64,000 nucleotides of DNA, from positions 3,523,501 through 3,587,500 of the forward strand of contig FSRD01000001.1 of NCBI GenBank assembly GCA_900129675.1. The letters run 5' to 3'. Of the stretch, positions 1 through 64,000 are shown in pieces. This stretch comes from Bradyrhizobium erythrophlei (GTDB lineage: Bacteria; Pseudomonadota; Alphaproteobacteria; Rhizobiales; Xanthobacteraceae). Each line of letters opens with the position of its first letter. The first letter of the stretch is position 1. The translations under genes and the position numbers were made by a program. The notes beneath the pieces are model-generated. The model searched no databases and was not told where the DNA came from. It saw only the letters and a program-made list of their open reading frames with translations.

Positions 1-1
1 C

Positions 2-94
2 CGCGAGTGGCTGCTCGCGGAAGCGACGAGCGATCTGCGCCAACTGAAGAAGCTCGGCTGGTCATTGCGGCCGATGAAGGAGAAGGGCGACTGA
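2..94 (+). CDS. C-terminal end of a gene entering from the left edge
   Basis: An open frame runs from the window edge to a TGA at 92-94 and gives 30 residues ending SLRPMKEKGD. The segment is charged and looks like an amphipathic C-terminal tail (RQLKKLGW). Too little is present to name a family. It is on the same strand as the downstream operon but about 190 bases away from it. Confidence 0.45.
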   Translation, partial: REWLLAEATSDLRQLKKLGWSLRPMKEKGD

Positions 95-176
95 TCTGGA
101 ACCGCCCGGGATTGTTCCGGACGCGAGTTCTATGATCACGCTTCAGCGAGGCCCTTCTTGTTCCGTCCTCTTCCGA

Positions 177-205
177 TTGACAATTTGAAGGGTCTGGCTC
201 TAGTT
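177..205 (+). promoter_or_regulatory. possible sigma-70-type promoter of the cytochrome/ABC operon
   Basis: A perfect TTGACA hexamer at 177-182 is followed after 17 bases by CTAGTT at 200-205, which is only a weak -10 element. It lies about 80 bases before the first gene of the operon. This is inference from hexamer matching alone. Confidence 0.3.
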
Positions 206-282
206 GCCCCCATGGGGAAAGCGATCTCCCCATGAGGCGACATGCCCAAGAATCGCGTCCAGTTTTTCGCCAAGGACGCAGC

Positions 283-1053
283 ATGCCCGCTATCAAGTCT
301 ATCTTTTCAGAACGATTTCGAATCGATCGGTGCAGTTCTGCGAAAGCATTCCATCGGTTGGCCGATGTCGCTTTGATACTGGCCACTTGCGTCGTTGCCG
401 CAACTGATCCGGCCAATGCTCAATCCCAAACTATCGACCTGTCGGGTCAGCCGATCGGCGCGCCGCCACAAGATTTCGAGTTCTGGCGCGCAGGCGAGGG
501 CGATTCTGGTCATTGGACCGTGGAGCGCGATGGCGCCTCGGATAGCAGCGTTTCAGTTCAGCGGTCAGGCGGGAACCGTGACCTGCACTCTTCGCTCGCC
601 GCGTGCAAGACGCTGTCGGCGGTCAATGCCAGGATCCGGGTCCAGTTCAAGCTGATCGATGGATCGATGCCGAGCGCCGGCATCGCCGTCCGGGTGACCA
701 GCCCGAACGACTACTATCTCGTGCGTGTCAGCGCATTCGAACAGCGCCTGTCGCTACTTCATGTCGTCAATGGAATGGCGGAAGAGGTTGCCGGGGTCGA
801 CGCCGATATCACGCTAGACCACTGGCAAAGCCTGGAAGTCGTCGTCGACGGCAACAGCTTCAAGATGTCGCTCGATAATCGCTGGGCGCTGACGGCGTTC
901 GACTACGGCAAGCCAGCTGGCGGTCACTTCGGAATTTGGACCGAACGAGATGACGTCACACGCTTCAACCAGATCGAGATAACACCGCTGACATACGTCG
1001 GCGACGACGAAAACCTGCGAAATCGGGCTGGAGGCGAGAGCAGGACGGAGTAG
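283..1053 (+). CDS. secreted protein with LamG/3-keto-glucoside-hydrolase-like fold
   Basis: The 256-residue product carries a long N-terminal export signal (hydrophobic core about residues 28-41, probable cleavage after ANA near 46), then a motif TIDLSGQPIGAPP at 50-62. The rest has the alternating beta-strand pattern, SAGIAVRVTSPNDYYLVR and closing GGHFGIWTERD typical of concanavalin-like or DUF1080-like jelly-roll domains. I chose ATG 283 because AAGGA precedes it at proper spacing; an upstream ATG at 232 has no ribosome site. It lies 4 bases before the cytochrome gene. The protein at 3813 shares the TIDLSG start and the same fold pattern, so the two look like paralogues bracketing the operon. 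No catalytic residues are evident, and a binding role is a guess. Confidence 0.7.
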   Translation: MPAIKSIFSERFRIDRCSSAKAFHRLADVALILATCVVAATDPANAQSQTIDLSGQPIGAPPQDFEFWRAGEGDSGHWTVERDGASDSSVSVQRSGGNRDLHSSLAACKTLSAVNARIRVQFKLIDGSMPSAGIAVRVTSPNDYYLVRVSAFEQRLSLLHVVNGMAEEVAGVDADITLDHWQSLEVVVDGNSFKMSLDNRWALTAFDYGKPAGGHFGIWTERDDVTRFNQIEITPLTYVGDDENLRNRAGGESRTE

Positions 1054-1057
1054 GCGG

Positions 1058-1696
1058 ATGATTCCCACAAGCAATCAATGGTCCCGGAAATGGCTGACGG
1101 TCTCCTGGCGTTCACTGGCGGCGCTTGCTCTAGCTGCATTGGCCGTCGTCGGCGGTGCCGGCGTGGTTGCCGCTGATGCCGTCGCCGGGAAGAACAAGGC
1201 GGAAGCGTGCGCCGGTTGTCACGGCGAAAAAGGTATCTCCGAAATCGAGAACACGCCTTCGTTGGCCGGGCAACCTGATCTCTTCATTCAGTGGCAGTTG
1301 ATTTTCTTCCGAGCCGGGGCACGAAAGAACGAAGTTATGGGTCCGCTCGCCGAGCAGCTTGGTAACGAAGACGTCCGGGATCTCGGTGCCTATTTTGCCT
1401 CGCTCAAGCCGCCTGAAAGTCCCGCGGCGGCCCCAGATGATCATCCTGACCTAACCGGGGCTGGCAAGAAAGTGGCGGCAGCCGGTCGCTGCGCGTCCTG
1501 CCACGGCGACAAATTCGCAGGCAGCAAGGCAGCCGCCCGAATAGCCGGACAACATGAGGAGTACATCACGAAGGCCCTTCACGATTATAAATCCGGCGTG
1601 CGGTCGGGAGGAGGCGTGGCCGCGATGGCGGAGGTCGCCTATCCCTTGAGTGACGATGAAATCGCGGCTCTGGCCCACTATCTCGCACGACTTTGA
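1058..1696 (+). CDS. diheme c-type cytochrome, cytochrome c4-like
   Basis: The 212-residue protein begins with a signal/anchor segment (hydrophobic residues about 20-39). It then contains two cytochrome c domains, each with a heme-binding CXXCH: CAGCH at 51-55 and CASCH at 145-149. Candidate axial methionines are M94 (VMGPLA) and M190 (AAMAEVAYPLSD). This tandem arrangement and length match the periplasmic c4 family of electron-transfer proteins. The gene begins four bases after the preceding stop, with its ribosome site (GGAG) inside that gene, and is followed 12 bases later by an ABC ATPase, so it is clearly in one operon. The redox partner is not encoded here. Confidence 0.9.
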   Translation: MIPTSNQWSRKWLTVSWRSLAALALAALAVVGGAGVVAADAVAGKNKAEACAGCHGEKGISEIENTPSLAGQPDLFIQWQLIFFRAGARKNEVMGPLAEQLGNEDVRDLGAYFASLKPPESPAAAPDDHPDLTGAGKKVAAAGRCASCHGDKFAGSKAAARIAGQHEEYITKALHDYKSGVRSGGGVAAMAEVAYPLSDDEIAALAHYLARL

Positions 1697-1708
1697 AACT
1701 GGTGTTAC

Positions 1709-2449
1709 ATGCCGTTAGCAGAATTGCCCACCAGCGATAGTTCTGTTCCGCCATTGCACGTCACTGACCTGACGAAACGATATGGCGAGGAGCGGGCCAT
1801 CGATTGTGTGACGTTTTCTGCGGCTGCCGGCGACGTGGTCGGCATTATCGGGCCAAATGGTGCCGGCAAGACCACTCTGCTGGAAACGGTTGTTGGCCTC
1901 CTTCCCGCTGATTCGGGGGAGGTTTTATGGCATGGCCAGGTGCTGCCGGCATCGCAAAGGCGCAACGCACTCTTTTATCTGCCGGATGGCGTGCGTCCTT
2001 ATCGGGATGAGGCGACTTTCCAGGTCGTGTCGTTTTTTGCAGGTATCTACAGGCGATCGAAGGCGGAGACCGCAGACACGATCGATTCGGTGGGGCTGAG
2101 TCCAGTGCTTCACAAGCGCGTACATGCGTTGTCGAAGGGGTATAACCGTCGTCTCTTGCTGGCGTTGGCTCTGTTGGCACCGCACCCCGTCCTGCTTATG
2201 GATGAGCCATTCGACGGGTTCGATTTGCGGCAAACACGCGAGATCGTCGAGGTGCTCCGCAACCAAGCCGCGCGCGGTCGGACGTTCATTCTTGCCATTC
2301 ATCAGTTGGCCGATGCGCAGCGGGTCTGTGACCGCGTGATTCTGATCGCAGCAGGCCGGGTTCGTGGGGCCGGCACCCTGGACGAATTACGCGCGCAAAC
2401 CGCGCTGCCTGCCGGCTCACTGGAGGATATCTTTCTTGCGCTCACGTAA
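1709..2449 (+). CDS. ABC transporter ATP-binding protein
   Basis: The 246-residue ATPase has Walker A GPNGAGKTT at 48-56, a Q-loop region near 80, a divergent signature LSKGYNRR at 141-148 instead of LSGGQ, Walker B VLLMDEP at 161-167 and a switch-histidine segment AIHQLAD. Such KGY/KGM signatures occur in ABC-2 exporters of the GldA/NosF/CcmA type. Its 3' end overlaps the start of the permease by 14 bases, implying translational coupling. It probably energises the GldF/G-like membrane subunit encoded next. Confidence 0.93.
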   Translation: MPLAELPTSDSSVPPLHVTDLTKRYGEERAIDCVTFSAAAGDVVGIIGPNGAGKTTLLETVVGLLPADSGEVLWHGQVLPASQRRNALFYLPDGVRPYRDEATFQVVSFFAGIYRRSKAETADTIDSVGLSPVLHKRVHALSKGYNRRLLLALALLAPHPVLLMDEPFDGFDLRQTREIVEVLRNQAARGRTFILAIHQLADAQRVCDRVILIAAGRVRGAGTLDELRAQTALPAGSLEDIFLALT

Positions 2450-3800
2450 GAGATATAGCCGGCAAACCGCGCCGCTGTGGCCGCTGCTCGCAAAGGAGTT
2501 GCGGGAAATCACCAGCGGCCGGGCGCTGTGGACCATGTTGCTGCTGCTGTGCCCGTTGATCGGCTATAGCTTCTTCCAGGCTGTTTCGCTTTACAACGAA
2601 GCAAGCACGGCGGCGCTGCAATCTCCGGTCCTGGCAAGCAGCCTATCGCCGCTGGACGGCATTCTGGTGCCCACGCTTGGCTCATTTTACGTCGCGGTAA
2701 CGCTCCTGTTTCCGTTCGTTGCCATCCGCGCACTTGGCCAGGAGAAGGAAACGGGTGCGCTGCGCCTGCTCGTGCAACTGCCGTATCGTCCATCTACGCT
2801 CGTGTTAGCCAAGCTTGCAGCAGTGCTTGCGGCCTGGGGTCTTGCCAGTATCCCAGCGCTTTCCGCCCTTACCTTTTGGCGCATTCTGGGTGGGCATTTG
2901 GCGCCGGCGGAGACGGCCAATCTCCTGTTCGGCCATCTGGCCTACGGCCTGCTGGTCGGCGCGCTCGCGTTATTCTCGGCGTCGATCTCGGATAGCGCGG
3001 CTACCGCCGCGATCGTTGCGCTCGCCATCACGATCGGGTCCTGGGTTCTGGATTTCACCGTCGCCGGCAATCCAGGGCTACTGTCATGGATTGCACAGCT
3101 GTCGCTCACCCAGACGCTGCGCGCGTTCGAGCAGGGGCTGCTGTCGGGCAGTCTCGTGCTGGGCACAGCGTCCGTGATCTTTGGCCTCATCGCGCTGGCC
3201 ACCGTGTGGTTGCCGCCCGGAGTTCCATCGCTCAGCAAACTGCGTAGCTCGCTGCCGTGGGTGTTGGCCGTAGCGGTGATGCTTGGCGCCGCTGCCCAAC
3301 TGAGGTTGACAGTCGACGTCACCGAGGACAGACGGAATTCGTTTCCGGGGTCTGATCAAAAGCTGCTCGCGACGCTGCGGCTCCCTTTGCTCGTGAGCGT
3401 GCATCTGGCTCCCGAGGATCCACGGTATGCCGACCTGCAACGCAATGTGCTGGCAAAACTCGGGCGCGCAATGCCAAACGTATCAGTCACTCTTGCCGGC
3501 CCACGGCAAGGTTTCTCGGGCGGGAGCAGCGACGAATCCTATGGCGAGGTCGAATACGTCTATGGCATTCGATCCGACATCAGCCGGTCGACGAGCCCCC
3601 GGGAGATTTTGCCGCTGATCTATGCGCTCGCGGGCGTTTCGCCTCCCTCGCCAACGCCCGGCGGCGAATATCCCGGCTATCCCCTGGTCGCCAGGGCTGA
3701 TGCCGCGCTTTTCTGGTTTTTCGGCGGATTGCCGCTTCTGATTGTCCTTTGCTGGTGGTGGATCCGCTGCCCACCTTCCGTCGACAACTTTCTCGCATGA
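2436..3800 (+). CDS. ABC-2 type permease with a GldG-like periplasmic domain
   Basis: I start this gene at TTG 2436, because a perfect GGAGG at 2422-2426 sits nine bases upstream, inside the ATPase gene; the open frame itself begins further upstream without such a site. The 454-residue product opens with LLAKELREITSGRALW, typical of ABC-2 permeases, and has about six hydrophobic segments in the first 300 residues. It then has a soluble part beginning VDVTEDRRNSFPGSDQKLL, resembling the GldG extracellular domain (DLTEDKR.. type), then a final membrane segment LFWFFGGLPLLIVLCWWW. GldF and GldG are normally separate or in larger fusions; here they appear compactly fused. The substrate is unknown; the cytochrome and two secreted jelly-roll proteins in the operon suggest an envelope or export role. 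Confidence 0.85.
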   Translation: MRSRKRYSRQTAPLWPLLAKELREITSGRALWTMLLLLCPLIGYSFFQAVSLYNEASTAALQSPVLASSLSPLDGILVPTLGSFYVAVTLLFPFVAIRALGQEKETGALRLLVQLPYRPSTLVLAKLAAVLAAWGLASIPALSALTFWRILGGHLAPAETANLLFGHLAYGLLVGALALFSASISDSAATAAIVALAITIGSWVLDFTVAGNPGLLSWIAQLSLTQTLRAFEQGLLSGSLVLGTASVIFGLIALATVWLPPGVPSLSKLRSSLPWVLAVAVMLGAAAQLRLTVDVTEDRRNSFPGSDQKLLATLRLPLLVSVHLAPEDPRYADLQRNVLAKLGRAMPNVSVTLAGPRQGFSGGSSDESYGEVEYVYGIRSDISRSTSPREILPLIYALAGVSPPSPTPGGEYPGYPLVARADAALFWFFGGLPLLIVLCWWWIRCPPSVDNFLA

Positions 3801-3812
3801 AGGAGGTCCGTC

Positions 3813-4535
3813 ATGATCAACAGAAACATTATTGCATGGATCGTTTTGGCAATCGGTCTCGCGGCGCTGGCTTTGCCAGGTAAAGCGGCACAGCCAACAA
3901 CCATCGATCTTTCCGGTGAAACTGTCGGAGCCGAGCCAAAGGCGCTCGTGCCGGTCGTGGGGATCTGGCGAATTGAAAACGACAATGGAAAGAAGGTGCT
4001 CACCGTCGACGGGCGGCAATGGAAGGAGGGGCAATCATCGGCGGGTATTGCCGACAAGGCGCGCGCGCTCTATGGCGAACGCTATGCTGAGTTTCTCGAC
4101 CGCGTTCAAGCCTACGCCTACTTTCCGTACGCAGTCGTGCCCGACGTCGAAAATTTCACAGGCGGCGAGATCACGGTGCGGTTTGAGGGATTGTCGGGTC
4201 GTATCGATCAGGGCGCCGGAATCCTGTTCAATCTCAAGCCGACTGGCGACTACATGACTATCCGCGCCAACTGTCTGGAAAACAACCTCGTGCTATGGAA
4301 GTTCGAGAAGGGCAAGCGCTCCTCGGTCAAGTGGGTACGCAATACGCCGACCGCGACGAAGCAATGGCACGAGCTCAAGGTCCAGATCAACGGCTCCAGG
4401 GTCGAGGGCTATCTCGACGGCAAGCTCTATCTTGAAGACACGCTGGCGCAGCCGGTGTCGGGCCGCATCGGCCTGTGGTCCAAAGCTGACAGCCATATGT
4501 ACTTCGCCGACTACACCGTCAAACCAGCCGATTGA
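3813..4535 (+). CDS. secreted protein with LamG/DUF1080-like fold, paralogue of the 283 gene
   Basis: The 240-residue protein has a clean signal peptide (hydrophobic residues 6-22, cleavage near GKAAQ) followed directly by TIDLSGETVGAEP at 30-42, the same mature N-terminus motif as the protein at 283. A jelly-roll-type body follows with GAGILFNLKPTGDYMTIRANC, HELKVQINGSRVEGYLDGKL and GRIGLWSKADSHMYFADY, the signature strands of the LamG/3-keto-disaccharide hydrolase (DUF1080) superfamily. A strong AAGGAGG lies eight bases before the ATG and only twelve bases separate it from the permease. It probably binds a sugar, polymer or other envelope ligand; hydrolase activity cannot be judged from sequence. 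Confidence 0.78.
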   Translation: MINRNIIAWIVLAIGLAALALPGKAAQPTTIDLSGETVGAEPKALVPVVGIWRIENDNGKKVLTVDGRQWKEGQSSAGIADKARALYGERYAEFLDRVQAYAYFPYAVVPDVENFTGGEITVRFEGLSGRIDQGAGILFNLKPTGDYMTIRANCLENNLVLWKFEKGKRSSVKWVRNTPTATKQWHELKVQINGSRVEGYLDGKLYLEDTLAQPVSGRIGLWSKADSHMYFADYTVKPAD

Positions 4536-4674
4536 TCGGATATTCGTGGCTGCAGCCGGCAGGGGTGATGATCAAGTGACGGATTTCGGGCGCAGAGGAG
4601 GGGCGCTCGCTGCGAACCAATGTTGAAGCCGCAAATTAATTCCTCCGCGGCGGACAAGCCAGGGAGCAAAAACC

Positions 4675-4902
4675 ATGTCGAAGCCAACAATCGCAACCCT
4701 TTTGTGCCTGATGGTTAGCCTCGTTGTGCCTGCCCATGCCCTTACCGACCAGGAGCTGATCGCCAAGCTTGAATCGGCCGGCTACACGCAGATCCGCGAC
4801 ATCAAATCCACGGCCGAAGGGATTTCGGTCAAGGCGATGAAGGACGGCAAAGACGTGTCCCTCGTTGTCGACAGCAGCGGCCAGGTCAAGGAGCGGAAGT
4901 AA
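4675..4902 (+). CDS. small periplasmic PepSY-like protein
   Basis: The 75-residue product has a signal peptide ending AHA at about 22 and a compact domain (LTDQELIAKLESAGYTQIRDIKSTAEGISVKAM in pattern, then DVSLVVDSSGQVKERK). That helix plus two-strand layout is the PepSY fold, often found in periplasmic peptidase-inhibitor or metal-linked proteins. A GGGAG site lies ahead of the ATG. It is 139 bases after the operon and on the same strand, so co-transcription is possible but not shown. Confidence 0.72.
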   Translation: MSKPTIATLLCLMVSLVVPAHALTDQELIAKLESAGYTQIRDIKSTAEGISVKAMKDGKDVSLVVDSSGQVKERK

Positions 4903-4918
4903 CGCAACGCCTCGGGTG

Positions 4919-5603
4919 CTAATTCAGGGCGGCGCCGAGTTCAGTGTCGATGACCGCGTTCCTCGTCGTGACCTTCTGCGCATCCAGATCGGCTTTCAAG
5001 CCGGCTTTGCTTGCGGGATCGGCGGCCGCCCGGATGACAAAGGCTTTGAGTTCCGCAACCGGGTTGCCGATCCGTCCGGTCGGTAAGCCGGCCGCAATGG
5101 ACTTCGCGGCCACCCGAGCCAACTTTGCGTTCAGTTGCGGACTGGCCCTATCGGCCTCCGACAGGACGCTTCCATCGTACGCGACAAGGGCAGACCGCAG
5201 GTCATCGAACTTGCCCGAGGTAAGGGCGGCGTCGAGCGTATCGACCAGAATTTTAGGATCGGTAGCGGCCGGCGCGCCGGTGAGCATTCCGAGTGTCTGA
5301 ACGAACGCCGAGGTCAGATAGAGGCGGGTGATCAGATAGACGCCCAGGAACGCCAGCGTGAAGAAATAGATGACGATGACGGGGACGATCGCGTCGTTGG
5401 CCGCCGCGCCGCCCTGGAGCGACCCCTTGCCGAGATTTCCGATCCAAGGCCGCGAGATCTTTGATCTGCACGAGCGTTGCGCCGATCAAGAGCGTGGTCA
5501 ACCAATCCGAAATCCGGGCGCCGCTTTTCCACACCCACGACGCGCAGTGGCTCGCCGCCGTTCCGATCCCCGAGGGATTGATAGTTTGGGCACTGGCCTG
5601 CTT
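4919..5603 (-). pseudogene. frameshifted membrane-protein gene
   Basis: Read on the minus strand, the upper part encodes SGARISDWLTTLLIGATLVQ in one frame. The lower part continues in another frame with LGKGSLQGGAAANDAIVPV, then a membrane segment (IVIYFFTLAFLGVYLITRLYL) and a 122-residue soluble tail ending TELGAALN. The join falls near 5445-5465, so one small insertion or deletion has split the gene. The ISDWLTTLLIGATLVQ stretch plus a later membrane segment recalls a family of uncharacterised bacterial proteins with ISDWLT..LVG..L motifs. No start codon with a ribosome site is visible, and a stop at 5604-5606 closes the frame, so the 5' end is probably also lost. It converges on the PepSY-like gene. 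Confidence 0.6.
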
Positions 5604-5671
5604 CTAAGTTGATTTTCGGAGTGTCAACATGGGTTACCCCGTATGGATTAATGCACGTTAGAACTACTGTA

Positions 5672-5687
5672 AGTCGGAATTCCGACT
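5672..5687. repeat. 16-bp perfect palindrome AGTCGGAATTCCGACT
   Basis: A perfect two-fold palindrome lies in the gap between the decayed membrane gene and the left end of the ISNCY element. It could be an operator or a hairpin; there is no T-run on either side, so it is not an obvious terminator. Confidence 0.5.
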
Positions 5688-5842
5688 GCGAAGTCGCTAA
5701 GTATTAAGTTTACTGACACTAGCTACTTTCCGGCGCAAAATTAGCGATTTCGGGATTGTGGCCGATGAGGTGCGCAAAGCAAGACCCGCCGGGGCTGCCG
5801 GCAGGGGTATTTTGAGAGACTGATTGGTCGAGGAGCCGGCGC

Positions 5843-7258
5843 TTAGGACGCCGCCCGCTTTTCCATGGCACGGCCGATGTTGATGATGTTGTCGGCGATC
5901 ATGCCGAGCCCGACCCAACGCTTCATTCCGGCGTCGCCCTTGTATCGGCAGCGGTTGAGACCGTGCCGCCGCTTGGAGACGCTGATGCGTCCCTCGCAGC
6001 CGGTCCGCCACTTCTGACCGTTGCGGAACCAGCGCTTCCTTTGCTCACGCTTGCGCTCGGGACTCTTGGTCGAGCGGTTGGGAATGCAGACGCGTTTTAC
6101 GCCCTGGGCTTTCGCTGCTGCCTCGTTCTTGGCGGAGTAGAATGCGGCATCCGCTGCCACCATGTGCGGCGGACGTCCCAGCATTGCTCGATGCGTCTCG
6201 ATGGCGGCAATCAGCAGGTCCGAATCGCTCGGACGCCGATCATAGACCTCGTAATCGATCACGATCTGGTCCTCGGCCTCCTGCAGCTTCACCATCTTGC
6301 CGAACTCGTTCGGCTTGCCGGCCTTGCCCTTGCGAATGATCTCCGTCGATGGCTCGAACAGGCTGAGGAGCTTGCCTTCGGCGTGTGTGTCGCCGCGGAA
6401 GATACGCGCTCTCGTCTGCTTCATCACTTGCTTGACCAGCGGCACCATCGCGTCGAGCTCTTGGCGCAGGCCTTCGAGCACCAACTGCTGCAGGACGTTC
6501 CTTGCGCGCTTGGTTCCTCTGGCGACCTCTTTGGAGAACCGCTTCGCCTGTCCCACCACTCGGCTGGTCGCATTGAGCAGCTTGCCATAGGATCGATTGA
6601 GCTTCTCCCGGCTCTGCTTGGCTCTGGAGCGCGCCGCCCGGGCGATGTCCAGGACCCGCAGCTTCACGCTGCGACTGCGGTCGCGCAGCTTGGCGCCAGT
6701 CTCGCCGGCGATCTTGCCAATCCTTTTCATGGTGCGGATCAGAACCCGCACGCCATCGCCCAACAAGCTCGAATCGGTCGGATAGTGGACGTTGGTCTCC
6801 ACCACGGTGGTGTCCACGCGCATTCTGCGCCCCGCTGCCAACCCGTTGGCTTGAGCCAGCTTCACCAGCCTTTGGTGAATCTGCTTGACCACCTCGGGCC
6901 CCACTGCCAGACCCCAACGTCCCATCGTCTTTGCATCGGGTGTCTTGCCGGCGCCGACGCGAGTGAAGTCGCGGTACACCAGATTGGCGCGCACCTCGCG
7001 CTCGAGCACTTGGTAGCTCCAGTTGCGGATGTGCTTGAGGATCAGTAGCCGCAACACCACCTCGGCTGGGGCACCGCGCCGGCCGCGGCTGCGGCTCTTG
7101 GCATGTCGTCTTGCCAGAGCCTCGTAGACGGCCGCGACGATGTCCTCATCCGCCAGCACCGCATCGGCGTGTTTCATCCAGTCTTCGCGAAGATCGCTCA
7201 CTTCCTCGGCGATCAGCCCGTCGCCGAAGCTGAGCTGCGCCCGCCGCATCTCAATCAT
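5843..7258 (-). CDS. ISNCY-family transposase
   Basis: The 471-residue enzyme should catalyse DNA cleavage and strand transfer for this element. It includes LRLLILKHIRNWSYQVLERE, VDTTVVETNVHYPTDSSLL (a DDE-type first acidic region), a basic helical linker, IFRGDTHAEGKLLSLFEP and a closing GMKRWVGLGMIADNIINIG. These features match transposases classed as ISNCY in rhizobia. I place the start at ATG 7258, preceded by GGAGGAAG, rather than the longer frame to 7321. It overlaps the accessory gene by eight bases. Confidence 0.88.
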   Translation of the reverse strand: MIEMRRAQLSFGDGLIAEEVSDLREDWMKHADAVLADEDIVAAVYEALARRHAKSRSRGRRGAPAEVVLRLLILKHIRNWSYQVLEREVRANLVYRDFTRVGAGKTPDAKTMGRWGLAVGPEVVKQIHQRLVKLAQANGLAAGRRMRVDTTVVETNVHYPTDSSLLGDGVRVLIRTMKRIGKIAGETGAKLRDRSRSVKLRVLDIARAARSRAKQSREKLNRSYGKLLNATSRVVGQAKRFSKEVARGTKRARNVLQQLVLEGLRQELDAMVPLVKQVMKQTRARIFRGDTHAEGKLLSLFEPSTEIIRKGKAGKPNEFGKMVKLQEAEDQIVIDYEVYDRRPSDSDLLIAAIETHRAMLGRPPHMVAADAAFYSAKNEAAAKAQGVKRVCIPNRSTKSPERKREQRKRWFRNGQKWRTGCEGRISVSKRRHGLNRCRYKGDAGMKRWVGLGMIADNIINIGRAMEKRAAS

Positions 7259-7610
7259 GCTGCTTCCTCCGCCTCTTCGATGCGGCCCGTTCCGGACGCA
7301 GCAGATCATGATTGAGCTCACAAACGGTCTCGATCGCCTCCTTCAGGTCCTGATAATTGCTCAGCCAGCGGCGCACCTCGGCAACCCGCTCGCGCCGCAC
7401 GCTGAACTGGCGCGTATGTCCTCCCGGGTAGGTCACCGTCAAGACAAACACGTGATGCCCTTCGCCACGCGCGCATTTCGGGCATCCTTTGGTGTGTCGG
7501 ATGGTGCGTTCCAGCAGCGAGCCGCGCAGCAACTCGCCGGTGATCGGCAATTTGCCGACCAGCTTCTGACGCGCTCGGAGGGTCCGCTCTCGAATCAAGG
7601 GTCGCGACAA
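7251..7610 (-). CDS. DUF6788-like accessory protein of the ISNCY element
   Basis: This 119-residue basic protein lies just upstream of the transposase and overlaps it. It has a pair CPKCARGEGHHVFVLTVTYPGG that looks like half of a zinc site or a beta hairpin. A helical C-terminus (VRRWLSNYQDLKEAIETVCELNHDLL) follows. I recall similar short proteins (DUF6788) next to transposases and in IS-rich contexts. The frame opens with TTG at 7610; the true start may lie further in, near TLRARQKLV. Its role in transposition is unknown. Confidence 0.65.
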   Translation of the reverse strand: MSRPLIRERTLRARQKLVGKLPITGELLRGSLLERTIRHTKGCPKCARGEGHHVFVLTVTYPGGHTRQFSVRRERVAEVRRWLSNYQDLKEAIETVCELNHDLLRPERAASKRRRKQHD

Positions 7611-7708
7611 ACGTCAACCCAAATCCGTCCGATCTTGCAGTTTTCCGCAAACCAGTCGATTCTATCCAAAAGCCAACGTCATCCAATTTTGCGCCGGAAA
7701 GTAGCTAG

Positions 7709-7893
7709 GGGACCGTGCGCGTAGTAGGACGAGGCCATTATGGAGCGGCTGTATCTTTTCTTAGAGGGTGAGTCGTATTTCAGGGACGAGATGATACTCG
7801 AAGTAAGAGATGTCCGGCTTTCGAAGGAAAGCCACCGTGTCGCCCAGCTATGATTCCGGGTACTAGGTCAGCGTTTCCTTGGTTCGAATCATA
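7709..7893. other. short gap between two insertion sequences
   Basis: The gap contains one 37-codon open frame (7740-7853, plus strand, MERLYLFLEGESYF...) with no recognisable family. It may be a remnant of the gene that the two elements hit. I see no promoter or terminator. Confidence 0.3.
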
Positions 7894-9157
7894 TCAGGCG
7901 GCCTCGGCGAGTTTGTAAGACCAAGTATGGATAACCGGATGCCGATTGACGTCCTTGATGCCGAACATGATGCGTTCCTTGAGTTCCTGTTTTGATGCTA
8001 CGCGGATGTGGCGCAGGACGGAGCGGGCGAACTTGGAGAAGAAGCCCTCGATGAGGTTGAGCCACGAGCCGTGTTTGGGCGTGAAGGTGAACGCGAAGCG
8101 GCCGCTCGGTTGAGTAGCGAGCCAAGCTTGGGTTTCTCGGGAGATATGTGCCGAGTGGTTGTCCAGGATCAGCTTGATCGCTGTACCGGCCGGGTAAGCG
8201 GCATTGAGAAGTTTGAGGAATTCAATGAACTCGCGACTGCGGTGGCGGTCTTTGACCAGGGCGTGGACCTTGCCGGTGAGCAGGTCAATCCCAGCCAGCA
8301 GGCTGAGCGTGCCATGGCGCTTGTACTCATGATCGCGCGAGAATGTCGCGTAGGTGCCAGGCACGGGCGGCAAATCCGGCGATGTGGTCGCGATCGCCTG
8401 GATTCCCGGCTTCTCATCGTAGGAGACGATCGCTACCGGTTTGCCCGGTTTCTTAGGCTTGCTCTTCGCCTTGGCCGCGGCCTTTTTCAGGACCTGAACC
8501 TCGCGATAGACGCACAGGACCTCCGCCATCTTCTGTTCGAACTCGGCGTCGCGGCGTTCCAGATAGTAACGCACCTTATGCGGCTTGACTTCCTCCTGGC
8601 CGAGAATCTTGCACACCGTGCCTTGGACAAGATTGGCGAGACATCCGTGTCCCGCCGCCGCCCCGTGCTCACGCGCATGGCGCGCCAGCAGATGCGTCGT
8701 CCACAACTCGTGCGGATAGCCGTGATCCTTGGCCTTGTCACAGGCCAACGACACCAGCCAGGCCTTGGCCTCCGGCGTAATCGATGGCTCCTTGCCCGGT
8801 CGGGGGCGATCATCAAGCGCCATCAATGGCCCATAGGCCAGTGCCCGCTCGATGCAGCGTTGGACCGTCTGATGATGCACGCCCAACCGTTGTCCCACGG
8901 CAAAAAAAGATGGGTTCTCGCGATAAGCCAGAAGCATTTGCGCACGCTCCACCCGGCTCGCCGGCTCGGTTCGAGACCGCGAAAGGGCCACCAACCGCGC
9001 GACCTCCTCATCCGTCATCGCCACCTCAAGCGCTTGTCGCCATGTCGCCATGATGTCTCTCCTCGTTCAGCTCTTCTCAAACGAGGAATCCGCCAACATC
9101 CTTCCGGTTCCATGGTTCGCGCTTCATCGATGCCGGTTTCATGGAATCGGTCGTCTA
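7864..9157 (-). mobile_element. IS630-family insertion sequence (ends tentative)
   Basis: The transposase at 7894-9051 defines the element. Its ends are tentative: a TA inside CTAG occurs at both 7864-7865 and 9156-9157, as expected for TA-targeting IS630 elements. The inward sequences TAGGTCAGCGTTTCCTTGG and TAGACGACCGATTCCATGA are only partly similar inverted repeats. Confidence 0.5.
7894..9051 (-). CDS. IS630-family transposase
   Basis: The 385-residue protein starts with helix-turn-helix segments (LGVHHQTVQRCIERAL). A DDE catalytic core follows: VSYDEKPGIQAI (first Asp region), LILDNHSAHISRET (second Asp) and HGSWLNLIEGFFSKFAR (Glu). This order is diagnostic of IS630/Tc1-type transposases, which insert at TA. 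The gene appears complete, with no frameshift. The long open frame on the opposite strand is a shadow of it. Confidence 0.93.
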   Translation of the reverse strand: MATWRQALEVAMTDEEVARLVALSRSRTEPASRVERAQMLLAYRENPSFFAVGQRLGVHHQTVQRCIERALAYGPLMALDDRPRPGKEPSITPEAKAWLVSLACDKAKDHGYPHELWTTHLLARHAREHGAAAGHGCLANLVQGTVCKILGQEEVKPHKVRYYLERRDAEFEQKMAEVLCVYREVQVLKKAAAKAKSKPKKPGKPVAIVSYDEKPGIQAIATTSPDLPPVPGTYATFSRDHEYKRHGTLSLLAGIDLLTGKVHALVKDRHRSREFIEFLKLLNAAYPAGTAIKLILDNHSAHISRETQAWLATQPSGRFAFTFTPKHGSWLNLIEGFFSKFARSVLRHIRVASKQELKERIMFGIKDVNRHPVIHTWSYKLAEAA

Positions 9158-9447
9158 GGCATCACCATTACCAGTACATACGCCCTCGTCACGATGGTGC
9201 TGATCCTGGCTTTTATGCGATGAGGCCGCCCATAATTTGTGAGCAGATTATTTCCCCGAAAAGACCGCTGTCGCTGGGACAGCCGCCTTCCGGCCTGGGT
9301 TCAAAAAATTAAGGGGTCGCCCGGGCAGCAGTATCAAACACCGGACTTGAGACTCTGTGGGAAAAAGCAGGTCGAAGTTATGCAATAATCGTGACGTTGC
9401 CGCGCGACACACACCTAAAATCGCCGGGAGCTAAGCGGGATTCGGGG
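9158..9447. other. non-coding stretch upstream of small genes
   Basis: No gene is evident. A segment at about 9397-9417 (GTGACGTTGCCGCGCGACACA) recurs in similar form at about 10723-10746 (GTGACGTTGCGAGAGCGACA), each time some 30-140 bases before a small gene. The pair could be a shared upstream element. Confidence 0.35.
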
Positions 9448-9666
9448 ATGGAGATGACCGACGAGCAGTTGGTGCGCCTGAGAGCACACAGCAACAACAT
9501 CCATCGCTATCGCCGATTGCTCAAGGGTAACCTGACCGAACACGAGCGGCAGTTCGTCGAAAGACGCCTAACGGAAGAACAGTCCGCGATGCAGGGGCTG
9601 ACGGCCAATGGCCTCCCGCTCGGTAAGATATCCTCTTCGAAAAGCGCGGCTGAACCGCACGCGTAA
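9448..9666 (+). CDS. small conserved hypothetical protein
   Basis: The 72-residue product MEMTDEQLVRLRAHSNNIHR... is highly charged and predicted helical. It carries LTEHERQFVERRLTEEQSAMQ in its second half. I recall close relatives in Bradyrhizobium genomes, all without a known role. The start could be ATG 9448 or ATG 9454 two codons later; a GCGGGA lies upstream. It heads a run of very small genes. Confidence 0.65.
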   Translation: MEMTDEQLVRLRAHSNNIHRYRRLLKGNLTEHERQFVERRLTEEQSAMQGLTANGLPLGKISSSKSAAEPHA

Positions 9667-9674
9667 AGCATCTG

Positions 9675-9963
9675 GTGGCCGGCAAAGGTTGGCGGCGCGC
9701 ATTTGAGGATCCGATCGAATTGCCGGACGGGCGCGTGCTCGTCACGCTGCACGACGCGGCGAACTTCATCACCGGTCTGCCGAAGAAGGAATCTGCGCTT
9801 CCGGAATGGAGGCGCTGATACTGGTGGTCGAGCATGCCGGCCCGACGATGTTCGCGAGCGTCGGCGTCATGCGGGCTTTGGACCGCGGCCACGTTCGCGA
9901 GTTCAATACTTCACGGAAGGATCCGCGTTGGGGCGCCGGAAGCTGAAACGAGATCAGCAATGA
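9675..9963 (+). pseudogene. frameshifted small conserved gene
   Basis: The frame from GTG 9675 reads AGKGWRRAFEDPIELPDGRV..ITGLPKKESALPEW and then stops. The expected continuation MEALILVVEHAGPTMFASVG..VMRALDRGH is in the next frame from about 9807. The C-terminal RRKLKRDQQ is in a third frame ending at 9963. Intact homologues I remember from Bradyrhizobium read through as one small protein of about 90 residues. Two small indels, near 9805 and 9930, have inactivated this copy. Confidence 0.6.
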
Positions 9964-10100
9964 CGGCCTGGATTTACGTCGATACCAGCAAGCAGGTTGG
10001 CGACCGCGATCACCTGAAGGTCTTTGCAAACGAGGACGCCGCGGAAACGTGGTTTCAGGAAAATGATCCGGAAGGCGTCGCGTTCGAATATGAGGAGTGA
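9960..10100 (+). CDS. small conserved acidic protein
   Basis: The 46-residue product MTAWIYVDTSKQVGDRDHLK... ends VAFEYEE. It is acidic and fits a small alpha/beta fold. Very similar short proteins are common in Bradyrhizobium and Rhodopseudomonas, with unknown function. The next gene begins inside its stop codon (GTGA at 10097-10100), so the two are translationally coupled. Confidence 0.7.
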   Translation: MTAWIYVDTSKQVGDRDHLKVFANEDAAETWFQENDPEGVAFEYEE

Positions 10101-10180
10101 ACCGCATCGGCCGGCGCACGATCTTCGCTATCATGCTGATCGTCGCGCTGGTGATAATGTGGAATCTGTTCGGCGGATAA
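10097..10180 (+). CDS. 27-residue single-membrane-span protein
   Basis: GTG 10097 overlaps the stop of the preceding gene, with GAGGA just ahead. The frame gives a basic N-terminus (NRIGRRT), one hydrophobic helix (IFAIMLIVALVIMWNLF) and stops at 10178-10180. That charge pattern predicts an N-in membrane peptide. Its role is unknown; coupling to the upstream acidic protein suggests a joint function. Confidence 0.5.
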   Translation: MNRIGRRTIFAIMLIVALVIMWNLFGG

Positions 10181-10448
10181 AAACAATCGCTCCCTGCAAT
10201 CGCCCTCAACGTGCCCGAATCATGGTCGCACTTGCGACGAGTCGGAGGCCGTGCTGCTGCTGCTGACAAATGCCTCTGGCTACCGCTCCATCGCGATTAG
10301 CCTCCAGCCCAGCGGTGGAGCGGTATTCTGTTGCGATCATCTGGGAACGTGCTGGAAAAATGAAGCTCCTACTGGGGGCGAGTTCGGACGCCGTGCTAGC
10401 CTGCGCGGAGCCGTCGGTGCATGCGGCCATCGCAGCGCCAATACCCGA

Positions 10449-10541
10449 TTAGCTAGGGCTGAAGATAATATAGAGCAGGATCACGGCCACGACGGCTGTC
10501 CAGCCGATTGACGTCGCGAGAGTCCGTACTTGCGTCGGCAT
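10449..10541 (-). CDS. 30-residue single-membrane-span protein
   Basis: The ATG at 10541 on the minus strand has a strong GGGAGGGG site eight bases upstream. The product MPTQVRTLATSIGWTAVVAV... continues LLYIIFSPS, a short soluble N-terminus followed by one hydrophobic helix reaching the C-terminus. It resembles tiny rhizobial membrane proteins of unknown role. The longer open frame to 10682 lacks a ribosome site. Confidence 0.55.
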   Translation of the reverse strand: MPTQVRTLATSIGWTAVVAVILLYIIFSPS

Positions 10542-10575
10542 CGGACGGCCCCTCCCGCAAATAAAACAAAACGAA

Positions 10576-10603
10576 GAGACCGCTGGCGCTGGACAGCGGC
10601 CTC
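10576..10603 (-). terminator. hairpin with T-rich tail on the minus strand
   Basis: GAGACCGCTG and CAGCGGCCTC form a ten-base imperfect stem around an eight-base loop. Read on the minus strand it is followed by a T-rich run (TTCGTTTTGTTTTATTT), as in a rho-independent terminator. It sits just upstream of the small membrane-protein gene. A related but poorer hairpin sequence lies near 9263-9290. Confidence 0.5.
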
Positions 10604-10885
10604 TTGAACCCAGCCTCAAAAATGGCTTCGAGATGAAATCCCTTGCCCTAGGTCCGCCATTATCAAACTCCGCATTCGCCACCCTGTGAAGTCAAAAGGG
10701 GCTCGACGATCAATGGAACAATTGTGACGTTGCGAGAGCGACACACCTAGAGCGTTCGCCGCGCCTTTTAGCGAGCCGGAAACGGCGGGATCATCGGCAA
10801 TGCACCGACGCCGCTACCACCAAATGGTCTGGACATTACCCGCACGGGAGCCCCCGCGGAATGGATCGCTAAGGGAGCGTAGCGC

Positions 10886-11053
10886 ATGAGTAAGCTCTCA
10901 CGCATCGAAGTCGTTCGTAGGATCGCCATCATGCGGCTGATGAAGGTCGGTGAGTCTTGGCCGGATTTTCTCCAAGATGATCCTCACGGGTGGAATTGGG
11001 GTCAGCCGCTGGCAGAAGGGAAGGGCACTCCCATTGCTGTCTCACTTCACTAA
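10886..11053 (+). CDS. small hypothetical protein, 3' end formed by a repeat
   Basis: ATG 10886 with GGGAG upstream starts a 55-residue frame: SRIEVVRRIAIMRLMKVGES..WPDFLQDDPHGWNWG, ending at 11053. The first part looks like a real helical coding sequence. The last residues (IAVSLH) come from the repeat that begins at 11036, so the original C-terminus has probably been replaced. No family is recognised. Confidence 0.4.
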   Translation: MSKLSRIEVVRRIAIMRLMKVGESWPDFLQDDPHGWNWGQPLAEGKGTPIAVSLH

Positions 11054-11084
11054 TTTGATTCGGTACATGAGACAGTGAGACAGC
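11036..11084 (+). repeat. MITE-end-like repeat, copy 1
   Basis: The 49-bp unit begins GCTGTCTCA and ends TGAGACAGC, so it is itself an inverted repeat. A second copy lies at 11331-11384; the two share ATTTGATTC.GTACATGAG and the terminal repeats. They flank a ligD-like fragment in direct orientation. Confidence 0.7.
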
Positions 11085-11152
11085 AAACTCTTTTGAATGG
11101 GGTAAGCTGCCGATGCTGGCGGCATCCGCGTCATTGAGCTGGACTCGATATT

Positions 11153-11325
11153 CCCGGTCAAGCCATCATCGACGGGCAGGTGGTCGTCATCCATGAAGGC
11201 CGGACTAATTTCTCCGAACTGCAGGCCGAACTCGCCGCCGGCAGGCAGGGCAGACTGGTCTATTATGCCTTCGACCTTCTGTGCGGGGACGACGACCTTC
11301 GGAAGCTCCCGAGGGAAGAGCGCTC
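11153..11325 (+). pseudogene. fragment of an ATP-dependent DNA ligase gene (LigD-like)
   Basis: The frame here encodes AIIDGQVVVIHEGRTNFSEL followed by QAELAAGRQGRLVYYAFDLL and LRKLPREER. This matches the nucleotidyl-transferase domain of bacterial LigD (DGE..V..DGR..F..LQ..L......LVYYAFDLL..DG.DLR.LPL.ER). Only about 55 codons remain, with no start or stop of their own. Both sides run into the GCTGTCTCA repeats, so the fragment sits between two repeat copies. Confidence 0.65.
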
Positions 11326-11330
11326 CCCTT

Positions 11331-11384
11331 GCTGTCTCAATTCGATTCACTGATTTGATTCAGTACATGAGACAGTGAGACAGC
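11331..11384 (+). repeat. MITE-end-like repeat, copy 2
   Basis: This 54-bp copy has the same GCTGTCTCA ... TGAGACAGC ends as the copy at 11036. It carries a few extra bases near its left end, which makes it probably closer to the complete form. Confidence 0.7.
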
Positions 11385-12045
11385 CCTCCCTTTGAACAAT
11401 TCTAACAACGGTGCCCGCGTTTGGAGCTGAGGTGCTCAGTTCGGAAGCGGTAGAGAACCTGTTCCCCACCATTACCGAACCGGTTCCGCCTCAGTAGCCT
11501 CCTAGGAGATCGGCAAATGCACTGCCGAATGTCCGCTATTGGGGAACAGCAGAAAACATCTGCTCGCGGTGAGTAGTTCGCCTTTTGACCCATAAGCGAC
11601 GTCTGCCACTTGCGTAACTACCGCTTCGTCCTGGCAGCCGACATTGACAGTAGTTAAGTTAAAAACACCGCGGCCGGTGCCCTTTGCCACCAAAAGCGAA
11701 TATCCTATGGCAGCGTTGGTCGGCGCGCTAGGACGGCGTGTTCACGCATGCACTCATTCCGTACTTCGAGGATTGGTCCGGGGGTGGGCAACTCGGCGTC
11801 CGTGGCGGGAGCGAAGGCGCAAGAGCGTTTGATATTGCAGGTTTGTGGCTCGCGCTGAGGGCGGGATAGCATGACGTGCGGCCGCTCGGGGCAACGTCAC
11901 TGTCGCTTCTCGCCTCTCCAGCATGGCGGCGCCAGCAGAGGCGCTGATCACGGCCTATGTAATCGGTCGTCATTCAGCCCGTCTTGCGGCCTAGGGCGCG
12001 CGAGTATTCGGGTGTTCTTGAACCCAACTGCGACGGAGAAGATTC
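11385..12045. other. intergenic region with a dispersed repeat
   Basis: No gene is convincing here. Bases 11534-11600, read in reverse complement, contain GGGTCAAAAGGCGAACTACT followed by a segment around AGATGTTTTCTGCT. Nearly the same sequence occurs at 39769-39825, so this is a dispersed rhizobial intergenic repeat. The last 25 bases carry the ribosome site of the next gene. Confidence 0.5.
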
Positions 12046-13956
12046 ATGGTGAGTCAGCAGACCGGGAATTTCGGATCATGGATCTCCCCCATCACAGCCG
12101 ACGCGGCCGTGGCCGAAACCAGGTCACTCTCGGAGCCGCGGATTGACGGCGACAATATCTACTGGATCGAGGGGAGACCCCTCGAGAAGGGCCGCAACGT
12201 CGTGGTGGCCAGAGCCGCCGACGGCACGATCAGAGACATTACGCCGTCCCCCTTCAACGTGAGATCGCAGGTCTATAGTTACGGTGGGGGCGCCTATGCC
12301 GTCAGCAACAACGTCGTGTATTTCGTCAATTTCGGCGACAATCAAATCTACCAACAGGTCGCGGGCGGCGCGCCGACGAAAATCACGTCTAGTGCCAAAA
12401 GCTTGTTTGCAGATATTTGCGTCGACGCCGCACGAAATCGACTGATCGCAATAAGGGAGGAGCATCCAAACGGTGACGTCATCAAAGCGATCCATACGCT
12501 GGTCGCCATCGACATCGCTACGGGCCGCGAAGCAACGCTCGATAGCGGATGGGACTTCTACTCGTCGCCGACGCTCAACGTGGATGGGTCAAGACTTGCG
12601 TGGCTGAGCTGGCAACATCCAAACATGCCGTGGACTTCCACTTATCTGAATGTAGCAGGTCTCGATCAGGCGGGCACGCTGACAGACAAGCAAATCGTCC
12701 AAGGCGGTTCCGAATCGTTATTTCAACCCCAATGGTCGCCAGACGGGAGGCTTTACTTCATTTCAGACCGCACGGATTTCTGGAACCTATACCGTTGGAA
12801 CGCCTCCGGCGTGGAGCGGGTCCTAGCTCGAGACGCGGAATTCGGTGTCCCTCAGTGGCAACTCGGTCTTTCAACCTACGCGTTTACGTCACCAGACATT
12901 CTGATCTACTCGTTTGTCCAAAACGGCACATGGCGCCTGGGCTGGTTAGAAATACCGACACTGATCGCTCACGACTATCCGATGGAATTTTCCTCCTTGT
13001 CGGGTGTGCATGCGTCGGCAACAACCGTAGTGCTGCGTTGTGCCACAATGACCTCGCCGCCGGCAATCGCGACCGTCGATGTGAACACGGGAGCGGTTTC
13101 GCCGATCAAGCTTTTGGTTCCATCAGACAGCTTGCAAAAATTCCAAAACTACTTTTCGACGCCGCAACCGATCGAATTTCCGACTAGCAACGGCGACATC
13201 GCCCACGCCTTTTATTATCGTCCGTACAATACGGACTGGCGGGCGCCAGCTTCGGAAAGACCTCCCTTGCTCGTGAAGAGCCACGGCGGGCCGACCACCG
13301 CGACCGATTCGGCGCTCAATTTTTCGGTACAATTCTGGACCAGTCGGGGATTCGGTGTTCTTGACGTGAATTATCGCGGAAGCACCGGGTATGGAAGGAA
13401 ATACCGGGAAAAGCTTTACGGTCAGTGGGGTGTTATTGACGTCGTGGATTGCATTTCGGGCGCGAAATTCCTTGCCGCTCGTGGCGATGTCGACGGAGGA
13501 AGGTTGGCGGTCACGGGCGGCAGCGCTGGCGGCTATACGACGTTGTGCGGGCTCACTTTTCATACCGAATTTGCCGTCGGTGCGAGCTACTACGGAATCA
13601 GTGATCTGGTCGCACTCGCCACCGAGACTCATAAATTCGAGCTGCATTACACCGACTGGCTTATCGAGCCGTTTAGGCCGAACAGCGCACTTTACTACGA
13701 CCGTTCGCCGATCAATTTCACCGATAGGCTGTCCGCTCCAGTGATATTCCTCCACGGTAAGGACGATCAGGTCGTGCCGATCAATCAGGCTCAAAGGATG
13801 TATTCGGCGCTTCAACGCCGAAATATCCCGACCTGTCTGCTTATATTCCAGGACGAGAAGCACGGATTTCGTCAGTCGGCACATCTTCGCCAGGCGCTTG
13901 AAGCGGAGCTTCTGTTCTATTCCATGAACCTGACACGGGCTCCGCTTACATCGTGA
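12046..13956 (+). CDS. S9-family serine peptidase (prolyl oligopeptidase/acylaminoacyl-peptidase-like)
   Basis: The 636-residue enzyme should cleave short peptides or acyl-peptides in the cytoplasm; no signal peptide is visible. The first 370 residues show repeated WSPDG/LYFISDRTDFWNLYRW-type blades of a beta-propeller. The C-terminal alpha/beta-hydrolase domain starts about residue 385. It carries the nucleophile in GGSAGG (Ser about 493), the acid in HGKDDQVVP (Asp about 574) and the histidine in DEKHGF (His about 606), so the triad is complete. GGAGAAG precedes the ATG. The gene stands alone, with IS110 downstream. Confidence 0.9.
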   Translation: MVSQQTGNFGSWISPITADAAVAETRSLSEPRIDGDNIYWIEGRPLEKGRNVVVARAADGTIRDITPSPFNVRSQVYSYGGGAYAVSNNVVYFVNFGDNQIYQQVAGGAPTKITSSAKSLFADICVDAARNRLIAIREEHPNGDVIKAIHTLVAIDIATGREATLDSGWDFYSSPTLNVDGSRLAWLSWQHPNMPWTSTYLNVAGLDQAGTLTDKQIVQGGSESLFQPQWSPDGRLYFISDRTDFWNLYRWNASGVERVLARDAEFGVPQWQLGLSTYAFTSPDILIYSFVQNGTWRLGWLEIPTLIAHDYPMEFSSLSGVHASATTVVLRCATMTSPPAIATVDVNTGAVSPIKLLVPSDSLQKFQNYFSTPQPIEFPTSNGDIAHAFYYRPYNTDWRAPASERPPLLVKSHGGPTTATDSALNFSVQFWTSRGFGVLDVNYRGSTGYGRKYREKLYGQWGVIDVVDCISGAKFLAARGDVDGGRLAVTGGSAGGYTTLCGLTFHTEFAVGASYYGISDLVALATETHKFELHYTDWLIEPFRPNSALYYDRSPINFTDRLSAPVIFLHGKDDQVVPINQAQRMYSALQRRNIPTCLLIFQDEKHGFRQSAHLRQALEAELLFYSMNLTRAPLTS

Positions 13957-14606
13957 TGTCACGGCAGAGCACTCGAGCATTCGGCGCGATACCGGCCACA
14001 CTACCCCCTGGTGGCTCCTTCGTCCTTGGCGGCCGAAGTCCGCCGTTCTGGTGATGTCGCGTTCTGGCCCTAATGCGAAGTCCGGGCGGGTTCTGAAATA
14101 GTCGGCTTGTCGGGGTGGTCCGGAAGCGGCTGGCCGTCAATCCGACCGGCCCTTTTGACCCGAATGTATGGTCCGGCCGCGCGTTGCAAGAAGATTTCGT
14201 CGAATTGGCGGCGGCGGTCTTGCATCAATGTATCCGGCCTCTGATTGGAGCGCGTTGTGCTCCGGGCCATCATGGATATCAGCGCGCGTGCGTTCTAATT
14301 AGCGGACAGGCCTCGATCGGGCCATTCGGGTCACCAGTGTTCGCACGCGCTCGGAAGACCGAACCTCCATCTCGTCTCATCCTCTCGCAGACCTCGGCTG
14401 GAAACTGTTGATAGGGTTACGTCATCGCTTGCTCCTCGTATCGCGCAGTTCCTTTGTTCGAGCCAAGGGCCGTTCCTTCGTCCCGGCCCGCAGAACGTCG
14501 ATCGCGTCGCGCGCAGGGGCGGTCAAGGCCGGCCGTCGCGCTTGGCTTGCGGCGGGCGCCGGCGTTGCCAGGCCGCGCCTTGACCGCGCCGAGCACGGCG
14601 CGAGGA
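13957..14606. other. intergenic region before the IS110 transposase
   Basis: I see no supportable gene. It includes short rhizobial repeat-like words (GCGAAGTCCGGGCGGGTTCT near 14077; CCCTTTTGACCCGAATGTA near 14150). It probably also includes the downstream non-coding end of the IS110 element, whose boundary I cannot fix because these elements often lack inverted repeats. Confidence 0.4.
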
Positions 14607-15671
14607 TCACGCGGGTCGGACGCCTGCATCGTCGGTCCTCGTCAGCTCGAAGGCGCGTCCTTTGGCCAGCACCGCCCAGGCGATCCGGGCAAGCTTGTTG
14701 GCGAGCGCGATCGCCAGCACGTTGTGGTGCAACCGCCTCTTGGCGGCTTCGATCCAGGATTTGAGCCCGTAACGTTCCCAGTCCTTTATCCTGACCAGCA
14801 CAACCCATGCCGCCTGCACGAACAGAACGCGCAGGTAGCGATTGCCGCGCCTCGAGATTTTGCCGAGGATCGTGCGGTCTCCCGTCGAGATCTGCTTGGG
14901 CACCAGTCCGAGCCAGGCGCCGAAGTCGCGGCCTTTGGAGAATACGTCTCCAGTGCCGATCGCGGCCACCATGGCGCTCGAAATGATCGGCCCGATGCCG
15001 GGCACCGTCATCAGGCGCGAACATGCCTGATCCTGACGGGCCAGGGCTTCGATCTCGCCGGAGAGGCCATCGATACGCTGATCCAGCCGGCGCCAGTCGC
15101 CTGCCAACTCCTCGATGACACGCAACATGCGGAGCGACAGGGCATCGGTGCGCGTTGCAAGGATGGTGGGCAGCTCCTTGCGCAGGAAGCCGATCCCCTG
15201 GCGCACGGCGATCCCGCGTTCCAGCATGAAGGCGCGAATCTGATTGATGATACCGGTGCGTTGCGAGACCAGCCGCTCGCGCACCCGATGCAGCGCTTGC
15301 AGATCCAGTTGCTCCGCGGTCTTGGTCGCCACGAACTTCATCGTCGGGCGCTGCACGGCTTCGGCAATCGCTTCGGCATCATTGAAGTCGTTCTTCTGTC
15401 CTTTGCTATAGGGGCGGACATATTTGGCCGGCATCAACCTGGCGTCGTGACCAAGCGATGCGAGTTTGCGGCTCAGGTGATGGGCGCCGACGCAGGCTTC
15501 CATGCCGATCAGGCAAGGTGGTATATTGGCGAGCCGCGCCTCCACTTGGCCACGCGACCACTTTTGCCGCAGCACGATGGCGCCGCGCGCATCGTGGCCC
15601 ACGACGTGGAACGAGTTCTTGCCGATATCGATGCCGATCACGGCGATCGCGGTATTGGGTGTCTGAGACAT
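14607..15671 (-). CDS. IS110-family transposase
   Basis: The 354-residue protein has the IS110 layout: an N-terminal DEDD catalytic domain (VIGIDIGKNSFHVVG with the first Asp, CLIGMEACVGAHHLSR with Glu, GQKNDFNDAEAIAEA with two Asp) and a C-terminal Transposase_20 domain (RLMTVPGIGPIISSAMVAAI, FGAWLGLVPKQ, ISRRGNRYLRVLFVQAA). The start is ATG 15671; a longer frame to 15731 lacks a ribosome site. It appears complete. The long plus-strand frames over this region are shadows. Confidence 0.93.
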   Translation of the reverse strand: MSQTPNTAIAVIGIDIGKNSFHVVGHDARGAIVLRQKWSRGQVEARLANIPPCLIGMEACVGAHHLSRKLASLGHDARLMPAKYVRPYSKGQKNDFNDAEAIAEAVQRPTMKFVATKTAEQLDLQALHRVRERLVSQRTGIINQIRAFMLERGIAVRQGIGFLRKELPTILATRTDALSLRMLRVIEELAGDWRRLDQRIDGLSGEIEALARQDQACSRLMTVPGIGPIISSAMVAAIGTGDVFSKGRDFGAWLGLVPKQISTGDRTILGKISRRGNRYLRVLFVQAAWVVLVRIKDWERYGLKSWIEAAKRRLHHNVLAIALANKLARIAWAVLAKGRAFELTRTDDAGVRPA

Positions 15672-15900
15672 GGCGTGCTCCTTGTCTTTGGCGCCCCTTG
15701 CCAGCTTCGCTTGCTGGCGGGGCAGGAGCACGGCCGGACCATCCCATTAACGGTCATGGCGCTCCTTCCAAATTTGTCCCGGAAAAGCCAGAGCAACGAA
15801 GGAGCATGCGATCGAGAAGCATGGGCGTAGGCGAGTTAAACCGAAAGGCTTAAGGTACATTTCGCAGCACAGGGCGGATGCCAGTCATCGGGAGGCCTCT

Positions 15901-16356
15901 ATGCCGGAGATCAACACCAGGTTTCTATTCACGCTCGCTCTCAAAATTCAAGTATCCAGTCTGGGCGATACTCCCTACGGTCGCCGACGCATGTTTCATT
16001 TTGATGGCGGCAGCTTCGACGGACCGAAGCTTAAGGGCAAGGTGTTGCCAGGCGGCGGTGGTTGGTTGCTGATCCGCCGCGACGACGTGATGGAGGTGGA
16101 CGCGCGGTTGATCCTTGAGACCAACGACAACCATCAAATCTACGCGGCCTGGAAGGGACTTCGCCATGGTCCGAAAGAAGTCATGGACCGCCTTTATCAA
16201 GGCGAGATTGTCGACCCGGGAGCCTACTATTTCCGCACCACACCTTACTTCGAGACGAGTTCAGAACAGTACAGTTGGATGAACCGCATCTGCTCGATCG
16301 CCAGCGGCTCGCTTTCTGCGAATGCACGAATGCTAGATGTTTTTCAGGTGTTGTAG
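15901..16356 (+). CDS. DUF3237 domain protein
   Basis: The 151-residue protein matches DUF3237 over its whole length: FTLALKIQVSSLGDTPYGRR near the start, then FDGPKLKGKVLPGGGGWLL, MEVDARLILETNDNHQIYA and PGAYYFRTTPYFETSS. DUF3237 proteins form a small beta-barrel and have no established reaction; some sit in aromatic or steroid degradation loci. No partner gene is nearby, because IS110 lies upstream and a decayed gene downstream. Confidence 0.82.
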   Translation: MPEINTRFLFTLALKIQVSSLGDTPYGRRRMFHFDGGSFDGPKLKGKVLPGGGGWLLIRRDDVMEVDARLILETNDNHQIYAAWKGLRHGPKEVMDRLYQGEIVDPGAYYFRTTPYFETSSEQYSWMNRICSIASGSLSANARMLDVFQVL

Positions 16357-16603
16357 TCGATGAATCAAACGTCGCTGTTGGCCAAATGCGAAGTCCGATC
16401 CGGCGTTGAGATTGTCTGCTTATCGGGCAGACAGAAGTGCCTGGCGCAAGGCCAGAACAGCGCAACTGACCATTAGCCGACCTTGGTCATTTCAGTGATG
16501 TATCCCGTTTGGAATGCTGACGTGGTTCAGCTTCCTCGGCAGTCTGGGTTCGCGAAGTGGAGAACTGGAAATTGATCGCTCGCCAGCAGTCCATATCGAC
16601 AGG

Positions 16604-17069
16604 TCACTCCTCAAATCTCTCATTCGGTTGGAGCTTGCGGTATCGAAGCGTCCAAGCTCGCCTCAGCTCGAACTCTGTCTTGCCATCGTCGTAGGCAGGC
16701 GATGTCAGGGGCAGGGCCTTTGTCACGGTGATCGCCACGATGGCTCGGATACGCCCGGCAAGCGCTCCTCGGAAGTGGGTAAGAAGCATATCGAAGCTGC
16801 TTTCCCCGCGTTCGACGACGCGTGCTGTCCCGGCGAACCGTTAGCCCTTGCGCACGAAAGGATCGACAAAATTTACCTCGATGAGGGCATTTTCTCGCAG
16901 GGTTGCGTATTGTTCCAGGCGATCGAATCTCGCCAAACGCGATTGTCGCGTCGTCCAGCACGACGAAGGTGCCTTTCGGCGAGAGGTTGGGCGTGCCGTC
17001 GGGAGCGGCAGTCGCGACGAACCCGAGACGTTGCTGTTCGATGATCCGCTTCATATCGGGCGTCAACAT
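16604..17069 (-). pseudogene. pyridoxamine 5'-phosphate oxidase-family gene, inactivated
   Basis: The minus-strand frame from ATG 17069 reads MKRIIEQQRLGFVATAAPDG then TPNLSPKGTFVVLDDATIAF and RSPGTIRN, the flavin-binding start of this split-barrel family. An extra base near 16900 shifts the frame; the next frame continues LRENALIEVNFVDPFVRKG. A TAA at 16841-16843 replaces the usual tyrosine codon before RFAGTARVVERG. The remainder (FDMLLTHFRGALAGRI ... RYRKLQPNERFEE) is open. One insertion plus one nonsense mutation mean it is dead. Confidence 0.75.
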
Positions 17070-17235
17070 TCTCGACCTCATGAGCTGGCAAGACTTCACA
17101 CTATCTCAGTCCACCCGTGCGTTGAGTGACACCGATCCGACGGCAGCGGCAGGGAATAGCTCAACAGGGCCGCTCCAGCGATGCCGCACAAAATGACGTT
17201 TCGCGACACGCCATTGGCGACAGGTGTGTTTCCGC

Positions 17236-17334
17236 TATTGGCACGAAACGGACCAGCCGGGCCGGTTAGATGATGCTCGTTGTTCGGGGTAGACCGGAAG
17301 TCGCGCGGCGGGGCCGTCAGGGCAGCTTTTGACC
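17236..17334 (-). repeat. dispersed intergenic repeat, inverted partner near 27.1 kb
   Basis: Starting TGGCACGAAACGGACCAGCC and later containing GGGGTAGACCGGAAGT and CTTTTGACCCT, this segment matches the reverse complement of 27077-27157 almost base for base in its first 30 bases and again around the GGGGTAGACCGGAAGT word. A shorter relative lies at the right window edge (63942-63978). Confidence 0.65.
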
Positions 17335-17336
17335 CT

Positions 17337-17493
17337 GGCTGTGTGAAAACTCAAAAATCGAAACGCGACGAAGAATGATATTGTTTCAGTTCGATCTCCA
17401 AGTTGAATCCGCTTGCGCGTTGAGCGACTAAAACGGTCTTGGACGAATAACTTCTTCTATCGCGATTGAGCGTCTTCGCGTTTTCACACAGCC
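17337..17493. mobile_element. MITE-like element with GGCTGTGTGAAAAC ends
   Basis: Perfect 14-bp terminal inverted repeats, GGCTGTGTGAAAAC at 17337-17350 and GTTTTCACACAGCC at 17480-17493, enclose 129 bases without a gene. I recall such ends and the internal CGCGATTGAGCG word around rhizobial insertion sequences, so this is probably a non-autonomous derivative. No clear target duplication is visible. Confidence 0.65.
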
Positions 17494-17591
17494 AAGACCC
17501 ACAGTGGACTTCGCCGCGAGTAACACACTCAGCCCCGCGGCAACATTTCATCAAAGGGGCTCGATTGGCTCGTTGGCCTCGTTGCGTCTCT

Positions 17592-18353
17592 CTATTTCGT
17601 CGCGACATTCACGCCCTTGAGGCCCTTCGCGTCGATTGCCTTCTGCACCACGCCGCTCTGCTTTGCTTCGTCTAGAATTGTCGCGAGCGCGGCCTGCGCT
17701 GCGGCAGAGCGGCCTTTCGGCAGCGCGGCTGCCACGCGAACCATCGCAAAGGCGCCCGGCACGATCGTGGCGCCAGGCAGCGCCTCGGCGACAGGATACC
17801 CAACGCCAGAGTCCGCCCCAAAGACGTCCGCCTTGTGGGAGCGCAGCAGGTCCGCTGCGTCAGCCGCAATGGTCGGGCTTAGCGGGATGCGGACGATCTC
17901 GGCGGCCTTGATCTCCCGCGTCAACACGCGGTCGGAGGGAACGCCGCGGATGACGCCAATCTTCACACCTGCCTTGTCGACGGAGGCGATATCGGGAAAT
18001 TCCTTTCCCGGTGCGGCGACATAGACAAGGCTGATGACCCAAAGGTCCGCAATGGAATCGGCCTTGTCCGCGGGAACAAGGACGCGTGCCGCGATGACGA
18101 TGTCCCATTCGCCCTTGCCGAAGCTTTGTAGATAGGCCTCGGGGTTCGGATACATCACCAGTTCAACGGCCGCGCCGAGCTTCTGTCCGATGAACCTCGC
18201 GACGGGCTCGGCCACGCCGCCGATCACCGTGATGGCAATCGTGCCAACGCGCAGCTTTCCGCCCGGCGCGATCTCCGACGCGGGCGTCGTCTGCCCGAAT
18301 GCCAGGCCAGACAAGCCCACCAGCAACGCAATCGAGAGAAGAATGTGTTTCAT
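17592..18353 (-). CDS. periplasmic solute-binding protein, family 3 type
   Basis: The 253-residue protein has a signal peptide (KHILLSIALLVGLSGLAFG, residues 2-20) followed by a periplasmic binding fold: KLRVGTIAITVIGGVAEPVA, GEWDIVIAARVLVPADKADS, KIGVIRGVPSDRVLTREIKA, LLRSHKADVFGADSGVGYPV and a C-terminal helix with AIDAKGLKGVNVATK. This pattern fits SBP family 3 or PhnD-like receptors for amino acids or other small anions. No permease or ATPase gene accompanies it, so it is an orphan receptor here. The start is ATG 18353; an upstream ATG at 18374 is less likely. Confidence 0.8.
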   Translation of the reverse strand: MKHILLSIALLVGLSGLAFGQTTPASEIAPGGKLRVGTIAITVIGGVAEPVARFIGQKLGAAVELVMYPNPEAYLQSFGKGEWDIVIAARVLVPADKADSIADLWVISLVYVAAPGKEFPDIASVDKAGVKIGVIRGVPSDRVLTREIKAAEIVRIPLSPTIAADAADLLRSHKADVFGADSGVGYPVAEALPGATIVPGAFAMVRVAAALPKGRSAAAQAALATILDEAKQSGVVQKAIDAKGLKGVNVATK

Positions 18354-18523
18354 GTGCGCGGTATTTCTGGGCATTCTTGCGCGGCTTCCGAGCCGCGAAC
18401 AGGGACATAAGTAAAGGAAGGCCGTCAGCGAACACGGCCCATTGGCCCACAGCGGCGGTCTCTCTCGCGGGACGGTGGTCGCAGGCCTCTTGATGGCTAA
18501 TCGTCAGCCGTCCCCGAATGCAG

Positions 18524-18549
18524 AAACCCCGCCGTCGCCGGCGGGGTTT
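18524..18549. terminator. GC-rich hairpin AAACCCCGCC/GGCGGGGTTT
   Basis: A ten-base perfect stem around a short loop is followed by TTTTGATT on the plus strand, and preceded by nothing coding. It is one of a family of near-identical hairpins in this window (18667, 43177, 43280), each followed within a few tens of bases by a GGGGAC word. Confidence 0.6.
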
Positions 18550-18666
18550 TGATTCGTGGACCTATTATGCTCCGAATAGGGGACGTCTTATTATGCCCTG
18601 GGGCTGCACCTCCCAAACTCCGTGGCGTTGGTCGATCCAAAAGACGATCGACGCCCTTGCCTAATC

Positions 18667-18698
18667 AAACCCCGCCGGCGACGGCGGGGTTTTTTTTG
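18667..18698 (+). terminator. rho-independent-type terminator
   Basis: AAACCCCGCCG and CGGCGGGGTTT pair around GCGA and are followed by seven more T residues, a textbook intrinsic terminator on the plus strand. There is no plus-strand gene immediately upstream, so it may belong to the repeat unit rather than to a gene. Confidence 0.65.
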
Positions 18699-18833
18699 CT
18701 CTCTACTACTAAAGTCGGGGACGTATTATTAGGGGACGAACTATGCCCGGCGCTGCACCGGCCTGGTCTCGCAACAGTGGTCAGGCCGGTCTGAGTGCAA
18801 TTGGCGGAGGGGCCGTAGGCCGCCCGCCTGTAA

Positions 18834-18859
18834 GAAACCCCACATTTCTCTGGGGTTTC
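18834..18859. terminator. hairpin GAAACCCCA/TGGGGTTTC
   Basis: A nine-base perfect stem with an eight-base loop. It has a stem similar to the other CCCC/GGGG hairpins but lacks a T-run, so termination is uncertain. Confidence 0.4.
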
Positions 18860-19224
18860 TGCTGTTTTATGGAAGCCCGGTCGCGGGCGTCAGAGTGGGA
18901 ATCGCGGGCTTTCTTTGGGTGCAGCGCCGACGAAAGTACGTCCCCTAGTGTCTTTGTAAGCCGTTTGAATCTCACAATCCGAATTCCCTGCGGACTGGCG
19001 AAATCGGAGGATTGCCGGGCAAAGTACGTCCCCTAATTCAAACCCGCCCGAACGAAGTCGGAAAGGAACGTTCGCTCTAAGGGGCAAGCGGCCGCCGGCC
19101 GTCATCTTGACAGGCAAACATAAGGCAACGTTATCAAAGACTTATTAGGTCCGCTGCGCCACGAGTTAACGATGAAACGGGGGCGGCAGTTGAGGCTTTC
19201 TCCGAATGGCACCATATTGCGAGG

Positions 19225-19557
19225 ATGTCTAAGAATGCGTTCGAGAACCTGACTGCAGCCGTGACCACGATCAACACGCCGATGCCGTTCCGCATCGACG
19301 AAGGCACTTTGCTGGCATGTCTGAAAGGGGAAATTCTCGAGCGAAAATGGCGCGTGTACGTGCAAGCGTTGTTCGATGAGGTCGATGTTTCCGTCATTCA
19401 CAATCTCGTCGTTGATCATTTCGTGTCGTTCGACGATCTATTGAAGGCAATCGACACCTGGCAGGTCACGGAGTCCGAGAATGAAAGATGGATCAGGGAT
19501 ATGGCTTCCTTCGAGGTGGGAAGATCTCATGCAGAAAGCGCTGATCGCACTCGATAG
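19225..19557 (+). CDS. hypothetical partner protein of the AbiEii-type toxin
   Basis: The 110-residue frame from ATG 19225 reads SKNAFENLTAAVTTINTPMP then ILERKWRVYVQALFDEVDVS and ends in the toxin reading region. It overlaps the toxin start at 19481 by 77 bases, the arrangement expected of a toxin-antitoxin style pair. I do not recognise a DNA-binding motif, so calling it an antitoxin is only inference from position. A possible alternative is the N-terminal part of another protein fused by rearrangement. Confidence 0.45.
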   Translation: MSKNAFENLTAAVTTINTPMPFRIDEGTLLACLKGEILERKWRVYVQALFDEVDVSVIHNLVVDHFVSFDDLLKAIDTWQVTESENERWIRDMASFEVGRSHAESADRTR

Positions 19558-20201
19558 TTTGGAGGGCGGGCCCGGATCGTGGACATTCGGTGGCGGCACT
19601 GCCTTGGCGCAGATCCTGGGTCATCGGATCAGCTACGACGTCGATATTTTCTTGGATTCAAGCACCGTCTTGAAGAACCTCGCGCCCAAATATTAACCAG
19701 GTGACGAAGTCGCTTTGCGATACGTGGCAATGGCCGGGCAAGTACCTGAAACTCATCCTGCGCGACGTTGGTGAGATCGATTTTCTGAACGCCCCATCGT
19801 ATATCGACAATCCAACGTATCAGATGAAATTTGGCGACCGCTCCATTGCTGCGGAGCGGTCTGCAGAAATCGCGACCAAAAAATTGGTCTATCGAGCATC
19901 GACGTACACGGCGCGCGACACGTTCGATCTTGCTGCGATCTACTTGTATGATCGTTCGGCCCTAGGCGAGATTGCACAATGTCCGGCAATCACCGATCAT
20001 GTCGTGTCGTCTGCTCTAAACCGGTTGAATCTTGCGAAGCACCAGTATCAATCGGAAATGAGAAAGCTGATTAACTCAACTCCGCGGGGCGAGGAATTCA
20101 TCGACAAATCCTGCGAAATTGCGTTGGAAGCCCTCGCGGAGATTCGGAATCTGATCCCCAAAAATGAGACCGAGCCAAGCAATTGGATGCAATGTTCCTG
20201 A
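19481..20201 (+). pseudogene. AbiEii/AbiGii-type nucleotidyltransferase toxin gene, frameshifted
   Basis: The N-terminal part has the family motif FGGGTALAQILGHRISYDVD, the nucleotidyltransferase GG(T)AL...HR.S.D.D core. It stops at 19694-19696. A second frame from 19701 continues KSLCDTWQWPGKYLKLILRD, GEIDFLNAP, EIATKKLVYRASTYTARDTFDLA and a helical tail. Removing one A from CCCAAAT at about 19689 would join the frames as APNINQVTKSLCDTWQW, so a single-base insertion explains the break. AbiEii proteins are type IV toxins of abortive-infection systems that modify tRNA with nucleotides. As it stands, the gene is probably inactive unless the base is a sequencing error. Confidence 0.75.
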
Positions 20202-20264
20202 AATCGCGTTCCGAGGCGTCAGGTCAGCACGTCGACTAGGCTGCCCAGCTGGAAGTTAAAATCA

Positions 20265-20305
20265 GAAGGGCTCGCAGCGAACCTTGAGTTCTCCGCGAGC
20301 CCTTC
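20265..20305 (+). terminator. hairpin GAAGGGCTCGC/GCGAGCCCTTC with T-tail
   Basis: An 11-base perfect stem with a 19-base loop is followed by TTTATT on the plus strand. It lies 64 bases after the toxin gene and is a good candidate for its terminator. Confidence 0.65.
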
Positions 20306-20588
20306 TTTATTCGTGTCCCTACGAAGTCGGGGACGTACTACTAGGGGACGTACTATGGTCGGATGGTCGAAAAGTCGGGCGCGTGATGGTGCTGCCGACC
20401 AGCGCCTCCATGTCCGGAATCACCGTTGCCAGCGTGTGGCCGTCATATGGATTGCCGGGCAACGCCTCCACATGGGTGACGAACTGGCGCCCCGACCCGT
20501 GTGCCGGTTCAAATGATCAAACGACCGGGCGTCCAGCCAGGGTTGGCGAACCTTCTTGCGTAACCACTGAGCGGATCGTGCATCCATC

Positions 20589-20622
20589 AAGGGGCCAGCA
20601 AGTTCGTCTCGCTGGCCCCTTT
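20589..20622. terminator. bidirectional hairpin terminator after the amidase gene
   Basis: AAGGGGCCAGC and GCTGGCCCCTT form a perfect 11-base stem around 12 bases. The stem is followed by T residues in the plus direction and, because it starts with AA, a shorter T-tail in minus. It lies 12 bases past the stop of the minus-strand amidase gene. Confidence 0.7.
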
Positions 20623-20634
20623 GTCTTTCCACCC

Positions 20635-22188
20635 TTATTTCTCCGAGGGCAGCGGCGGCGCGCTCTCGGGCGAGCGGCGGAAATGCGTCGCCTGCTCGAA
20701 CGAATAGGCCAGCGACAGCAGTTTTGCCTCGCTCCATGGCTTGCCGAGGATGTCCATCCCGACGGGGACGCCAAGCGGGGCGGTATCGGTCGGCGTGGAG
20801 AACCCGGCTGGAACCGTGATCGCCGGGAAGCCGGTCACCGATGCCAGGATGCCGTTCCGGTCCGCCTGGTTGAGTTCGGTGACAGGGACCACGAGCCGCT
20901 TCTGCAAGGGATAGACGACGGCATCGAGGTGGATGTCGTCCATCACCTTGTCGAGGAGGGCGTGGGTCTTGGCGTCGCGATCGAGCCGGACCTGGTAGTC
21001 GGCCTCGGACAGGCCGTCCTTGAAGGACACGGCGGCTTTAAGGAAGCCTTCGAGGGTCGGGTGGTTGTAGCGTCCGCCCGCATAGATGGCGTCAACGGTC
21101 TTGGCAGGCGCGTTGGGGATGGTGGCGAGATAGCGGTCCATCACCGCCTTGAACTCGTACTTCTGCACGTCGTTCTGGGCGATGAGTTGGTCCGCCCCCA
21201 GCTCCGGCGCGTCAATGTCGATGAGGACCGCGCCAGCCTGCCTCATGGCCGAGATGGCCCGCTCCATCACCGCGTTGACTTCACGGTGCTCAGGCTTCGA
21301 TCCGAATATCACACGCAGCACGCCGATCCGCTTGCCTTTGAGCGCGTCGGCATCCAGCGCGGCGAGGTAGTCCTGGTGCGGGTGGTCCGCGGTCTGCGGA
21401 TCGGCCGGATCGGCTGCCGCCATCGCCTGCAACATGGCGGCGGCATCGACGACGTGGCGGGCAAGCGGCCCGATGGCGTCCTGCGTGCTGGAAACCGGCA
21501 TGATGCCGTTGAGGCTGAGGAGCCCGTGGGTTGGCCGCACACCGACCAGCGCGCTGGCCGAGGCGGGCGAGCGGATGGAGTTGACCGTGTCGGAGCCGGT
21601 CCCGGCCATCGCCAGGTTGCTGGTCACAGCCACGGCAGTGCCGCCGCTGGAGCCCCCTGGGGTGCGCGTCAGGTCGTAGGCGTTCAGCGTCTGGCCGCCG
21701 AGCGAGCTCACCGTGGTGCCGGCAAGCGCGAACTCGTGCATGTTGGTTTTGGCCAGGATGATGGCGCCAGCCGAGCGCAGTTGCGTGACGACGAACGCGT
21801 CCTTGCCAGGCTGCGCGCCCTCCAGCGACAGCGAGCCGCCGGTGGTCGGAAGGTCGATGGTATTGTAGTTGTCCTTGAGAACGACGGGCACGCAGTGCAG
21901 CGCGCCGAGCTTTCCGCCATGGGCGACGCTGGTATCCAGGAGGTCGGCCGCGGCCAGCGCACTTCCGTTCAGGGTCAGGATGGCATTGAGCTTCGGTCCC
22001 TGCTTGTCATAGGCCGCGACGCGGTCGAGGTAAGTCTGGACGAGTTGGTGGCAGGTCAGGCGGTGATCGCGGAACGCCTGCTCGATCTCCGGAATCGTCG
22101 CCTCCTCAACCTTGAAGTCGGTGGCGAGGACGGGCGTGGCCACGGCTGCAAGGCAAGCGGCCATGGCAAGGATGTGCTTTTTCATCAT
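20635..22188 (-). CDS. secreted amidase (amidase signature family)
   Basis: The 517-residue enzyme hydrolyses an amide bond with a Ser-cisSer-Lys triad. After a signal peptide (residues 4-22, LAMAACLAAVATPVLA), it shows the catalytic Lys in PVVLKDNYNTIDLPTTGG, the Gly/Ser-rich stretch RTPGGSSGGTAVAVTSNLAM with the cis-Ser, then TGSDTVNSIRSPAS with the nucleophile region, and VGVRPTHGLLSLNG. Length and motif order are those of the AS family; the substrate cannot be told. Export makes it a periplasmic or secreted hydrolase. The terminator at 20589 closes the unit. The very long plus-strand frame opposite is its shadow. Confidence 0.9.
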   Translation of the reverse strand: MMKKHILAMAACLAAVATPVLATDFKVEEATIPEIEQAFRDHRLTCHQLVQTYLDRVAAYDKQGPKLNAILTLNGSALAAADLLDTSVAHGGKLGALHCVPVVLKDNYNTIDLPTTGGSLSLEGAQPGKDAFVVTQLRSAGAIILAKTNMHEFALAGTTVSSLGGQTLNAYDLTRTPGGSSGGTAVAVTSNLAMAGTGSDTVNSIRSPASASALVGVRPTHGLLSLNGIMPVSSTQDAIGPLARHVVDAAAMLQAMAAADPADPQTADHPHQDYLAALDADALKGKRIGVLRVIFGSKPEHREVNAVMERAISAMRQAGAVLIDIDAPELGADQLIAQNDVQKYEFKAVMDRYLATIPNAPAKTVDAIYAGGRYNHPTLEGFLKAAVSFKDGLSEADYQVRLDRDAKTHALLDKVMDDIHLDAVVYPLQKRLVVPVTELNQADRNGILASVTGFPAITVPAGFSTPTDTAPLGVPVGMDILGKPWSEAKLLSLAYSFEQATHFRRSPESAPPLPSEK

Positions 22189-22470
22189 GTGTCTTTCGTA
22201 GAAAGCCTAACGGCACGACCGGAAAGGAGGTGCCTCCCGAAGGGGTCTGGACGACGTGTCGGCATATGCAATCGCCGGGTGAACTGCAACAGTTGAATAA
22301 ATGGTCCGTCGACGCAGAAATCCGGATACGCGAGCGTCGCGGCGACGCCGAACACGGAGCGAGCCTGCCGCGCTTTTCCGCACCCCAACGTGGTCGCGAC
22401 CGTTTGTCCGTCGGGCATGTCGACCATGGGGTGGGCGGACATGAGAGGTGAGGTGCCGTGACCTCAGCCA

Positions 22471-22809
22471 TCACTCCGGCCATTTTGCGGCGCGCATCAG
22501 CTCCTCAATCTCTTCTTTTGTGTGGTGCGCCGGCGTCGAATAATCCAACGCAACTAGTCGGCCATCTTTCAGCCGCCCCTAGTCGGATGCCTTGTACTCG
22601 AAGGGCTCATCGTCTTCGCCTGGTCGATAATCCCAATCCGGAAAATCACCGCGATTGAACAGATACGCATGATCGGCCTTCTTGGCCAGCGGCTGTGCCG
22701 TCGCCATCACCAGCAACCCGCCATCGCCCGAGCACCAGAGAGCGAGGCAAAGCATAGCCCGACGTCGGTCACCGACGGTCCGAAAAAGATTGGCTTCGTA
22801 TTTGTTGCA
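22471..22809 (-). pseudogene. small conserved gene with an internal TAG
   Basis: The minus-strand frame reads NKYEANLFRTVGDRRRAMLC, GDGGLLVMATAQPLAKKADH, AYLFNRGDFPDWDYRPGEDD and then FEYKASD before a TAG at 22579-22581. In the same frame directly after it comes GRLKDGRLVALDYSTPAHHT and KEEIEELMRAAKWPE before TGA. The continuity of composition on both sides suggests one protein of about 110 residues cut by a nonsense mutation. The start is unclear because the 5' codon next to NKYE is not an initiator. No function is known. Confidence 0.5.
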
Positions 22810-22917
22810 CCGGCGGCCGCGGGCTCCGCGCGCAGGCTTAATAGCCCAGGGTCCTACAACCAGCACCCGTCGCGTTATACCGCCCAGACCTGCACAGTCC
22901 CGCCGAAGCCGCCGGTG

Positions 22918-23065
22918 CCCTGGCGGCCGGCCGCGGGACACGCCGATCGGGAAGCTTGAAGCCGCACTGATATGCCGGTCGTGTAAGAAACGCTACGTCA
23001 TGCGGTGCAAGGTTTGTGGCGGCGTGCCGGCCACCACTTTCGGAGCTCGGAGCCCCTGGTATTGA
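22918..23065 (+). pseudogene. fragment with a zinc-ribbon-like tail
   Basis: Near the end of the frame, the translation RPRDTPIGKLEAALICRSCK then YVMRCKVCGG contains two CXXC pairs spaced like a small zinc ribbon. I recall short alphaproteobacterial proteins ending in such ribbons. The upstream part of the frame (from 22682) is low-complexity and overlaps the minus-strand remnant, so only this 3' portion is supportable. Confidence 0.35.
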
Positions 23066-23364
23066 GATCGCTAGAACCCTCACGCGCCGTTGCTGCGGAC
23101 GAATGCTAACGGACGATGAGACGTCCGAGATTGAGGAAGGTCTCGATTTCCGTGATGGCCAGTGGGTCTCACCCAAATAGGCATCTGCGCGCCGAAGCAC
23201 CCGGAACGTAATCCGACTGCCGCACTGCATCCAACTCAGAGCTAGGCTCGAGAAGCAGCCGTGAGGGCTTTGCCACTTTACTCTTTTTGACCAGTTGGGA
23301 TCGCTGTGTGTACCGAAAACCTTATCCGAGTTGATGACGTGATGGAATCGCCTAAGCTGGCGGA

Positions 23365-24263
23365 ATGATCGGGCTGCTCTGTTTCGCTCTGGCCGTCCTG
23401 GCCTCGCCATTCAAGTCGAAGGTACGGCTTGAAGCTGAGAACGCGGTGCTTCGACATCAGTTGCATGTCTTGAGGCGCAGGTTGCATGGTCGCGTTCGGC
23501 TCACGAACCATGATCGCTGGTTCTTTATCCAGCTGTATCGCTGGTTTCCAGCAATCCTGAAGGTTCTCACAATCATCCGGCCCGAGACGCTCGTGCGTTG
23601 GCACAGGGCCGGCTTTCGCTGCTACTGGCGTTGGAAGTCGCGCCCACACGGAGGGCGACCGCAGATCGACACGGAGCTGCGCGTATTGATCCAGCGGATC
23701 AGCATGGAGAATCCGCTTTGGGGTGCGCCACGTATTCACGGCGAACTGCTCAAACTCGGGCTTGAGGTCGCGCAGTCGAGCGTCGCCAAGTACATGGTCC
23801 AACGACGGGGGCCGCCGTGTCAGGGATGGCGAACCTTTTTGCATAATCACGCGCCGGACATTGCCGCCATGGACTTGTTTGTTGTCCCGACCAATGGCTT
23901 CGACCTGCTCTATGCTTCATCATCGTGCGGCTCGATCGTAGGGACCTCGCGTGGATCAACGTCACAACCAACCCGACAGTGGATTGCACGTCAGTTGACC
24001 GAGGCCTTTCCTTGGGACGGGGCTCCGGGTTACATGATCCGAGACCGCGATCGGATCTACGGCACCGTCGTCACACGCCGATTGCGTGCCATGGGCATTC
24101 GGGACAAGCCTATTGCACCGGCCTCACCCTGGCAGAACGGCTTTGCCGAACGGTTGATCGGATCGATCCGGCGTGAGTGTTTGGATCACATCATTGTCTT
24201 AGGCGAGGCACATCTGCGCCGGATTCTGAAATCCTACGCTTGCTACTACAATCCTGCTTCATA
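23365..24263 (+). pseudogene. integrase-core transposase, 5' part, interrupted
   Basis: The frame encodes a transposase with an rve (DDE) core: VRLEAENAVLRHQLHVLRRR, NPLWGAPRIHGELLKLGLEV, DIAAMDLFVVPTNGFDLLYA, then YMIRDRDRIYGTVVTRRLRA and PWQNGFAERLIGSIRRECLD. Around 23920-23995 the frame is scrambled: the expected RLDRRDLAWINVTTNPT occurs in another frame, so two compensating shifts have altered about 25 residues. At 24252 the sequence leaves the family after SYACYYN. The missing C-terminus reappears at 26909. An inserted recombinase element has therefore split the gene. Confidence 0.82.
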
Positions 24264-24275
24264 ACGCCCATCTGT

Positions 24276-26346
24276 CTATGTGATTGGAGAGAAGAGGTTT
24301 TGCTGATCTGGATGCGATCCCGCGGGGTGATTTGGGTTCTGCCTCGCGCGATGAACGACGCGCTGAGCCGCCGGTTCGCCGAGGGTTGATCGGCGGAAGA
24401 GCCACGGGCCATCCGGCAGGGGATGCCCCGCTTCGATTTCGCCCGCTTCGGCGGCGAGCCTGAGCGTCTTCGGTGCAATGCCGAGCAAACCCGCCGCCTT
24501 GTTCAGATTAAGCCATGGCTCGTTCCCATCTGGCGCCGGCCGAAAGACCGGGATCTTATGATGCGACCTGAGCGCGCTGACTCGCTCCCGTGTCCAGCGA
24601 TTGCCGTGGCCGGTCACCAGGCCGTTCCGGTTGAGGATGCCGGCGATGAGATCATCATTGGCGATGAGAACCAGTTGGCGGACGGCGGCGAGGATGTCGG
24701 CGGAGATACTGTTGCGCTGTCCGCGGCGACGCCTCGGCAGGCGCAGTTCGGTATGAACGCCGCCAATCCAATGGGTCAGGAGAACGATCTCTGACGCTTC
24801 GTCATCGATATCGGCGACCACCTCGTGGATGACGGTGCGCACGATTCGCTTCTTGAGCCTCGCGTCGGTCGACGGCGCCGACCAGACAGCCTTGAGATCA
24901 GCGGCCAGCGCGGCGACGCGTACTGGCGACAATGATGGTTGCCATGTCGAGGCATCATGTGCGGCAATCCTGGTCTCGATCTCGCCTAAACGTGTGAGCG
25001 CGCTGTTCCATCGCAACTCCAGTTCCGCCGCGATCAGCCGGTTCTGCGGATCGATGGCGTCGTACTGGCGGAATGTCCGATCGGCGCTGTAGCGCGCCGC
25101 CTCGAGGTCGCGCACCAGCGCCTCACGAACCTGATCGCGGCGGCTGGCCGCTTGTGCTTCGGCCTCGACGGCCGCAGCTATCGCTCCCGGTTCGACAACC
25201 CGCAGAAGAGCTTCCTCGATGGCGTCGTCGACACGCAATCCTCCGAATGCGATGCAGCGGGGCTCGCCATTGTCGAGCGAACCCCGCCAACAGGAATAGC
25301 GCGGAATGTTATGCTTGGCGCCTGTGTAGCGGACCATCAGCTTGCGTCCACAACGCCGGCAGCGGACAAGGCCGGCGAGCAAAGCGTCGCCGTGCTTCGG
25401 CGCTCCGTGATGTCGGCCTGTGGGCATGTTGTCGCTCACCATCTTGCGGATCGCCTCCGACCGCTCCCAGCTGACGTAACCCTCATGGACGCCTGGGATC
25501 AGCGCCAGCCACTCGGCTCGCGCCTTACGACGGCTGCTGGGTCGGATCACGCCGGCTGCTGCATCATATCCTGTCGCGACACGACTCTTACCATAGGCGT
25601 AGGCGCCGCCGTAGATCGGGTTCGCGATCATCCGGTGGATGGTCGCATAGTGCGGCCTGCGCCAGACCACCTCGCCATTGTGGCGCTTGGCGGGCAAGTC
25701 CAGCCCGTGCTCGATGAACCAGAGCAGGGCTTGCCGGACACTGCCGAGTTCGGCGACCTTGTCGAAGACGAGGATGACGGCTTCCTGGACACGGCGATCG
25801 GGATCCTTCTCGAGCCCGTCGCCGACCTTCACGAAGCCGACCGGGGCCGCGACGATGAGTTCGCCGCGCCGGGCCTTCTCATAGCGGGCCGACAGCGAAC
25901 GCTGGCGCAGAAGATCGAGCTCATACTCGTTGAGGCTGCCCTTCAATCCCAGCAACAGCCGGTCGTTGCCCTGACGCGGCGCATAGACCATCTCCTGATC
26001 GATCAGCACGGTATCGACGACGCGGCACATCTCGATCAGCTGCTGCCAGTCATGGCTGTTACGGGCGAAACGCGAGACTTCCCGCGCCGCGACCGCACCG
26101 ACCTTGCCCAGGCAGACCTCGGCCACCATTCGATCAAAGCCGGCACGCGCGACGCCGCCTGCCGCCGAGCGCCCGAGATCGTCATCGACCGTTTCGATGC
26201 GAGACCAGCGCCGTCAGACGATCGCGCATCGCATATTGCAAGGCGCTGCTCTCGCGATTGTGGAGAACCTGATGGGCGGAGGACTGCCGTACATACAGGA
26301 TCGCCTTGCGCTCCAGATGGTGCGGCCTGATCTTCTCAGACATCAT
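24276..26346 (-). pseudogene. large serine recombinase, frameshifted near its N-terminus
   Basis: From ATG 26346 (GGAGGAG seven bases upstream) the frame reads KIRPHHLERKAILYVRQSSA, with the catalytic serine in VRQSS, then [17 protein letters not shown] and stops early at about 26185. The next frame supplies [20 protein letters not shown] and runs without a stop to 24276. It includes [20 protein letters not shown] (resolvase core), the recombinase domain ([31 protein letters not shown]) and a zinc ribbon ([15 protein letters not shown]). A helical C-terminal half ends with an HTH-like [21 protein letters not shown] small deletion around GCGCTGGTCTCG therefore seems to have inactivated it. Confidence 0.8.
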
Positions 26347-26551
26347 GACGCATCTCCTCCCTTCGCCGGAGGTCGCCGTCGGCGTGGCCGAAGATCAGGC
26401 GAACCATCAGCTTCGTCAGCGTATGGCGCGTCTCGGCGGGCAACGCCTGCCATTGCGGCGTCTGCGCCGCGGCGTAGGGCGGGTCGCAGAACAGATCGAA
26501 CTGACGGGCATTGCTGTGAGGATGGCGATGAGCGGTAGGCGGGCGCGGCAT
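26336..26551 (-). CDS. small protein upstream of the serine recombinase
   Basis: The 71-residue product contains SNARQFDLFCDPPYAAAQ and LPAETRHTLTKLMVRLIFGH and ends REEMRHDV. Its stop overlaps the recombinase start (coupled translation). ATG 26551 has GGGGAG six bases ahead and is preferred to the ATG at 26557. Similar short frames precede this recombinase type in other rhizobia as I remember them. Its role is unknown, perhaps a recombination directionality or accessory factor. Confidence 0.65.
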   Translation of the reverse strand: MPRPPTAHRHPHSNARQFDLFCDPPYAAAQTPQWQALPAETRHTLTKLMVRLIFGHADGDLRRREEMRHDV

Positions 26552-26816
26552 GGACATCTCCCCGATTCGCGTCGTGAGAGCCCAATGCTGCGCTTGAATT
26601 CCGCAATTGCGATGATGCGCCCGAAACGGACGTCACATCCTGCAGTAGCGTCGCCAAGGCGGTGAGCACCGCAATCTCAACATAGGGAGCGGCGCCAACA
26701 CGCCAGGTCGCGCGGGCCGCCCGATCGAACATCCAGGCCGGAATCTCCAGCCATCGCCCGGATGCCCGACCAGAAAGGCTGCAACGGAAGACCTCTCTGT
26801 CCGCCTTCTCAACCAC
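26343..26816 (-). CDS. DUF5372-like protein of the recombinase module (3' half doubtful)
   Basis: The frame encodes EKADREVFRCSLSGRASGRW then LEIPAWMFDRAARATWRV; reading further upstream without an initiator gives LLYPWHPWAGCLVHIHEV. HP.G..........CL.IPAWMFD is the pattern of DUF5372-like proteins found next to this recombinase class. From about 26560 the frame overlaps the neighbouring small gene for 200 bases and becomes low-complexity. A frameshift or premature divergence there is likely, and the listed end is only where the frame closes. Confidence 0.4.
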   Translation of the reverse strand: MVEKADREVFRCSLSGRASGRWLEIPAWMFDRAARATWRVGAAPYVEIAVLTALATLLQDVTSVSGASSQLRNSSAALGSHDANRGDVHAAPAYRSSPSSQQCPSVRSVLRPALRRGADAAMAGVARRDAPYADEADGSPDLRPRRRRPPAKGGDAS

Positions 26817-26908
26817 CTCATGAATATGGACAAGGCATCCGGCCCAAGGATGCCACGGATAAAGAAGCTCGGACTCCGCGATCCCGTGGGCGTTCCGTAG
26901 TCGTGTTG

Positions 26909-27037
26909 TATAATGAGACGCGCACGCACTTGGCCTTGGAGAAGGATGCGCCCCTATCGCGCACCGTAAAGAGGGCAGGGCGTATTCTTTGCCGCCCAGT
27001 CATCGGCGGATTGCATCACGAATATGTCCGGATTTGA
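26909..27037 (+). pseudogene. integrase-core transposase, 3' part
   Basis: The frame continues YNETRTHLALEKDAPLSRTV then RPVIGGLHHEYVRI and stops at 27035-27037. It is the usual C-terminus of the transposase whose first part ends at 24252. Joined, the two halves give a protein of normal family length. Confidence 0.82.
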
Positions 27038-27583
27038 TTTCCGACAGGCACACGGGTCAGGGTCAAAAGAGCCGTTTTGACCCTCTGCCGATTACTTCCG
27101 GTCTACCCCGATCACCGGACATTATTTAACCGGCCCGGCTGGTCCGTTTCGTGCCAGGAAGAGACATCGCACGCGTGGCTTGACTGTGCGTGTGTCGCGA
27201 CGTCAAAGCGCCCGGCGACGTGGCTGACAAGCGCAGACCGTGACAAACGCAAGCTCTTGAAGATCGCATGTGGCTGCACGATAATCTATCTTCTGGACGG
27301 CGCGTCGCTCCGCAGTCCGCACGAGGATGCCGGAGGCATCCAGTAGCGGCCTTGGTTATCGCAGCCGATCCGCTTGGCCACGCTTCACGTCCCGGCGGCT
27401 TCTGCGGCTCCGCCTTGTCCGGATCCAAGGGATTATTCTGATGTTGCGGCTTGGCACGCCGGCCGCAGCGTCGGCAGCCTCCGCTTGGTGACCGTCGCGG
27501 CCACCGACCACCAGACGGTTCCCGACACTTGCGGGCGAGCGGTCTATTGAGGGGTCAACCCATTGGTCGAGGGAGGATATGCT
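27038..27583. other. intergenic region with a dispersed repeat
   Basis: Bases 27077-27157 are the inverted partner of the repeat at 17236-17334 (ends CTGGTCCGTTTCGTGCCA). The remainder up to the amidase ribosome site shows no convincing gene. Confidence 0.55.
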
Positions 27584-29236
27584 ATGCGAGCATCGCCAAA
27601 CTATTCGCGCCGTCGCTTTCTTCATACCGGCACGGCCGGGGTAGCGGCAACCGTCGTCGCCGCGACAACGCCTGTTCGTGCGGCCGCCGAGGCGGGCATG
27701 CAGGCGCCACCCCCGATGGCGACGGCGCCGCGGATTCTGCGCAAGCCTCCGCTGCCTGAATTGGAGCGCATCGCCAAATCCTACAACTTGGCTCTCAGCC
27801 GCGACGATCTGACGTCGTTCCGTAACCTCATGGACGGTGTACTGGCGTCGTACCGTCGACTGGACCAGTTCGCGGAGCCGACATTGGCGGTGAAGTACCC
27901 GCGAGACGCGGGGTTCCGTCCAGGTGCCTCGGACAATCGGCTCAACGCTTGGTACTGGCGGTGCTCGATCAAAGGCGCAACGTCGGGGCCTCTCGCGGGC
28001 AAGAAAATCGCCATCAAAGACAATGTGTGCGTCGCCGGCATCCCGATGATGAACGGTTCCAACGTGCTGGAGGGCTACGTCCCCGACGTGGACGCGACCA
28101 TTGTGACCCGCATCCTCGATGCCGGCGGGGAGATCATCGGCAAGGCCGTGTGTGAGCATCTTTGCTTCTCGGGCGGAAGCCATACCTCCGACACTGGGCC
28201 CGTGCTCAATCCGCACGATCCGAAGCGATCTGCCGGGGGCTCCTCCAGCGGCAGCGCCGCGCTCGTCGTCGCCGGCGAGTGCGACATGGCCATCGGGGGC
28301 GACCAGGGGGGATCGATCCGAATTCCCAGCTCTTTCTGCGGAGCGGTTGGCCACAAGCCCACCCACGGGCTTGTGCCATACACCGGTGTCTTCCCGATCG
28401 AATTAACACTTGATCATACCGGGCCCATTGCCCGTACCGCCGGCGATGCCGCCCGGCTTCTCGAGGTGCTCGCCGGAGCCGATGGCCTCGACCCGCGCCA
28501 ACCGGCGGGACTGCGTACGGAAGCGTATACCAAGCAGCTCACCGGAGACGCCCGCGGCCTGCGGATCGGGATCGTCAAGGAAGGGTTTGGCTGGCCCAAT
28601 TCCGAGCCCGATGTCGATGCCATGGTACGCGAGGCGGCGCAGCGCTTGACGCGAGCGGGGGGAACCGTGAATGAGGTATCGATCCCTCTCCACCGCGACG
28701 GCATCCATATCTGGAACGCTATCGCCGTCGAGGGCGCCACGGCGCTGATGGTCGCTGGCAACAGCATGGGAACCAACTGGAAAGGGCACTACACGACTTC
28801 GCTCCTGGACTTCTACGGCCGGAGCCGACGGGTGCGCGCCAACGACCTTTCGGAGACCGTCAAGCTCGTGGTCCTGCTCGGCCAGTACATGCAGGACAAT
28901 TACCAGGGTCGCTACTACGCCAAGGCCCAAAACCTCGCGCGCGTGCTACGTGCCGCCTACGATGAGCCGCTCAAAGATGTCGATCTCCTGCTCATGCCGA
29001 CGTTACCTTTGAAGGCCACGCTACTCCCAGCCCCGGACGCAAGCCGCGAGGACTATGTTGCGCGGGCACTCGAAATGATTTCCAACACTTGCCCGTTCGA
29101 CGTCACTGGCCATCCTGCCGCGACGGTTCCGGCAGGCATGTCGGCAGGGCTCCCCGTTGGCATGATGCTGGTCGGACGCCACTGGGAGGACGGCACGGTG
29201 TTGCGTGCGGCTGACGCGTTCCAGATCGTCGGGTAG
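27584..29236 (+). CDS. Tat-exported amidase, nitrile-pathway amidase type
   Basis: ATG 27584 with GGGAGGA seven bases ahead begins a 550-residue protein. It opens with a twin-arginine signal SRRRFLHTGTAGVAATVVAA (residues 8-27). The amidase-signature domain follows: catalytic Lys in GKKIAIKDNVCVAGIPMMNG, Ser-rich KRSAGGSSSGSAALVVAGEC, the highly conserved AIGGDQGGSIRIPSSFCGAV with the nucleophile, and HKPTHGLVPYTG. The GGDQGGSIR and IKDNV.VAG.PM forms resemble amidases of nitrile and aromatic amide degradation rather than GatA. The enzyme probably releases ammonia from an amide in the periplasm. It is monocistronic. Confidence 0.9.
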   Translation: MRASPNYSRRRFLHTGTAGVAATVVAATTPVRAAAEAGMQAPPPMATAPRILRKPPLPELERIAKSYNLALSRDDLTSFRNLMDGVLASYRRLDQFAEPTLAVKYPRDAGFRPGASDNRLNAWYWRCSIKGATSGPLAGKKIAIKDNVCVAGIPMMNGSNVLEGYVPDVDATIVTRILDAGGEIIGKAVCEHLCFSGGSHTSDTGPVLNPHDPKRSAGGSSSGSAALVVAGECDMAIGGDQGGSIRIPSSFCGAVGHKPTHGLVPYTGVFPIELTLDHTGPIARTAGDAARLLEVLAGADGLDPRQPAGLRTEAYTKQLTGDARGLRIGIVKEGFGWPNSEPDVDAMVREAAQRLTRAGGTVNEVSIPLHRDGIHIWNAIAVEGATALMVAGNSMGTNWKGHYTTSLLDFYGRSRRVRANDLSETVKLVVLLGQYMQDNYQGRYYAKAQNLARVLRAAYDEPLKDVDLLLMPTLPLKATLLPAPDASREDYVARALEMISNTCPFDVTGHPAATVPAGMSAGLPVGMMLVGRHWEDGTVLRAADAFQIVG

Positions 29237-29367
29237 ACGGCCGTAGCGGATAGCCGGCTAGGCGTCCGCGGGTGCACCGCCGATTTCGCTCATGCGCAAT
29301 GCCGATGTGGACGGCCGGAGCGTCAGTTGGGGCCAGCTTTCCGATCGCGTGCCCGTGAAGGTTGCCA

Positions 29368-30048
29368 ATGCGAGCAGAAGATCTTGAGGCCCTGCGCGAA
29401 CACATGCTCGCGGTCATCGCCGCCGGCGCCTTTGCGCTGCGTGACACAATCGGCAAGAGTGCCTTTGACGAACGCGTCATGACGGCCATGGGCAAGGTGC
29501 CGCGGCATGAGTTTGTGCCAATCGAACTTCAGCCCTACGCGTATGCCAATTTTCCACTTCCAATCGGCTTCGCAAAGACGATCTCGCAGCCATTTATCGT
29601 CGCCTTAATGACCGATCTGCTCGACATCAAGGCCGACGACAGCGTTCTCGAAATCGGCACCGGTCTTGGCTATCAGGCCGCCATCCTCGCGGAGCTGGCC
29701 CGCACGGTATACTCCGTGGAAATCATCGAAGAGCTTGGCCAAGACGCGAAACGACGACTCCGACAGCAGGGCTGCAGCAATGTCGAACTCAAGATTGCCA
29801 ATGGCTATCACGGTTGGTCAGACAACGCCCCCTTTGACAAGGTGATCGTGACGGCTGCTCCCGATCTCATTCCTCCTCCGCTGATCCATCAATTGAAAGC
29901 GGGTGGGAAAATGGTGATACCGGCCGGCCTGCCCAATACGCAGCAGCTCATTGTGGCCGAGAAGCTCGCCAACGGCAGAATGACGATGAAAGAGATTCTA
30001 CCCGTCCGATTCTCTCAACTCGAGGGGACTGAACCCGGCTTATCATAA
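29368..30048 (+). CDS. pcm: protein-L-isoaspartate O-methyltransferase
   Basis: The 226-residue enzyme methylates isoaspartyl residues in damaged proteins using S-adenosylmethionine, starting their repair. Visible motifs: MGKVPRHEFVP and AYANFPLPIGFAKTISQPFI (substrate loop), VLEIGTGLGYQAAILAELAR (SAM motif I), VYSVEIIEELG (motif post I) and FDKVIVTAAPDLIPPPLIHQ then LKAGGKMVIPAG. Start ATG 29368 (GAAGG upstream) is preferred to TTG 29362. It lies downstream of the amidase on the same strand with 131 bases between; a second copy of this gene is common in rhizobia. Confidence 0.9.
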   Translation: MRAEDLEALREHMLAVIAAGAFALRDTIGKSAFDERVMTAMGKVPRHEFVPIELQPYAYANFPLPIGFAKTISQPFIVALMTDLLDIKADDSVLEIGTGLGYQAAILAELARTVYSVEIIEELGQDAKRRLRQQGCSNVELKIANGYHGWSDNAPFDKVIVTAAPDLIPPPLIHQLKAGGKMVIPAGLPNTQQLIVAEKLANGRMTMKEILPVRFSQLEGTEPGLS

Positions 30049-30458
30049 GCCCCGTGGCGCATCCGTAACGGAGCATAGATGACCACATCGAGAACGATCG
30101 CCGGCCTGATCGGTCCTACCCTTGTCGCTATCGCTGCCACGTCAGCGCGTCGTAGGGGTAAGGGGTTGGGACAGTGTGACTGTCGGACTACGTCGCTTGC
30201 ACCAATGAGAGTTTGAGCGTTGAATTCAGCGGGAGATACGTCACCACCGTAAGTAGCTTTACGAGTGTTCCTGCGCTCTTACAGGATGAAGCGACGAAGA
30301 GATCGCCGGGGCGTGAGGCGAGGTGATGGCTTCTTCATGCGTAGCTCAATAGGGAGGTACGCCTAATCGGTCCACCCAACTTATCGGGAGTGGCCAAGCG
30401 CGCAGCGTCATGCGCGCACCGCCCAGCACTGTCGATGGCCAACAAATGGGAGGAGAAC
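30049..30458. other. intergenic region before the amidohydrolase
   Basis: About 410 bases without a convincing gene. I see no terminator hairpin or recognisable operator; GGAGGAG directly before 30459 serves the next gene. Confidence 0.4.
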
Positions 30459-31967
30459 ATGAGCACTTGGCTTAGTGAGCGAGAACAACGTCTCGTCGCC
30501 GGCGCGGAGGCGGCATCGGCGGCGACGCCGATTCCGACTCAGATTGTCTCCAATGGCGAGTATCTCCCGCCGCCGCAAAGCGCTACGCAAAAGAAGGTCG
30601 AGGCACGGATCAACGAGCTCGCCGACGTGAACAGCAAGCACCTCGGCTTGAGCCGCAGGCAGTTCCTGCACACGAGCTGCGGCATGGCGGCGGCGTTCCT
30701 CGCCATGAACGACATCTACGGCAACGTTTTCCAAGTCGCGCCCGCCGAGGCCCATGAGCCCGAGTTGATGCTGGCGCGTGCGCAGAGCCTCGCCGACCAG
30801 TTCATCTTCGACGTCCAGACCCATTTCGTCCGCGACGACTTCAACCACGCGGAGCTCCTGGATCTGGGCAAGTTCGCGGGCGAACACTGGAACCCAAAGA
30901 TGAAGGAGGAGGGCGTCTCCTCGCTCGCCCGCTACAAGTTCCAGAACTATGTGAAGGAGGTCTACTACGACAGCGACACCAACATGGCGCTCCTCAGCGG
31001 CGCGCCGTTCGACGACCCGAGCTGGTGGCTCCTGTCCAACGAGCAGATCGTCAAGGCTCGCGGGCTGATCAACGACTTCGCTGGCTCCCGGCGCCTGCTG
31101 GCACACTCTGTCATCACCCCCAAGCAACCCGGCTGGATGGAGGAGGTGGACAAGGCGATCGAGGTCTACAAGCCGGATTCCTGGAAGTCCTACACGATCG
31201 GCGATCCGCTGGCGCCCTCGAAGTTCCCATGGCGGCTCGACGACGAGCAGCTGATGTATCCGTTCTACGAGAAAGCGGTGAAGGCCGGCATCAACACGCT
31301 GTGTATCCACAAGGGGTTGCTGCCGCCCGATTACGAGAAGTCGTTCGCCGGCGTGTGGGAATACGCAACGGCGTGGGACATTGGAAAGGCCGCGAAGGAT
31401 TGGCCACAGATGAACTTCATTGTCTATCACTCGGCGCTACGGCCGTTCCTCGAGCTACCGGACAAGGCGTGGGCGGAGTTCGAGCAGACCGGCCGCATCC
31501 AGTGGGCGTCGGATCTCGCGGAAATCCCGCAGAAGTTCGGTGTCACCAATGTCTATGCCGAGATCGGCACCTCCTTTGCCAACTCGGCGGTGGCGCATCC
31601 GAAGTTCTGCGCCGCGCTGGTCGGCACGCTGATCAAGGGCATGGGGGTCGACCACGTAATGTGGGGGACCGACTCGGTCTGGTACGGCTCACCGCAGTGG
31701 CAGATCGAGGCGCTGCGCCGGCTCGAAATCCCGGAGGACATGCAGAAGAAATACGGCTTTGCGCCGCTCGGCGACGCCAATAGCGCATCCAAGCAGCTGA
31801 TCTTCGCGGGCAACGCCACCAGGTTTTACAAGATCAAGCTGAAGGCGGCCGATAACACCAGGATGCCCGCCTTCTCCGAGGACCGCCTCGCGGCGCTCAA
31901 GAACGAGTACACGCAAGCTGCGAAACAACCCTCGAACCTGCGTTACGGCTACGTTCGCGCCGCCTAA
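30459..31967 (+). CDS. amidohydrolase-2 family metal-dependent hydrolase with an internal Tat-like motif
   Basis: The 502-residue protein belongs to the amidohydrolase-related TIM-barrel family (decarboxylases and hydrolases acting on aromatic or lactone substrates). Supporting segments: FIFDVQTHFVRDDFNH (metal-binding region, with the usual second His replaced), GINTLCIHKGLLPPDYEKSF, MNFIVYHSALRP, NVYAEIGTSFANSAVAHP and VDHVMWGTDSVWYGSPQWQI (catalytic Asp). Residues 1-60 form a polar extension, followed by LSRRQFLHTSCGMAAAFLAM, which looks like a twin-arginine signal but is placed unusually far inside. GGAGGAG precedes ATG 30459. Whether it is exported is uncertain. Confidence 0.85.
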   Translation: MSTWLSEREQRLVAGAEAASAATPIPTQIVSNGEYLPPPQSATQKKVEARINELADVNSKHLGLSRRQFLHTSCGMAAAFLAMNDIYGNVFQVAPAEAHEPELMLARAQSLADQFIFDVQTHFVRDDFNHAELLDLGKFAGEHWNPKMKEEGVSSLARYKFQNYVKEVYYDSDTNMALLSGAPFDDPSWWLLSNEQIVKARGLINDFAGSRRLLAHSVITPKQPGWMEEVDKAIEVYKPDSWKSYTIGDPLAPSKFPWRLDDEQLMYPFYEKAVKAGINTLCIHKGLLPPDYEKSFAGVWEYATAWDIGKAAKDWPQMNFIVYHSALRPFLELPDKAWAEFEQTGRIQWASDLAEIPQKFGVTNVYAEIGTSFANSAVAHPKFCAALVGTLIKGMGVDHVMWGTDSVWYGSPQWQIEALRRLEIPEDMQKKYGFAPLGDANSASKQLIFAGNATRFYKIKLKAADNTRMPAFSEDRLAALKNEYTQAAKQPSNLRYGYVRAA

Positions 31968-32089
31968 GTGAACGGCGCCAGCGGTGGGGTCAGGCTCCGC
32001 TGCGCAGCAGGCGCGCGGCCGCCAGGACAAGGATAGATGCCGATCGTGTCGAGGTCAGAGGTGGAGATCAGGATTTGATGGGCGCCGGA

Positions 32090-32965
32090 TCACGTTCCAC
32101 TCTTTGCTGAGGCTCGGTCGATCGCGTCGAACTCGGTCTCACTCAAGCGCCAACCGAGTGCACCGAGATTGGCCCTGGCGTGATCAGGCTTGGTTGCGCC
32201 GGGGATGGGAATCACGTGACTGTCGCGCGCCAACAGCCAGTTCAGGGCGACCTGGCTGATGCTGGCGTCGTGCGCGCGGGCAATATCGGCGAGACGCGTC
32301 AGCAGCGCTTTCGTCCCCATGCTGTCCGACGGCTGCGTGAGGCGGCCGGACGCAAGGGGAAAATACGCGACCAGTGCCACATCGAGCTCACGGCAGGCTT
32401 CGAGCACGCCATTTGTTTCAGCTGCTCGTCGGAGCAGGCTGTAGTTGACCTGATTGGCGGCGAGCGGAACGCCTGCCCTGGCGAGGTGATCGGCGATGCG
32501 GCGCATCTGGTCCGCATTGAAATTTGCCACGCCGACCGCGCGTGCCTTGCCGGATTTAACCGCTTCGACGAGACCTTCGGCGAACACTCCCACGTCGATC
32601 AAGGGCAGCGGATAATGAACATAGTAGAGATCGATTGTCTTGAGGCCCAGGCGCGCGAGCGAACCGTCAAGCGCGCTCATCAGGCGGCGCGGAGAGGTTC
32701 GGCCCGGAAAGGGAAGGAATTTCGATGCTATCACCGCGTGGGTGGGACCGGCGCGCAAGCAGTCACCCACGACGCGCTCCGAGAAATAGATCTCAGCCGT
32801 GTCGATCATGCACGGGCCGGCATCATGAATGATCCTGTATGTTTCCAACACGGCCCCACGATCGGCACGCCGCCATTTGTTCGTGCCGATGCCCAAGGGC
32901 AGCACGTGGATGCCGGTTCGACCCAAGGGGCGCGTATGAAGGCGCGTATCATGATCTGCGGGCAT
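32090..32965 (-). CDS. aldo/keto reductase
   Basis: The 291-residue NADPH-dependent oxidoreductase shows the (beta/alpha)8 family pattern. PLGRTGIHVLPLGIGTNKW is near the start and MIDTAEIYFSERVVGDCL carries the catalytic Asp and Tyr. Then come AVIASKFLPFPGRTSP with Lys, IDLYYVHYPLPLIDVGVFAE with His, VGVANFNADQMRR, and VIPIPGATKPDHARANLGAL, the cofactor-binding end. Length is typical. It is convergent with the amidohydrolase. Substrate unknown. Confidence 0.9.
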   Translation of the reverse strand: MPADHDTRLHTRPLGRTGIHVLPLGIGTNKWRRADRGAVLETYRIIHDAGPCMIDTAEIYFSERVVGDCLRAGPTHAVIASKFLPFPGRTSPRRLMSALDGSLARLGLKTIDLYYVHYPLPLIDVGVFAEGLVEAVKSGKARAVGVANFNADQMRRIADHLARAGVPLAANQVNYSLLRRAAETNGVLEACRELDVALVAYFPLASGRLTQPSDSMGTKALLTRLADIARAHDASISQVALNWLLARDSHVIPIPGATKPDHARANLGALGWRLSETEFDAIDRASAKSGT

Positions 32966-33076
32966 CGCTGGACCTCTCACAAGGCGAAAGCGCCGTTGGC
33001 TCGTTGGTGTGATGACGCTCGCGTTTCAAGGTTACGCCATAGCGACTACGGCCGCATACGGTTTTGAGATTGACAA

Positions 33077-34036
33077 TCACCTCAGCGTTCGCAGCGCGCT
33101 GCTGCCTAACGATAGGACATCTGAGGCTTGCTGTTCTTTCGCCTCGTAGTAGTCGGCCGAGAACTTGATTGACCATCGCGAGAAGAACGATTGCAATTTC
33201 TGAGTGGGCTTCTCGACGCCGAAATGTTCGACAACGTGCGCGTTGCGCAGCCACCTCACCGCCGATGCGATGCCGACGGTACGCTCGAGCCTCTCAACCA
33301 CTGCGATGCCGGCGATCTCTGCCTGCCGATAGCGAAAGCCGACCTTTTTGATCACATACATGCGCTTGAGGGTTTCATAGCCCTTGAATACGAGCTGAAC
33401 GAGGGGGTGTCTTTTAGCCTGTGGCCAGGCTGCCGGGTACACCGGCAGCACCAAGAGCTTGCTCTTCGAGATGACCGTTGCCAGCGGATGCAAGAGTTGC
33501 ATCCACGCCGGCCAGGACGTGACCTTCGCAAACAATATCGCGTGCATCGCCGTTGCTGCCCCGAAAGAGATCGGGAGCCAAAGTACCGCGCCCAGGATCA
33601 CGAGCAGTGCGGTGTTCGGCGTGAGATGCCGGCATTTCCGGAACACGCATGCCATGCCGCTCTCAAAGGCGGTGTGCACAGCTCGTTCGAACGCCTGATA
33701 GCTAATCTTCCGCCGAAGCCACGACCAGTTCCGGCGGATCGATACGCTCCAGCGCCGACGATTCGTCTCGGAAAGGGGAACAAGACGTAACGCGCCGCTT
33801 ATGGCAGTAACGATGACATTGCCAAGAACCCTGGCCGCGAAGAGCGGAAGCCAGACGATCTGCATTGCCAAAGGGAAGGCGTAGTCGAGCAGCCGCATCA
33901 GGATCGAAAGGATGAAGCGCAGGATTTTGTTGGCGGCGAGCGCGACAACAACGAGTGGGATGATAATCACATCGTCGAGGCTACCGCGGAAGCGGCGGCT
34001 TTCCTTGGTCCATGCCGGATTATGATAATCGGTCAT
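33077..34036 (-). CDS. membrane protein of unknown function
   Basis: The 319-residue protein starts MTDYHNPAWTKESRRF and has membrane segments at about residues 25-45 (DDVIIIPLVVVALAANKILR), 55-85 (YAFPLAMQIVWLPLFAARVL) and 150-175 (TALLVILGAVLWLPISFGAA), then a long basic cytoplasmic tail with a helical ERLERTVGIASAVRWLRNA. Basic residues dominate the loops. I recall similar proteins in Bradyrhizobium but no assigned role. No operon partner is close. Confidence 0.65.
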   Translation of the reverse strand: MTDYHNPAWTKESRRFRGSLDDVIIIPLVVVALAANKILRFILSILMRLLDYAFPLAMQIVWLPLFAARVLGNVIVTAISGALRLVPLSETNRRRWSVSIRRNWSWLRRKISYQAFERAVHTAFESGMACVFRKCRHLTPNTALLVILGAVLWLPISFGAATAMHAILFAKVTSWPAWMQLLHPLATVISKSKLLVLPVYPAAWPQAKRHPLVQLVFKGYETLKRMYVIKKVGFRYRQAEIAGIAVVERLERTVGIASAVRWLRNAHVVEHFGVEKPTQKLQSFFSRWSIKFSADYYEAKEQQASDVLSLGSSALRTLR

Positions 34037-34248
34037 GGTGCAACGGTTCCGGGCTGAAGACAGTGGATCGTGCCGGCTCAAATTAGCACATTGTAAGAGC
34101 CTGGGGGCTTCACTTACCGGTCATTTAGCGACAACCCGATGTCCGCCAAGGGTCAATCGCGTCAGCTTGACGGTGCGCCGATCACTTCCGCTCTTCCCCT
34201 ATGAACAGACATCTGCAGCATCGGTCGGCATGTCTCAGAGGTGCCGAT

Positions 34249-34461
34249 ATTGTTGCAAAAGTCTTTTTTGGGTGGCGAAGGAAAATTTCTGCAGCCGCTG
34301 ATGCGCTTTACGCGCGGCGACGTGAGGGACCATATCGTTTCATTCAAAATCGATCACGGACTTCCGTAGTGGCGTTGAAAAGCGACGCAGCAGCAGAGAG
34401 GTCCAAAGATCGACTTTCGCGAGATTTTTAGGGTTGTTCGATTTTCGACTTTTGCAACAAT
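34249..34461. mobile_element. MITE-like element with ATTGTTGCAAAAGTC ends
   Basis: ATTGTTGCAAAAGTC at 34249-34263 is matched in reverse by GACTTTTGCAACAAT at 34447-34461, giving 15-bp terminal inverted repeats around 183 bases. An internal frame reads PLMRFTRGDVRDHIVSFKID, possibly the relic of a transposase. No intact gene is inside. Just left of it, GGTCGGCATGTCTCAGAGGT recurs at 39835. Confidence 0.6.
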
Positions 34462-34662
34462 CTCTGCCAGATCCGGACATGGCCACTTTTGCGACACGCT
34501 GCAAATTCCACGCTGCTGCACCGATAGTCACTAACAAAGCCGAAGGACTTGGCCTAAGCTAGCACACGACGGACACTGAATGCGCATGCGGCTTCGACCG
34601 CAGCATCGATGACCCAACAACAATGGCGCGTCTGTGCTCCGTTTCCAGAGGGAGTGCACGCC

Positions 34663-34932
34663 ATGCCTACGCGCAAGCTCACACGACGGCGTTTTCTTGC
34701 AACGACCGCGCCTCCACGGCCCTTGTCGCAATGCCTTATGTCCGCGGCTCATATGCGGGCGGCAGACTAACGGTCGGCATCTGGGACCATTGGGTGCCGG
34801 GCGCCAACGCCGCGAGCACGTCACTGATCGAGAAGTGGGCGGCCCAGGAAATGGTCGAGGTGCAGATCGATCGTTTGACCAACTTAGGCAACAAGCTACT
34901 GGTCACCCTTGCCGCAGAGGCGCAAGCCAAAG
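34663..34932 (+). pseudogene. remnant of a family 1 (sugar-type) solute-binding protein gene
   Basis: ATG 34663 with GGGAG upstream starts PTRKLTRRRFLATTA, a twin-arginine signal, but this frame soon stops. Another frame continues SYAGGRLTVGIWDHWVPGAN then EVQIDRLTNLGNKLLVTLAA and EAQAK, which matches the first mature segment of Tat-secreted extracellular solute-binding proteins (family 1). The match ends at about 34930, so only the first fifth of the gene remains, with a frameshift. It directly precedes the NMT1-type receptor gene. Confidence 0.6.
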
Positions 34933-35361
34933 AGAAGCTTTCCAACGGAGTAGATCGATGGTCGGCAGATGTTCGATAAGAAACCTATTGCAATTGGGAT
35001 TGGTTCTAGTGCTCCCGACGATCACAATGGGCACCTCGAATGCGTCGGATCAGATCAATCTCCAGCTGTTGTGGGTAACGCAGGCGCAGTTTGCAGGCTA
35101 CTATGTCGCCAAGGACAAAGGTTTCTACAGGGACGTCGATCTCGATGTGACGATTAAGCCTGGCGGCCCGGATACAAATAACCATGCACTTCTCGCTTCG
35201 GGCGACGCCGATGTGATTGTGGACGGGTTGCCGTACGCCCTAGCCGCGCGCGAGCACGACATTCCCCTCGTCAACATTGCCCAAATTTTCCAGCGCCCCA
35301 GCTATGTCCTTACATGCCTGAAATCGAGCGGCATCAAAAGACTATCCGATATGCCAGGTCA

Positions 35362-36779
35362 GAGCTATCGCCAAATTTTGGTGACGGCCGGCCCGGTCAG
35401 GCGGCGGCGGTTATGGGCTGACGGTCGGCGGGTTTAGCGATGACCTCGATCCCGTTGTTGAATGTCACACCGAGAACGAGTTTTGGCAACTGGTTGTGGC
35501 CATCGAGACGACGCCAGCTTTTCTGCGCGGCCTCGAGCAGCTTGAAGACCATCGCGAGCGCCGTCCTGTTGGACAGGCATCCCTTCGATCGGATCGTGCG
35601 GTGGCGCACGGTAGCGAAGGTGCTTTCAATGGGATTGGTCGTTCGCAGGTGTTTCCAGTGCTCGGCCGGGAAGTCGTAGAAAGCCAGCAGCGTGTCCCGA
35701 TCCTTGCTCAGGCAGTCGGCCGCCTTCTCGTATTTGGGCGTGTAGCTCTCGATGAAGGCGTCGAACGCCAGTTCGGCGGCGGCCTTGGTTTCGGCCATCC
35801 AGATTTCCTGCAACGCGCGTTTGGCCTTCGGCTGCTGGCTCTTCGGCAACTTGGCGAGTACGTTAGCGGTCTTGTGCACCCAGCAGCGCTGCTCGCGCGT
35901 TTTCGGCCAGACCTCACCGGCGGCCTTCCAGAACCCGAGCGCGCCATCGGCGATGGTAAGCCGCGGCGGCACGTCGAGCCCCCGCCGCTTCAGATCGAGC
36001 AGCAGATCGCGCCAGTCCTGCGCGCTCTCGCGGGCGCCATCGGTGAAGCCGACCAGTTCCTTGCGGCCTTCCGGCGTCGCGCCGATCAGCACCAGGATGC
36101 ACTGCTTTTCGTCTTCGAGGCGTGCCTGGAGATGGATGCCATCGGCCCAGATGTAGACGTAACGTTTCGCCGACAGATCGCGCCTCTGCCACGCGGTGTG
36201 TTCGTCAAGCCAGCCGTCCTTCAGGCGGCCGATGGCGGATGCCGACAATCCGGCAGCATCCTTGCCGAGCAGTGCTGCCAGCGCCTCGGAGAAGTCGCCG
36301 GTCGAGATACCCTTCAGATAAAGGATAGGCAGCAGCGTCTCGATCGATTTAGAGCGGCGCATATAGGGCGGCAGGATCGAGGGCGAGAACCGGATGCGGT
36401 CGGGGTCGGTAGCGTCCGCCTCGCGATCGCGCACACGCGGCTGGCGGACGGCGACCGGACCGATACCGGTCATCACCTCGCGCTCCGGCAGGTGACCGTG
36501 GCGCACGACCCGCTGGTGGCCGTCTGCGGTCTTCAAATCGGCATGCTTGCCGAGAAAGTCCGCGACCTCGGCCTCGACCGCCTGGGCCAACAGAACACGG
36601 GCCCCAGTACGCAAGATTTCCGTGAGTTGATCGTCGACGTTTGCTGGCTGAATCAGCTTGATGATGTTATCTTTGGACACGGCATATCGCTCCTTTGGTG
36701 GAGAAGTGGAGGCGTCAAGCACCCCCATGATATGCCGCCTTCCCGATTCCCGCCGTCACCAACTTTCAGCGATAGCTCC
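35362..36779 (-). mobile_element. IS256-family insertion sequence with 9-bp target duplication
   Basis: GCCAGGTCA occurs at 35353-35361 and again at 36780-36788 as direct repeats flanking the element. The ends are imperfect inverted repeats: GAGCTATCGCCAAATTTTGG on the left and GAGCTATCGCTGAAAGTTGG read inward from the right (reverse complement of the 36778 end). Total length is about 1.42 kb. An 8-9 bp duplication is normal for IS256. Confidence 0.9.
35397..36680 (-). CDS. IS256-family (mutator-type) transposase
   Basis: GTG 36680 with AAAGGAG nine bases upstream begins a 427-residue transposase; the longer frame to 36728 starts ahead of that site. Motifs: ARVLLAQAVEAEVADFLGKH, GISTGDFSEALAALLG, RYVYIWADGIHLQARLEDEK (first Asp), LTIADGALGFWKAAGEVWPK (second Asp), REQRCWVHKTANVLAKLPKS and LRTTNPIESTFATVRHRT (Glu). 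All three acidic residues of the mutator family are present, so it is probably active. Confidence 0.93.
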   Translation of the reverse strand: MSKDNIIKLIQPANVDDQLTEILRTGARVLLAQAVEAEVADFLGKHADLKTADGHQRVVRHGHLPEREVMTGIGPVAVRQPRVRDREADATDPDRIRFSPSILPPYMRRSKSIETLLPILYLKGISTGDFSEALAALLGKDAAGLSASAIGRLKDGWLDEHTAWQRRDLSAKRYVYIWADGIHLQARLEDEKQCILVLIGATPEGRKELVGFTDGARESAQDWRDLLLDLKRRGLDVPPRLTIADGALGFWKAAGEVWPKTREQRCWVHKTANVLAKLPKSQQPKAKRALQEIWMAETKAAAELAFDAFIESYTPKYEKAADCLSKDRDTLLAFYDFPAEHWKHLRTTNPIESTFATVRHRTIRSKGCLSNRTALAMVFKLLEAAQKSWRRLDGHNQLPKLVLGVTFNNGIEVIAKPADRQPITAAA

Positions 36780-37450
36780 GCCAGGTCACGCGATTGGTGT
36801 CTGGTTCTATGGAAAAGAATATTTCATTCTCGGCTGGATGGCCAAACACAATATTCCGACCCAAGGCGGCCCTAACGGCGTGACTTTGGTCAACCAGAGA
36901 AGTATTGATTTGCTGATAAATAAACAAGCGGCCTGCATCTCGACCCAGATCTATAACGAATATTGGCAAGTCATCGACGCAGGGTTTAGCCCTAGCAATC
37001 TCGTCGTCTTTAAATATTCGGATGATGGCGGAGAAAGCGTAGAGGACGGCCTTTATGTGTCGGGCGATCGTCTCAAGGATCCCGTCTTCGCCGACAAACT
37101 CTCGCGCTTCGTGGCAGCCTCACTTCGGGGATGGTCATGGGCAATCGATCATCCCGCTGAAGCCGTAAAGATTGTGCTCGACAACGATGATACTCACACG
37201 CAGACCGAGAGACATCAGACACGGATGATGGCTGAGGTCAGCAAACTCATCACCGATTCCTCCAATCCGCTCGGCTATCTGAGTCCTGTGGACTATGAAA
37301 GGGCGGTAGCAGTTCTTTTGTCTTCACCCATATCGATCATCAGCAAACCGCCGGATGGGGCTTGGACCCACGCTATTTACGAAGCGTCGAAGAAGTATTG
37401 GCCTAGATGATTCACGTGAGCGGATCGAAGCGGATGCGAGGCTGCGTGAG

Positions 37451-39691
37451 ATGTTCAGAAACGTCAACACTGGCAAGAAGTTAACCATTCTTTGTTTGAC
37501 ATTCATCATCGCTATTGCGGTTCCAATTTACAGCTTACTCCAATACAGACAGAACGAAGTTGAGCTCCTCAGTAGGGAGCTTGTGGGCTCCCGTTACGTT
37601 GCCATCCTTCGCGGAATCTACGCCTCGGTCCTAACCAGCGCGCCTAACACTCCAGTGCCATTGCGGTCCACAGCGTCTTCCGACGAAGTGTTGAACGCGC
37701 TCAAAGTTGCCGAAGCGAACTCGGGCGGAATGATGCAGACGGCGGAGTTAGCGCGCTCGTTGGCGATAACACTGCGTGCGCTTTGGTCCAAGGATAGCGC
37801 GCGCACGCCGAGGGCCAGTTTTGTGTTAGACGCGCTCGGGGTAATAAGAGAACTGGCGTCGCGCATTGGGGAAGACTCCAATTTGGCGCTCGATCCAATC
37901 CCAGAAAGCTACTATTTGCAGGATATCGTCGTCACAAAGCTGCCGGCGATTTTGAGCCAACTCAGTGAAGAGCAAACTCTAATCGGAGAGATCGCGGCTG
38001 CTGGGAAGCTTTCAAGCCAGCGCCACGGCAGATTGCTGATGGTGGACGGATTGCTCCGCTCGAGCACAGCCGAGCTGAGACGAGATCTTGCAACGGCATA
38101 TCGGTTTAATATCGACGGCAGTCTAAAACGGCAATTGGACGCTGACGCCAGCGAAATGGTTCGGAACGTGGGCCTCTACTTCAATGCGACGGACGAGCAA
38201 CTTGCCGGGCGCGATGGAAAGGATATTGACGCCAGCTCGCTTGGTGCCCCCTTTGCAGCCGCGGTTGATAGTTCGCTTCGGCTTTGGGTGGTTGTGCAGG
38301 CGGAACTCGATCGTTTGCTAACCGAGCGAGTTGCGCACTTGAATAGCCGGATGCTCCGAAGCATCGTAGTAACCGGAGGCCTAGGAATTGTCAGCATCAT
38401 ACTCGCCGTAGTGATGTATCAAAGCATTGTACAGCCGCTCGAGCGACTGAAACACGTGGTAACGCAGGTTCGTCAAACTAAATACTATGGCCTTCGTGTT
38501 CGCGATGTCGGTCAGGACGAGGTTGGCCAACTCGGAGCCGCGTTCAATGATATGCTTTCAGAATTGTCCGCCGCGCATCATCGGGAAAGGCGCCTGGTCG
38601 AAGCCAACATCATTGGGATATTCGTCGTGGATATCGAAGGTCACATTATTGAGGCCAATGACGCGTTCCTGCACATGGTGGGATATGACCGTGAGGACCT
38701 CGCCGCTGGGCGCGTGAATCGGACAGATCTGACCCCGCCGGAATGGCGGGAGCGCGACGCACGGACGGTGGCTGAGGTGAAGGCGACCGGAACCGTGCAG
38801 CCCTTTGAAAAGGAGTATTTTCGCAAGGACGGTACCCGCATCCCCGTCCTGATCGGCGCCACCGCGTTCGACGAGAAACGAGACCAAGGGGTCGGCTTCG
38901 TGCTGGATCTGACCGAGCGCAAGCGGGCGGAAGCCGAAGCACGCGGCAGCGAGCGCCGCTATCGCGAAGTGCAGGCCGAGCTGGCCCACGCAGCCCGCGT
39001 CGCCACCATGGGGCAGCTCACGGCCTCGATTGCCCATGAAGTCAAACAGCCGATCGGTGCGGCGGCCGCCTACGCCGAGGCCGCTCTGCGCTTTCTTGCG
39101 CGTCGACCGCCCGAACTGGAGGAGGTGCGCGAGTCGCTCGAGGGTATCGTTGCGACGAGCTATCGAGCGGCCGAGGTCATCGACCGGATCCGTGACCTCG
39201 TAAAGAAGGCGCCTCCGCGGAAGGATCGATTTGAGATTAACGGAGCGATCCGCGAGGTGATTGAGCTCACCCGTGGCGAAGCGATGAAGAACGGGGTGTC
39301 GGTGCAGATGCAACTCGCGGACGGCTTGCCTCTCATTGAAGGAGATCGGGTGCAACTGCAGCAAGTGATCCTGAACCTGATCATCAACGGCGTCCAGGCC
39401 ATCAGCGAAGCCAGTGACGGGCCGCGCCAAGTGCTGATCAGCACCGGGAAACCCGAGTCCGGTGGCGTGCTCGTCGCTGTGCGAGATTCAGGCCCCGGAC
39501 TGGCGCCTGGGACTCTCGATCACGTCTTCGAGGCCTTCCACACGACCAAGCCGGGCGGTTTGGGGCTGGGGCTCTCAATTTGCCGCTCGATCATCGAAGC
39601 GCATGGTGGGCGACTGTGGGCGAGCGCCAACGTGTCCCGCGGTGCCATCTTTCAATTCACGGTGCCCGCCCATTCGGACAGCGCATCGTGA
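37451..39691 (+). CDS. membrane sensor histidine kinase with HAMP and PAS domains
   Basis: The 746-residue kinase has a first membrane span near residues 10-28 (ILCLTFIIAIAVPIYSLLQY), a large helical periplasmic domain to about 300, and a second span (SIVVTGGLGIVSIILAVVMY). A HAMP segment (IVQPLERLKHVVTQVRQTKY) and a PAS domain (IIGIFVVDIEGHIIEANDAF) follow. The phospho-acceptor His529 is in TASIAHEVKQPIGAAAAYAE, then N-box QVILNLIINGVQAISE, G1 VRDSGPGLAPG and G2 GGLGLGLSICRSIIEAHGG. It follows the split binding-protein gene closely, suggesting ligand sensing through that receptor. No response regulator gene is adjacent. ATG 37451 is the only in-frame ATG after the upstream gene. Confidence 0.88.
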   Translation: MFRNVNTGKKLTILCLTFIIAIAVPIYSLLQYRQNEVELLSRELVGSRYVAILRGIYASVLTSAPNTPVPLRSTASSDEVLNALKVAEANSGGMMQTAELARSLAITLRALWSKDSARTPRASFVLDALGVIRELASRIGEDSNLALDPIPESYYLQDIVVTKLPAILSQLSEEQTLIGEIAAAGKLSSQRHGRLLMVDGLLRSSTAELRRDLATAYRFNIDGSLKRQLDADASEMVRNVGLYFNATDEQLAGRDGKDIDASSLGAPFAAAVDSSLRLWVVVQAELDRLLTERVAHLNSRMLRSIVVTGGLGIVSIILAVVMYQSIVQPLERLKHVVTQVRQTKYYGLRVRDVGQDEVGQLGAAFNDMLSELSAAHHRERRLVEANIIGIFVVDIEGHIIEANDAFLHMVGYDREDLAAGRVNRTDLTPPEWRERDARTVAEVKATGTVQPFEKEYFRKDGTRIPVLIGATAFDEKRDQGVGFVLDLTERKRAEAEARGSERRYREVQAELAHAARVATMGQLTASIAHEVKQPIGAAAAYAEAALRFLARRPPELEEVRESLEGIVATSYRAAEVIDRIRDLVKKAPPRKDRFEINGAIREVIELTRGEAMKNGVSVQMQLADGLPLIEGDRVQLQQVILNLIINGVQAISEASDGPRQVLISTGKPESGGVLVAVRDSGPGLAPGTLDHVFEAFHTTKPGGLGLGLSICRSIIEAHGGRLWASANVSRGAIFQFTVPAHSDSAS

Positions 39692-40068
39692 TCGGATGCT
39701 GAGACTGTCACATGCCTACATATGCCTGCCCACAGAAGCGGCGAACGTTGCCACAAGGTGTCAGAGATGGGTCAAAAGGCGAAATACTCACTCCGAGTAG
39801 ATGTTTTCCGCTTTTCCCTTGCCGGCTCAACCGGTCGGCATGTCTCAAAGGTGCCACAAACGGACTCGTGCACCGCAGCAAACAAGGTACGGCGCATTTC
39901 GTCCGAAACGCGCGGCTTGCCGCCGAGCGGAACCATGATCGTAGCTCCCCGCTCGCCCGCCAGCCTCAGCGTGCGAGCACAGAATCGTTCGCCTTCGCAT
40001 CTTTGATGGTCATTGCGACTTTGCGATGCGCAGTGACGGGTGCCACCAGAGCTTGCGCTTAAGCCGTT
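39692..40068. other. intergenic region built largely of dispersed repeats
   Basis: GGGTCAAAAGGCGAAATACT at 39769 and the following AGATGTTTTCCGCTTTTCCC match the repeat near 11534-11600 in reverse orientation. CCGGTCGGCATGTCTCAAAG at 39834 matches 34224-34249. A short minus-strand frame (MVPLGGKPRVSDEMRR...) is present but unsupported by a ribosome site. Confidence 0.5.
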
Positions 40069-40284
40069 TCAGTATTTCTCTTCTTCGACCGTCAGTGGTT
40101 TCCAGTGCGTCGGCGGCTCCGGACTGATTACGCGGTTTTCGATGCCCGGGATGCGCGTGTTGGCAGACCAGGACCGACTGCCCTTGTGCCAAAATCCTTC
40201 CACATCGCTCGACCAGCGGTCATTGTGCAGCAGAACGAACACCCCGTCTCTAGGCGCAGTACTGATGTCCCGCCATTCGCTCAT
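40069..40284 (-). CDS. small conserved protein, DUF551-like
   Basis: The 71-residue product begins SEWRDISTAPRDGVFVLLHN, continues with GFWHKGSRSWSANTRIPG and ends EPPTHWKPLTVEEEKY. The W..I.TAP.DG..VLL and PTHW.PLP elements are typical of the short DUF551-like proteins common in proteobacteria and phages. Function unknown. ATG 40284 is chosen at the start of the conserved part; the frame itself extends upstream. Confidence 0.7.
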   Translation of the reverse strand: MSEWRDISTAPRDGVFVLLHNDRWSSDVEGFWHKGSRSWSANTRIPGIENRVISPEPPTHWKPLTVEEEKY

Positions 40285-40752
40285 TGTGCGGTCCTTCGCT
40301 TGATTCCGTTTAGTTAATGCCTCAAGGCACGGCTTCAAGTCTATCGCGCTCCTCACTTGTCAGCAGTGCCGGCGGTGTAGTCGAATGCCCCCACCTCATA
40401 AGGCTTGCGACAGGGACCGGTCCCGGATCGCCGCCCTCAGTCGGGACGACTACGCCGCCGGGCTCCCTTCATGGCCGGGACCGCACTTCGCTCCGTCCGG
40501 AGCTCCGCCACTCGGACAGAACACAGAGACCAACGTTTCGTTCGCCTCGCAGCTTACAGAGCCATCGGCTTGCACGGCGCGCCGGGGTGATCCGGCGGGC
40601 CCGGAGGCTGGCGCCTACTTTCCTTCCACGTCTCGACGAATTAACTCGCGTTTGAGACCGTGGAGGCGCATACTCGGACAATCACCGCTCCGCCTCCTAG
40701 GCATTACCGGTGACAGAGAGTGTTGCGCTCCCGCCTGTTCGGGGGAAGCATC
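40285..40752. other. intergenic region, nothing recognised
   Basis: Several overlapping open frames exist on both strands but show biased, arginine- or serine-rich composition and no ribosome sites. I see no gene, terminator or repeat that I can support. Confidence 0.35.
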
Positions 40753-40992
40753 ATGCCCCAGCGCCTGTCGTCCGTCATTCCATTCGTTGCAATTGAGCGC
40801 CCCGCTTGTCCGAGGTGCAAGGCCACGATGATGCTCGTCAGTATCGAGCTGGTACGCCCGGGCGTCGACTTGCATACGTTTGAATGCGCTATCTGCAGTC
40901 GCGTACATAAGACCCTTGCCGCGTATGAAGACCCTATGAAGTCCAAGGGTCTTGGACGCTGGCTTCAAGGCGATTTGCACTCACCGAAGTAA
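40753..40992 (+). CDS. small zinc-ribbon protein
   Basis: The 79-residue product has CPRCKATMMLVSIELVRPGV followed by TFECAICSRVHKT, giving two CXXC pairs about 22 residues apart, a probable zinc ribbon. The start at ATG 40753 removes eleven poorly coding residues of the longer frame; GGGGGAAG lies upstream. Similar short proteins are widespread in Bradyrhizobium. Role unknown. Confidence 0.65.
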   Translation: MPQRLSSVIPFVAIERPACPRCKATMMLVSIELVRPGVDLHTFECAICSRVHKTLAAYEDPMKSKGLGRWLQGDLHSPK

Positions 40993-41147
40993 GGCGCGCC
41001 GGCGTGAACCGCGCGGATTTTGTAATGCTTGAATTGAGGAGGGCCGTAGAATTGCCCGCAAGGGTAATATTCACCACTGGACCACACTGATAGACGCCCG
41101 CGCCACCGCGGATGCGGGTGCGCTATCTCGAAAGAGGAGCAAATCTG

Positions 41148-41609
41148 ATGTGTGACTATAGTCTGCATGCCGTGGCATCGCGTCCCGCCAAAGTCGGAGA
41201 GACGCTCGTCACCACAACGTTCCCCAGGACCTCGACCCGTGGCTTTGCTGCAGAAGGCGAACCCGGTGTGGCGGTCTGCCTCCTTCCCGGAACCGAGTTA
41301 GCCTTCGAGCAAAACGTTAAGTACGACCAGGGACGGATCTGGACGAGAACAACCTGCTTCCGCGTTGCCAAGTTTGGTGTGGTCGAACCAAATGTGCCGC
41401 ATCGCCATCACGACGCGATTGAATTTCCCGATGGAAGCAATGTCCTGGTGACGCTGCTCGTCGAAGGCCAGCGAGCGACCGTGCTGCAATTGCCAGTTGT
41501 CCATCAGATATCGGGGCGTACCACAAAAGCTGAGGAGCACGGAAGCACACCGGCAGCAGCAGCTTCGGCCGCCGTGGAACTTGCGTGCTGCCCGCGGACC
41601 ATCGTTTGA
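41148..41609 (+). CDS. conserved hypothetical protein
   Basis: The 153-residue product starts MCDYSLHAVASRPAKVGETL, a beginning I remember from many rhizobial proteins without a role. It continues TRGFAAEGEPGVAVCLLPGT, RIWTRTTCFRVAKFGVVEPN and HRHHDAIEFPDGSNVLV; the HRHHD stretch could bind a metal. AGAGGAG precedes the ATG at 41148. The last 30 residues are low-complexity and may not be conserved. The dehydrogenase gene starts 13 bases after its stop, so they probably form an operon. Confidence 0.65.
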   Translation: MCDYSLHAVASRPAKVGETLVTTTFPRTSTRGFAAEGEPGVAVCLLPGTELAFEQNVKYDQGRIWTRTTCFRVAKFGVVEPNVPHRHHDAIEFPDGSNVLVTLLVEGQRATVLQLPVVHQISGRTTKAEEHGSTPAAAASAAVELACCPRTIV

Positions 41610-41622
41610 GGGAGGAGCAGCA

Positions 41623-42984
41623 ATGGCCATCGATTTCAGGTTGACGACAGAACAGCAGAATCTGCGGGAGACCGCGCGTGACTTCGCGCAGAACGTGCTC
41701 GCACCGCTGGTTCCCGATGCAGATGCAACGCGCGACCCGCATGAGGCCTTCGCCAAGACCAAGCCGGCTTACGTCGAGTCTTATAAGCTTGGGTTCGCCA
41801 TGGGATTCCTTCCCAAGGAGTACGGTGGCGGCAGCGTCAGCAACCTCGACCTCCAGCTGGTCGCCGAGGAGATTTGCGCCGTCGACCCGGGCTTTGCGAC
41901 GACGCTCCTGGTCAATGGTTTGGGCCTTATGAACGTCGCCTGGTTTGGCACCGATGCCGAAAAGGAGAAGTGGCTTCGGCCGGCCTGCACGGATGCGAAG
42001 GGAGAGTATCTTGCCGGCTGGGTGGTAAGCGAGGCAGGGGGCCGTCCCGGCGGCACCGCAAATTTCGATGCACCACAGCCGTCGCCCGTAGGCATCGGTC
42101 TCACCGCCGAGCTGACGAACGGCGAGTACGTGCTGAATGGACGCAAATACTGGCCGTGCAATGCCGGCGGGTGGGACAAACAGGGCGCCGACGTCAACGT
42201 ATGCATCGTCAGGACGGACAAGACGAAGGGCGGCAAAGAGGGTCTGAGCGCAATCATGGTCCCGAGAGGCGCGCCGGGCTTCCGCGTCGAGAAGGTCATC
42301 GACACGATGGGCCATCGCCTCTGTCAGAACAATTCGCTCGTGTTCGACAACGTGCGTGTTCCCGCAGAGAACATCATTTCCGGCACGAAGGGCAACGGCG
42401 ACCTCGTCATCAGCAAGGCCTTCACATGGTCGGGCCCGGTCGCGGCGATCGCCGCAGTCGGTGTCGCCAGAGCCGCCTACGAATACACCCTCGAATGGGC
42501 CAAGGGTCACACGGCAGGTGGTGCTCAGCCGATCATGCAACACCAGCATGTGGGTTATCTGCTGTCGGATGTGGCTATGAAGATAGAGGCTGCGCGCTAT
42601 CTCTCCTGGAAATCGGCCCAATACCTCGATCTCTATGACAGCGAGGGCCATGTCCCAGGCGCCTGGTCGAAGATTTTCGGCGGGGAGACCTGTGTCGAGG
42701 TCGTATACACGTGCATGCGCATCATGGGCGTCAACAGCTACGATAGGAGCCATCCGCTCGAGAAATATATGCGTGAGGCCCTGTGCTTCCCGATCTACGA
42801 CGCCGGCAACATCGGCATGCAGCGTCGTAAGATTCATGGCGTGATGGCCCATGATTCATTCGACCCGCGCGCCTTCGTCGACAACAAGGCGATGGTCTTC
42901 TCGAAGGATATGGAAGGATTGGACACGTCCCCGAACCTGGTCGAAACGGGGACGCCTCCGGAGCCGCACAGAGTGGCGGCCTAG
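41623..42984 (+). CDS. atypical acyl-CoA dehydrogenase-like flavoprotein
   Basis: The 453-residue protein has the ACAD fold order. The N-terminal helical part is FRLTTEQQNLRETARDFAQN, then LPKEYGGGSVSNLDLQLVAE and GVARAAYEYTLEWAKGHTA. The expected TEPxAGSD flavin/substrate loop is replaced by VVSEAGGRPGGTANFDAPQ. A longer insert runs PSPVGIGLTAELTNGEYVLN. The C-terminal site where acyl-CoA dehydrogenases carry the base Glu in (I)YEGT reads PIYDAGNIGMQRRKI. These changes suggest altered chemistry or substrate. GGGAGGAG precedes ATG 41623, and the upstream conserved gene is probably co-transcribed. Confidence 0.82.
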   Translation: MAIDFRLTTEQQNLRETARDFAQNVLAPLVPDADATRDPHEAFAKTKPAYVESYKLGFAMGFLPKEYGGGSVSNLDLQLVAEEICAVDPGFATTLLVNGLGLMNVAWFGTDAEKEKWLRPACTDAKGEYLAGWVVSEAGGRPGGTANFDAPQPSPVGIGLTAELTNGEYVLNGRKYWPCNAGGWDKQGADVNVCIVRTDKTKGGKEGLSAIMVPRGAPGFRVEKVIDTMGHRLCQNNSLVFDNVRVPAENIISGTKGNGDLVISKAFTWSGPVAAIAAVGVARAAYEYTLEWAKGHTAGGAQPIMQHQHVGYLLSDVAMKIEAARYLSWKSAQYLDLYDSEGHVPGAWSKIFGGETCVEVVYTCMRIMGVNSYDRSHPLEKYMREALCFPIYDAGNIGMQRRKIHGVMAHDSFDPRAFVDNKAMVFSKDMEGLDTSPNLVETGTPPEPHRVAA

Positions 42985-43176
42985 TGCGCAGTCCGGGCGG
43001 GCGGACGATTCGCGGGCCGAGCGAAGGCCGAGGCCCGGCGATGGGCTGCTGCTGTCGGCGCCCCTGAATAACACGGGCCGCTTCGCACCGCTGCCAAGAT
43101 GGGCCACTGACTAAACCGGTCCATTCTAGAGAAAAGATTGGGCCCCGGGTAAGGAAACGGTTCTGTCTACACGAAG

Positions 43177-43204
43177 AAAACCCCGCCGGTTCCGGCGGGG
43201 TTTT
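43177..43204. terminator. perfect hairpin AAAACCCCGCCGG/CCGGCGGGGTTTT
   Basis: A 13-base perfect stem with a two-base loop and flanking T/A residues. It lies 190 bases after the dehydrogenase gene and could end its transcript. It belongs to the same hairpin family as 18524 and 18667 and is immediately followed by a GGGGGACCTGC word. Confidence 0.65.
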
Positions 43205-43385
43205 GATTGGGGGACCTGCTTTGCCCGGTGCTGCAAGGGTACATGCGACCCTGGATAGCAAGCTTTCCGATGAAAGAGAAACCGCGCCGTTTCTGGCGGG
43301 GTTTTCATTTTTCTGACTAGGGGACCTGCTTTGCCCGGTAAAAGGGGACAAACTTGCAGGGGACCAACTATGCCCGGTGCTGCAG
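43203..43385 (+). repeat. REP-like cluster of GGGGACCTGCTTTGCCCGG words
   Basis: GGGGGACCTGCTTTGCCCGG at about 43207-43226, the same word at about 43318-43338 and GGGGACCAACTATGCCCGG at about 43359-43378, two of them followed by TGCTGCA, alternate with hairpins. The same family occurs at 18.56-19.05 and 20.33 kb. Confidence 0.6.
43280..43306. terminator. imperfect CCGC/GCGGGG hairpin of the same family
   Basis: AAACCGCGCCG and TGGCGGGGTTT pair with one or two mismatches around TTTC and are followed by TCATTTTT. It is part of the repeat cluster; no gene ends close by on the plus strand. Confidence 0.45.
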
Positions 43386-43431
43386 CGGGAGCGGTCTTCC
43401 ACCGGAAGGATCGCACCAGGGTATAGCACCG

Positions 43432-43788
43432 TCAAGCAAGCGGCCGGCCTTGCCGGAACGAGAAACCGTTCGGAACGAAGTTTCTGGCGACGGCGAGCGC
43501 GCAGCTCTCGGAAGTTTCCAGCGCGATCTTCTGGGCGAGCATGACGTCTCCGATCGGCAGATCGCCAATCGGCAGGAAACACAACCCAGCCTTCGGGCGG
43601 CCCCGTTCATCGATCTCGCACACGTTCGTCGCCGCCCCGACATGGATCCTGTAGCGCCTTCCGCTCTCGCCGCCGACGACCTCGAAATAGCCCTTCTCCG
43701 CGAACTGCGCCCGCTGGCTCGGCGACAGCCATTCCCGCAAAAGCTGGAGAGACCGGCCCTCCGGAGTTCTTTCGGTGCCGTGTGTCAT
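43432..43788 (-). CDS. conserved hypothetical protein, pair gene 2
   Basis: The 118-residue product contains LLREWLSPSQRAQFAEKGYF then EVVGGESGRRYRIHVGAATN, KAGLCFLPIGDLPIGDVMLA and QKIALETSESCALAVARNF. The pattern LS..QR.Q....GYF.V.GG..G..YRI...........CF.P...L..GD.MLAQK.ALE is one I remember from many alphaproteobacterial and prophage-linked proteins of unknown role. ATG 43788 is taken rather than 43854. It lies 76 bases downstream of the 73-residue gene on the same strand and is probably co-transcribed. Confidence 0.7.
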   Translation of the reverse strand: MTHGTERTPEGRSLQLLREWLSPSQRAQFAEKGYFEVVGGESGRRYRIHVGAATNVCEIDERGRPKAGLCFLPIGDLPIGDVMLAQKIALETSESCALAVARNFVPNGFSFRQGRPLA

Positions 43789-43864
43789 GAAGAGGGCCCT
43801 TGCGGCTCTCATGCGGGAGCGCCCGCCCGGCGGTGATGGTCGAAAGCCGAACATGAGCTGGCGG

Positions 43865-44086
43865 CTATCCGCCGACCAGCCTGGGGAAGAAGACGGTTTC
43901 TTCCGCGTTCGGATCGAACGATCGGATCTGCGAGACCTGACCCGGACCGGTCCGGACCGCGGCGGTAAAGCCGACCTTCGTCAGCTCGTAGAACCGCTGC
44001 TCAGCCTTCGCCAGTTCCTCTGTGTCGTTCGGGTCGAAAGGGTGACGGCTGTCGCCGGTGCGGTCCATCACGATCTGGATTGCCAT
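43865..44086 (-). CDS. conserved hypothetical protein, pair gene 1
   Basis: The 73-residue product starts MAIQIVMDRTGDSRHPFDPN and ends SFDPNAEETVFFPRLVGG. It has the length and ends of a small rhizobial protein that I remember beside the gene at 43432. GAGGAGG sits at correct spacing before ATG 44086. The longer frame upstream runs through a tRNA fragment and is not coding. Confidence 0.7.
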   Translation of the reverse strand: MAIQIVMDRTGDSRHPFDPNDTEELAKAEQRFYELTKVGFTAAVRTGPGQVSQIRSFDPNAEETVFFPRLVGG

Positions 44087-44369
44087 GATCGTCCTCCTCG
44101 GATTGCTGATGGCCAAGGACCTCGATCCAGTATCCGGCCGAAGTCGCCGAGTTTCAAGAGGAGAAGATTCCGTCGCGAAGCCTTGGGATCCTTTCAAAAC
44201 CAGTCTGTATTTCGTTCGATCGAGGCTGCCTGCAGAGTAAAACTTCCCGCTCACAATCACCCGACTTCCGAGTATGTTACCGTACTCGCTGGTGATTTTT
44301 TGCTTCGGGGTGGTTTCGGAGCAGCCGCCGGGGTAAGCAGTTCTTACGGTAACAGGCCGCAATGATTTC

Positions 44370-44429
44370 AATGGTCGCACCCAGACTACGAATCTAGGGG
44401 TCAGGAGTTCGAATCTTTTCAGGCGCGCC
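44370..44429 (+). other. 3' fragment of a tRNA-Arg gene (anticodon loop CTACGAA), possible attachment site
   Basis: CCAGACTACGAATCTAGGGG forms a plausible anticodon arm with ACG anticodon, followed by a T-arm (AGGAGTTCGAATCTTTT) and a discriminator/CCA-like end GCGCGCCA at 44429. The 5' half (acceptor and D-arm) is absent. Such 3' tRNA halves are left as the att copy when islands or phages integrate. No integrase gene is visible next to it. Confidence 0.6.
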
Positions 44430-44435
44430 AAAAAC

Positions 44436-44696
44436 TCAACCAACACGGGCCCTTTTGGTTTTGATTACCGTAGCGTTACCATAAGCGTTACCGTAAGCAG
44501 ACGACCTAGCATAAGGCATAAACTGACCGTCGTGGAAAACGTCTGAAGTTCGAAATTCAGAGTTCGTCACGGGACTGAGCAACACCAAACCTTGCTCCCC
44601 GACCTGGGAAGCTTGTGTCTTATTACGGTGCTTTTGCCGCGTGGCGTGCGAGCGTTCCGATACGGCCGCTCCTTCGCGCTTGTAGACGTCCTGCAT
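44436..44696 (-). CDS. unrecognised open frame beside the tRNA fragment
   Basis: The 86-residue frame (QDVYKREGAAVSERSHATRQ...) continues upstream without an initiator as DDDIIKQSGHPQKEIM. Its charged start looks coding, but the C-terminal half is irregular. It may be a remnant of an island gene. I do not recognise it. Confidence 0.25.
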   Translation of the reverse strand: MQDVYKREGAAVSERSHATRQKHRNKTQASQVGEQGLVLLSPVTNSEFRTSDVFHDGQFMPYARSSAYGNAYGNATVIKTKRARVG

Positions 44697-44795
44697 GATT
44701 TCCTTTTGCGGGTGTCCGGATTGCTTGATGATGTCGTCGTCGGGTACGGGAGGTTGACACCCAAAGGTTGGATACGATTTCCGCCGAGCAGGTAC

Positions 44796-45008
44796 TTAGG
44801 CGGCCATAGCGGTCCCCAATTGCCCGCTGGTTGGCTGCGCGGAGCCCCCAAAATAGGTATCCAACTCTGCCAATGCGCGATACTCCCAATCTTTAGCCTG
44901 CTCCAACAGGGACCAGCTTTGGCCAGGTCGGAAGGCAGCGGTTTGCCGGTATAACGAAGCGATCGTGCGAAATCGGCGTACGTTCTCTAAGACTGCTTCC
45001 CTGCTCAT
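44796..45008 (-). CDS. small conserved helical protein
   Basis: The 70-residue product SREAVLENVRRFRTIASLYR then QTAAFRPGQSWSLLEQAKDW and EYRALAELDTYF is predicted all-helical. The pattern of Arg/Gln residues and SW.LL.QA..WE.RA..E is shared by short Bradyrhizobium proteins I remember, of unknown role. GGGGAG lies nine bases before ATG 45008. Confidence 0.65.
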   Translation of the reverse strand: MSREAVLENVRRFRTIASLYRQTAAFRPGQSWSLLEQAKDWEYRALAELDTYFGGSAQPTSGQLGTAMAA

Positions 45009-45567
45009 GATCTGCGCTCCCCTTCACCCGGTTGGCTGGCGGGAATGTGCGCAAGAACGATTTTTGATTCGTTACTGGTATTTGCGCGATCCGTTGGATG
45101 GTTTGCAAACGGTTGCCAATCTGAAGACCCAAACTGCGCGGGCAATTTGTGGGCGGTCTTTATCCAATAGCGTGGCGATTGGTTTTGCCACGATCGAATC
45201 TCAAGGTATGTAGCGTGATCTCCGGCGGACAGTTTAACCGCACCGGGAGCAAGCTCGTCCCGGCGCCTCTCAAGGTCTAACCTGCCATTCCAGCGTACTG
45301 CCACGCGCCAGCTCCCATTACCAATGCACAAGCAGTCGGAGCTTTCGCCGGAAGAAGCCGCTGATCGCCTCGTCATCGGCATTGAATGCCGGAAGCTTCC
45401 GGTCGATTGCGCTTCGTTAACCGAACCGAGGTAACGACCCGTTCAAGGTAACTTATGAGAGCAAGACGCTGAGAATCAGCGCCATTCCTGTTCCGACGAT
45501 AATTTCCCGCTTGCCAGATCCGCAGGCGGCGGCAGGAATCTTCCACAATCGAATCCAGGAGACGACA
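45009..45567. other. intergenic region before the patatin gene
   Basis: No gene is supportable in these 560 bases. An AGGAG directly upstream of 45568 is the patatin ribosome site. I found no FixK-type box here. Confidence 0.35.
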
Positions 45568-46746
45568 ATGAAGCAAGCTGCCTCGCGGCCAGAATCATAT
45601 ACGAAGAAGGTTGCACTCGTCTTGCAAGGCGGGGGCGCCCTTGGAAGTTACCAAGCCGGTGTTTACGAGGCGCTCGCCTCATCGGACTACAAGCCTGACT
45701 GGGTGGCCGGGATCTCGATCGGCGCAATCAATGCCGCTTTGATCGCCGGCAATTCACCTGAAACGCGCGTCGAAAAACTGCGCGAGTTCTGGCGCGCGAT
45801 CACGACGCCCGCGAGATGGGCCGTACCGATTTCCGGTCTCTTCAACGGCGCGGGTCTGCCCTTCGACCTTGCAAAGCAGATTAGCGCGATGCATGCGCTG
45901 CTTCTCGGCCAGACAAACTTCTTCGCACCGCGAAAGCCTGCCGACTGGTGGTTCGGCCGCACGCCCACCAGCTACTACGACACGAACTCGCTCAAATCCA
46001 CATTGGAGCGGCTTGTGGATTTCGACCGCATCAATTCCAGGGAAATTCGCTTCAGCGTCGGAGCCGTAAACGTCCGGACAGGCAATTTCGTATACTTCGA
46101 CAATGCGGAGATCGAGATCAGGCCGGAGCACGTCCTTGCGAGCGGCGCGCTGCCGCCGGGCTTTCCCTCCGTGGAAATCGATGGCGAGCACTATTGGGAC
46201 GGCGGACTGGTATCCAATACGCCGCTGCAACACGTGATCGAGTATTACCCGCGCCGCAGCCATCTCATCTTCCAGGTGGACCTTTTCCCGGCCCGCGGCG
46301 CCCTGCCCAGGAATTTGAACGAGGTGGGCGAGCGGGACAAGGACATCCGCTATTCCAGCCGAACGCGGGCGGTTACAGACACATTGCGGCGGCAGCATGA
46401 TCTGCGCCACAGCATCAACATGCTCTGGGACAAGCTGCCCGATGATCTGAGGAGCGGCCCGGAAACCGCTTTGCTCGATGAATTCCGCTGCGTGACCACG
46501 ATGGACATTGTTGAACTGATTTACCGTCCGGAGCACGCGCTAGGACAATCAAAGGACTACGAATTTGACCGCCTGACAATGGAGACTCGTTGGGCGCAGG
46601 GTCTATCCGATGCTCGTGAAACGTTGATGGCTGCGCCGTGGCTGGAACCGATGCCGTCGGAGGTGGGAGCGCGCACATTCGACATTCGCGCGAAAGGCCC
46701 GGGAGAGGACACCGCCGAGAACTCGTTGATCAAGGCCGGAGGGTAG
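45568..46746 (+). CDS. patatin-like phospholipase with DUF3734-type C-terminus
   Basis: The 392-residue acyl hydrolase shows the patatin oxyanion loop VALVLQGGGALGSYQAGVYE, the nucleophile elbow VAGISIGAINAALIAG (Ser in GISIG) and the catalytic Asp in YWDGGLVSNTPL. A C-terminal segment with MDIVELIYRPEHALGQSKDY and METRWAQGLSDARETLMAAP matches the DUF3734 tail found on alphaproteobacterial patatins. These enzymes release fatty acids from lipids and are often placed near polyhydroxybutyrate genes, but none is present here. AGGAG precedes ATG 45568. Confidence 0.9.
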   Translation: MKQAASRPESYTKKVALVLQGGGALGSYQAGVYEALASSDYKPDWVAGISIGAINAALIAGNSPETRVEKLREFWRAITTPARWAVPISGLFNGAGLPFDLAKQISAMHALLLGQTNFFAPRKPADWWFGRTPTSYYDTNSLKSTLERLVDFDRINSREIRFSVGAVNVRTGNFVYFDNAEIEIRPEHVLASGALPPGFPSVEIDGEHYWDGGLVSNTPLQHVIEYYPRRSHLIFQVDLFPARGALPRNLNEVGERDKDIRYSSRTRAVTDTLRRQHDLRHSINMLWDKLPDDLRSGPETALLDEFRCVTTMDIVELIYRPEHALGQSKDYEFDRLTMETRWAQGLSDARETLMAAPWLEPMPSEVGARTFDIRAKGPGEDTAENSLIKAGG

Positions 46747-47027
46747 CTGAGGTCACAGCTGCAGGTTCACAAAGTTGGCCAATTGGCGACGAAAGAAGTC
46801 GAATTCTTTTTTAGCGTTCCGTGTAACCTTTCTGACCGTGCGCTCGAAATAGAAGCACGGTCGCCTCAGGGAGGCGGGGGTCCTGTCCTTCCGCGAGGCA
46901 CGGCCATGGTCGTGGCAGCAAGTCTCCGAGCTTTCAATACCGGGCCTAATGAGCGATAATCAGCAAACCGGTCGCGGTAGGTAGTGCCCAGCGGGATGGA
47001 GTCGGTGCATGGAAATGGTAAAGGCCC

Positions 47028-47360
47028 ATGCCTGAGCGGACGTACAGTCGAGAGAGCGAGATCGATGCCACGAGAGCAAGCGCTCGTTTGCCCGGTCTCG
47101 ACGTCGACATCATTCACCGACAATCGCCGAATGGTGATTGGGAGCAGATATCGATCAACCTGCGGGCAACACCGTCCTTCGAAGCGCTCGGGTCCTTGTT
47201 TGAAGCAGCCAACCCTTTCACGTTTTGGGTGCAGGCTGCGCAATTTATGTGGATGCCGTGGCTGCTTACGGCGCGGACGATGATGCTGCCGGCTGGCCGG
47301 CCGCGAACACTCCCGAGTGCCGTCAGCCCTCAGCAAGACGCGTCGACGGCTGGCGGTTAG
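47028..47360 (+). CDS. small hypothetical protein
   Basis: The 110-residue product includes RLPGLDVDIIHRQSPNGDWE then QISINLRATPSFEALGSLFE and AANPFTFWVQAAQFMWMPWL. I recall proteins of this pattern in Bradyrhizobium, sometimes near polyester-granule genes. The amphipathic F/W-rich helix could bind lipid or a granule surface, which is inference. AAAGG lies ahead of the ATG. It precedes the SAM hydrolase-family gene by 80 bases on the same strand. Confidence 0.6.
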   Translation: MPERTYSRESEIDATRASARLPGLDVDIIHRQSPNGDWEQISINLRATPSFEALGSLFEAANPFTFWVQAAQFMWMPWLLTARTMMLPAGRPRTLPSAVSPQQDASTAGG

Positions 47361-47440
47361 CGAGCCAAGGGATCAGGGAAGGGATAACGCTAACCAACTG
47401 CGAGGTTGCAAGGCGCCGGCGCAGTGGCCGAGCTGACACC

Positions 47441-48169
47441 ATGATTGCGCTGTTCACGGATTTTGGGTTGCACGGCCCGTATACGGGTCAGATGAAGGCG
47501 GTGCTGCACCAGATGGCGCCGGGTATACCCATTATCGACCTCTTCGCCGATGCGCCAGTTGGCAATCCTAAGGCATCGGCGTATCTGTTGGCGTCCTATG
47601 CGGCATGGTTTCCGGTGCGAACCGTTTTTCTCTGCGTTGTCGATCCCGGCGTCGGCGGGACGCGGCCATCCATTTTTATCGAGTCCGACAGCCGCTGGTA
47701 TATCGGCCCCGGCAACGGCTTGTTTGAGCTGATCCAGCGCAGAGCCCGAGAGACGCGCAGCTGGGACATCGACTGGAAGCCGAAGCATCTCTCGGCCAGC
47801 TTTCACGGGCGCGACCTCTTCGCCCCGGTGGCAGCCATGCTGGCGCGCGGTGATCCACCCCCCGGCCAGCCACGTCACGATGACGCAGATCGCCGGGCAG
47901 TCTGGCCGGATGACCTCTGCGAAATCGTTTACGTCGATCACTACGGCAACGCCATGACCGGGCTGAGGGCGGCTATGCTGCCGCCCGGCGCAAGGCTGAC
48001 CGCGGCAGGTCAGGTTCTGGACCGCGCGAGGACCTTCAGTGATCTGCCGCCAGGCGCGGCTTTCTGGTATGAGAACTCCAACGGGCTTGCCGAACTTGCC
48101 GTCAATCAGGGGCGGGCGGACCGCGATCTCGGTCTTGCCATCGGCAGTCCGGTCGAGATCGTCGCATGA
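47441..48169 (+). CDS. SAM hydrolase / SAM hydroxide adenosyltransferase (DUF62 family)
   Basis: The 242-residue protein starts at ATG 47441 with MIALFTDFGLHGPYTGQMKA, where the Asp in TDFG is the SAM-binding hallmark of this superfamily. It continues AYLLASYAAWFPVRTVFLCV, VDPGVGGTRP and YIGPGNGLFE. A C-terminal barrel has VDHYGNAMTGLRAAMLPPGA and FWYENSNGLAELAVNQGRA. Family members hydrolyse S-adenosylmethionine to adenosine and methionine; chlorinases and fluorinases are rarer relatives. Its neighbour is a radical SAM protein, so both act on SAM. Confidence 0.9.
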   Translation: MIALFTDFGLHGPYTGQMKAVLHQMAPGIPIIDLFADAPVGNPKASAYLLASYAAWFPVRTVFLCVVDPGVGGTRPSIFIESDSRWYIGPGNGLFELIQRRARETRSWDIDWKPKHLSASFHGRDLFAPVAAMLARGDPPPGQPRHDDADRRAVWPDDLCEIVYVDHYGNAMTGLRAAMLPPGARLTAAGQVLDRARTFSDLPPGAAFWYENSNGLAELAVNQGRADRDLGLAIGSPVEIVA

Positions 48170-48185
48170 ACGAAGGCCTGCCGCT

Positions 48186-48347
48186 TTGACCCAAAGGCAA
48201 CAACCGACCAAACAACGCCCTCATCCGCATCTGCCGAAGCCGCCGGAGCGCGGCGACGAGCCGCAGGCGAGCGCTAACAGGCGCCTTGCCGAGCAGACCC
48301 GCAAGATCCTGCGCAAACACTACATGAGCAAATATCGGGTGCAGTGA
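48186..48347 (+). CDS. small basic hypothetical protein
   Basis: A TTG at 48186 with GAAGG eight bases ahead opens a 53-codon frame ending RRLAEQTRKILRKHYMSKYR. The basic helical C-terminus looks coding; the N-terminal half is Pro/Gln-rich. It fits between the SAM hydrolase and the radical SAM genes, on the same strand. Unrecognised. Confidence 0.4.
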   Translation: MTQRQQPTKQRPHPHLPKPPERGDEPQASANRRLAEQTRKILRKHYMSKYRVQ

Positions 48348-48438
48348 AATCGCGACGACTGAACTTTGAAGCAACCTCCGACGGCCGCCGTAGCCGACCG
48401 CAACTCACGGCCACCGCCACGAAGCGGGAGCAGGTCCC

Positions 48439-49710
48439 ATGAGCGATTTGACCAGACTGACAGTTTGGGACGACCCGGCCATCCGCGGTGCCTTGTCCTG
48501 GTACCTGGCCGTTGCGGAGAACCGGCGACCGGCCAAGTTTCGCATTGCCGCGACGGTCGCCACGAAGCTCGATCCGGCGGCCAGCGGCGAGGATGCGCTC
48601 TGGGCCGAACTCGACCGCCTCACGCCGATATTTCTCGCGCGCTGGGAGGCGATCCGGGCGGGTCAACGGTTGCCGCCGGCGGCGGAAGGACCGAGCCTCC
48701 TGGAGCTGTGCCGCGAGCTCGCCTACCGCATGCTCGGCCACTGCAATTTCTGTCCATGGGATTGCCGCGTCGACCGCGTGGCGGGGACCAGGTTCGGCGC
48801 CTGCAAGCTCGCCGCTGGCTCACGGGTCAGCTCGTATTTCCATCACACCGGCGAGGAACTGTTCTATCGCGGCAGCGAAGGCTCGGGCACGATCTTCTTC
48901 ACCTCATGCAACATGCGGTGCGCCTTCTGCCAGAACGGCGACATCAGCACCGACAAAGACAATGGCGAAGAGACGGACCCGCGCACGCTCGCGGCGATGG
49001 CCTGGACGCTGCGCCGCGAGGGTTGCCACAACATCAATTGGGTCGGCGGCGAGGTCGTTATTCACCTGCATTCCATCGTCGACGCCATCGCGTTGTTGGG
49101 CCGCGACTACACACCCACGCAAGCGGAGCTGGCGCGAGTCCGCAAAACGAAGGCTGATCGCTTTTTCTGGTTCGACGAGGTGCCCGACGCCGCTCTCTAT
49201 GAGGGGGCGTTCAATGCGCCGATGCTCTGGAACAGCAACTTCTTCATGACTCTCGAAAGCTTGAAGATCCTGCGCGTCTTGACCGATGTGTGGCTCCCCG
49301 ACTTCAAATTCGGTCCCGGCCGCTGCGCGACGACGCTGGCGAAAACGCCATGGTACTGGGAGACGGTGACGCGCAACATTGAGCTGCTCGACGAGTGGGG
49401 GGAGGATTTCTCGATCCGCCACCTGGTGATGCCCAATCACATCGAGTGCTGCACGTATCCGGTGCTGGAATGGATTGCCGAACGGGTGCCGGCCGCGCCG
49501 GTGAACGTGATGGCGCAGTTCCATCCCGACAATTTCTGCGATCCGGCGAGCGCCAAGTACCGGGACAAATATGCGGAGATCGCTCGCCGACCGACGCACG
49601 CAGAGCTTGAGGATTCTTGGCGCCGCGCTCGCGAATTAGGCCTCAAATTCGAGACCGCTACATTCGAGCGTCGCAATGCTTTCGGCATATCGGCAATGCT
49701 CGAGATCTGA
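48439..49710 (+). CDS. radical SAM protein, PFL-activase-like
   Basis: The 423-residue protein binds a 4Fe-4S cluster through CNMRCAFCQN (CxxxCxxC near residue 155). It carries an extra N-terminal cysteine set, CNFCPWDCRVDRVAGTRFGA then CKLAAGSRVS, typical of PflA-related proteins such as those of the MJ0808/PqqE-like AmmeMemo relatives. INWVGGEVVIHLHSIVDAIA corresponds to the SAM-binding GGE motif, and VWLPDFKFGPGRC and IRHLVMPNHIECCTYPVLEW follow. The substrate is unknown. The neighbouring SAM hydrolase-family gene suggests linked anaerobic SAM metabolism. Confidence 0.88.
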   Translation: MSDLTRLTVWDDPAIRGALSWYLAVAENRRPAKFRIAATVATKLDPAASGEDALWAELDRLTPIFLARWEAIRAGQRLPPAAEGPSLLELCRELAYRMLGHCNFCPWDCRVDRVAGTRFGACKLAAGSRVSSYFHHTGEELFYRGSEGSGTIFFTSCNMRCAFCQNGDISTDKDNGEETDPRTLAAMAWTLRREGCHNINWVGGEVVIHLHSIVDAIALLGRDYTPTQAELARVRKTKADRFFWFDEVPDAALYEGAFNAPMLWNSNFFMTLESLKILRVLTDVWLPDFKFGPGRCATTLAKTPWYWETVTRNIELLDEWGEDFSIRHLVMPNHIECCTYPVLEWIAERVPAAPVNVMAQFHPDNFCDPASAKYRDKYAEIARRPTHAELEDSWRRARELGLKFETATFERRNAFGISAMLEI

Positions 49711-49715
49711 TGACT

Positions 49716-49773
49716 CGCTGACACGCGCTTCTAAATCAGCGGGTCCCAGGTTCGAGCCCTGGTGCGTTCTCCG
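49716..49773 (+). other. remnant of a tRNA-Arg 3' half
   Basis: GCTGACACGCGCTTCTAAAT then CAGCGGG resembles a tRNA-Arg (TCT) anticodon arm with inserted bases. It is followed by a perfect T-arm CCAGGTTCGAGCCCTGG and a degraded acceptor end. In translation this gives the tell-tale HQGSNLGP word on the minus strand. The D-arm and 5' acceptor are missing, so it is not a functional tRNA. Confidence 0.6.
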
Positions 49774-49899
49774 ATGATTTTGCCGATTCATCTGTCCGCC
49801 TTCGGACGGGGCTCGGTGTCCAGCCGTATAAGTACAGTGTTCCAGAGCAGGGGAGGCTTTCCTGCTTTTGCTGGAGAGAGATCGGGGCAGTTTTGACGG

Positions 49900-50037
49900 T
49901 TCGGAATTGCACAATACCGACGAGGACTCCCGATCAAATCGGCGTCCGATCGAACTCATCGACTCCCCAGCCTGCCAGCGATCCCAGACCTCAGACCGCT
50001 GAGCGGATGAGTAGTAGATGTAACGTCGTTGCTTCAT
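49900..50037 (-). pseudogene. N-terminal fragment of an IS30-family transposase
   Basis: From ATG 50037 the minus-strand frame reads KQRRYIYYSSAQRSEVWDRW then QAGESMSSIGRRFDRESSSV. This is the helix-turn-helix start of IS30 transposases (R.Y..YT..Q..E.WDRW..GES...IGR...R..SS). The similarity ends at about 49915. The catalytic domain is missing. Confidence 0.7.
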
Positions 50038-50322
50038 GGTCGACACTCCATCTTGCTAAAAGATTAGTGTGTTGCGCTGACCTGTTGAACCCGCCGTCCA
50101 AACTCGGAAGTCGGCAGGTCGTTGGCGCGAAGTCCGCTTATGCCCGTGTGAGCGGACATCGTCAGACCAGCTGGTCAGGTCCGATAAGGGTCTCATTAGC
50201 GAACTTCGGGAGGCTCAGTTGTGACGTCCGCGCTTCTCCCGATAGCGGAAATCACTGGCCGCGAGTGTGACGTCCGCTAAGTGCCGATTTTCGGCACCGC
50301 CCTGGACACGCTACCATGACAT
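50038..50322. other. intergenic region
   Basis: No gene is recognised. The words GTCCGCT and GTGACGTCCGC near 50122, 50225 and 50270 are short pieces of rhizobial intergenic repeats. Confidence 0.35.
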
Positions 50323-50592
50323 GTGGTCGCGCTCATGGAGGAGGCGGTCAGCCGTGACTGGGCGGCGTTCTCGCAAGGAGAAGCCTTGCGCCGCAATATC
50401 GAGTGGCTCGATCTGGTCCGCTCTGACGAACTCAAACGTAAGCTCGTGCCATTGGTCGAGGCATTCGAGCGCGATGCATACCGCCCCGCCTCGTCAATTG
50501 AGGAAACTTTCAGCGCTGCGCCGACATTTTGCGACGTGTCTCGACACAAATTGATGCTCGTCGGTCTAAAAAGGAATATCCGATCAGTGTGA
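50323..50592 (+). CDS. hypothetical protein, possibly a fragment
   Basis: A GTG start at 50323 gives an 89-residue acidic helical protein: MEEAVSRDWAAFSQGEALRR then NIEWLDLVRSDELKRKLVPL. An in-frame stop lies just upstream and no good ribosome site is seen; ATG 50335 (MEEAV) is an alternative start. The composition looks coding, but the family is unknown. It overlaps the end of the stress-protein gene on the opposite strand by nine bases. Confidence 0.4.
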   Translation: MVALMEEAVSRDWAAFSQGEALRRNIEWLDLVRSDELKRKLVPLVEAFERDAYRPASSIEETFSAAPTFCDVSRHKLMLVGLKRNIRSV

Positions 50593-51408
50593 CATCAATG
50601 TGGGTTTGGTCATCGAGGCAAGCATACCACGTGTCGTCCCGCCAAGAATAAATTCCCGCAGCCGGGAATGCCCGTACCCGCCCATGACAATGAGATCGGG
50701 ATCCGTATCGGCTGCATATGACAGGATTGCATTTGAAACATCGATCTTGCTGACGGGAATGCGCTCGATCGTGACGTTTACTCCGTGACGCGTCATATGG
50801 GTCGCGATATCCGCACCCGGAAGGTCTGCGCTTTTCGCGCTCTGAATGTCCGCAACAACAATACTCGCCTTGCCGGAGCGAGTAAGAAACGGCATGGCAT
50901 CGGCGACGGCTCGCGCGGCTGCCCGGCTGCCATCCCAGCACACCATGACATGATTGAGTTTGAGGCGGTCTTTCTGAATAAAGGGAACGATGAGCACCGG
51001 TCTTCCGGATTCGAACAGCGCCGCCTCAATGGCGATATTTTTGGTCGGATGATCTCTGCTGCTTTCAAATTGGCCAATGACGGAAAGATCGAATCGTCTT
51101 GCGATATGCGCAAACTGGGTCGGTGCGTCGCCAATGCCAGCTTCAAGCCTGCGCGTTTCGGCTGAAATGCCGGCGCGACGGGTCGCCTCGTCAAACGCGA
51201 CGACCACGGACTCCGCGCGTTCCTGAGCTTCTGCTTGCTGGGCTCGGCTAAAGTTAGCCGGCAAGCCAACGCCACCAGCCATTACCGGGTAGGCAAAGAC
51301 GATCCCCACGATGTGTGCGCCGAATGTTTCCGCAACCGATAAGGCGTAATTGGAAACGCCATCTTGCAATGTCCTGTAGGACAGGTTGACAACAATATCC
51401 TTGATCAT
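50584..51408 (-). CDS. tandem universal stress protein (UspA family)
   Basis: The 274-residue protein consists of two Usp domains. Domain 1 runs from IKDIVVNLSYRTLQDGVSNY to SVIGQFESSRDHPTKNIAIE, with a weak nucleotide loop. Domain 2 starts HVMVCWDGSRAAARAVADAM and ends with the ATP-binding pattern LIVMGGYGHSRLREFILGGT then TRGMLASM (G-2x-G-9x-G(S/T)). Tandem Usps of this kind are induced by low oxygen or starvation in many bacteria. No FixK-type box is seen directly upstream. Confidence 0.9.
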   Translation of the reverse strand: MIKDIVVNLSYRTLQDGVSNYALSVAETFGAHIVGIVFAYPVMAGGVGLPANFSRAQQAEAQERAESVVVAFDEATRRAGISAETRRLEAGIGDAPTQFAHIARRFDLSVIGQFESSRDHPTKNIAIEAALFESGRPVLIVPFIQKDRLKLNHVMVCWDGSRAAARAVADAMPFLTRSGKASIVVADIQSAKSADLPGADIATHMTRHGVNVTIERIPVSKIDVSNAILSYAADTDPDLIVMGGYGHSRLREFILGGTTRGMLASMTKPTLMSH

Positions 51409-51913
51409 GTGTCTGCCTCCAGTTCGGTGATCGCCTCCCTTTTTTTATAACAATATAGTAATAGCTTTCGGCGCCCCCAAGTGCCAGCTTTCATTGTTCA
51501 CGGTCGACTTGGTGAGGGCATTGGCGGGACCCGAGACGCTACGGAAAAATATGCTATTGCTCCGAATAAAAGGTAGCGATGATCAGGGCGCAGGGACCAA
51601 GAATGGTTTTTCGCCTCGATCGGATCGCATCCGGCTCCGGGCGCTGACGCGTCCACAAATTCAGCGAACTTGGCGTAATCGCCGAGGGTGAAATCCTTGC
51701 CGCCCGCAGGATCGCTGCGACCGCGAAGGCCCTCGGCATTTCACGCTTCGACATGAAATACAGTGAGGGGCGCGCTTTCTCACGACAAACTCAGGCGTAG
51801 CCTGGAGCTCTAGGGTAGCAAGGGTAATTCCGGTTTGACCCAACACGCTCGCCCTTGACGTTATTATCCCGCGCAAATCCGCGCGCAGGACCGTCGCTTG
51901 CGTTGGCGCGCTG
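51409..51913. other. intergenic region with an unidentified coding remnant
   Basis: An open plus-strand stretch from about 51650 to the TAG at 51798-51800 reads KFSELGVIAEGEILAARRIA then KALGISRFDMKYSEGRAF. It looks coding and ends naturally but has no start, so it is probably the 3' end of a lost gene. I do not recognise it. Confidence 0.35.
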
Positions 51914-53284
51914 CTACGGCCGCGACCATCGAAACTGTCCCGGTGTGATGCCGAGAATCTGACGAAAATGACGCGCGAGATGGCTTTGGTCGGAAAAGCC
52001 TACGGCGTATGCAATCTCCGACAGTGAAAGAGCCGTGTGAGCCAGCATCTCCTGCGCTCGTTCGACCCGCTTCTGGGTGAGATAGTGGTGCGGGGTAAAG
52101 CCGGTGGATTGCTTAAATTCTCTTGCGAAATGATGTATTGACAGCCCCGCGACGGCGGCCAGCGTTGCCAGATCCATACTGTCGCCCAAGTGCGCCTCGA
52201 CAAATTCTCGGACTCGACGCATGGCGCTGGGCGCGAGTCCGCCATGTGCTTGCGGCGCTAACGCCATCTTAGCAAGGGAGCCGATCACGTCGAGGCGCGG
52301 ACGCATGTGCAGTGCGACATTCGTTGCGTCGCGCCAAGCGGTGTGGACCGGCGGCGTTACGAGCGCAGACCGGCTGTCATTACTGCCAGCGATCACCAAT
52401 CGCGTACTAATGTCGGCCCTGTCCCTGCGTCGAAAGAGGTCCAGGTCTGGTTCGAATATCGTCCAGAGACTGACACCGGCCTGCAGCCCACGATCATCGA
52501 GCAAGAGGGACATACGTGCGGAACGGTTTGCGCCGACAATGCGCTGATTACCGTCCACCGCCAGCAACATGCCAAGTTCGCCCTCCTCTCGCGGCGCAAT
52601 CGCCAGGATCCACTCGTGATGGAAATGCTCGCGGAAAAATCGCTCCTCGACGGTGCGCGCCGAATTTACCGTGAGTGCGCCCGTCAGAGCGTGCGCTCGT
52701 TCCGATCGGTGGGGATCGATAGCCGATACGTCCAAGACCGCCATCAGCCTTCCGTCGACGCCGAATATGGGCGCGCCGGAGCAGCTCAAATTCATATGTC
52801 GCGATCTGAAGTGCTGGCTTCTGTGAACGGTGACGGGCCGCTCTTCGGCGATGCACGTGCCGATACCGTTCGTACCCTCGATCTCCTCGGACCAGACGCC
52901 GCCGAGCCATGTTCCCCAGTATTCAAACCCGCTCGCCTCCACATCTTCGCCGCGATGCTCGATTGCAACACCCGCCGTGTCACAGAATAGAATGGTATAT
53001 CCGGCCTCGCGAACCACTTTGTATAGTCGGTCAATCTCCTCTTGCGCGCTGAAGATAAGCTTACCAAGCGGTTCGCGAAGCTCTCTCAACTCACCACACG
53101 TAAGGATGCGTGGGGCGCTGCCATCTGCAGGATCAATGCCGTATCTGGTCGCGGAACGGCACCACGAGGTTGAAAACTGCTCGATGTCTGGCGTAGGCGT
53201 CGCTCCCTCTGCCACCGAATAAGCGAGTTCGGCGTGCTGCGCGAAAGTCCGGATCGAGTTTGCTGGGCGCTCCAACGTTCCCAT
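51914..53284 (-). CDS. GAF-domain transcription regulator with AraC-type DNA-binding domain
   Basis: The 456-residue protein begins like AcoR-type activators: SWCRSATRYGIDPADGSAPR, RLYKVVREAGYTILFCDTAG and SEEIEGTNGIGTCIAEERPV then SGAPIFGVDGRLMAVLDVSA (GAF). It lacks the usual AAA+ module. It ends in an AraC/XylS helix-turn-helix pair: MDLATLAAVAGLSIHHFARE and LSLSEIAYAVGFSDQSHLAR then HFRQILGITPGQFR. The protein presumably senses a small molecule and activates a catabolic operon. ATG 53284 with AGGTGG upstream is preferred over 53452. No obvious target operon is adjacent. Confidence 0.87.
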   Translation of the reverse strand: MGTLERPANSIRTFAQHAELAYSVAEGATPTPDIEQFSTSWCRSATRYGIDPADGSAPRILTCGELRELREPLGKLIFSAQEEIDRLYKVVREAGYTILFCDTAGVAIEHRGEDVEASGFEYWGTWLGGVWSEEIEGTNGIGTCIAEERPVTVHRSQHFRSRHMNLSCSGAPIFGVDGRLMAVLDVSAIDPHRSERAHALTGALTVNSARTVEERFFREHFHHEWILAIAPREEGELGMLLAVDGNQRIVGANRSARMSLLLDDRGLQAGVSLWTIFEPDLDLFRRRDRADISTRLVIAGSNDSRSALVTPPVHTAWRDATNVALHMRPRLDVIGSLAKMALAPQAHGGLAPSAMRRVREFVEAHLGDSMDLATLAAVAGLSIHHFAREFKQSTGFTPHHYLTQKRVERAQEMLAHTALSLSEIAYAVGFSDQSHLARHFRQILGITPGQFRWSRP

Positions 53285-53785
53285 CACACCACCTACTCTA
53301 AGATGGAATCGTAGCTGGGAGCTATCGGGCCTCTCGCGTCCGACAGCGGCATAGATAAATCGAGCCCGCTGGGCGGTGGTACTATTCCTTGGAGGCGCCG
53401 CAGTCGGCTTGCCCATGGGTTGTCGAATTCGATTCCAGAATATTCCCCTCAAATCCTTCCCTCAAGAGGAGAAATCGCCGATCCGGATGCGATCTCTTGG
53501 AAGGTCCGGAACCGCGAAACCATGCTGTCCCGCAGCAAGCGGCTATCGCGCGACGACAAAAAAGCAATGGCATCCCCGACATATCAAATCCGTTCAAGAG
53601 GCGTTCGAATAACCGTGAAATTGTACTGCCACATTTTGAGAGGGCATCACAGCAGAGTTGTTACTGAACCGCGGTGAGCGGACGAACCAGCTCCTCCCTG
53701 AAGGGCGCTGCGATAGGCGATTAGGAAGGGAACACGGCGGGATGCTCACCAAGCACTATCCACGCAAGGCCCAGAGGAGGCCAAA
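53285..53785. other. intergenic region between the regulator and the Cys-rich protein
   Basis: Several open frames over 53376-53677 overlap on both strands and show no ribosome site or known family. I find no promoter that I can defend. Confidence 0.35.
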
Positions 53786-53971
53786 ATGTTCAATAGCTCC
53801 CAATATCTTCAACATGGCACAGCGAAGCGGTGCGCCATCTGTGACGGAAAGTTTGGTCTCGTCCGGTACTACTCCTGCCGAACTGGCCTTTGTTCAAAGA
53901 AGTGCGTTGCTCGCTTCAAGGCCCGCCAGGAGGGCGACCGCAGATGGTTACGCCGACCTCAGGCGGCCTGA
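53786..53971 (+). CDS. small cysteine-rich protein
   Basis: The 61-residue product FNSSQYLQHGTAKRCAICDG then KFGLVRYYSCRTGLCSKKCV contains CAIC and CSKKC, a likely treble-clef or zinc finger, and ends in a basic tail. GAGGAGG stands at good spacing. I remember near-identical short proteins in Bradyrhizobium with no role assigned. It lies 80 bases upstream of rpoH. Confidence 0.75.
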   Translation: MFNSSQYLQHGTAKRCAICDGKFGLVRYYSCRTGLCSKKCVARFKARQEGDRRWLRRPQAA

Positions 53972-54051
53972 CCAAGTGTTGCAGGCTCATAGGAAGACTT
54001 GGAACCATCCGTCCTTTGATTGATGCCAGCCTTGGTGGAGGAGGAACCAAT

Positions 54052-55005
54052 ATGAGCATTGATGGCACCCCGACAGAATATGCTGTTCAAGCCAATCCCC
54101 CGACGTTCCAAGACCGGCGACAATTGGCGTCGGCAAGAAAGAAACCCGGTGCGAGCTATCTGGAAGGTATCCGGCGGTTTGCGATGCTCGAAAGAGACCA
54201 GGAATACATGCTCGCCAAACGCTGGCGCGAGCACGGTGATCGCAATGCAGCGAATCAGCTTGTCACAAGCCATATGCGTCTCGCCGTTAAAGTCGCCATG
54301 AATTATCGCGGCTATGGCTTACCTGTCTCCGAAATCATCTCCGAAGGCAACGTCGGCCTGTTGCAGGCGCTCGACCGCTTTGAACCCGACCGAGGTTTTC
54401 GTTTCTCGACTTATGCGCTGTGGTGGATCAGGGCCGCGATACAGGACTACATCCTGCGATCCTGGTCACTTGTGAAAATAGGCACCACCGCAAGCCAAAA
54501 AAAGCTCTTCTTCAAGCTACGATCGGCAAAAAACAAGATCGTGGCAATGCAAAGCGGCGACATGCACCCCGATCAGGTGACGCGGATTGCCAAAGACTTC
54601 GGCGTTACATATCAGGAGGTGGTTGACATGAACCGGCGCCTTGGTAGCGACACATCGCTTAATGCGCCCGTACATCATGAGGGGGGCGAGGCCGGTGAGT
54701 GGCAGGACTACCTCGTTGATCAGTTGCCCTCGCCGGAAGTACTCCTCGCCGCGCGTGATGAGACGGATCACCAGCATAAAGCGCTAATCCACGCGATCGG
54801 CGTACTCAACCAGCGCGAACGCCGCATCTTCGAGGCGCGGCTTCTGGCCGACGATCCCATAACACTGGAAGACCTCGCGGAAGAGTTCAACGTGTCACGG
54901 GAGCGCGTCCGGCAAATCGAGACGCGTGCGTTTGAAAAGGTGCGGCATGCTGCCCAGAAACACTTCGGAAAAACACCGACGCCTGTGGGATCGTGCGCGC
55001 AGTGA
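54052..55005 (+). CDS. rpoH: RNA polymerase sigma-32-type factor (heat-shock sigma)
   Basis: The 317-residue sigma factor has region 2 (MLERDQEYMLAKRWREHGDR, NQLVTSHMRLAVKVAMNYRG, GLPVSEIISEGNVGLLQALD, RFSTYALWWIRAAIQDYILR) and the RpoH box SQKKLFFKLRSAKNKI. Region 4 follows (LNQRERRIFEARLLADDPIT, LEDLAEEFNVSRERVRQIET). It directs polymerase to heat-shock promoters. GGAGGAGG lies ahead of ATG 54052; the longer frame from 53890 overlaps the Cys-rich gene. Rhizobia usually carry two or three rpoH copies, so this may be a secondary one. Confidence 0.93.
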   Translation: MSIDGTPTEYAVQANPPTFQDRRQLASARKKPGASYLEGIRRFAMLERDQEYMLAKRWREHGDRNAANQLVTSHMRLAVKVAMNYRGYGLPVSEIISEGNVGLLQALDRFEPDRGFRFSTYALWWIRAAIQDYILRSWSLVKIGTTASQKKLFFKLRSAKNKIVAMQSGDMHPDQVTRIAKDFGVTYQEVVDMNRRLGSDTSLNAPVHHEGGEAGEWQDYLVDQLPSPEVLLAARDETDHQHKALIHAIGVLNQRERRIFEARLLADDPITLEDLAEEFNVSRERVRQIETRAFEKVRHAAQKHFGKTPTPVGSCAQ

Positions 55006-55333
55006 CAGTAAGACGCAACACTGGAATGCGCGGGAATGGTCTGGGTTTCGAGCCTTAGAGGTGCCCCATGTTGGCGAATTCTCGGTCTCCATGCTTAGCA
55101 TCGCACGGTCTTTTCGACCGGCCTACCTTCGCGCCTGTAGCCGAGCTCGTTGAACGAGAGGGCTCGCTACAGGAGAGTCATATCATTGAGTGGCCGATCC
55201 TAAACCTAGGTATGCTCTTCTCAGCCAAATGTAACGCACGGATGAACCCTCCGTGCAATGGTCTGATCCGCCTCTCTTCGATTAGGCTTAACCGCCGATG
55301 TGTCGTCGGCAAGATGATCCGAGGAGTTCATCG
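55006..55333. other. intergenic region after rpoH
   Basis: No gene is supportable. GAGGAG just before 55334 is the next ribosome site. No terminator-type hairpin is obvious. Confidence 0.35.
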
Positions 55334-55594
55334 ATGAGAATCATGGACGCAAACACGTTGTCAGGTTTTGCCCGCAAGGCGGCGGAGTCAACCTCCGACT
55401 TCGCCAGCGTCGTTCGCAACCTGATCCTCGACGTAAGCGACTGCTACCGGCCAGAAGTGCACTACATGCGTGGCCCCGGTCCGAAATGGCACGCCAAGCA
55501 TCATCAGCCGTGGTTGAGGTTCGATGCTGAAGCCGTACCGCCGGGCGGGCAGCACGACCTGTCGCCTGTATGTGCGCGGTCGCGAGAAGAATAA
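55334..55594 (+). CDS. small hypothetical protein
   Basis: The 86-residue frame from ATG 55334 (GAGGAG eight bases upstream) reads RIMDANTLSGFARKAAESTS then DFASVVRNLILDVSDCYRPE. The first half is helical and looks coding, while the last 25 residues are irregular. It is 30 bases before the exported ClpP-like gene. Unrecognised. Confidence 0.45.
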   Translation: MRIMDANTLSGFARKAAESTSDFASVVRNLILDVSDCYRPEVHYMRGPGPKWHAKHHQPWLRFDAEAVPPGGQHDLSPVCARSREE

Positions 55595-55624
55595 CCCGCC
55601 CCGATAGCCGGCCAAGGTTTCGGA

Positions 55625-56596
55625 ATGATGTTCATGATACGGGTGTTATTGTTTGCCGTCTCGCTCTTAGCCCGCATCTCCGATCGAGCCTCCACTCGCA
55701 CTCGTTGGGCGGCAACCGGAGCTTGGACGCTGCTCGGCGCCGCCTCCCTCTGCATCGCATTGCCCGGCCTGGTGCCTATGCTGGACGGTGCGGCGCATGC
55801 CGGCATCGCGCTCGAAGAACGCAAATTGCCAATGAAGTTTAGCTGGGTCGCTTGCCAGCCGAATTGCCGGGGCTGGGTCAGCGCGGTCGGCATCGTGACC
55901 GCCGACAGTCCAAGGGATTTCGATGAATTCGCGCGCGGCCGACAGCTTGGCGGTGCGACCATCGTGCTGGATTCCGGCGGCGGTTCGGTCAACGATTCGA
56001 TCGCGCTCGGAAGGCGCTGGCGCAATCTCGGGGCGCTTACTACCGTCGGCATCAGCGTCCAGACCAATACCGCGCAGGGCGTTTCTGCCAGTATTGCTCC
56101 CGCGGCGTATTGCGAATCGATGTGCGTGTTTCTACTCCTGTCGGGCAAGACGCGTTACGTGCCCGAGACTGCCCATGTTCGGGTCCATCAGATCTGGATC
56201 GGCGACCGCGCGGATGACGCCAAGGCCGCGACCTACAGCGCAAATGATCTGACAATCGTGGAACGCGATATCGGGCGTCTCGCCAAATACACCTTCGACA
56301 TGGGCGGTGCGGGCGATCTGTTGTCGCTGGCGCTAAACGTGCCGCCGTGGGAAGATCTGCATGAACTGTCTCGGGAAGAATTGCGACTGACCAATCTCGT
56401 CACCACCGATATGGTTGCTCAGCCGGCCAGCCCCAACGCAGCGGTGATCGAACTGACGCCCAAACCGGTGCAGGACCGCTTCGCAAGCAGTGCGCTTACG
56501 ACCGAAACAAATCGAGAGCCGGCGAAATCAACCAAGACGGCTGAAGCTATGGGGCCGACGAGCGGCATGATGGCGGCCCCGCCTGGGCGAGAGTAG
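55625..56596 (+). CDS. exported ClpP-like protein (COG3904 type)
   Basis: The 323-residue protein has an N-terminal signal anchor (WTLLGAASLCIALPGLVPML at about 35-54). It then has a ClpP/crotonase-like core: ATIVLDSGGGSVNDSIALGR, RNLGALTTVGISV, a catalytic-Ser region CESMCVFLLLSGKTRYV (nucleophile in ESM) and HVRVHQIWIGD with a candidate His. This matches predicted periplasmic ClpP-fold proteins of unknown substrate found in rhizobia. The last 60 residues are disordered and Pro/Ala/Thr-rich. It is monocistronic or follows the small gene at 55334. Confidence 0.75.
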   Translation: MMFMIRVLLFAVSLLARISDRASTRTRWAATGAWTLLGAASLCIALPGLVPMLDGAAHAGIALEERKLPMKFSWVACQPNCRGWVSAVGIVTADSPRDFDEFARGRQLGGATIVLDSGGGSVNDSIALGRRWRNLGALTTVGISVQTNTAQGVSASIAPAAYCESMCVFLLLSGKTRYVPETAHVRVHQIWIGDRADDAKAATYSANDLTIVERDIGRLAKYTFDMGGAGDLLSLALNVPPWEDLHELSREELRLTNLVTTDMVAQPASPNAAVIELTPKPVQDRFASSALTTETNREPAKSTKTAEAMGPTSGMMAAPPGRE

Positions 56597-57183
56597 CGGG
56601 TAGCCCTCTCTGCGGAACTACTCTGGGCTTCCCAGAAAGCCAACAAAGGCGAAGCGGAATTTTCACCGCGATTTCCGAAGTAGGTCATGAACTGACTTTA
56701 AGGGAGCGTCCGGTTGTGGCGCAAATCGGCCATTCGTCGAAAAGCCGACTTCAGCTATGCGGCATGAACGGACATGCGAGTCTGCGTGAATGGGCTAGAC
56801 CATCTATCGCCCTTCTTGGAAGGTCGTCCTCCGCCAGACGCCCCGATGTCGGCGACGTTTGCGAAGCTATTCTCTGTGCCCGCGATCTGGTGACCTTGCT
56901 GACCATTTCAGTGGCAGCATGCTGGTGAAAACCACTAATCGCAGCGCGAGATCAGCTGTGCAGTTCAACCGAAGGCCGGCGCTTGATGAAGTAAGTGAGG
57001 TCGACGAGTTCGTCGGCGCCGGCCATGACGCCTCCGCCATAGGGGGCGCCATACCCGGTTGCGCAAGCGGTTCTTGATCGCGCAACATCTTGTCTTCCCG
57101 TTGCGCTGTAATCCGCAGCTCGTTCTCCTTCCATGCGAGGTCGCCACCATGGCAGACGGCGAAGTGGTAGCGCTTTCCAAGTG
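56597..57183. other. intergenic region with a minus-strand remnant
   Basis: The minus-strand frame at 56952-57134 ends GAPYGGGVMAGADELVDLTY then FIKRRPSVELHS, which looks like a true protein C-terminus. No credible upstream part is present in the same frame, so it is probably a fragment. GTGGCGCAAATCGGCCATTCG at about 56716 is another copy of the dispersed (T/G)GGC(A/G)C(G/A)AA..GG word. Confidence 0.35.
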
Positions 57184-59343
57184 TTACTCGGCCGCGGCTG
57201 CTGGCTCGGCGATCGCTACTTCGACCAGCGTGTCCGAGAATGTCGGAGCCCTTCCGAGATCCGCATAGGCGCCGGGATTGAGAGCGTTCACCGTAGCTTT
57301 CGCTCGGCTCGGGTCGCGCCAATATCCTAGGGGTGCGACAACAAGCCCTTGCATGACCTCAGCGCTTACCTTCGCAATTGCTTCGAAGCTGCCGCGATCG
57401 TTAAAGATCCGTACTGCGCTTCCCTCGCCGATGTTCCGTGCGATTGCATCTCTTGGATTGACAAGCACGACCTGCTCGCCCGCGTGATGCAGTTGAGCCG
57501 GCAGATTGCCATAGCAGGAATTGAGGAAAGCGTGACTCTTCGGCGAGATCACGTTGAGGGGGTATTTCGTCGCCAATCGCGCGTTGGTCGCCGGCGACTC
57601 TCGTGGTGGAATGTAGGTTGGTAATGCGTCCACCGGCTCGCCCGCTTGAAACTCATTCGAGCCCTGGCGGAACAACGGTAGGACAAAGTTGCCGCCCGCG
57701 GCCATCGACGCCTTGAACTCGCACTTGCCCGATGGAGTGAGGAAGTGACCCGCTGCATGCGGCGCGTACGTGTCGGGTGTTCCAACGTTGAGACGCGCCC
57801 ATCCTTTCTCCCTTAGAAGATCCATTGTAATCCCCTGAAGAGCTGGACTCGCCCAATCCAGAGCGTCAAACGCGATCTCTTCGTCGCTGCGTTGCCATTG
57901 CCGGTCATCGAAGCCCATGGTGCGGGCAAGTCGCCGGAACAGCTCCGTGTTGGGGACCGCCTCGCCGAGTGGCTCGATCGCCTGTTGATTCAGCGACAGA
58001 TACAGATGCCCCCAGGAGAACATGATGTCGAACTGCTCCAGCTGCGTGGTAGCGGGGAGAACGATGTCTGCGTACCAGGCCGTGTCAGTGAGGAACTGCT
58101 CGCTCACCACGGTAAAAAGGTCTTCGCGCTCGAGACCTCGGATAATCTTGTCCTGTTCCGGGACGACAATCGCAGGATTGGAGTTGTAGACGAACAAGGA
58201 TTTAATGGGCGGATCGAGCTTGTCTTCATCCAAGAGCACCGGGCCGAGGCGCCACTGATTCAGCACGCGCGTTCCGGGCTTGATCCAATCCGGTCGCATC
58301 AGCTTTTCCCATTTGACCGGGAAGGCCCAAATTGGCAGCTGCAAGATGCCGCCACCAACTCGGCGCCACGCACCGACGAGGGCCGGAAGACACGCGGCAG
58401 CGCGCACCGTCTGGCCGCCGCCTGCGTGGCGTTCGATCGCGACTCCGATACGGATCACGCTCGGCTGAGTGGTCGCGTATTCTCGAGCTAGGGTTCTGAT
58501 GTCCTGTGGCGAAATGGCGGTGATATCCGCGACCCGCTCGGGCGAGTAGGCTTGGACGCGCTCCCGAAGCTCCTCGAACCCCTCGGTATAGTTCTCCACG
58601 TACTCGCGATCGATCAAATCCTCGCTGATGATAACGTTCATCATAGCCATCGCGAGCGCCGCGTCGGTGCCTGGTCGGATAGGAATGTGCCAGTCGGCTT
58701 CGCGGGCTGTCCGCGTTTTGACAGGATCGATCACGACCAGCTTTGCGCCCCTGCTCTTCGCCTCCGCGATAAACGGCCAGTGGTGCAAATTGGTACTGAT
58801 CGTATTGCACGCCCATAGAATGATGTATTTCGAATGCTTGAAGCTCTCTGGGTCCATGCCGGGAGAGGGACCTATCGTCATGAAATAGGCCGTGCAGGAA
58901 CCTGAATCACAGAAGGTCCGCTCGCTAATGGTGGCGCCAAGCCTGTTAAAGAAGGCGTCACCCACATTGAGCCCGTTAAGGATGCCCTCGGTGCCCAAAT
59001 AGCTATATGGCAGGATCGCGGTTGGCCCATAGTTGCCGATGATCCCGGTCCAGCGGTCGCGGATCATTTCGATGGCTTCGTGCCAGCTGATACGCTCGAA
59101 CTGTCCGGTCCCTTTCGGTCCGGAGCGCTTGAGCGGGTGGAGCACTCTATCCGGGCTGTAGACCCGCTGTTCGTAGTTGTTGACTTTTACACACAGCCCT
59201 CCACGAGTGAAGGGGTGCTCGGGGTCACCACGTACCGCGACCGCGCGTCCATCTTCCACAGTCACGAGCATCGCGCAGGTGTCTGGGCAATCATGTGGGC
59301 ATGCAGCGCGAACCACTGTCCGCCGCTCGGAAGCGCTCGCCAT
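57184..59343 (-). CDS. molybdopterin-dependent oxidoreductase catalytic subunit (DMSO reductase family)
   Basis: The 719-residue enzyme starts at ATG 59343 (GGGAGGAG upstream). The N-terminal 4Fe-4S motif is ACPHDCPDTCAMLVTVEDGR, with a fourth Cys in RGGLCVKVN. The molybdopterin domains follow: RISWHEAIEMIRDRWTGIIG, GATISERTFCDSGSCTAYFM (metal-ligand region), SKYIILWACNTISTNLHHWP, and AKLVVIDPVKTRTAREADWH. The C-terminal MGD-binding part has FHT-like SPKSHAFLNSCYGNLPAQLH and NPRDAIARNIGEGSAVRIFN. No signal peptide is seen, so it is probably cytoplasmic. No Fe-S or membrane subunit follows, so its redox partner is elsewhere. The substrate is unknown. Confidence 0.9.
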   Translation of the reverse strand: MASASERRTVVRAACPHDCPDTCAMLVTVEDGRAVAVRGDPEHPFTRGGLCVKVNNYEQRVYSPDRVLHPLKRSGPKGTGQFERISWHEAIEMIRDRWTGIIGNYGPTAILPYSYLGTEGILNGLNVGDAFFNRLGATISERTFCDSGSCTAYFMTIGPSPGMDPESFKHSKYIILWACNTISTNLHHWPFIAEAKSRGAKLVVIDPVKTRTAREADWHIPIRPGTDAALAMAMMNVIISEDLIDREYVENYTEGFEELRERVQAYSPERVADITAISPQDIRTLAREYATTQPSVIRIGVAIERHAGGGQTVRAAACLPALVGAWRRVGGGILQLPIWAFPVKWEKLMRPDWIKPGTRVLNQWRLGPVLLDEDKLDPPIKSLFVYNSNPAIVVPEQDKIIRGLEREDLFTVVSEQFLTDTAWYADIVLPATTQLEQFDIMFSWGHLYLSLNQQAIEPLGEAVPNTELFRRLARTMGFDDRQWQRSDEEIAFDALDWASPALQGITMDLLREKGWARLNVGTPDTYAPHAAGHFLTPSGKCEFKASMAAGGNFVLPLFRQGSNEFQAGEPVDALPTYIPPRESPATNARLATKYPLNVISPKSHAFLNSCYGNLPAQLHHAGEQVVLVNPRDAIARNIGEGSAVRIFNDRGSFEAIAKVSAEVMQGLVVAPLGYWRDPSRAKATVNALNPGAYADLGRAPTFSDTLVEVAIAEPAAAAE

Positions 59344-59905
59344 CTTCTCCTCCCAGGTCTGTATATACCGTTCTACGCGCTTCGCCATCAGCTCATGGCG
59401 CAGCGGTAAACTACATAGTTACTCCTTCAGCTTGCTGTTGACCGTTCGATCCAGCGCTGAGCCAACAAGGATTCCACTTCGCGCCGTACCGGGCAAGTGC
59501 CGGGCCCAGGCGGCTATGGCAGAAATCCTGCCGGATCAGATGTGCGGATAGCGAAGGCAGCTGCCAAGCACATGTCTAGTCGGGGTCAAAAGCAACATTT
59601 AAGGAAGGTCCGGTTCTGGCGCAAAGCGGCCGTTCAAATGCAATAGCCATCTCGTAACTGATAAGGAATGAGTAGAAATGGAGTCAGTTCGCACTGATAA
59701 GCAAAGAAGCAAATATCGAAATCCTTATCAGTTTGCGGCTTTGGGCGTGGTTCGCGCGCTACCACATTGTCGGCTGTCGGTTTGTAGCTCTCCGGCCGGC
59801 TCAGAGAGCTTACCTTACGAGCGAGTGCGGTCGCGCTGTTGTCCAAGGCTTGGTTTTGCTGAACAAGCGTGGAAAGCGCCATGACCAATTGAGGCCGCGG
59901 CCGGT
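59344..59905. other. intergenic region
   Basis: No convincing gene. GTTCTGGCGCAAAGCGGCCGTTCA near 59614 is a copy of the dispersed repeat word seen also at 63.1 kb. Confidence 0.4.
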
Positions 59906-59919
59906 TTGATGCTAATCAA
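59906..59919 (+). promoter_or_regulatory. FixK/FNR-type box TTGAT-GCTA-ATCAA
   Basis: TTGATGCTAATCAA is a perfect match to the FNR/FixK consensus TTGAT-N4-ATCAA. Its centre is 58 bases before the phosphoribosyltransferase ATG at 59971, consistent with class II activation from about -41.5. This suggests low-oxygen induction. Confidence 0.8.
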
Positions 59920-59970
59920 CAATATGCCTGTCGGGGCCGATAATGTAGGACCTTGCAAGGGTCGCCCGTC

Positions 59971-60633
59971 ATGCCGTTTCAAAACAGAACCGATGCCGGT
60001 CGGAAGTTGGCGAAGGAACTTCTCATATACAGGAGCCGCCACCCCGTGGTCCTGGCGCTTCCCAGAGGCGGCGTTTCGGTCGCGGCGGAAATCGCCGCCT
60101 CTCTCGATGCTCCACTTGATTTGATACTTGTCCGCAAGATCGGTTTGCCAAGCCAGCCGGAGCTTGCGATGGGAGCCGTCGTGGACGGCGATAAGCCGAC
60201 CGTCATTCGCAACAATGACGTTGTCGAATTATCTGGCGTGAGCGAGCGAACGTTCCAACAGGTCTGCCGCGAGGAACACGCCGAAATAGAGCGACGACGT
60301 CAACGCTATCTGGGCGGTCGAGCAAGGTCAGAAGTAAGAGGGAAAGTGGCGATCATCGTCGATGACGGGATTGCGACCGGCGCAACGACGCTTGCAGCAA
60401 TAAGAGCCGTTCGCAAGCGGGAGCCGAAGGAACTGGTGCTCGCGGTGCCCGTGGCGCCGGTTGATGCCGTCGAGAAGCTGCATTCCGAAGTCGATACAAT
60501 CGTTTGTCTGGAAACGCCGCGGGATCTTGGCGCGATTGGATATTTTTACCGCGATTTTCGGCAGATCAGTGACGATGAGGTTATCGCTATTCTCAAACGA
60601 TTTCCTGCGATCAAGCCGGCGCGAGCGCCATGA
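59971..60633 (+). CDS. phosphoribosyltransferase-family protein
   Basis: The 220-residue protein has the type I PRTase fold. PVVLALPRGGVSVAAEIAAS lies near the start and LDLILVRKIGLPSQPELAMG follows. The PRPP-binding motif is KVAIIVDDGIATGATTLAAI, and DTIVCLETPRDLGAIGYFYR closes it. Such stand-alone PRTases occur in anaerobically or stress-induced loci with unknown base specificity. The start is ATG 59971 (AAGGG nine bases ahead) rather than TTG 59953. A FixK-type box lies upstream. Confidence 0.88.
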   Translation: MPFQNRTDAGRKLAKELLIYRSRHPVVLALPRGGVSVAAEIAASLDAPLDLILVRKIGLPSQPELAMGAVVDGDKPTVIRNNDVVELSGVSERTFQQVCREEHAEIERRRQRYLGGRARSEVRGKVAIIVDDGIATGATTLAAIRAVRKREPKELVLAVPVAPVDAVEKLHSEVDTIVCLETPRDLGAIGYFYRDFRQISDDEVIAILKRFPAIKPARAP

Positions 60634-60790
60634 GAACCGATGCCGAGCGTGTTGCTCACGGACCAGGTAAGGCGCGGATTGCCGTACTTCGTCGCGTAGC
60701 CGAACGAGCGTGATCAGATTGCAGAGCCGTAGTTCGATCTTGCCGGTGCGGAGTCCAAAAGTCTGCTTAAATCTGAAAGTTCATGGAGCA

Positions 60791-60804
60791 TTGACCAAAA
60801 TCAA
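60791..60804 (+). promoter_or_regulatory. FixK/FNR-type box TTGAC-CAAA-ATCAA
   Basis: TTGACCAAAATCAA fits the degenerate FixK consensus TTGA(T/C)-N4-(G/A)TCAA. Its centre is about 93 bases before the MBL gene start at 60891, leaving room for a 50-base leader after activation from -41.5. Confidence 0.7.
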
Positions 60805-60890
60805 CCCGGTGTACAAAGGAGGGTTCCTTGGCCAGTGAAGGTCTTGTGACGCACAAGACACGTGAAAAACCTGCTGCAGAATAGTTTGCC

Positions 60891-61910
60891 ATGCGACCGA
60901 TCTTCCATCCGACCCTGGTCAACGGTCGCTACGGCGACCCGACGGTCTATGTGGAGACGCTGTTCAAAACGCACAGTGTGCTGTTCGATCTCGGAGAAAT
61001 CGCTTCACTGTCACCGCGGAAGATACGATGCGTCGACCAGATCTTCGTCTCGCATGCGCATATCGATCATTTCATTGGCTTCGATCATCTGCTCCGTTTG
61101 CTTGTGGGACACGAGAAAACAGTACGCCTTTACGGCCCGGCCGGCTTTGCCGAGTGCGTCTATCACAAGCTTCAGGCCTATCGATGGAACCTGGTCGAGA
61201 GCTACGGCTCCGATCTAGTCTTCGTTGTGAGCGAGCTTGAGACGCCGAACTCCATCTCTACCAGGCAGTTCCGGTTGAAGAGGGCTTTTGCCGCGGAACC
61301 GTCGGCGTCGAAAACAACTCTTGACGGCGTACTCTGTGACGAACGGACCTGCCGCGTCTCAGCCGCCATCCTCGAGCATCGTACGCCCTGCCTCGGCTTT
61401 GCCCTGCAGGAAGCGGCCCATGTCAATATTTGGAAGAATCGCTTGTCCGAGCGCGGGCTTCCTGTCGGGCCGTGGCTGCGGTGGCTCAAGCAGGCCGTTG
61501 TGGAAGGCCGTCCGGACGATTATTTGATACCGATCGATGGAGCTGCGACTTCGGAAGGTCGCCTCGAGCGGCTCGGCAGCCTGCGTGACGTCCTGACGGT
61601 CACTGCCGGCCAGAAGATTGCCTATGTTACCGATGTCACCGACACGCCGGCCAATCGTGCCGCCATCGTGGCGCTCGTTCAGAATGCGGATATCCTCTTC
61701 ATTGAGGCGGCATTTGCGGGGGCGGACGCCGCATTGGCGAGGGACCGGGCCCATCTTACAACCACGGCTGCGGGAGAAATTGCGCGGGAAGCCAATGTGC
61801 GCCGCGTCGAGCCGTTTCACTTCTCTCCGCGCTATGCGGGAGCGCAGGAGCGCATGCTGGCCGAGGTGATGACGGCGTTCAGGGATCCCACACCTGACGC
61901 AAAAACCTGA
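60891..61910 (+). CDS. metallo-beta-lactamase-fold hydrolase, RNase Z-like
   Basis: The 339-residue protein carries the metal-binding motif IFVSHAHIDHFIGFDHLLRL (HxHxDH) and further ligands in ILEHRTPCLGFALQE, KIAYVTDVTD and VRRVEPFHFSPRYAG. This fits RNase Z/ElaC-type nucleases and phosphodiesterases, although the sequence between the motifs is longer than in RNase Z. It probably hydrolyses a phosphodiester bond. It is ten bases from the downstream CapA-like gene and lies behind a FixK-type box, so both are likely co-expressed at low oxygen. Confidence 0.87.
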   Translation: MRPIFHPTLVNGRYGDPTVYVETLFKTHSVLFDLGEIASLSPRKIRCVDQIFVSHAHIDHFIGFDHLLRLLVGHEKTVRLYGPAGFAECVYHKLQAYRWNLVESYGSDLVFVVSELETPNSISTRQFRLKRAFAAEPSASKTTLDGVLCDERTCRVSAAILEHRTPCLGFALQEAAHVNIWKNRLSERGLPVGPWLRWLKQAVVEGRPDDYLIPIDGAATSEGRLERLGSLRDVLTVTAGQKIAYVTDVTDTPANRAAIVALVQNADILFIEAAFAGADAALARDRAHLTTTAAGEIAREANVRRVEPFHFSPRYAGAQERMLAEVMTAFRDPTPDAKT

Positions 61911-61920
61911 GGGGTATTTC

Positions 61921-63069
61921 ATGCCCGAGGAAAGACATTTGCCGGCTGGGCATCGGAAATCGGTGCGACTCTTCCTATGCGGAGATGTCATGTGCGGCCG
62001 CGGAATCGACCAGGTGTTGGCGCATCCCTGCAGCCCCGAAATTTACGAAGATTACGAACGATCGGCGGAGGGTTATGTGCTGCTCGCCGAGCAGGCGAAC
62101 GGGCCCATTCCGCGGCGCAACGGGTCGTCCTACGTTTGGGGCGCTGCACTGGGCCAGTTGGAGCGCATGCAGCCGGACGCGCGGATCATCAATCTCGAAA
62201 CGGCTGTGACCCGCAGCCACGACCGCGTGAACAAGGGCATCAACTACCGCGTGAGCCCCGAGAATGCAGAATGTCTCGCGGCGGCCAAGATCAACTGCTG
62301 TGTATTGGCCAACAACCATGTGCTCGATTGGGGCCGCGCCGGCTTGCTTGAGACGCTGACGACCCTGCAGAAACTCAACGTCAAGGCGACGGGCGCAGGA
62401 CGCAACGATCACGAAGCGCGTGCACCCGCAGTGCTTAACGTTGGCAAAGCCCGGCTCTTGATCTTTTCGTTTGGATCGACATCGAGCGGCATCCCGCTCG
62501 AGTGGGCTGCGACACCCGACGCTCCAGGTGTCAACTTGCTGCCTGACCTGTGCGAGGCGAGCGCGTTGGAGGTCGCTGACCGGGTCATGTCGCTCAGGCG
62601 GCCGGGCGATCTCATCGTCGTTTCGATCCATTGGGGATCCAATTGGGGATATCACATCCCGGACGAGCAGAAGATTTTGGCCCGGGCCCTCATCGACCAG
62701 GCAGGCGTGTCGATCGTTCACGGCCATTCTTCGCATCATCCGAGAGCGATCGAAATCTATCGAGACCGCCTCATTCTCTATGGCTGCGGTGATTTTCTGA
62801 ACGACTATGAAGGGATCCATGGTTACGAGCGCTACCGGGACGACCTGGCCTTGATGTATTTCGCCGACCTGGATCCGACCAACGGAAGCCTCCATGCGCT
62901 CAAACTGGTTCCCCTGCAGATCAAGAACTTTCGTCTCTCCATTCCATCGTGGCGGGACATCGAATGGATTCAGCAGACATTGGGTGGGAGATGTCAGCAG
63001 TTCGGAACAAGGGTCATTCCTGATTCCGAACGGCAGCTTGTAGTTATCGGGCCTGGGGCAGGGACCTAA
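61921..63069 (+). CDS. CapA-family metallophosphatase-like protein
   Basis: The 382-residue protein has the CapA/PgsA fold, a calcineurin-like phosphoesterase relative. VRLFLCGDVMCGRGIDQVLA is near the start, then ARIINLETAVTRSHDRVNKG, CVLANNHVLDWGRAGLLETL (metal-binding Asn-His), VVSIHWGSNWGYHIPDEQKI and VSIVHGHSSHHPRAIEIYRD. No signal peptide is visible, unlike true poly-gamma-glutamate PgsA. It follows the MBL gene by ten bases in one operon, with the FixK-type box ahead of both. Its substrate is unknown. Confidence 0.88.
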   Translation: MPEERHLPAGHRKSVRLFLCGDVMCGRGIDQVLAHPCSPEIYEDYERSAEGYVLLAEQANGPIPRRNGSSYVWGAALGQLERMQPDARIINLETAVTRSHDRVNKGINYRVSPENAECLAAAKINCCVLANNHVLDWGRAGLLETLTTLQKLNVKATGAGRNDHEARAPAVLNVGKARLLIFSFGSTSSGIPLEWAATPDAPGVNLLPDLCEASALEVADRVMSLRRPGDLIVVSIHWGSNWGYHIPDEQKILARALIDQAGVSIVHGHSSHHPRAIEIYRDRLILYGCGDFLNDYEGIHGYERYRDDLALMYFADLDPTNGSLHALKLVPLQIKNFRLSIPSWRDIEWIQQTLGGRCQQFGTRVIPDSERQLVVIGPGAGT

Positions 63070-63296
63070 CTCTGGTCACAATACCTCCCGTTGACCGCTC
63101 TTGGCGCGAAGCGGCCGTTCGGGGAGCAATCCTTGGATCCGCTGCTGAGGGCAAAACGATCGGTGCCAAACGCGGGTCACGAGGCGCCCTTGAGCTCTGG
63201 CCCACGATTGAGCAGGGCACAAACTGGCCCCTCAACCTTGTCCCCGTTTACAATTTTCTAAGCGGACAAATCCAAGCTTCGCTCCCGACAGTCCTC

Positions 63297-63917
63297 TTGT
63301 TCGATGCTGATCCCATTGCGGAAGGCGTCGTGCCAAGCCTCGCCCGGCCTGGCGGTAATCTCGCCGGAGTAATGATCTCGACCGGCGGAGAATTAATCGG
63401 GAAACGACTTCAGTTGCTCAAGGAACTGGCTCCCGCGGCCGCGCGGGTGGCCTGCATCGCAAGCAGTCAGGTCTGGGAGTCGTACAGCAGTAGCGCCGCT
63501 GATGCCGAGATTCCCCCGGTTTTTGCGCCGGTGAACCGCTCGGAGCAATTCGATGAAGCGTTCGCCACCATTCTGCGCGAGCGCGCAGACGCGCTGGTCA
63601 CGGAGGGCAGTCCGATCATCTATGTGCAGCGGGGCCGCATCGTGACGTTTGCGGTAGAGCACCGGCTGCCTTTGGCCGCCAACAATCGCGAGTTGGTCGA
63701 GGAGGGTGCGCTGATGTCCTACGGCATAAGCGCAGCCGGCTTATTCAGCGAATTGGCGGTTTATGTGGATCGAATTCTCAAGGGCGAGAGCCCGTCCGAC
63801 CTTCCCATACAGCGGCCGACCAGGTTCGAGTTGGTTATCAACGCCAGAACGGCCAAAGCGCTCGGCCTCACGCCGCCGCCAACGCTGGTCGCGATCGCCG
63901 ACGAGGTTATCGAATAA
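63297..63917 (+). pseudogene. N-terminally truncated ABC transporter substrate-binding protein
   Basis: The frame encodes FDADPIAEGVVPSLARPGGN then LAGVMISTGGELIGKRLQLL, GSPIIYVQRGRIVTFAVEHR, LMSYGISAAGLFSELAVYVD and PIQRPTRFELVINARTAKAL. This is the C-terminal two thirds of the TrpX-like ABC substrate-binding family (DUF534). The matching frame can be read a few codons further up (LPTVLL) but then loses similarity. No signal peptide or start is present, so the 5' third is missing and the gene is probably dead. A dispersed repeat (GGCGCGAAGCGG near 63.1 kb) lies at the break. Confidence 0.75.
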
Positions 63918-63941
63918 CATGCAGATAGTTGCAGCGCATGA

Positions 63942-63978
63942 GTCCGCGTTTGGCACGAACCGGACCAACCGGGCCGGT
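63942..63978 (+). repeat. partial copy of the TGGCACGAA..CGGACCA dispersed repeat
   Basis: GTCCGCGTTTGGCACGAACC and the following GGACCAACCGGGCCGG closely match the repeat at 17236 (and 27.1 kb inverted). It reaches the right window edge, where GATGTCCG words continue. Confidence 0.55.
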
Positions 63979-64000
63979 CTGGCGATGTCCGTTCATAGCA

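Follow-up and report, generated by a model that had tools for sequence, protein, structure and literature searches.

The gene cluster at 283-4902 of the window (the whole 64,000-nucleotide stretch of Bradyrhizobium erythrophlei DNA that was analysed) is best interpreted, at a probability of about 0.72, as belonging in an accessory role to a regulon of chromate-type (oxyanion) resistance. This interpretation draws on the leader RNA, on the recurrence of the gene set beside chr genes and on the chr-type neighbours present in all eight plasmid stretches examined that carry a LamG relative. The conserved core of the operon is an ABC ATPase, a permease and a secreted LamG-type protein, and a small RNA structure concealing the operon's start signal probably turns on its expression.

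Layout of the operon and its leader RNA

Re-examination of the open reading frames and the sequence bore out five genes on the forward strand, packed as tightly as the earlier note had described (gaps of 4-12 bases or overlaps). The spacing is 4 bases between g1 and g2, 12 bases between g2 and g3, a 14-base overlap of g3 with g4 and 12 bases between g4 and g5. The interval assigned to these five also takes in a sixth gene that had gone undescribed and begins 139 bases after g5. The features are as follows.

209-285, + strand: chrB-a cis-regulatory RNA (RF03078), 82.7 bits against a gathering score of 43.9, model positions 1-80
213-232, + strand: chrB-a hairpin 1 (213-218 paired with 227-232), from the Rfam structure line and the sequence
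221-225, + strand: chrB-a loop GCGAU, putatively pairing with AUCGC at 252-256 in a pseudoknot
255-279, + strand: chrB-a hairpin 2 (255-260 paired with 274-279), overlapping the Shine-Dalgarno AAGGA at 272-276
283-1053, + strand: g1, secreted LamG-like protein, a variable member with relatives in L026 and L028
1058-1696, + strand: g2, diheme c4-type cytochrome c, a variable member
1709-2449, + strand: g3, ABC ATPase, conserved core (PF00005, E 2.1e-22)
2436-3800, + strand: g4, ABC-2 permease with a TTG start, conserved core (PF12679, E 4.1e-10)
3813-4535, + strand: g5, secreted LamG-type protein of the conserved core; three betaproteobacterial plasmids carry relatives with 66-67% identity
4675-4902, + strand: g6, small secreted PepSY_2-like protein (PF13670, 24.7 bits, cut-off 24.3)

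The TTG start of g4 agrees with the starts in its relatives. The g1 start at 283 is consistent with the upstream Shine-Dalgarno sequence, and an alternative in-frame ATG at 232 is not kept in L026. As originally noted, g3 contains the LSKGY signature, and g1 and g5 both carry TIDLSG behind a signal-like N-terminus, the latter judged by eye without a signal-peptide tool. Homologues of g6 occur in other chr-type loci (L022, L023, L033, L075, L076 and L078).

The chrB-a RNA directly ahead of g1, a full-length covariance-model match above the gathering score, had been overlooked. The chrB-a and chrB-b RNAs (RF03078 and RF03086) were reportedly first described by Weinberg and colleagues in 2017; the present copy heads an ABC-LamG-cytochrome operon. 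Pairing was counted in 32 selected chrB-a copies in which divergent ones were favoured (one listing alone gave 129 places, 127 of them over the cut-off). Hairpin 2, which ends three bases before the ATG at 283, was paired in 97.4% of cells, and two of its pairs varied on both sides. Four of the five pairs of the proposed pseudoknot were invariant, and the fifth was UA in 22 rows, AU in 2, GU in 2, not paired in 5 and a gap in 1. Support for the pseudoknot comes from a single covarying pair, and 5 of 31 rows lack that pairing.

The chrB-a RNA would act in cis on the translation of g1. Hairpin 2 would hide the Shine-Dalgarno sequence of this gene, and the pseudoknot, sharing two bases with hairpin 2, would offer a switch by which a stress signal, perhaps an oxyanion or a product of one, could free the ribosome site. 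A leader peptide starting at the ATG at 242-244, after GAGG within the RNA, was also considered and rejected. This ATG is missing from the ChrBA copy in the same genome and from ten chrB-a copies of other families of the order (L114-L123), and constraint on the RNA is therefore the simpler reading.

Conservation of the trio and its chr-type surroundings

The ABC ATPase, permease and secreted LamG protein occurred together in 17 alphaproteobacterial loci, a count that leaves out four weak permease matches (L018-L021) and includes loci that are not all independent, L028 and L030 being near-identical. Duplicate places were merged (L010 with L022, L011 with L026, L012 with L033, L013 with L034, L014 with L028, L015 with L035, L016 with L036 and L017 with L037). 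When the same gene order was sought in other genomes, the expectation that the neighbours are conserved together held for the ABC pair with LamG and failed for the cytochrome. A single frame encodes both ATPase and permease in L030, and the permease frame is broken in L031. A chrB-a or chrB-b RNA heads 16 of the 17 loci (the window, L022-L030, L033-L037 and L081); in L031 chr genes were present and no chrB RNA was detected. In L033 a single run comprises the RNA, ChrB, ChrA, PepSY, DUF1259, ATPase, permease and LamG genes, and L024 is alike. The earlier note knew of no described system with this gene set, which was not borne out for the neighbours: in the relatives, the surroundings are of chromate-resistance (chr) type.

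The trio was also found on three betaproteobacterial plasmids (pBVIE03, pBVIE01 and a Cupriavidus metallidurans Ni-2 plasmid) with annotated chromate genes nearby, and is linked to ChrA-, ChrB-, ChrL- or SOD-type genes in separate lineages. The ATPase is divided over two frames in both Burkholderia vietnamiensis records, and in Ni-2 the trio lies on the opposite strand, where a different ABC set and a distance of ~5 kb separate it from the chr genes. The eight plasmid stretches with a LamG relative (from nine records, H8 being left out because it agrees with H7 in length and in match coordinates) include Bacteroidota and Actinomycetota. No chrB RNA was found in these eight or with the trio on the three betaproteobacterial plasmids.

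Three chrB-a and five chrB-b sites were located in the B. erythrophlei genome itself. Besides that of the operon, four lead ChrB-ChrA, DUF1259, YncE plus ChrB_C, or SOD genes, the DUF1259 gene being ChrL-type; two of the seven lead TauE and LamG-MFS genes, and behind one chrB-b site (L051) no recognisable gene was found. A search with g5 returned three family members in this genome, each behind a chrB RNA, and a 52-residue g1-like remnant also follows one (L041). Near the window, only genes for one ChrB_C, one YncE-like and one GST-like protein lie upstream. No ChrA gene lies inside 283-4902. One is found behind a chrB-a RNA 3.3 Mb from the window, and another ChrA pair at a distance of 0.6 Mb. 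Given that ChrA is encoded elsewhere in the genome, the cluster was not classed as a chr operon in its own right.

The description of g1 and g5 as LamG/DUF1080-like was upheld in part. Laminin_G_2 passed narrowly for g5 (24.0 bits, cut-off 22.9), and matches to DUF1080 (PF06439, 3-keto-disaccharide hydrolase) were weak, with 18.5 bits (E 0.0023) for g1 and 19.8 bits (E 0.00086) for g5, below the cut-off of 26.8. The best match of the LamG profile among solved-structure sequences was a cellulase (E 0.015), and a low-confidence model (mean pLDDT 44.6) suggested a LamG/CBM66/galectin-like fold. Such a fold and the hydrolase matches would suit a general exporter of polysaccharide or lipid that has lectin partners and no chromium-specific role and is carried in chr islands because these gather envelope-stress genes. 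The patchy distribution (9 of the 60 genomes searched in the genus and 2 of the 397 in the order, the B. erythrophlei genome counted in both) and the mobile elements in the vicinity would suit it too. We nevertheless regard this explanation as unlikely, since chr-type linkage is repeated in alpha- and betaproteobacteria and extends to all eight examined plasmid stretches with the LamG family, and the leader RNA is common to the operon and ChrB-ChrA.

The cytochrome and the ABC pair

The identification of g2 as a cytochrome c4 was confirmed by two PF00034 stretches (E 1.5e-16) and two CxxCH motifs. An intact c4 gene precedes the ATPase gene in 2 of the 17 loci (the window and L026), a remnant that lacks the first heme motif is present in L081, and no c4 homologue was found in two of the plasmid stretches (L082 and L083). 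The earlier note had suggested a redox-coupled machine for export or assembly in the envelope; the c4 cytochrome of such a machine would power the exporter or oxidise its cargo. The g2 and ATPase genes are indeed co-directional and 12 bases apart, and the extra domain of the permease model (residues 294-400; thioredoxin-like, in a model of mean pLDDT 49.9) appears to resemble glutaredoxin/thioredoxin folds (1j08_A, Z 8.4, rmsd 3.1, 94 aligned). However, the CxxC motif is absent from the window's permease tail, and the variability of the cytochrome among loci led us to drop redox coupling as a conserved feature and leaves a redox-coupled exporter unsupported and decidedly improbable. The diheme cytochrome would instead be an optional extra, perhaps passing electrons through the periplasm or reducing Cr(VI).

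The permease is distantly GldF/NosY-like. Alignment and the low-confidence model place a soluble alpha/beta domain at approximately residues 300-400, followed by the last transmembrane helix. A GldG-like permease tail, as formerly claimed, was not established. A search of g4 for PF09822 (GldG-type ABC_transp_aux) gave no match at E<=1, and hhalign of the permease profile with a GldG set gave E 0.00097 at a probability of 22%. When full permeases were compared with shuffled tails, which were barely separated, 1 of 5000 shuffled tails beat the highest-scoring of the 10 permeases, and the permease of the window came 22nd. Transfer of a GldFG-type export module into rhizobia is very improbable: the top NCBIfam matches were GldA for g3 (155.3 bits, E 2.4e-45) and GldF for g4 (33.4 bits, E 4.5e-8), but these scores lie far under the curated cut-offs of 402.6 and 288.5, the PF09822 domain was not detected in g4, and PF09822 proteins are encoded by genes of their own in 20 of 100 searched genomes, that of B. 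erythrophlei included.

In NosDFY, an ABC machine that serves nitrous oxide reductase, the ATPase and the ABC-2 permease are likewise separate and have a secreted partner. Ten sequences went into each structure model (identity to the window's protein 69-88% for the permeases and 75-91% for the LamG proteins; L031 left out). Foldseek with the permease model gave no match at E<=0.001; NosY was the top-ranked row (E 0.49), superposing with Z 8.1, rmsd 5.7 and 161 aligned residues, and LptF scored as high (Z 8.3). The permease profile had no match at E<=1 among solved-structure sequences. The window's system also differs from NosDFY in its LamG-type partner and in the extra domain of its permease. 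With low confidence, the ATPase and permease might form a NosFY/GldFG-type transporter within a NosDFY-like envelope machine, the soluble domain and the LamG partner acting in the envelope.

Relation to described chr loci and possible function

As part of a chromate-type regulon, this transporter might, again with low confidence, export or load a ligand for sequestering chromium or for repairing the damage done by chromate. A more specific version is less likely than not: chrB-a and chrB-b would be pseudoknot switches of translation, sensing an oxyanion of the chromate type or the product of its reduction, and would control ChrB-ChrA together with a NosDFY-like ABC machine with lectin-fold partners; this machine would export or sequester chromium species in the envelope. 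To our knowledge, such an ATP-driven mechanism is not yet known for chromate resistance.

Counter to the chromate reading stand the distance of ChrA in the same genome, the lack of a chrB RNA and the broken permease frame in L031, the separation of the Ni-2 trio from the chr genes, the L051 site, the split B. vietnamiensis ATPase frames, the one-pair pseudoknot covariation and the poor structure models.

The surroundings were compared with the chr loci of Cupriavidus (chrIBACEFONPYZ of pMOL28 and chrB2A2CF-cep-chrL of C. neocaledonicus) and Arthrobacter FB24 (chrL, chrK and chrJ). In the accessible parts of the respective reports, these share ChrB, ChrA, SOD and a ChrL-type DUF1259 protein, and the C. 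neocaledonicus operon an exported lectin-fold protein, 'cep', but no GldF/NosY-like ABC pair, c4 cytochrome or leader RNA is named there. The same parts report that chr accessory genes are chromate-induced (PMC2864759, which gives no data; PMC7060636; PMC2751784) and that ChrL of Arthrobacter FB24 is chromate-induced and required for full resistance (PMC2751784). In the accessible parts of the literature searched, which included PMC2751784, PMC2864759, PMC7060636, PMC7039435 and PMC11647585, nothing was found that connects chromate loci with the ABC pair or with the RNA. The chrB RNAs (in Rfam) and the lectin-like 'cep' are already known; the searches turned up no account of the ABC pair or of the link between RNA and operon. 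The association supplies a testable context for the orphan RNA pair, for an ABC transporter that is so far uncharacterised and for the lectin-like protein exported in chr loci. Should the RNA respond to chromate or to a different oxyanion, it would serve as a natural pollutant sensor, and the ABC trio would be an ATP-driven branch beside ChrA efflux and reduction, which explain resistance so far. The chr loci may serve another oxyanion instead of chromate; ChrA also influences vanadate resistance in Ochrobactrum tritici, according to the accessible part of PMC7039435.

The operon and its leader RNA

The operon lies on the + strand at the start of the window, in an 8.65-Mb contig of an 11.7-Mb genome. 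Its features are as follows, with g1 to g5 taken from gene calls and sequence.

Features of the operon
209-285, chrB-a RNA (Rfam RF03078)
213-218 with 227-232, hairpin 1 of the RNA
255-260 with 274-279, hairpin 2 of the RNA
283-1053, +, g1, LamG-like protein
1058-1696, +, g2, c4 cytochrome
1709-2449, +, g3, ABC ATPase
2436-3800, +, g4, ABC-2 permease
3813-4535, +, g5, LamG-type protein
4675-4902, +, g6, small secreted PepSY_2-like protein, sixth gene of the set

These coordinates bear out the tight packing of g1 to g5 described in an earlier note, which was also right about the two heme motifs of the cytochrome, the LSKGY signature and both TIDLSG stretches. That observation is sound, but the chrB-a RNA had been missed. 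This RNA is the sole Rfam match in the whole window (82.7 bits, above the gathering score of 43.9).

Hairpin 2 overlaps the Shine-Dalgarno sequence AAGGA (272-276) and is separated by 3 bases from the g1 ATG at 283; the 12 chrB-a copies compared all end at an ATG or GTG. Pairing was counted in 32 chosen copies which, being related to one another, do not allow the accompanying shuffles to be read as probabilities. Hairpin 2 was paired in 97.4% of cells and includes two pairs in which both partners change; pairing of GCGAU in the hairpin 1 loop with AUCGC was formed in 96.9%. The fifth of these loop pairs is UA in 22 copies, AU in 2 and GU in 2, while 5 copies are unpaired there and 1 has a gap; the remaining four never vary and are therefore uninformative. 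Since the loop pairing uses bases 255 and 256, which close the outer end of hairpin 2, the two structures compete, which suggests a translational switch. Here, the loop pairing and the Shine-Dalgarno-masking hairpin 2 would be alternative structures controlling translation of g1.

Beyond the Rfam model at sites of chrB-b (RF03086), a further possible hairpin with a GAGGA-type Shine-Dalgarno sequence and ATG was seen by eye in most of eight copies (L050:9891-9939, L032:9965-10013, L022:1757-1803, L028:9128-9174 and four more; L numbers denote stretches from relatives, plasmids or elsewhere in this genome). In most of these, the loop GCAG could pair with a downstream CTGC, resembling the chrB-a loop.

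Conservation of the core and distribution of the RNA

Named relatives of the permease occur in Bradyrhizobium, alphaproteobacterial MAGs and one Mesorhizobium. Orthologues were found in 9 of the 60 genus genomes searched, as part of a search of 100 genomes in which 11 had a match, two of them weak only. A sample of 397 genomes of the order gave 2 (own genome included in both counts). One scan of genome contigs yielded ten named loci, and merging of duplicates left 17 alphaproteobacterial loci. The ATPase, permease and g5-type LamG genes stand together in all 17, and a chrB-a or chrB-b RNA heads 16. These three genes form the conserved unit, and g1 plus cytochrome c4 precedes them in 2/17; with an intact c4 in two loci and a remnant in one, the redox-coupled exporter proposed earlier is not supported.

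What precedes the ATPase gene in the 17 loci
RNA alone: 9 loci (L025, L027, L028, L029, L030, L034, L035, L036, L037)
g1 and cytochrome c4: 2 loci (window, L026)
Cytochrome remnant that lacks the first heme motif: 1 locus (L081)
DUF1259 (ChrL-type) and PepSY: 2 loci (L022, L023)
ChrB and DUF1259: 2 loci (L024, L033; L033 also ChrA and PepSY)
ChrB-like and DUF1259, without RNA: 1 locus (L031)

The remnant (L081:316-771) matches g2 residues 92-212 only, and the core behind it is otherwise intact. A single frame is common to ATPase and permease in L030. The permease frame of L031 (Mesorhizobium LSJC280B00, 9929-11964) is broken, its second part continuing into the LamG frame, which may be a sequencing error.

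The B. erythrophlei genome holds three chrB-a and five chrB-b sites.

Genes behind the chrB RNA sites of the genome
chrB-a: the window operon
chrB-a: rhodanese-ChrB_C protein, then ChrA
chrB-a: DUF1259 protein
chrB-b: LamG protein, then MFS transporter
chrB-b: TauE
chrB-b: YncE-like protein, then ChrB_C protein; ~2 kb upstream of the first base of the window
chrB-b (L041:4473-4842): short ORF with a 52-residue g1-like C-terminal remnant directly behind, then superoxide dismutase
chrB-b (L051:9526-9571, 1.6-Mb contig): over the cut-off, no recognisable chr gene behind

A g5 search of this genome recovered three family members, g5, g1 and the LamG protein behind a chrB-b site, so all three found sit behind a chrB RNA. 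A chrB-a match was present in 81 of the 120 relatives searched, in 80 above the cut-off. Of the 129 places listed, the surroundings of 29 were read by means of a simple gene caller; a ChrB-type gene stood beside chrB-a in 19 of these, and several of the rest were left unlabelled by the caller.

Association with chromate-resistance loci

Matches to the permease (49-50% identity) were found in three of 72,556 plasmid records, two from Burkholderia vietnamiensis G4 (pBVIE03 and pBVIE01) and one from Cupriavidus metallidurans Ni-2, and chr genes are present in each of the three stretches. The gene order on pBVIE03 is ChrB, ChrA, SOD, ChrA, ChrB_C-type, DUF1259, ABC ATPase (in two frames and absent from the gene table), permease and LamG, interspersed with small hypothetical genes; on pBVIE01 it is SOD, ChrA, DUF1259, ATPase (two frames), permease and LamG. 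In Ni-2 the trio lies on the opposite strand, ~5 kb away from ChrB, and a further ABC set separates the two. With g5 as query, nine plasmid records matched; ChrA or ChrB is near the LamG gene in seven of the eight opened, and on a Nocardia plasmid a DUF1259 gene immediately precedes it. No chrB RNA reached the gathering score in these eight stretches, so the gene association is independent of the RNA.

A second LamG protein of Ni-2 follows a ChrB_C gene, the place of chrO by the order given for C. metallidurans CH34 (chrIBACEFONPYZ; PMC2864759), from which we infer that chrO of CH34 is a LamG protein. A lectin-type protein has already been seen in such a setting, as 'cep' of the C. neocaledonicus chr operon is described as exported and as carrying a concanavalin A-like lectin domain (PMC7060636). 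Henne and colleagues reported chrL, whose product is of the LppY/LpqO family (that of DUF1259), as an accessory gene that is induced by chromate and whose loss makes cells less resistant (PMC2751784), and ChrA is reported also to affect vanadate tolerance (PMC7039435). Among the papers found and consulted, none described the ABC pair or the RNA-operon link; the original chrB RNA description may list some such genes. The association with chr loci is strong, and the surroundings of the operon mark it as a probable accessory module of such loci, preceded by a leader RNA.

At three plasmid chr loci (L082:6500-9338, L106:2327-5626, L108:6626-9959), a different ABC set of solute-binding protein, permease and ATPase adjoins the chr genes.

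Protein folds and transporter analogy

The ATPase and permease are distantly related to GldA/GldF; the 'GldG-like' permease tail was not confirmed and stays an impression. Mean pLDDT was 49.9 (low confidence) for the permease model and 44.6 for g5. NosY was the top-ranked Foldseek row for the permease (E 0.49), tied with an unrelated low-probability ATP synthase chain. In a second structure comparison LptF scored Z 8.3, NosY scored Z 8.1 with 161 residues aligned, and permease residues 294-400 resembled glutaredoxin/thioredoxin folds (Z 8.4, rmsd 3.1, 94 aligned); the tool itself cautions that Z values of this size may reflect common arrangements. The g5 model, likewise of low confidence, resembles CBM66 (Z 8.9, rmsd 3.8, 121 aligned) and galectins. 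The trio may be likened to NosDFY in joining an ATPase, a permease and a secreted beta-fold partner, a working analogy of organisation and not membership.

Signs of an island were observed around the operon. GC3 is 0.63-0.72 in g1 to g5 and 0.72-0.85 in the L050 chr genes, recombinase- and transposase-like ORFs were seen by eye in window 1-9000 and L032:1-3600, and a group II intron match lies at L032:3525-3597. Separately, a gene for a PF09822 (ABC_transp_aux, GldG-type) protein lies ~5 kb past the window end (G000:C4:3592344-3592907).
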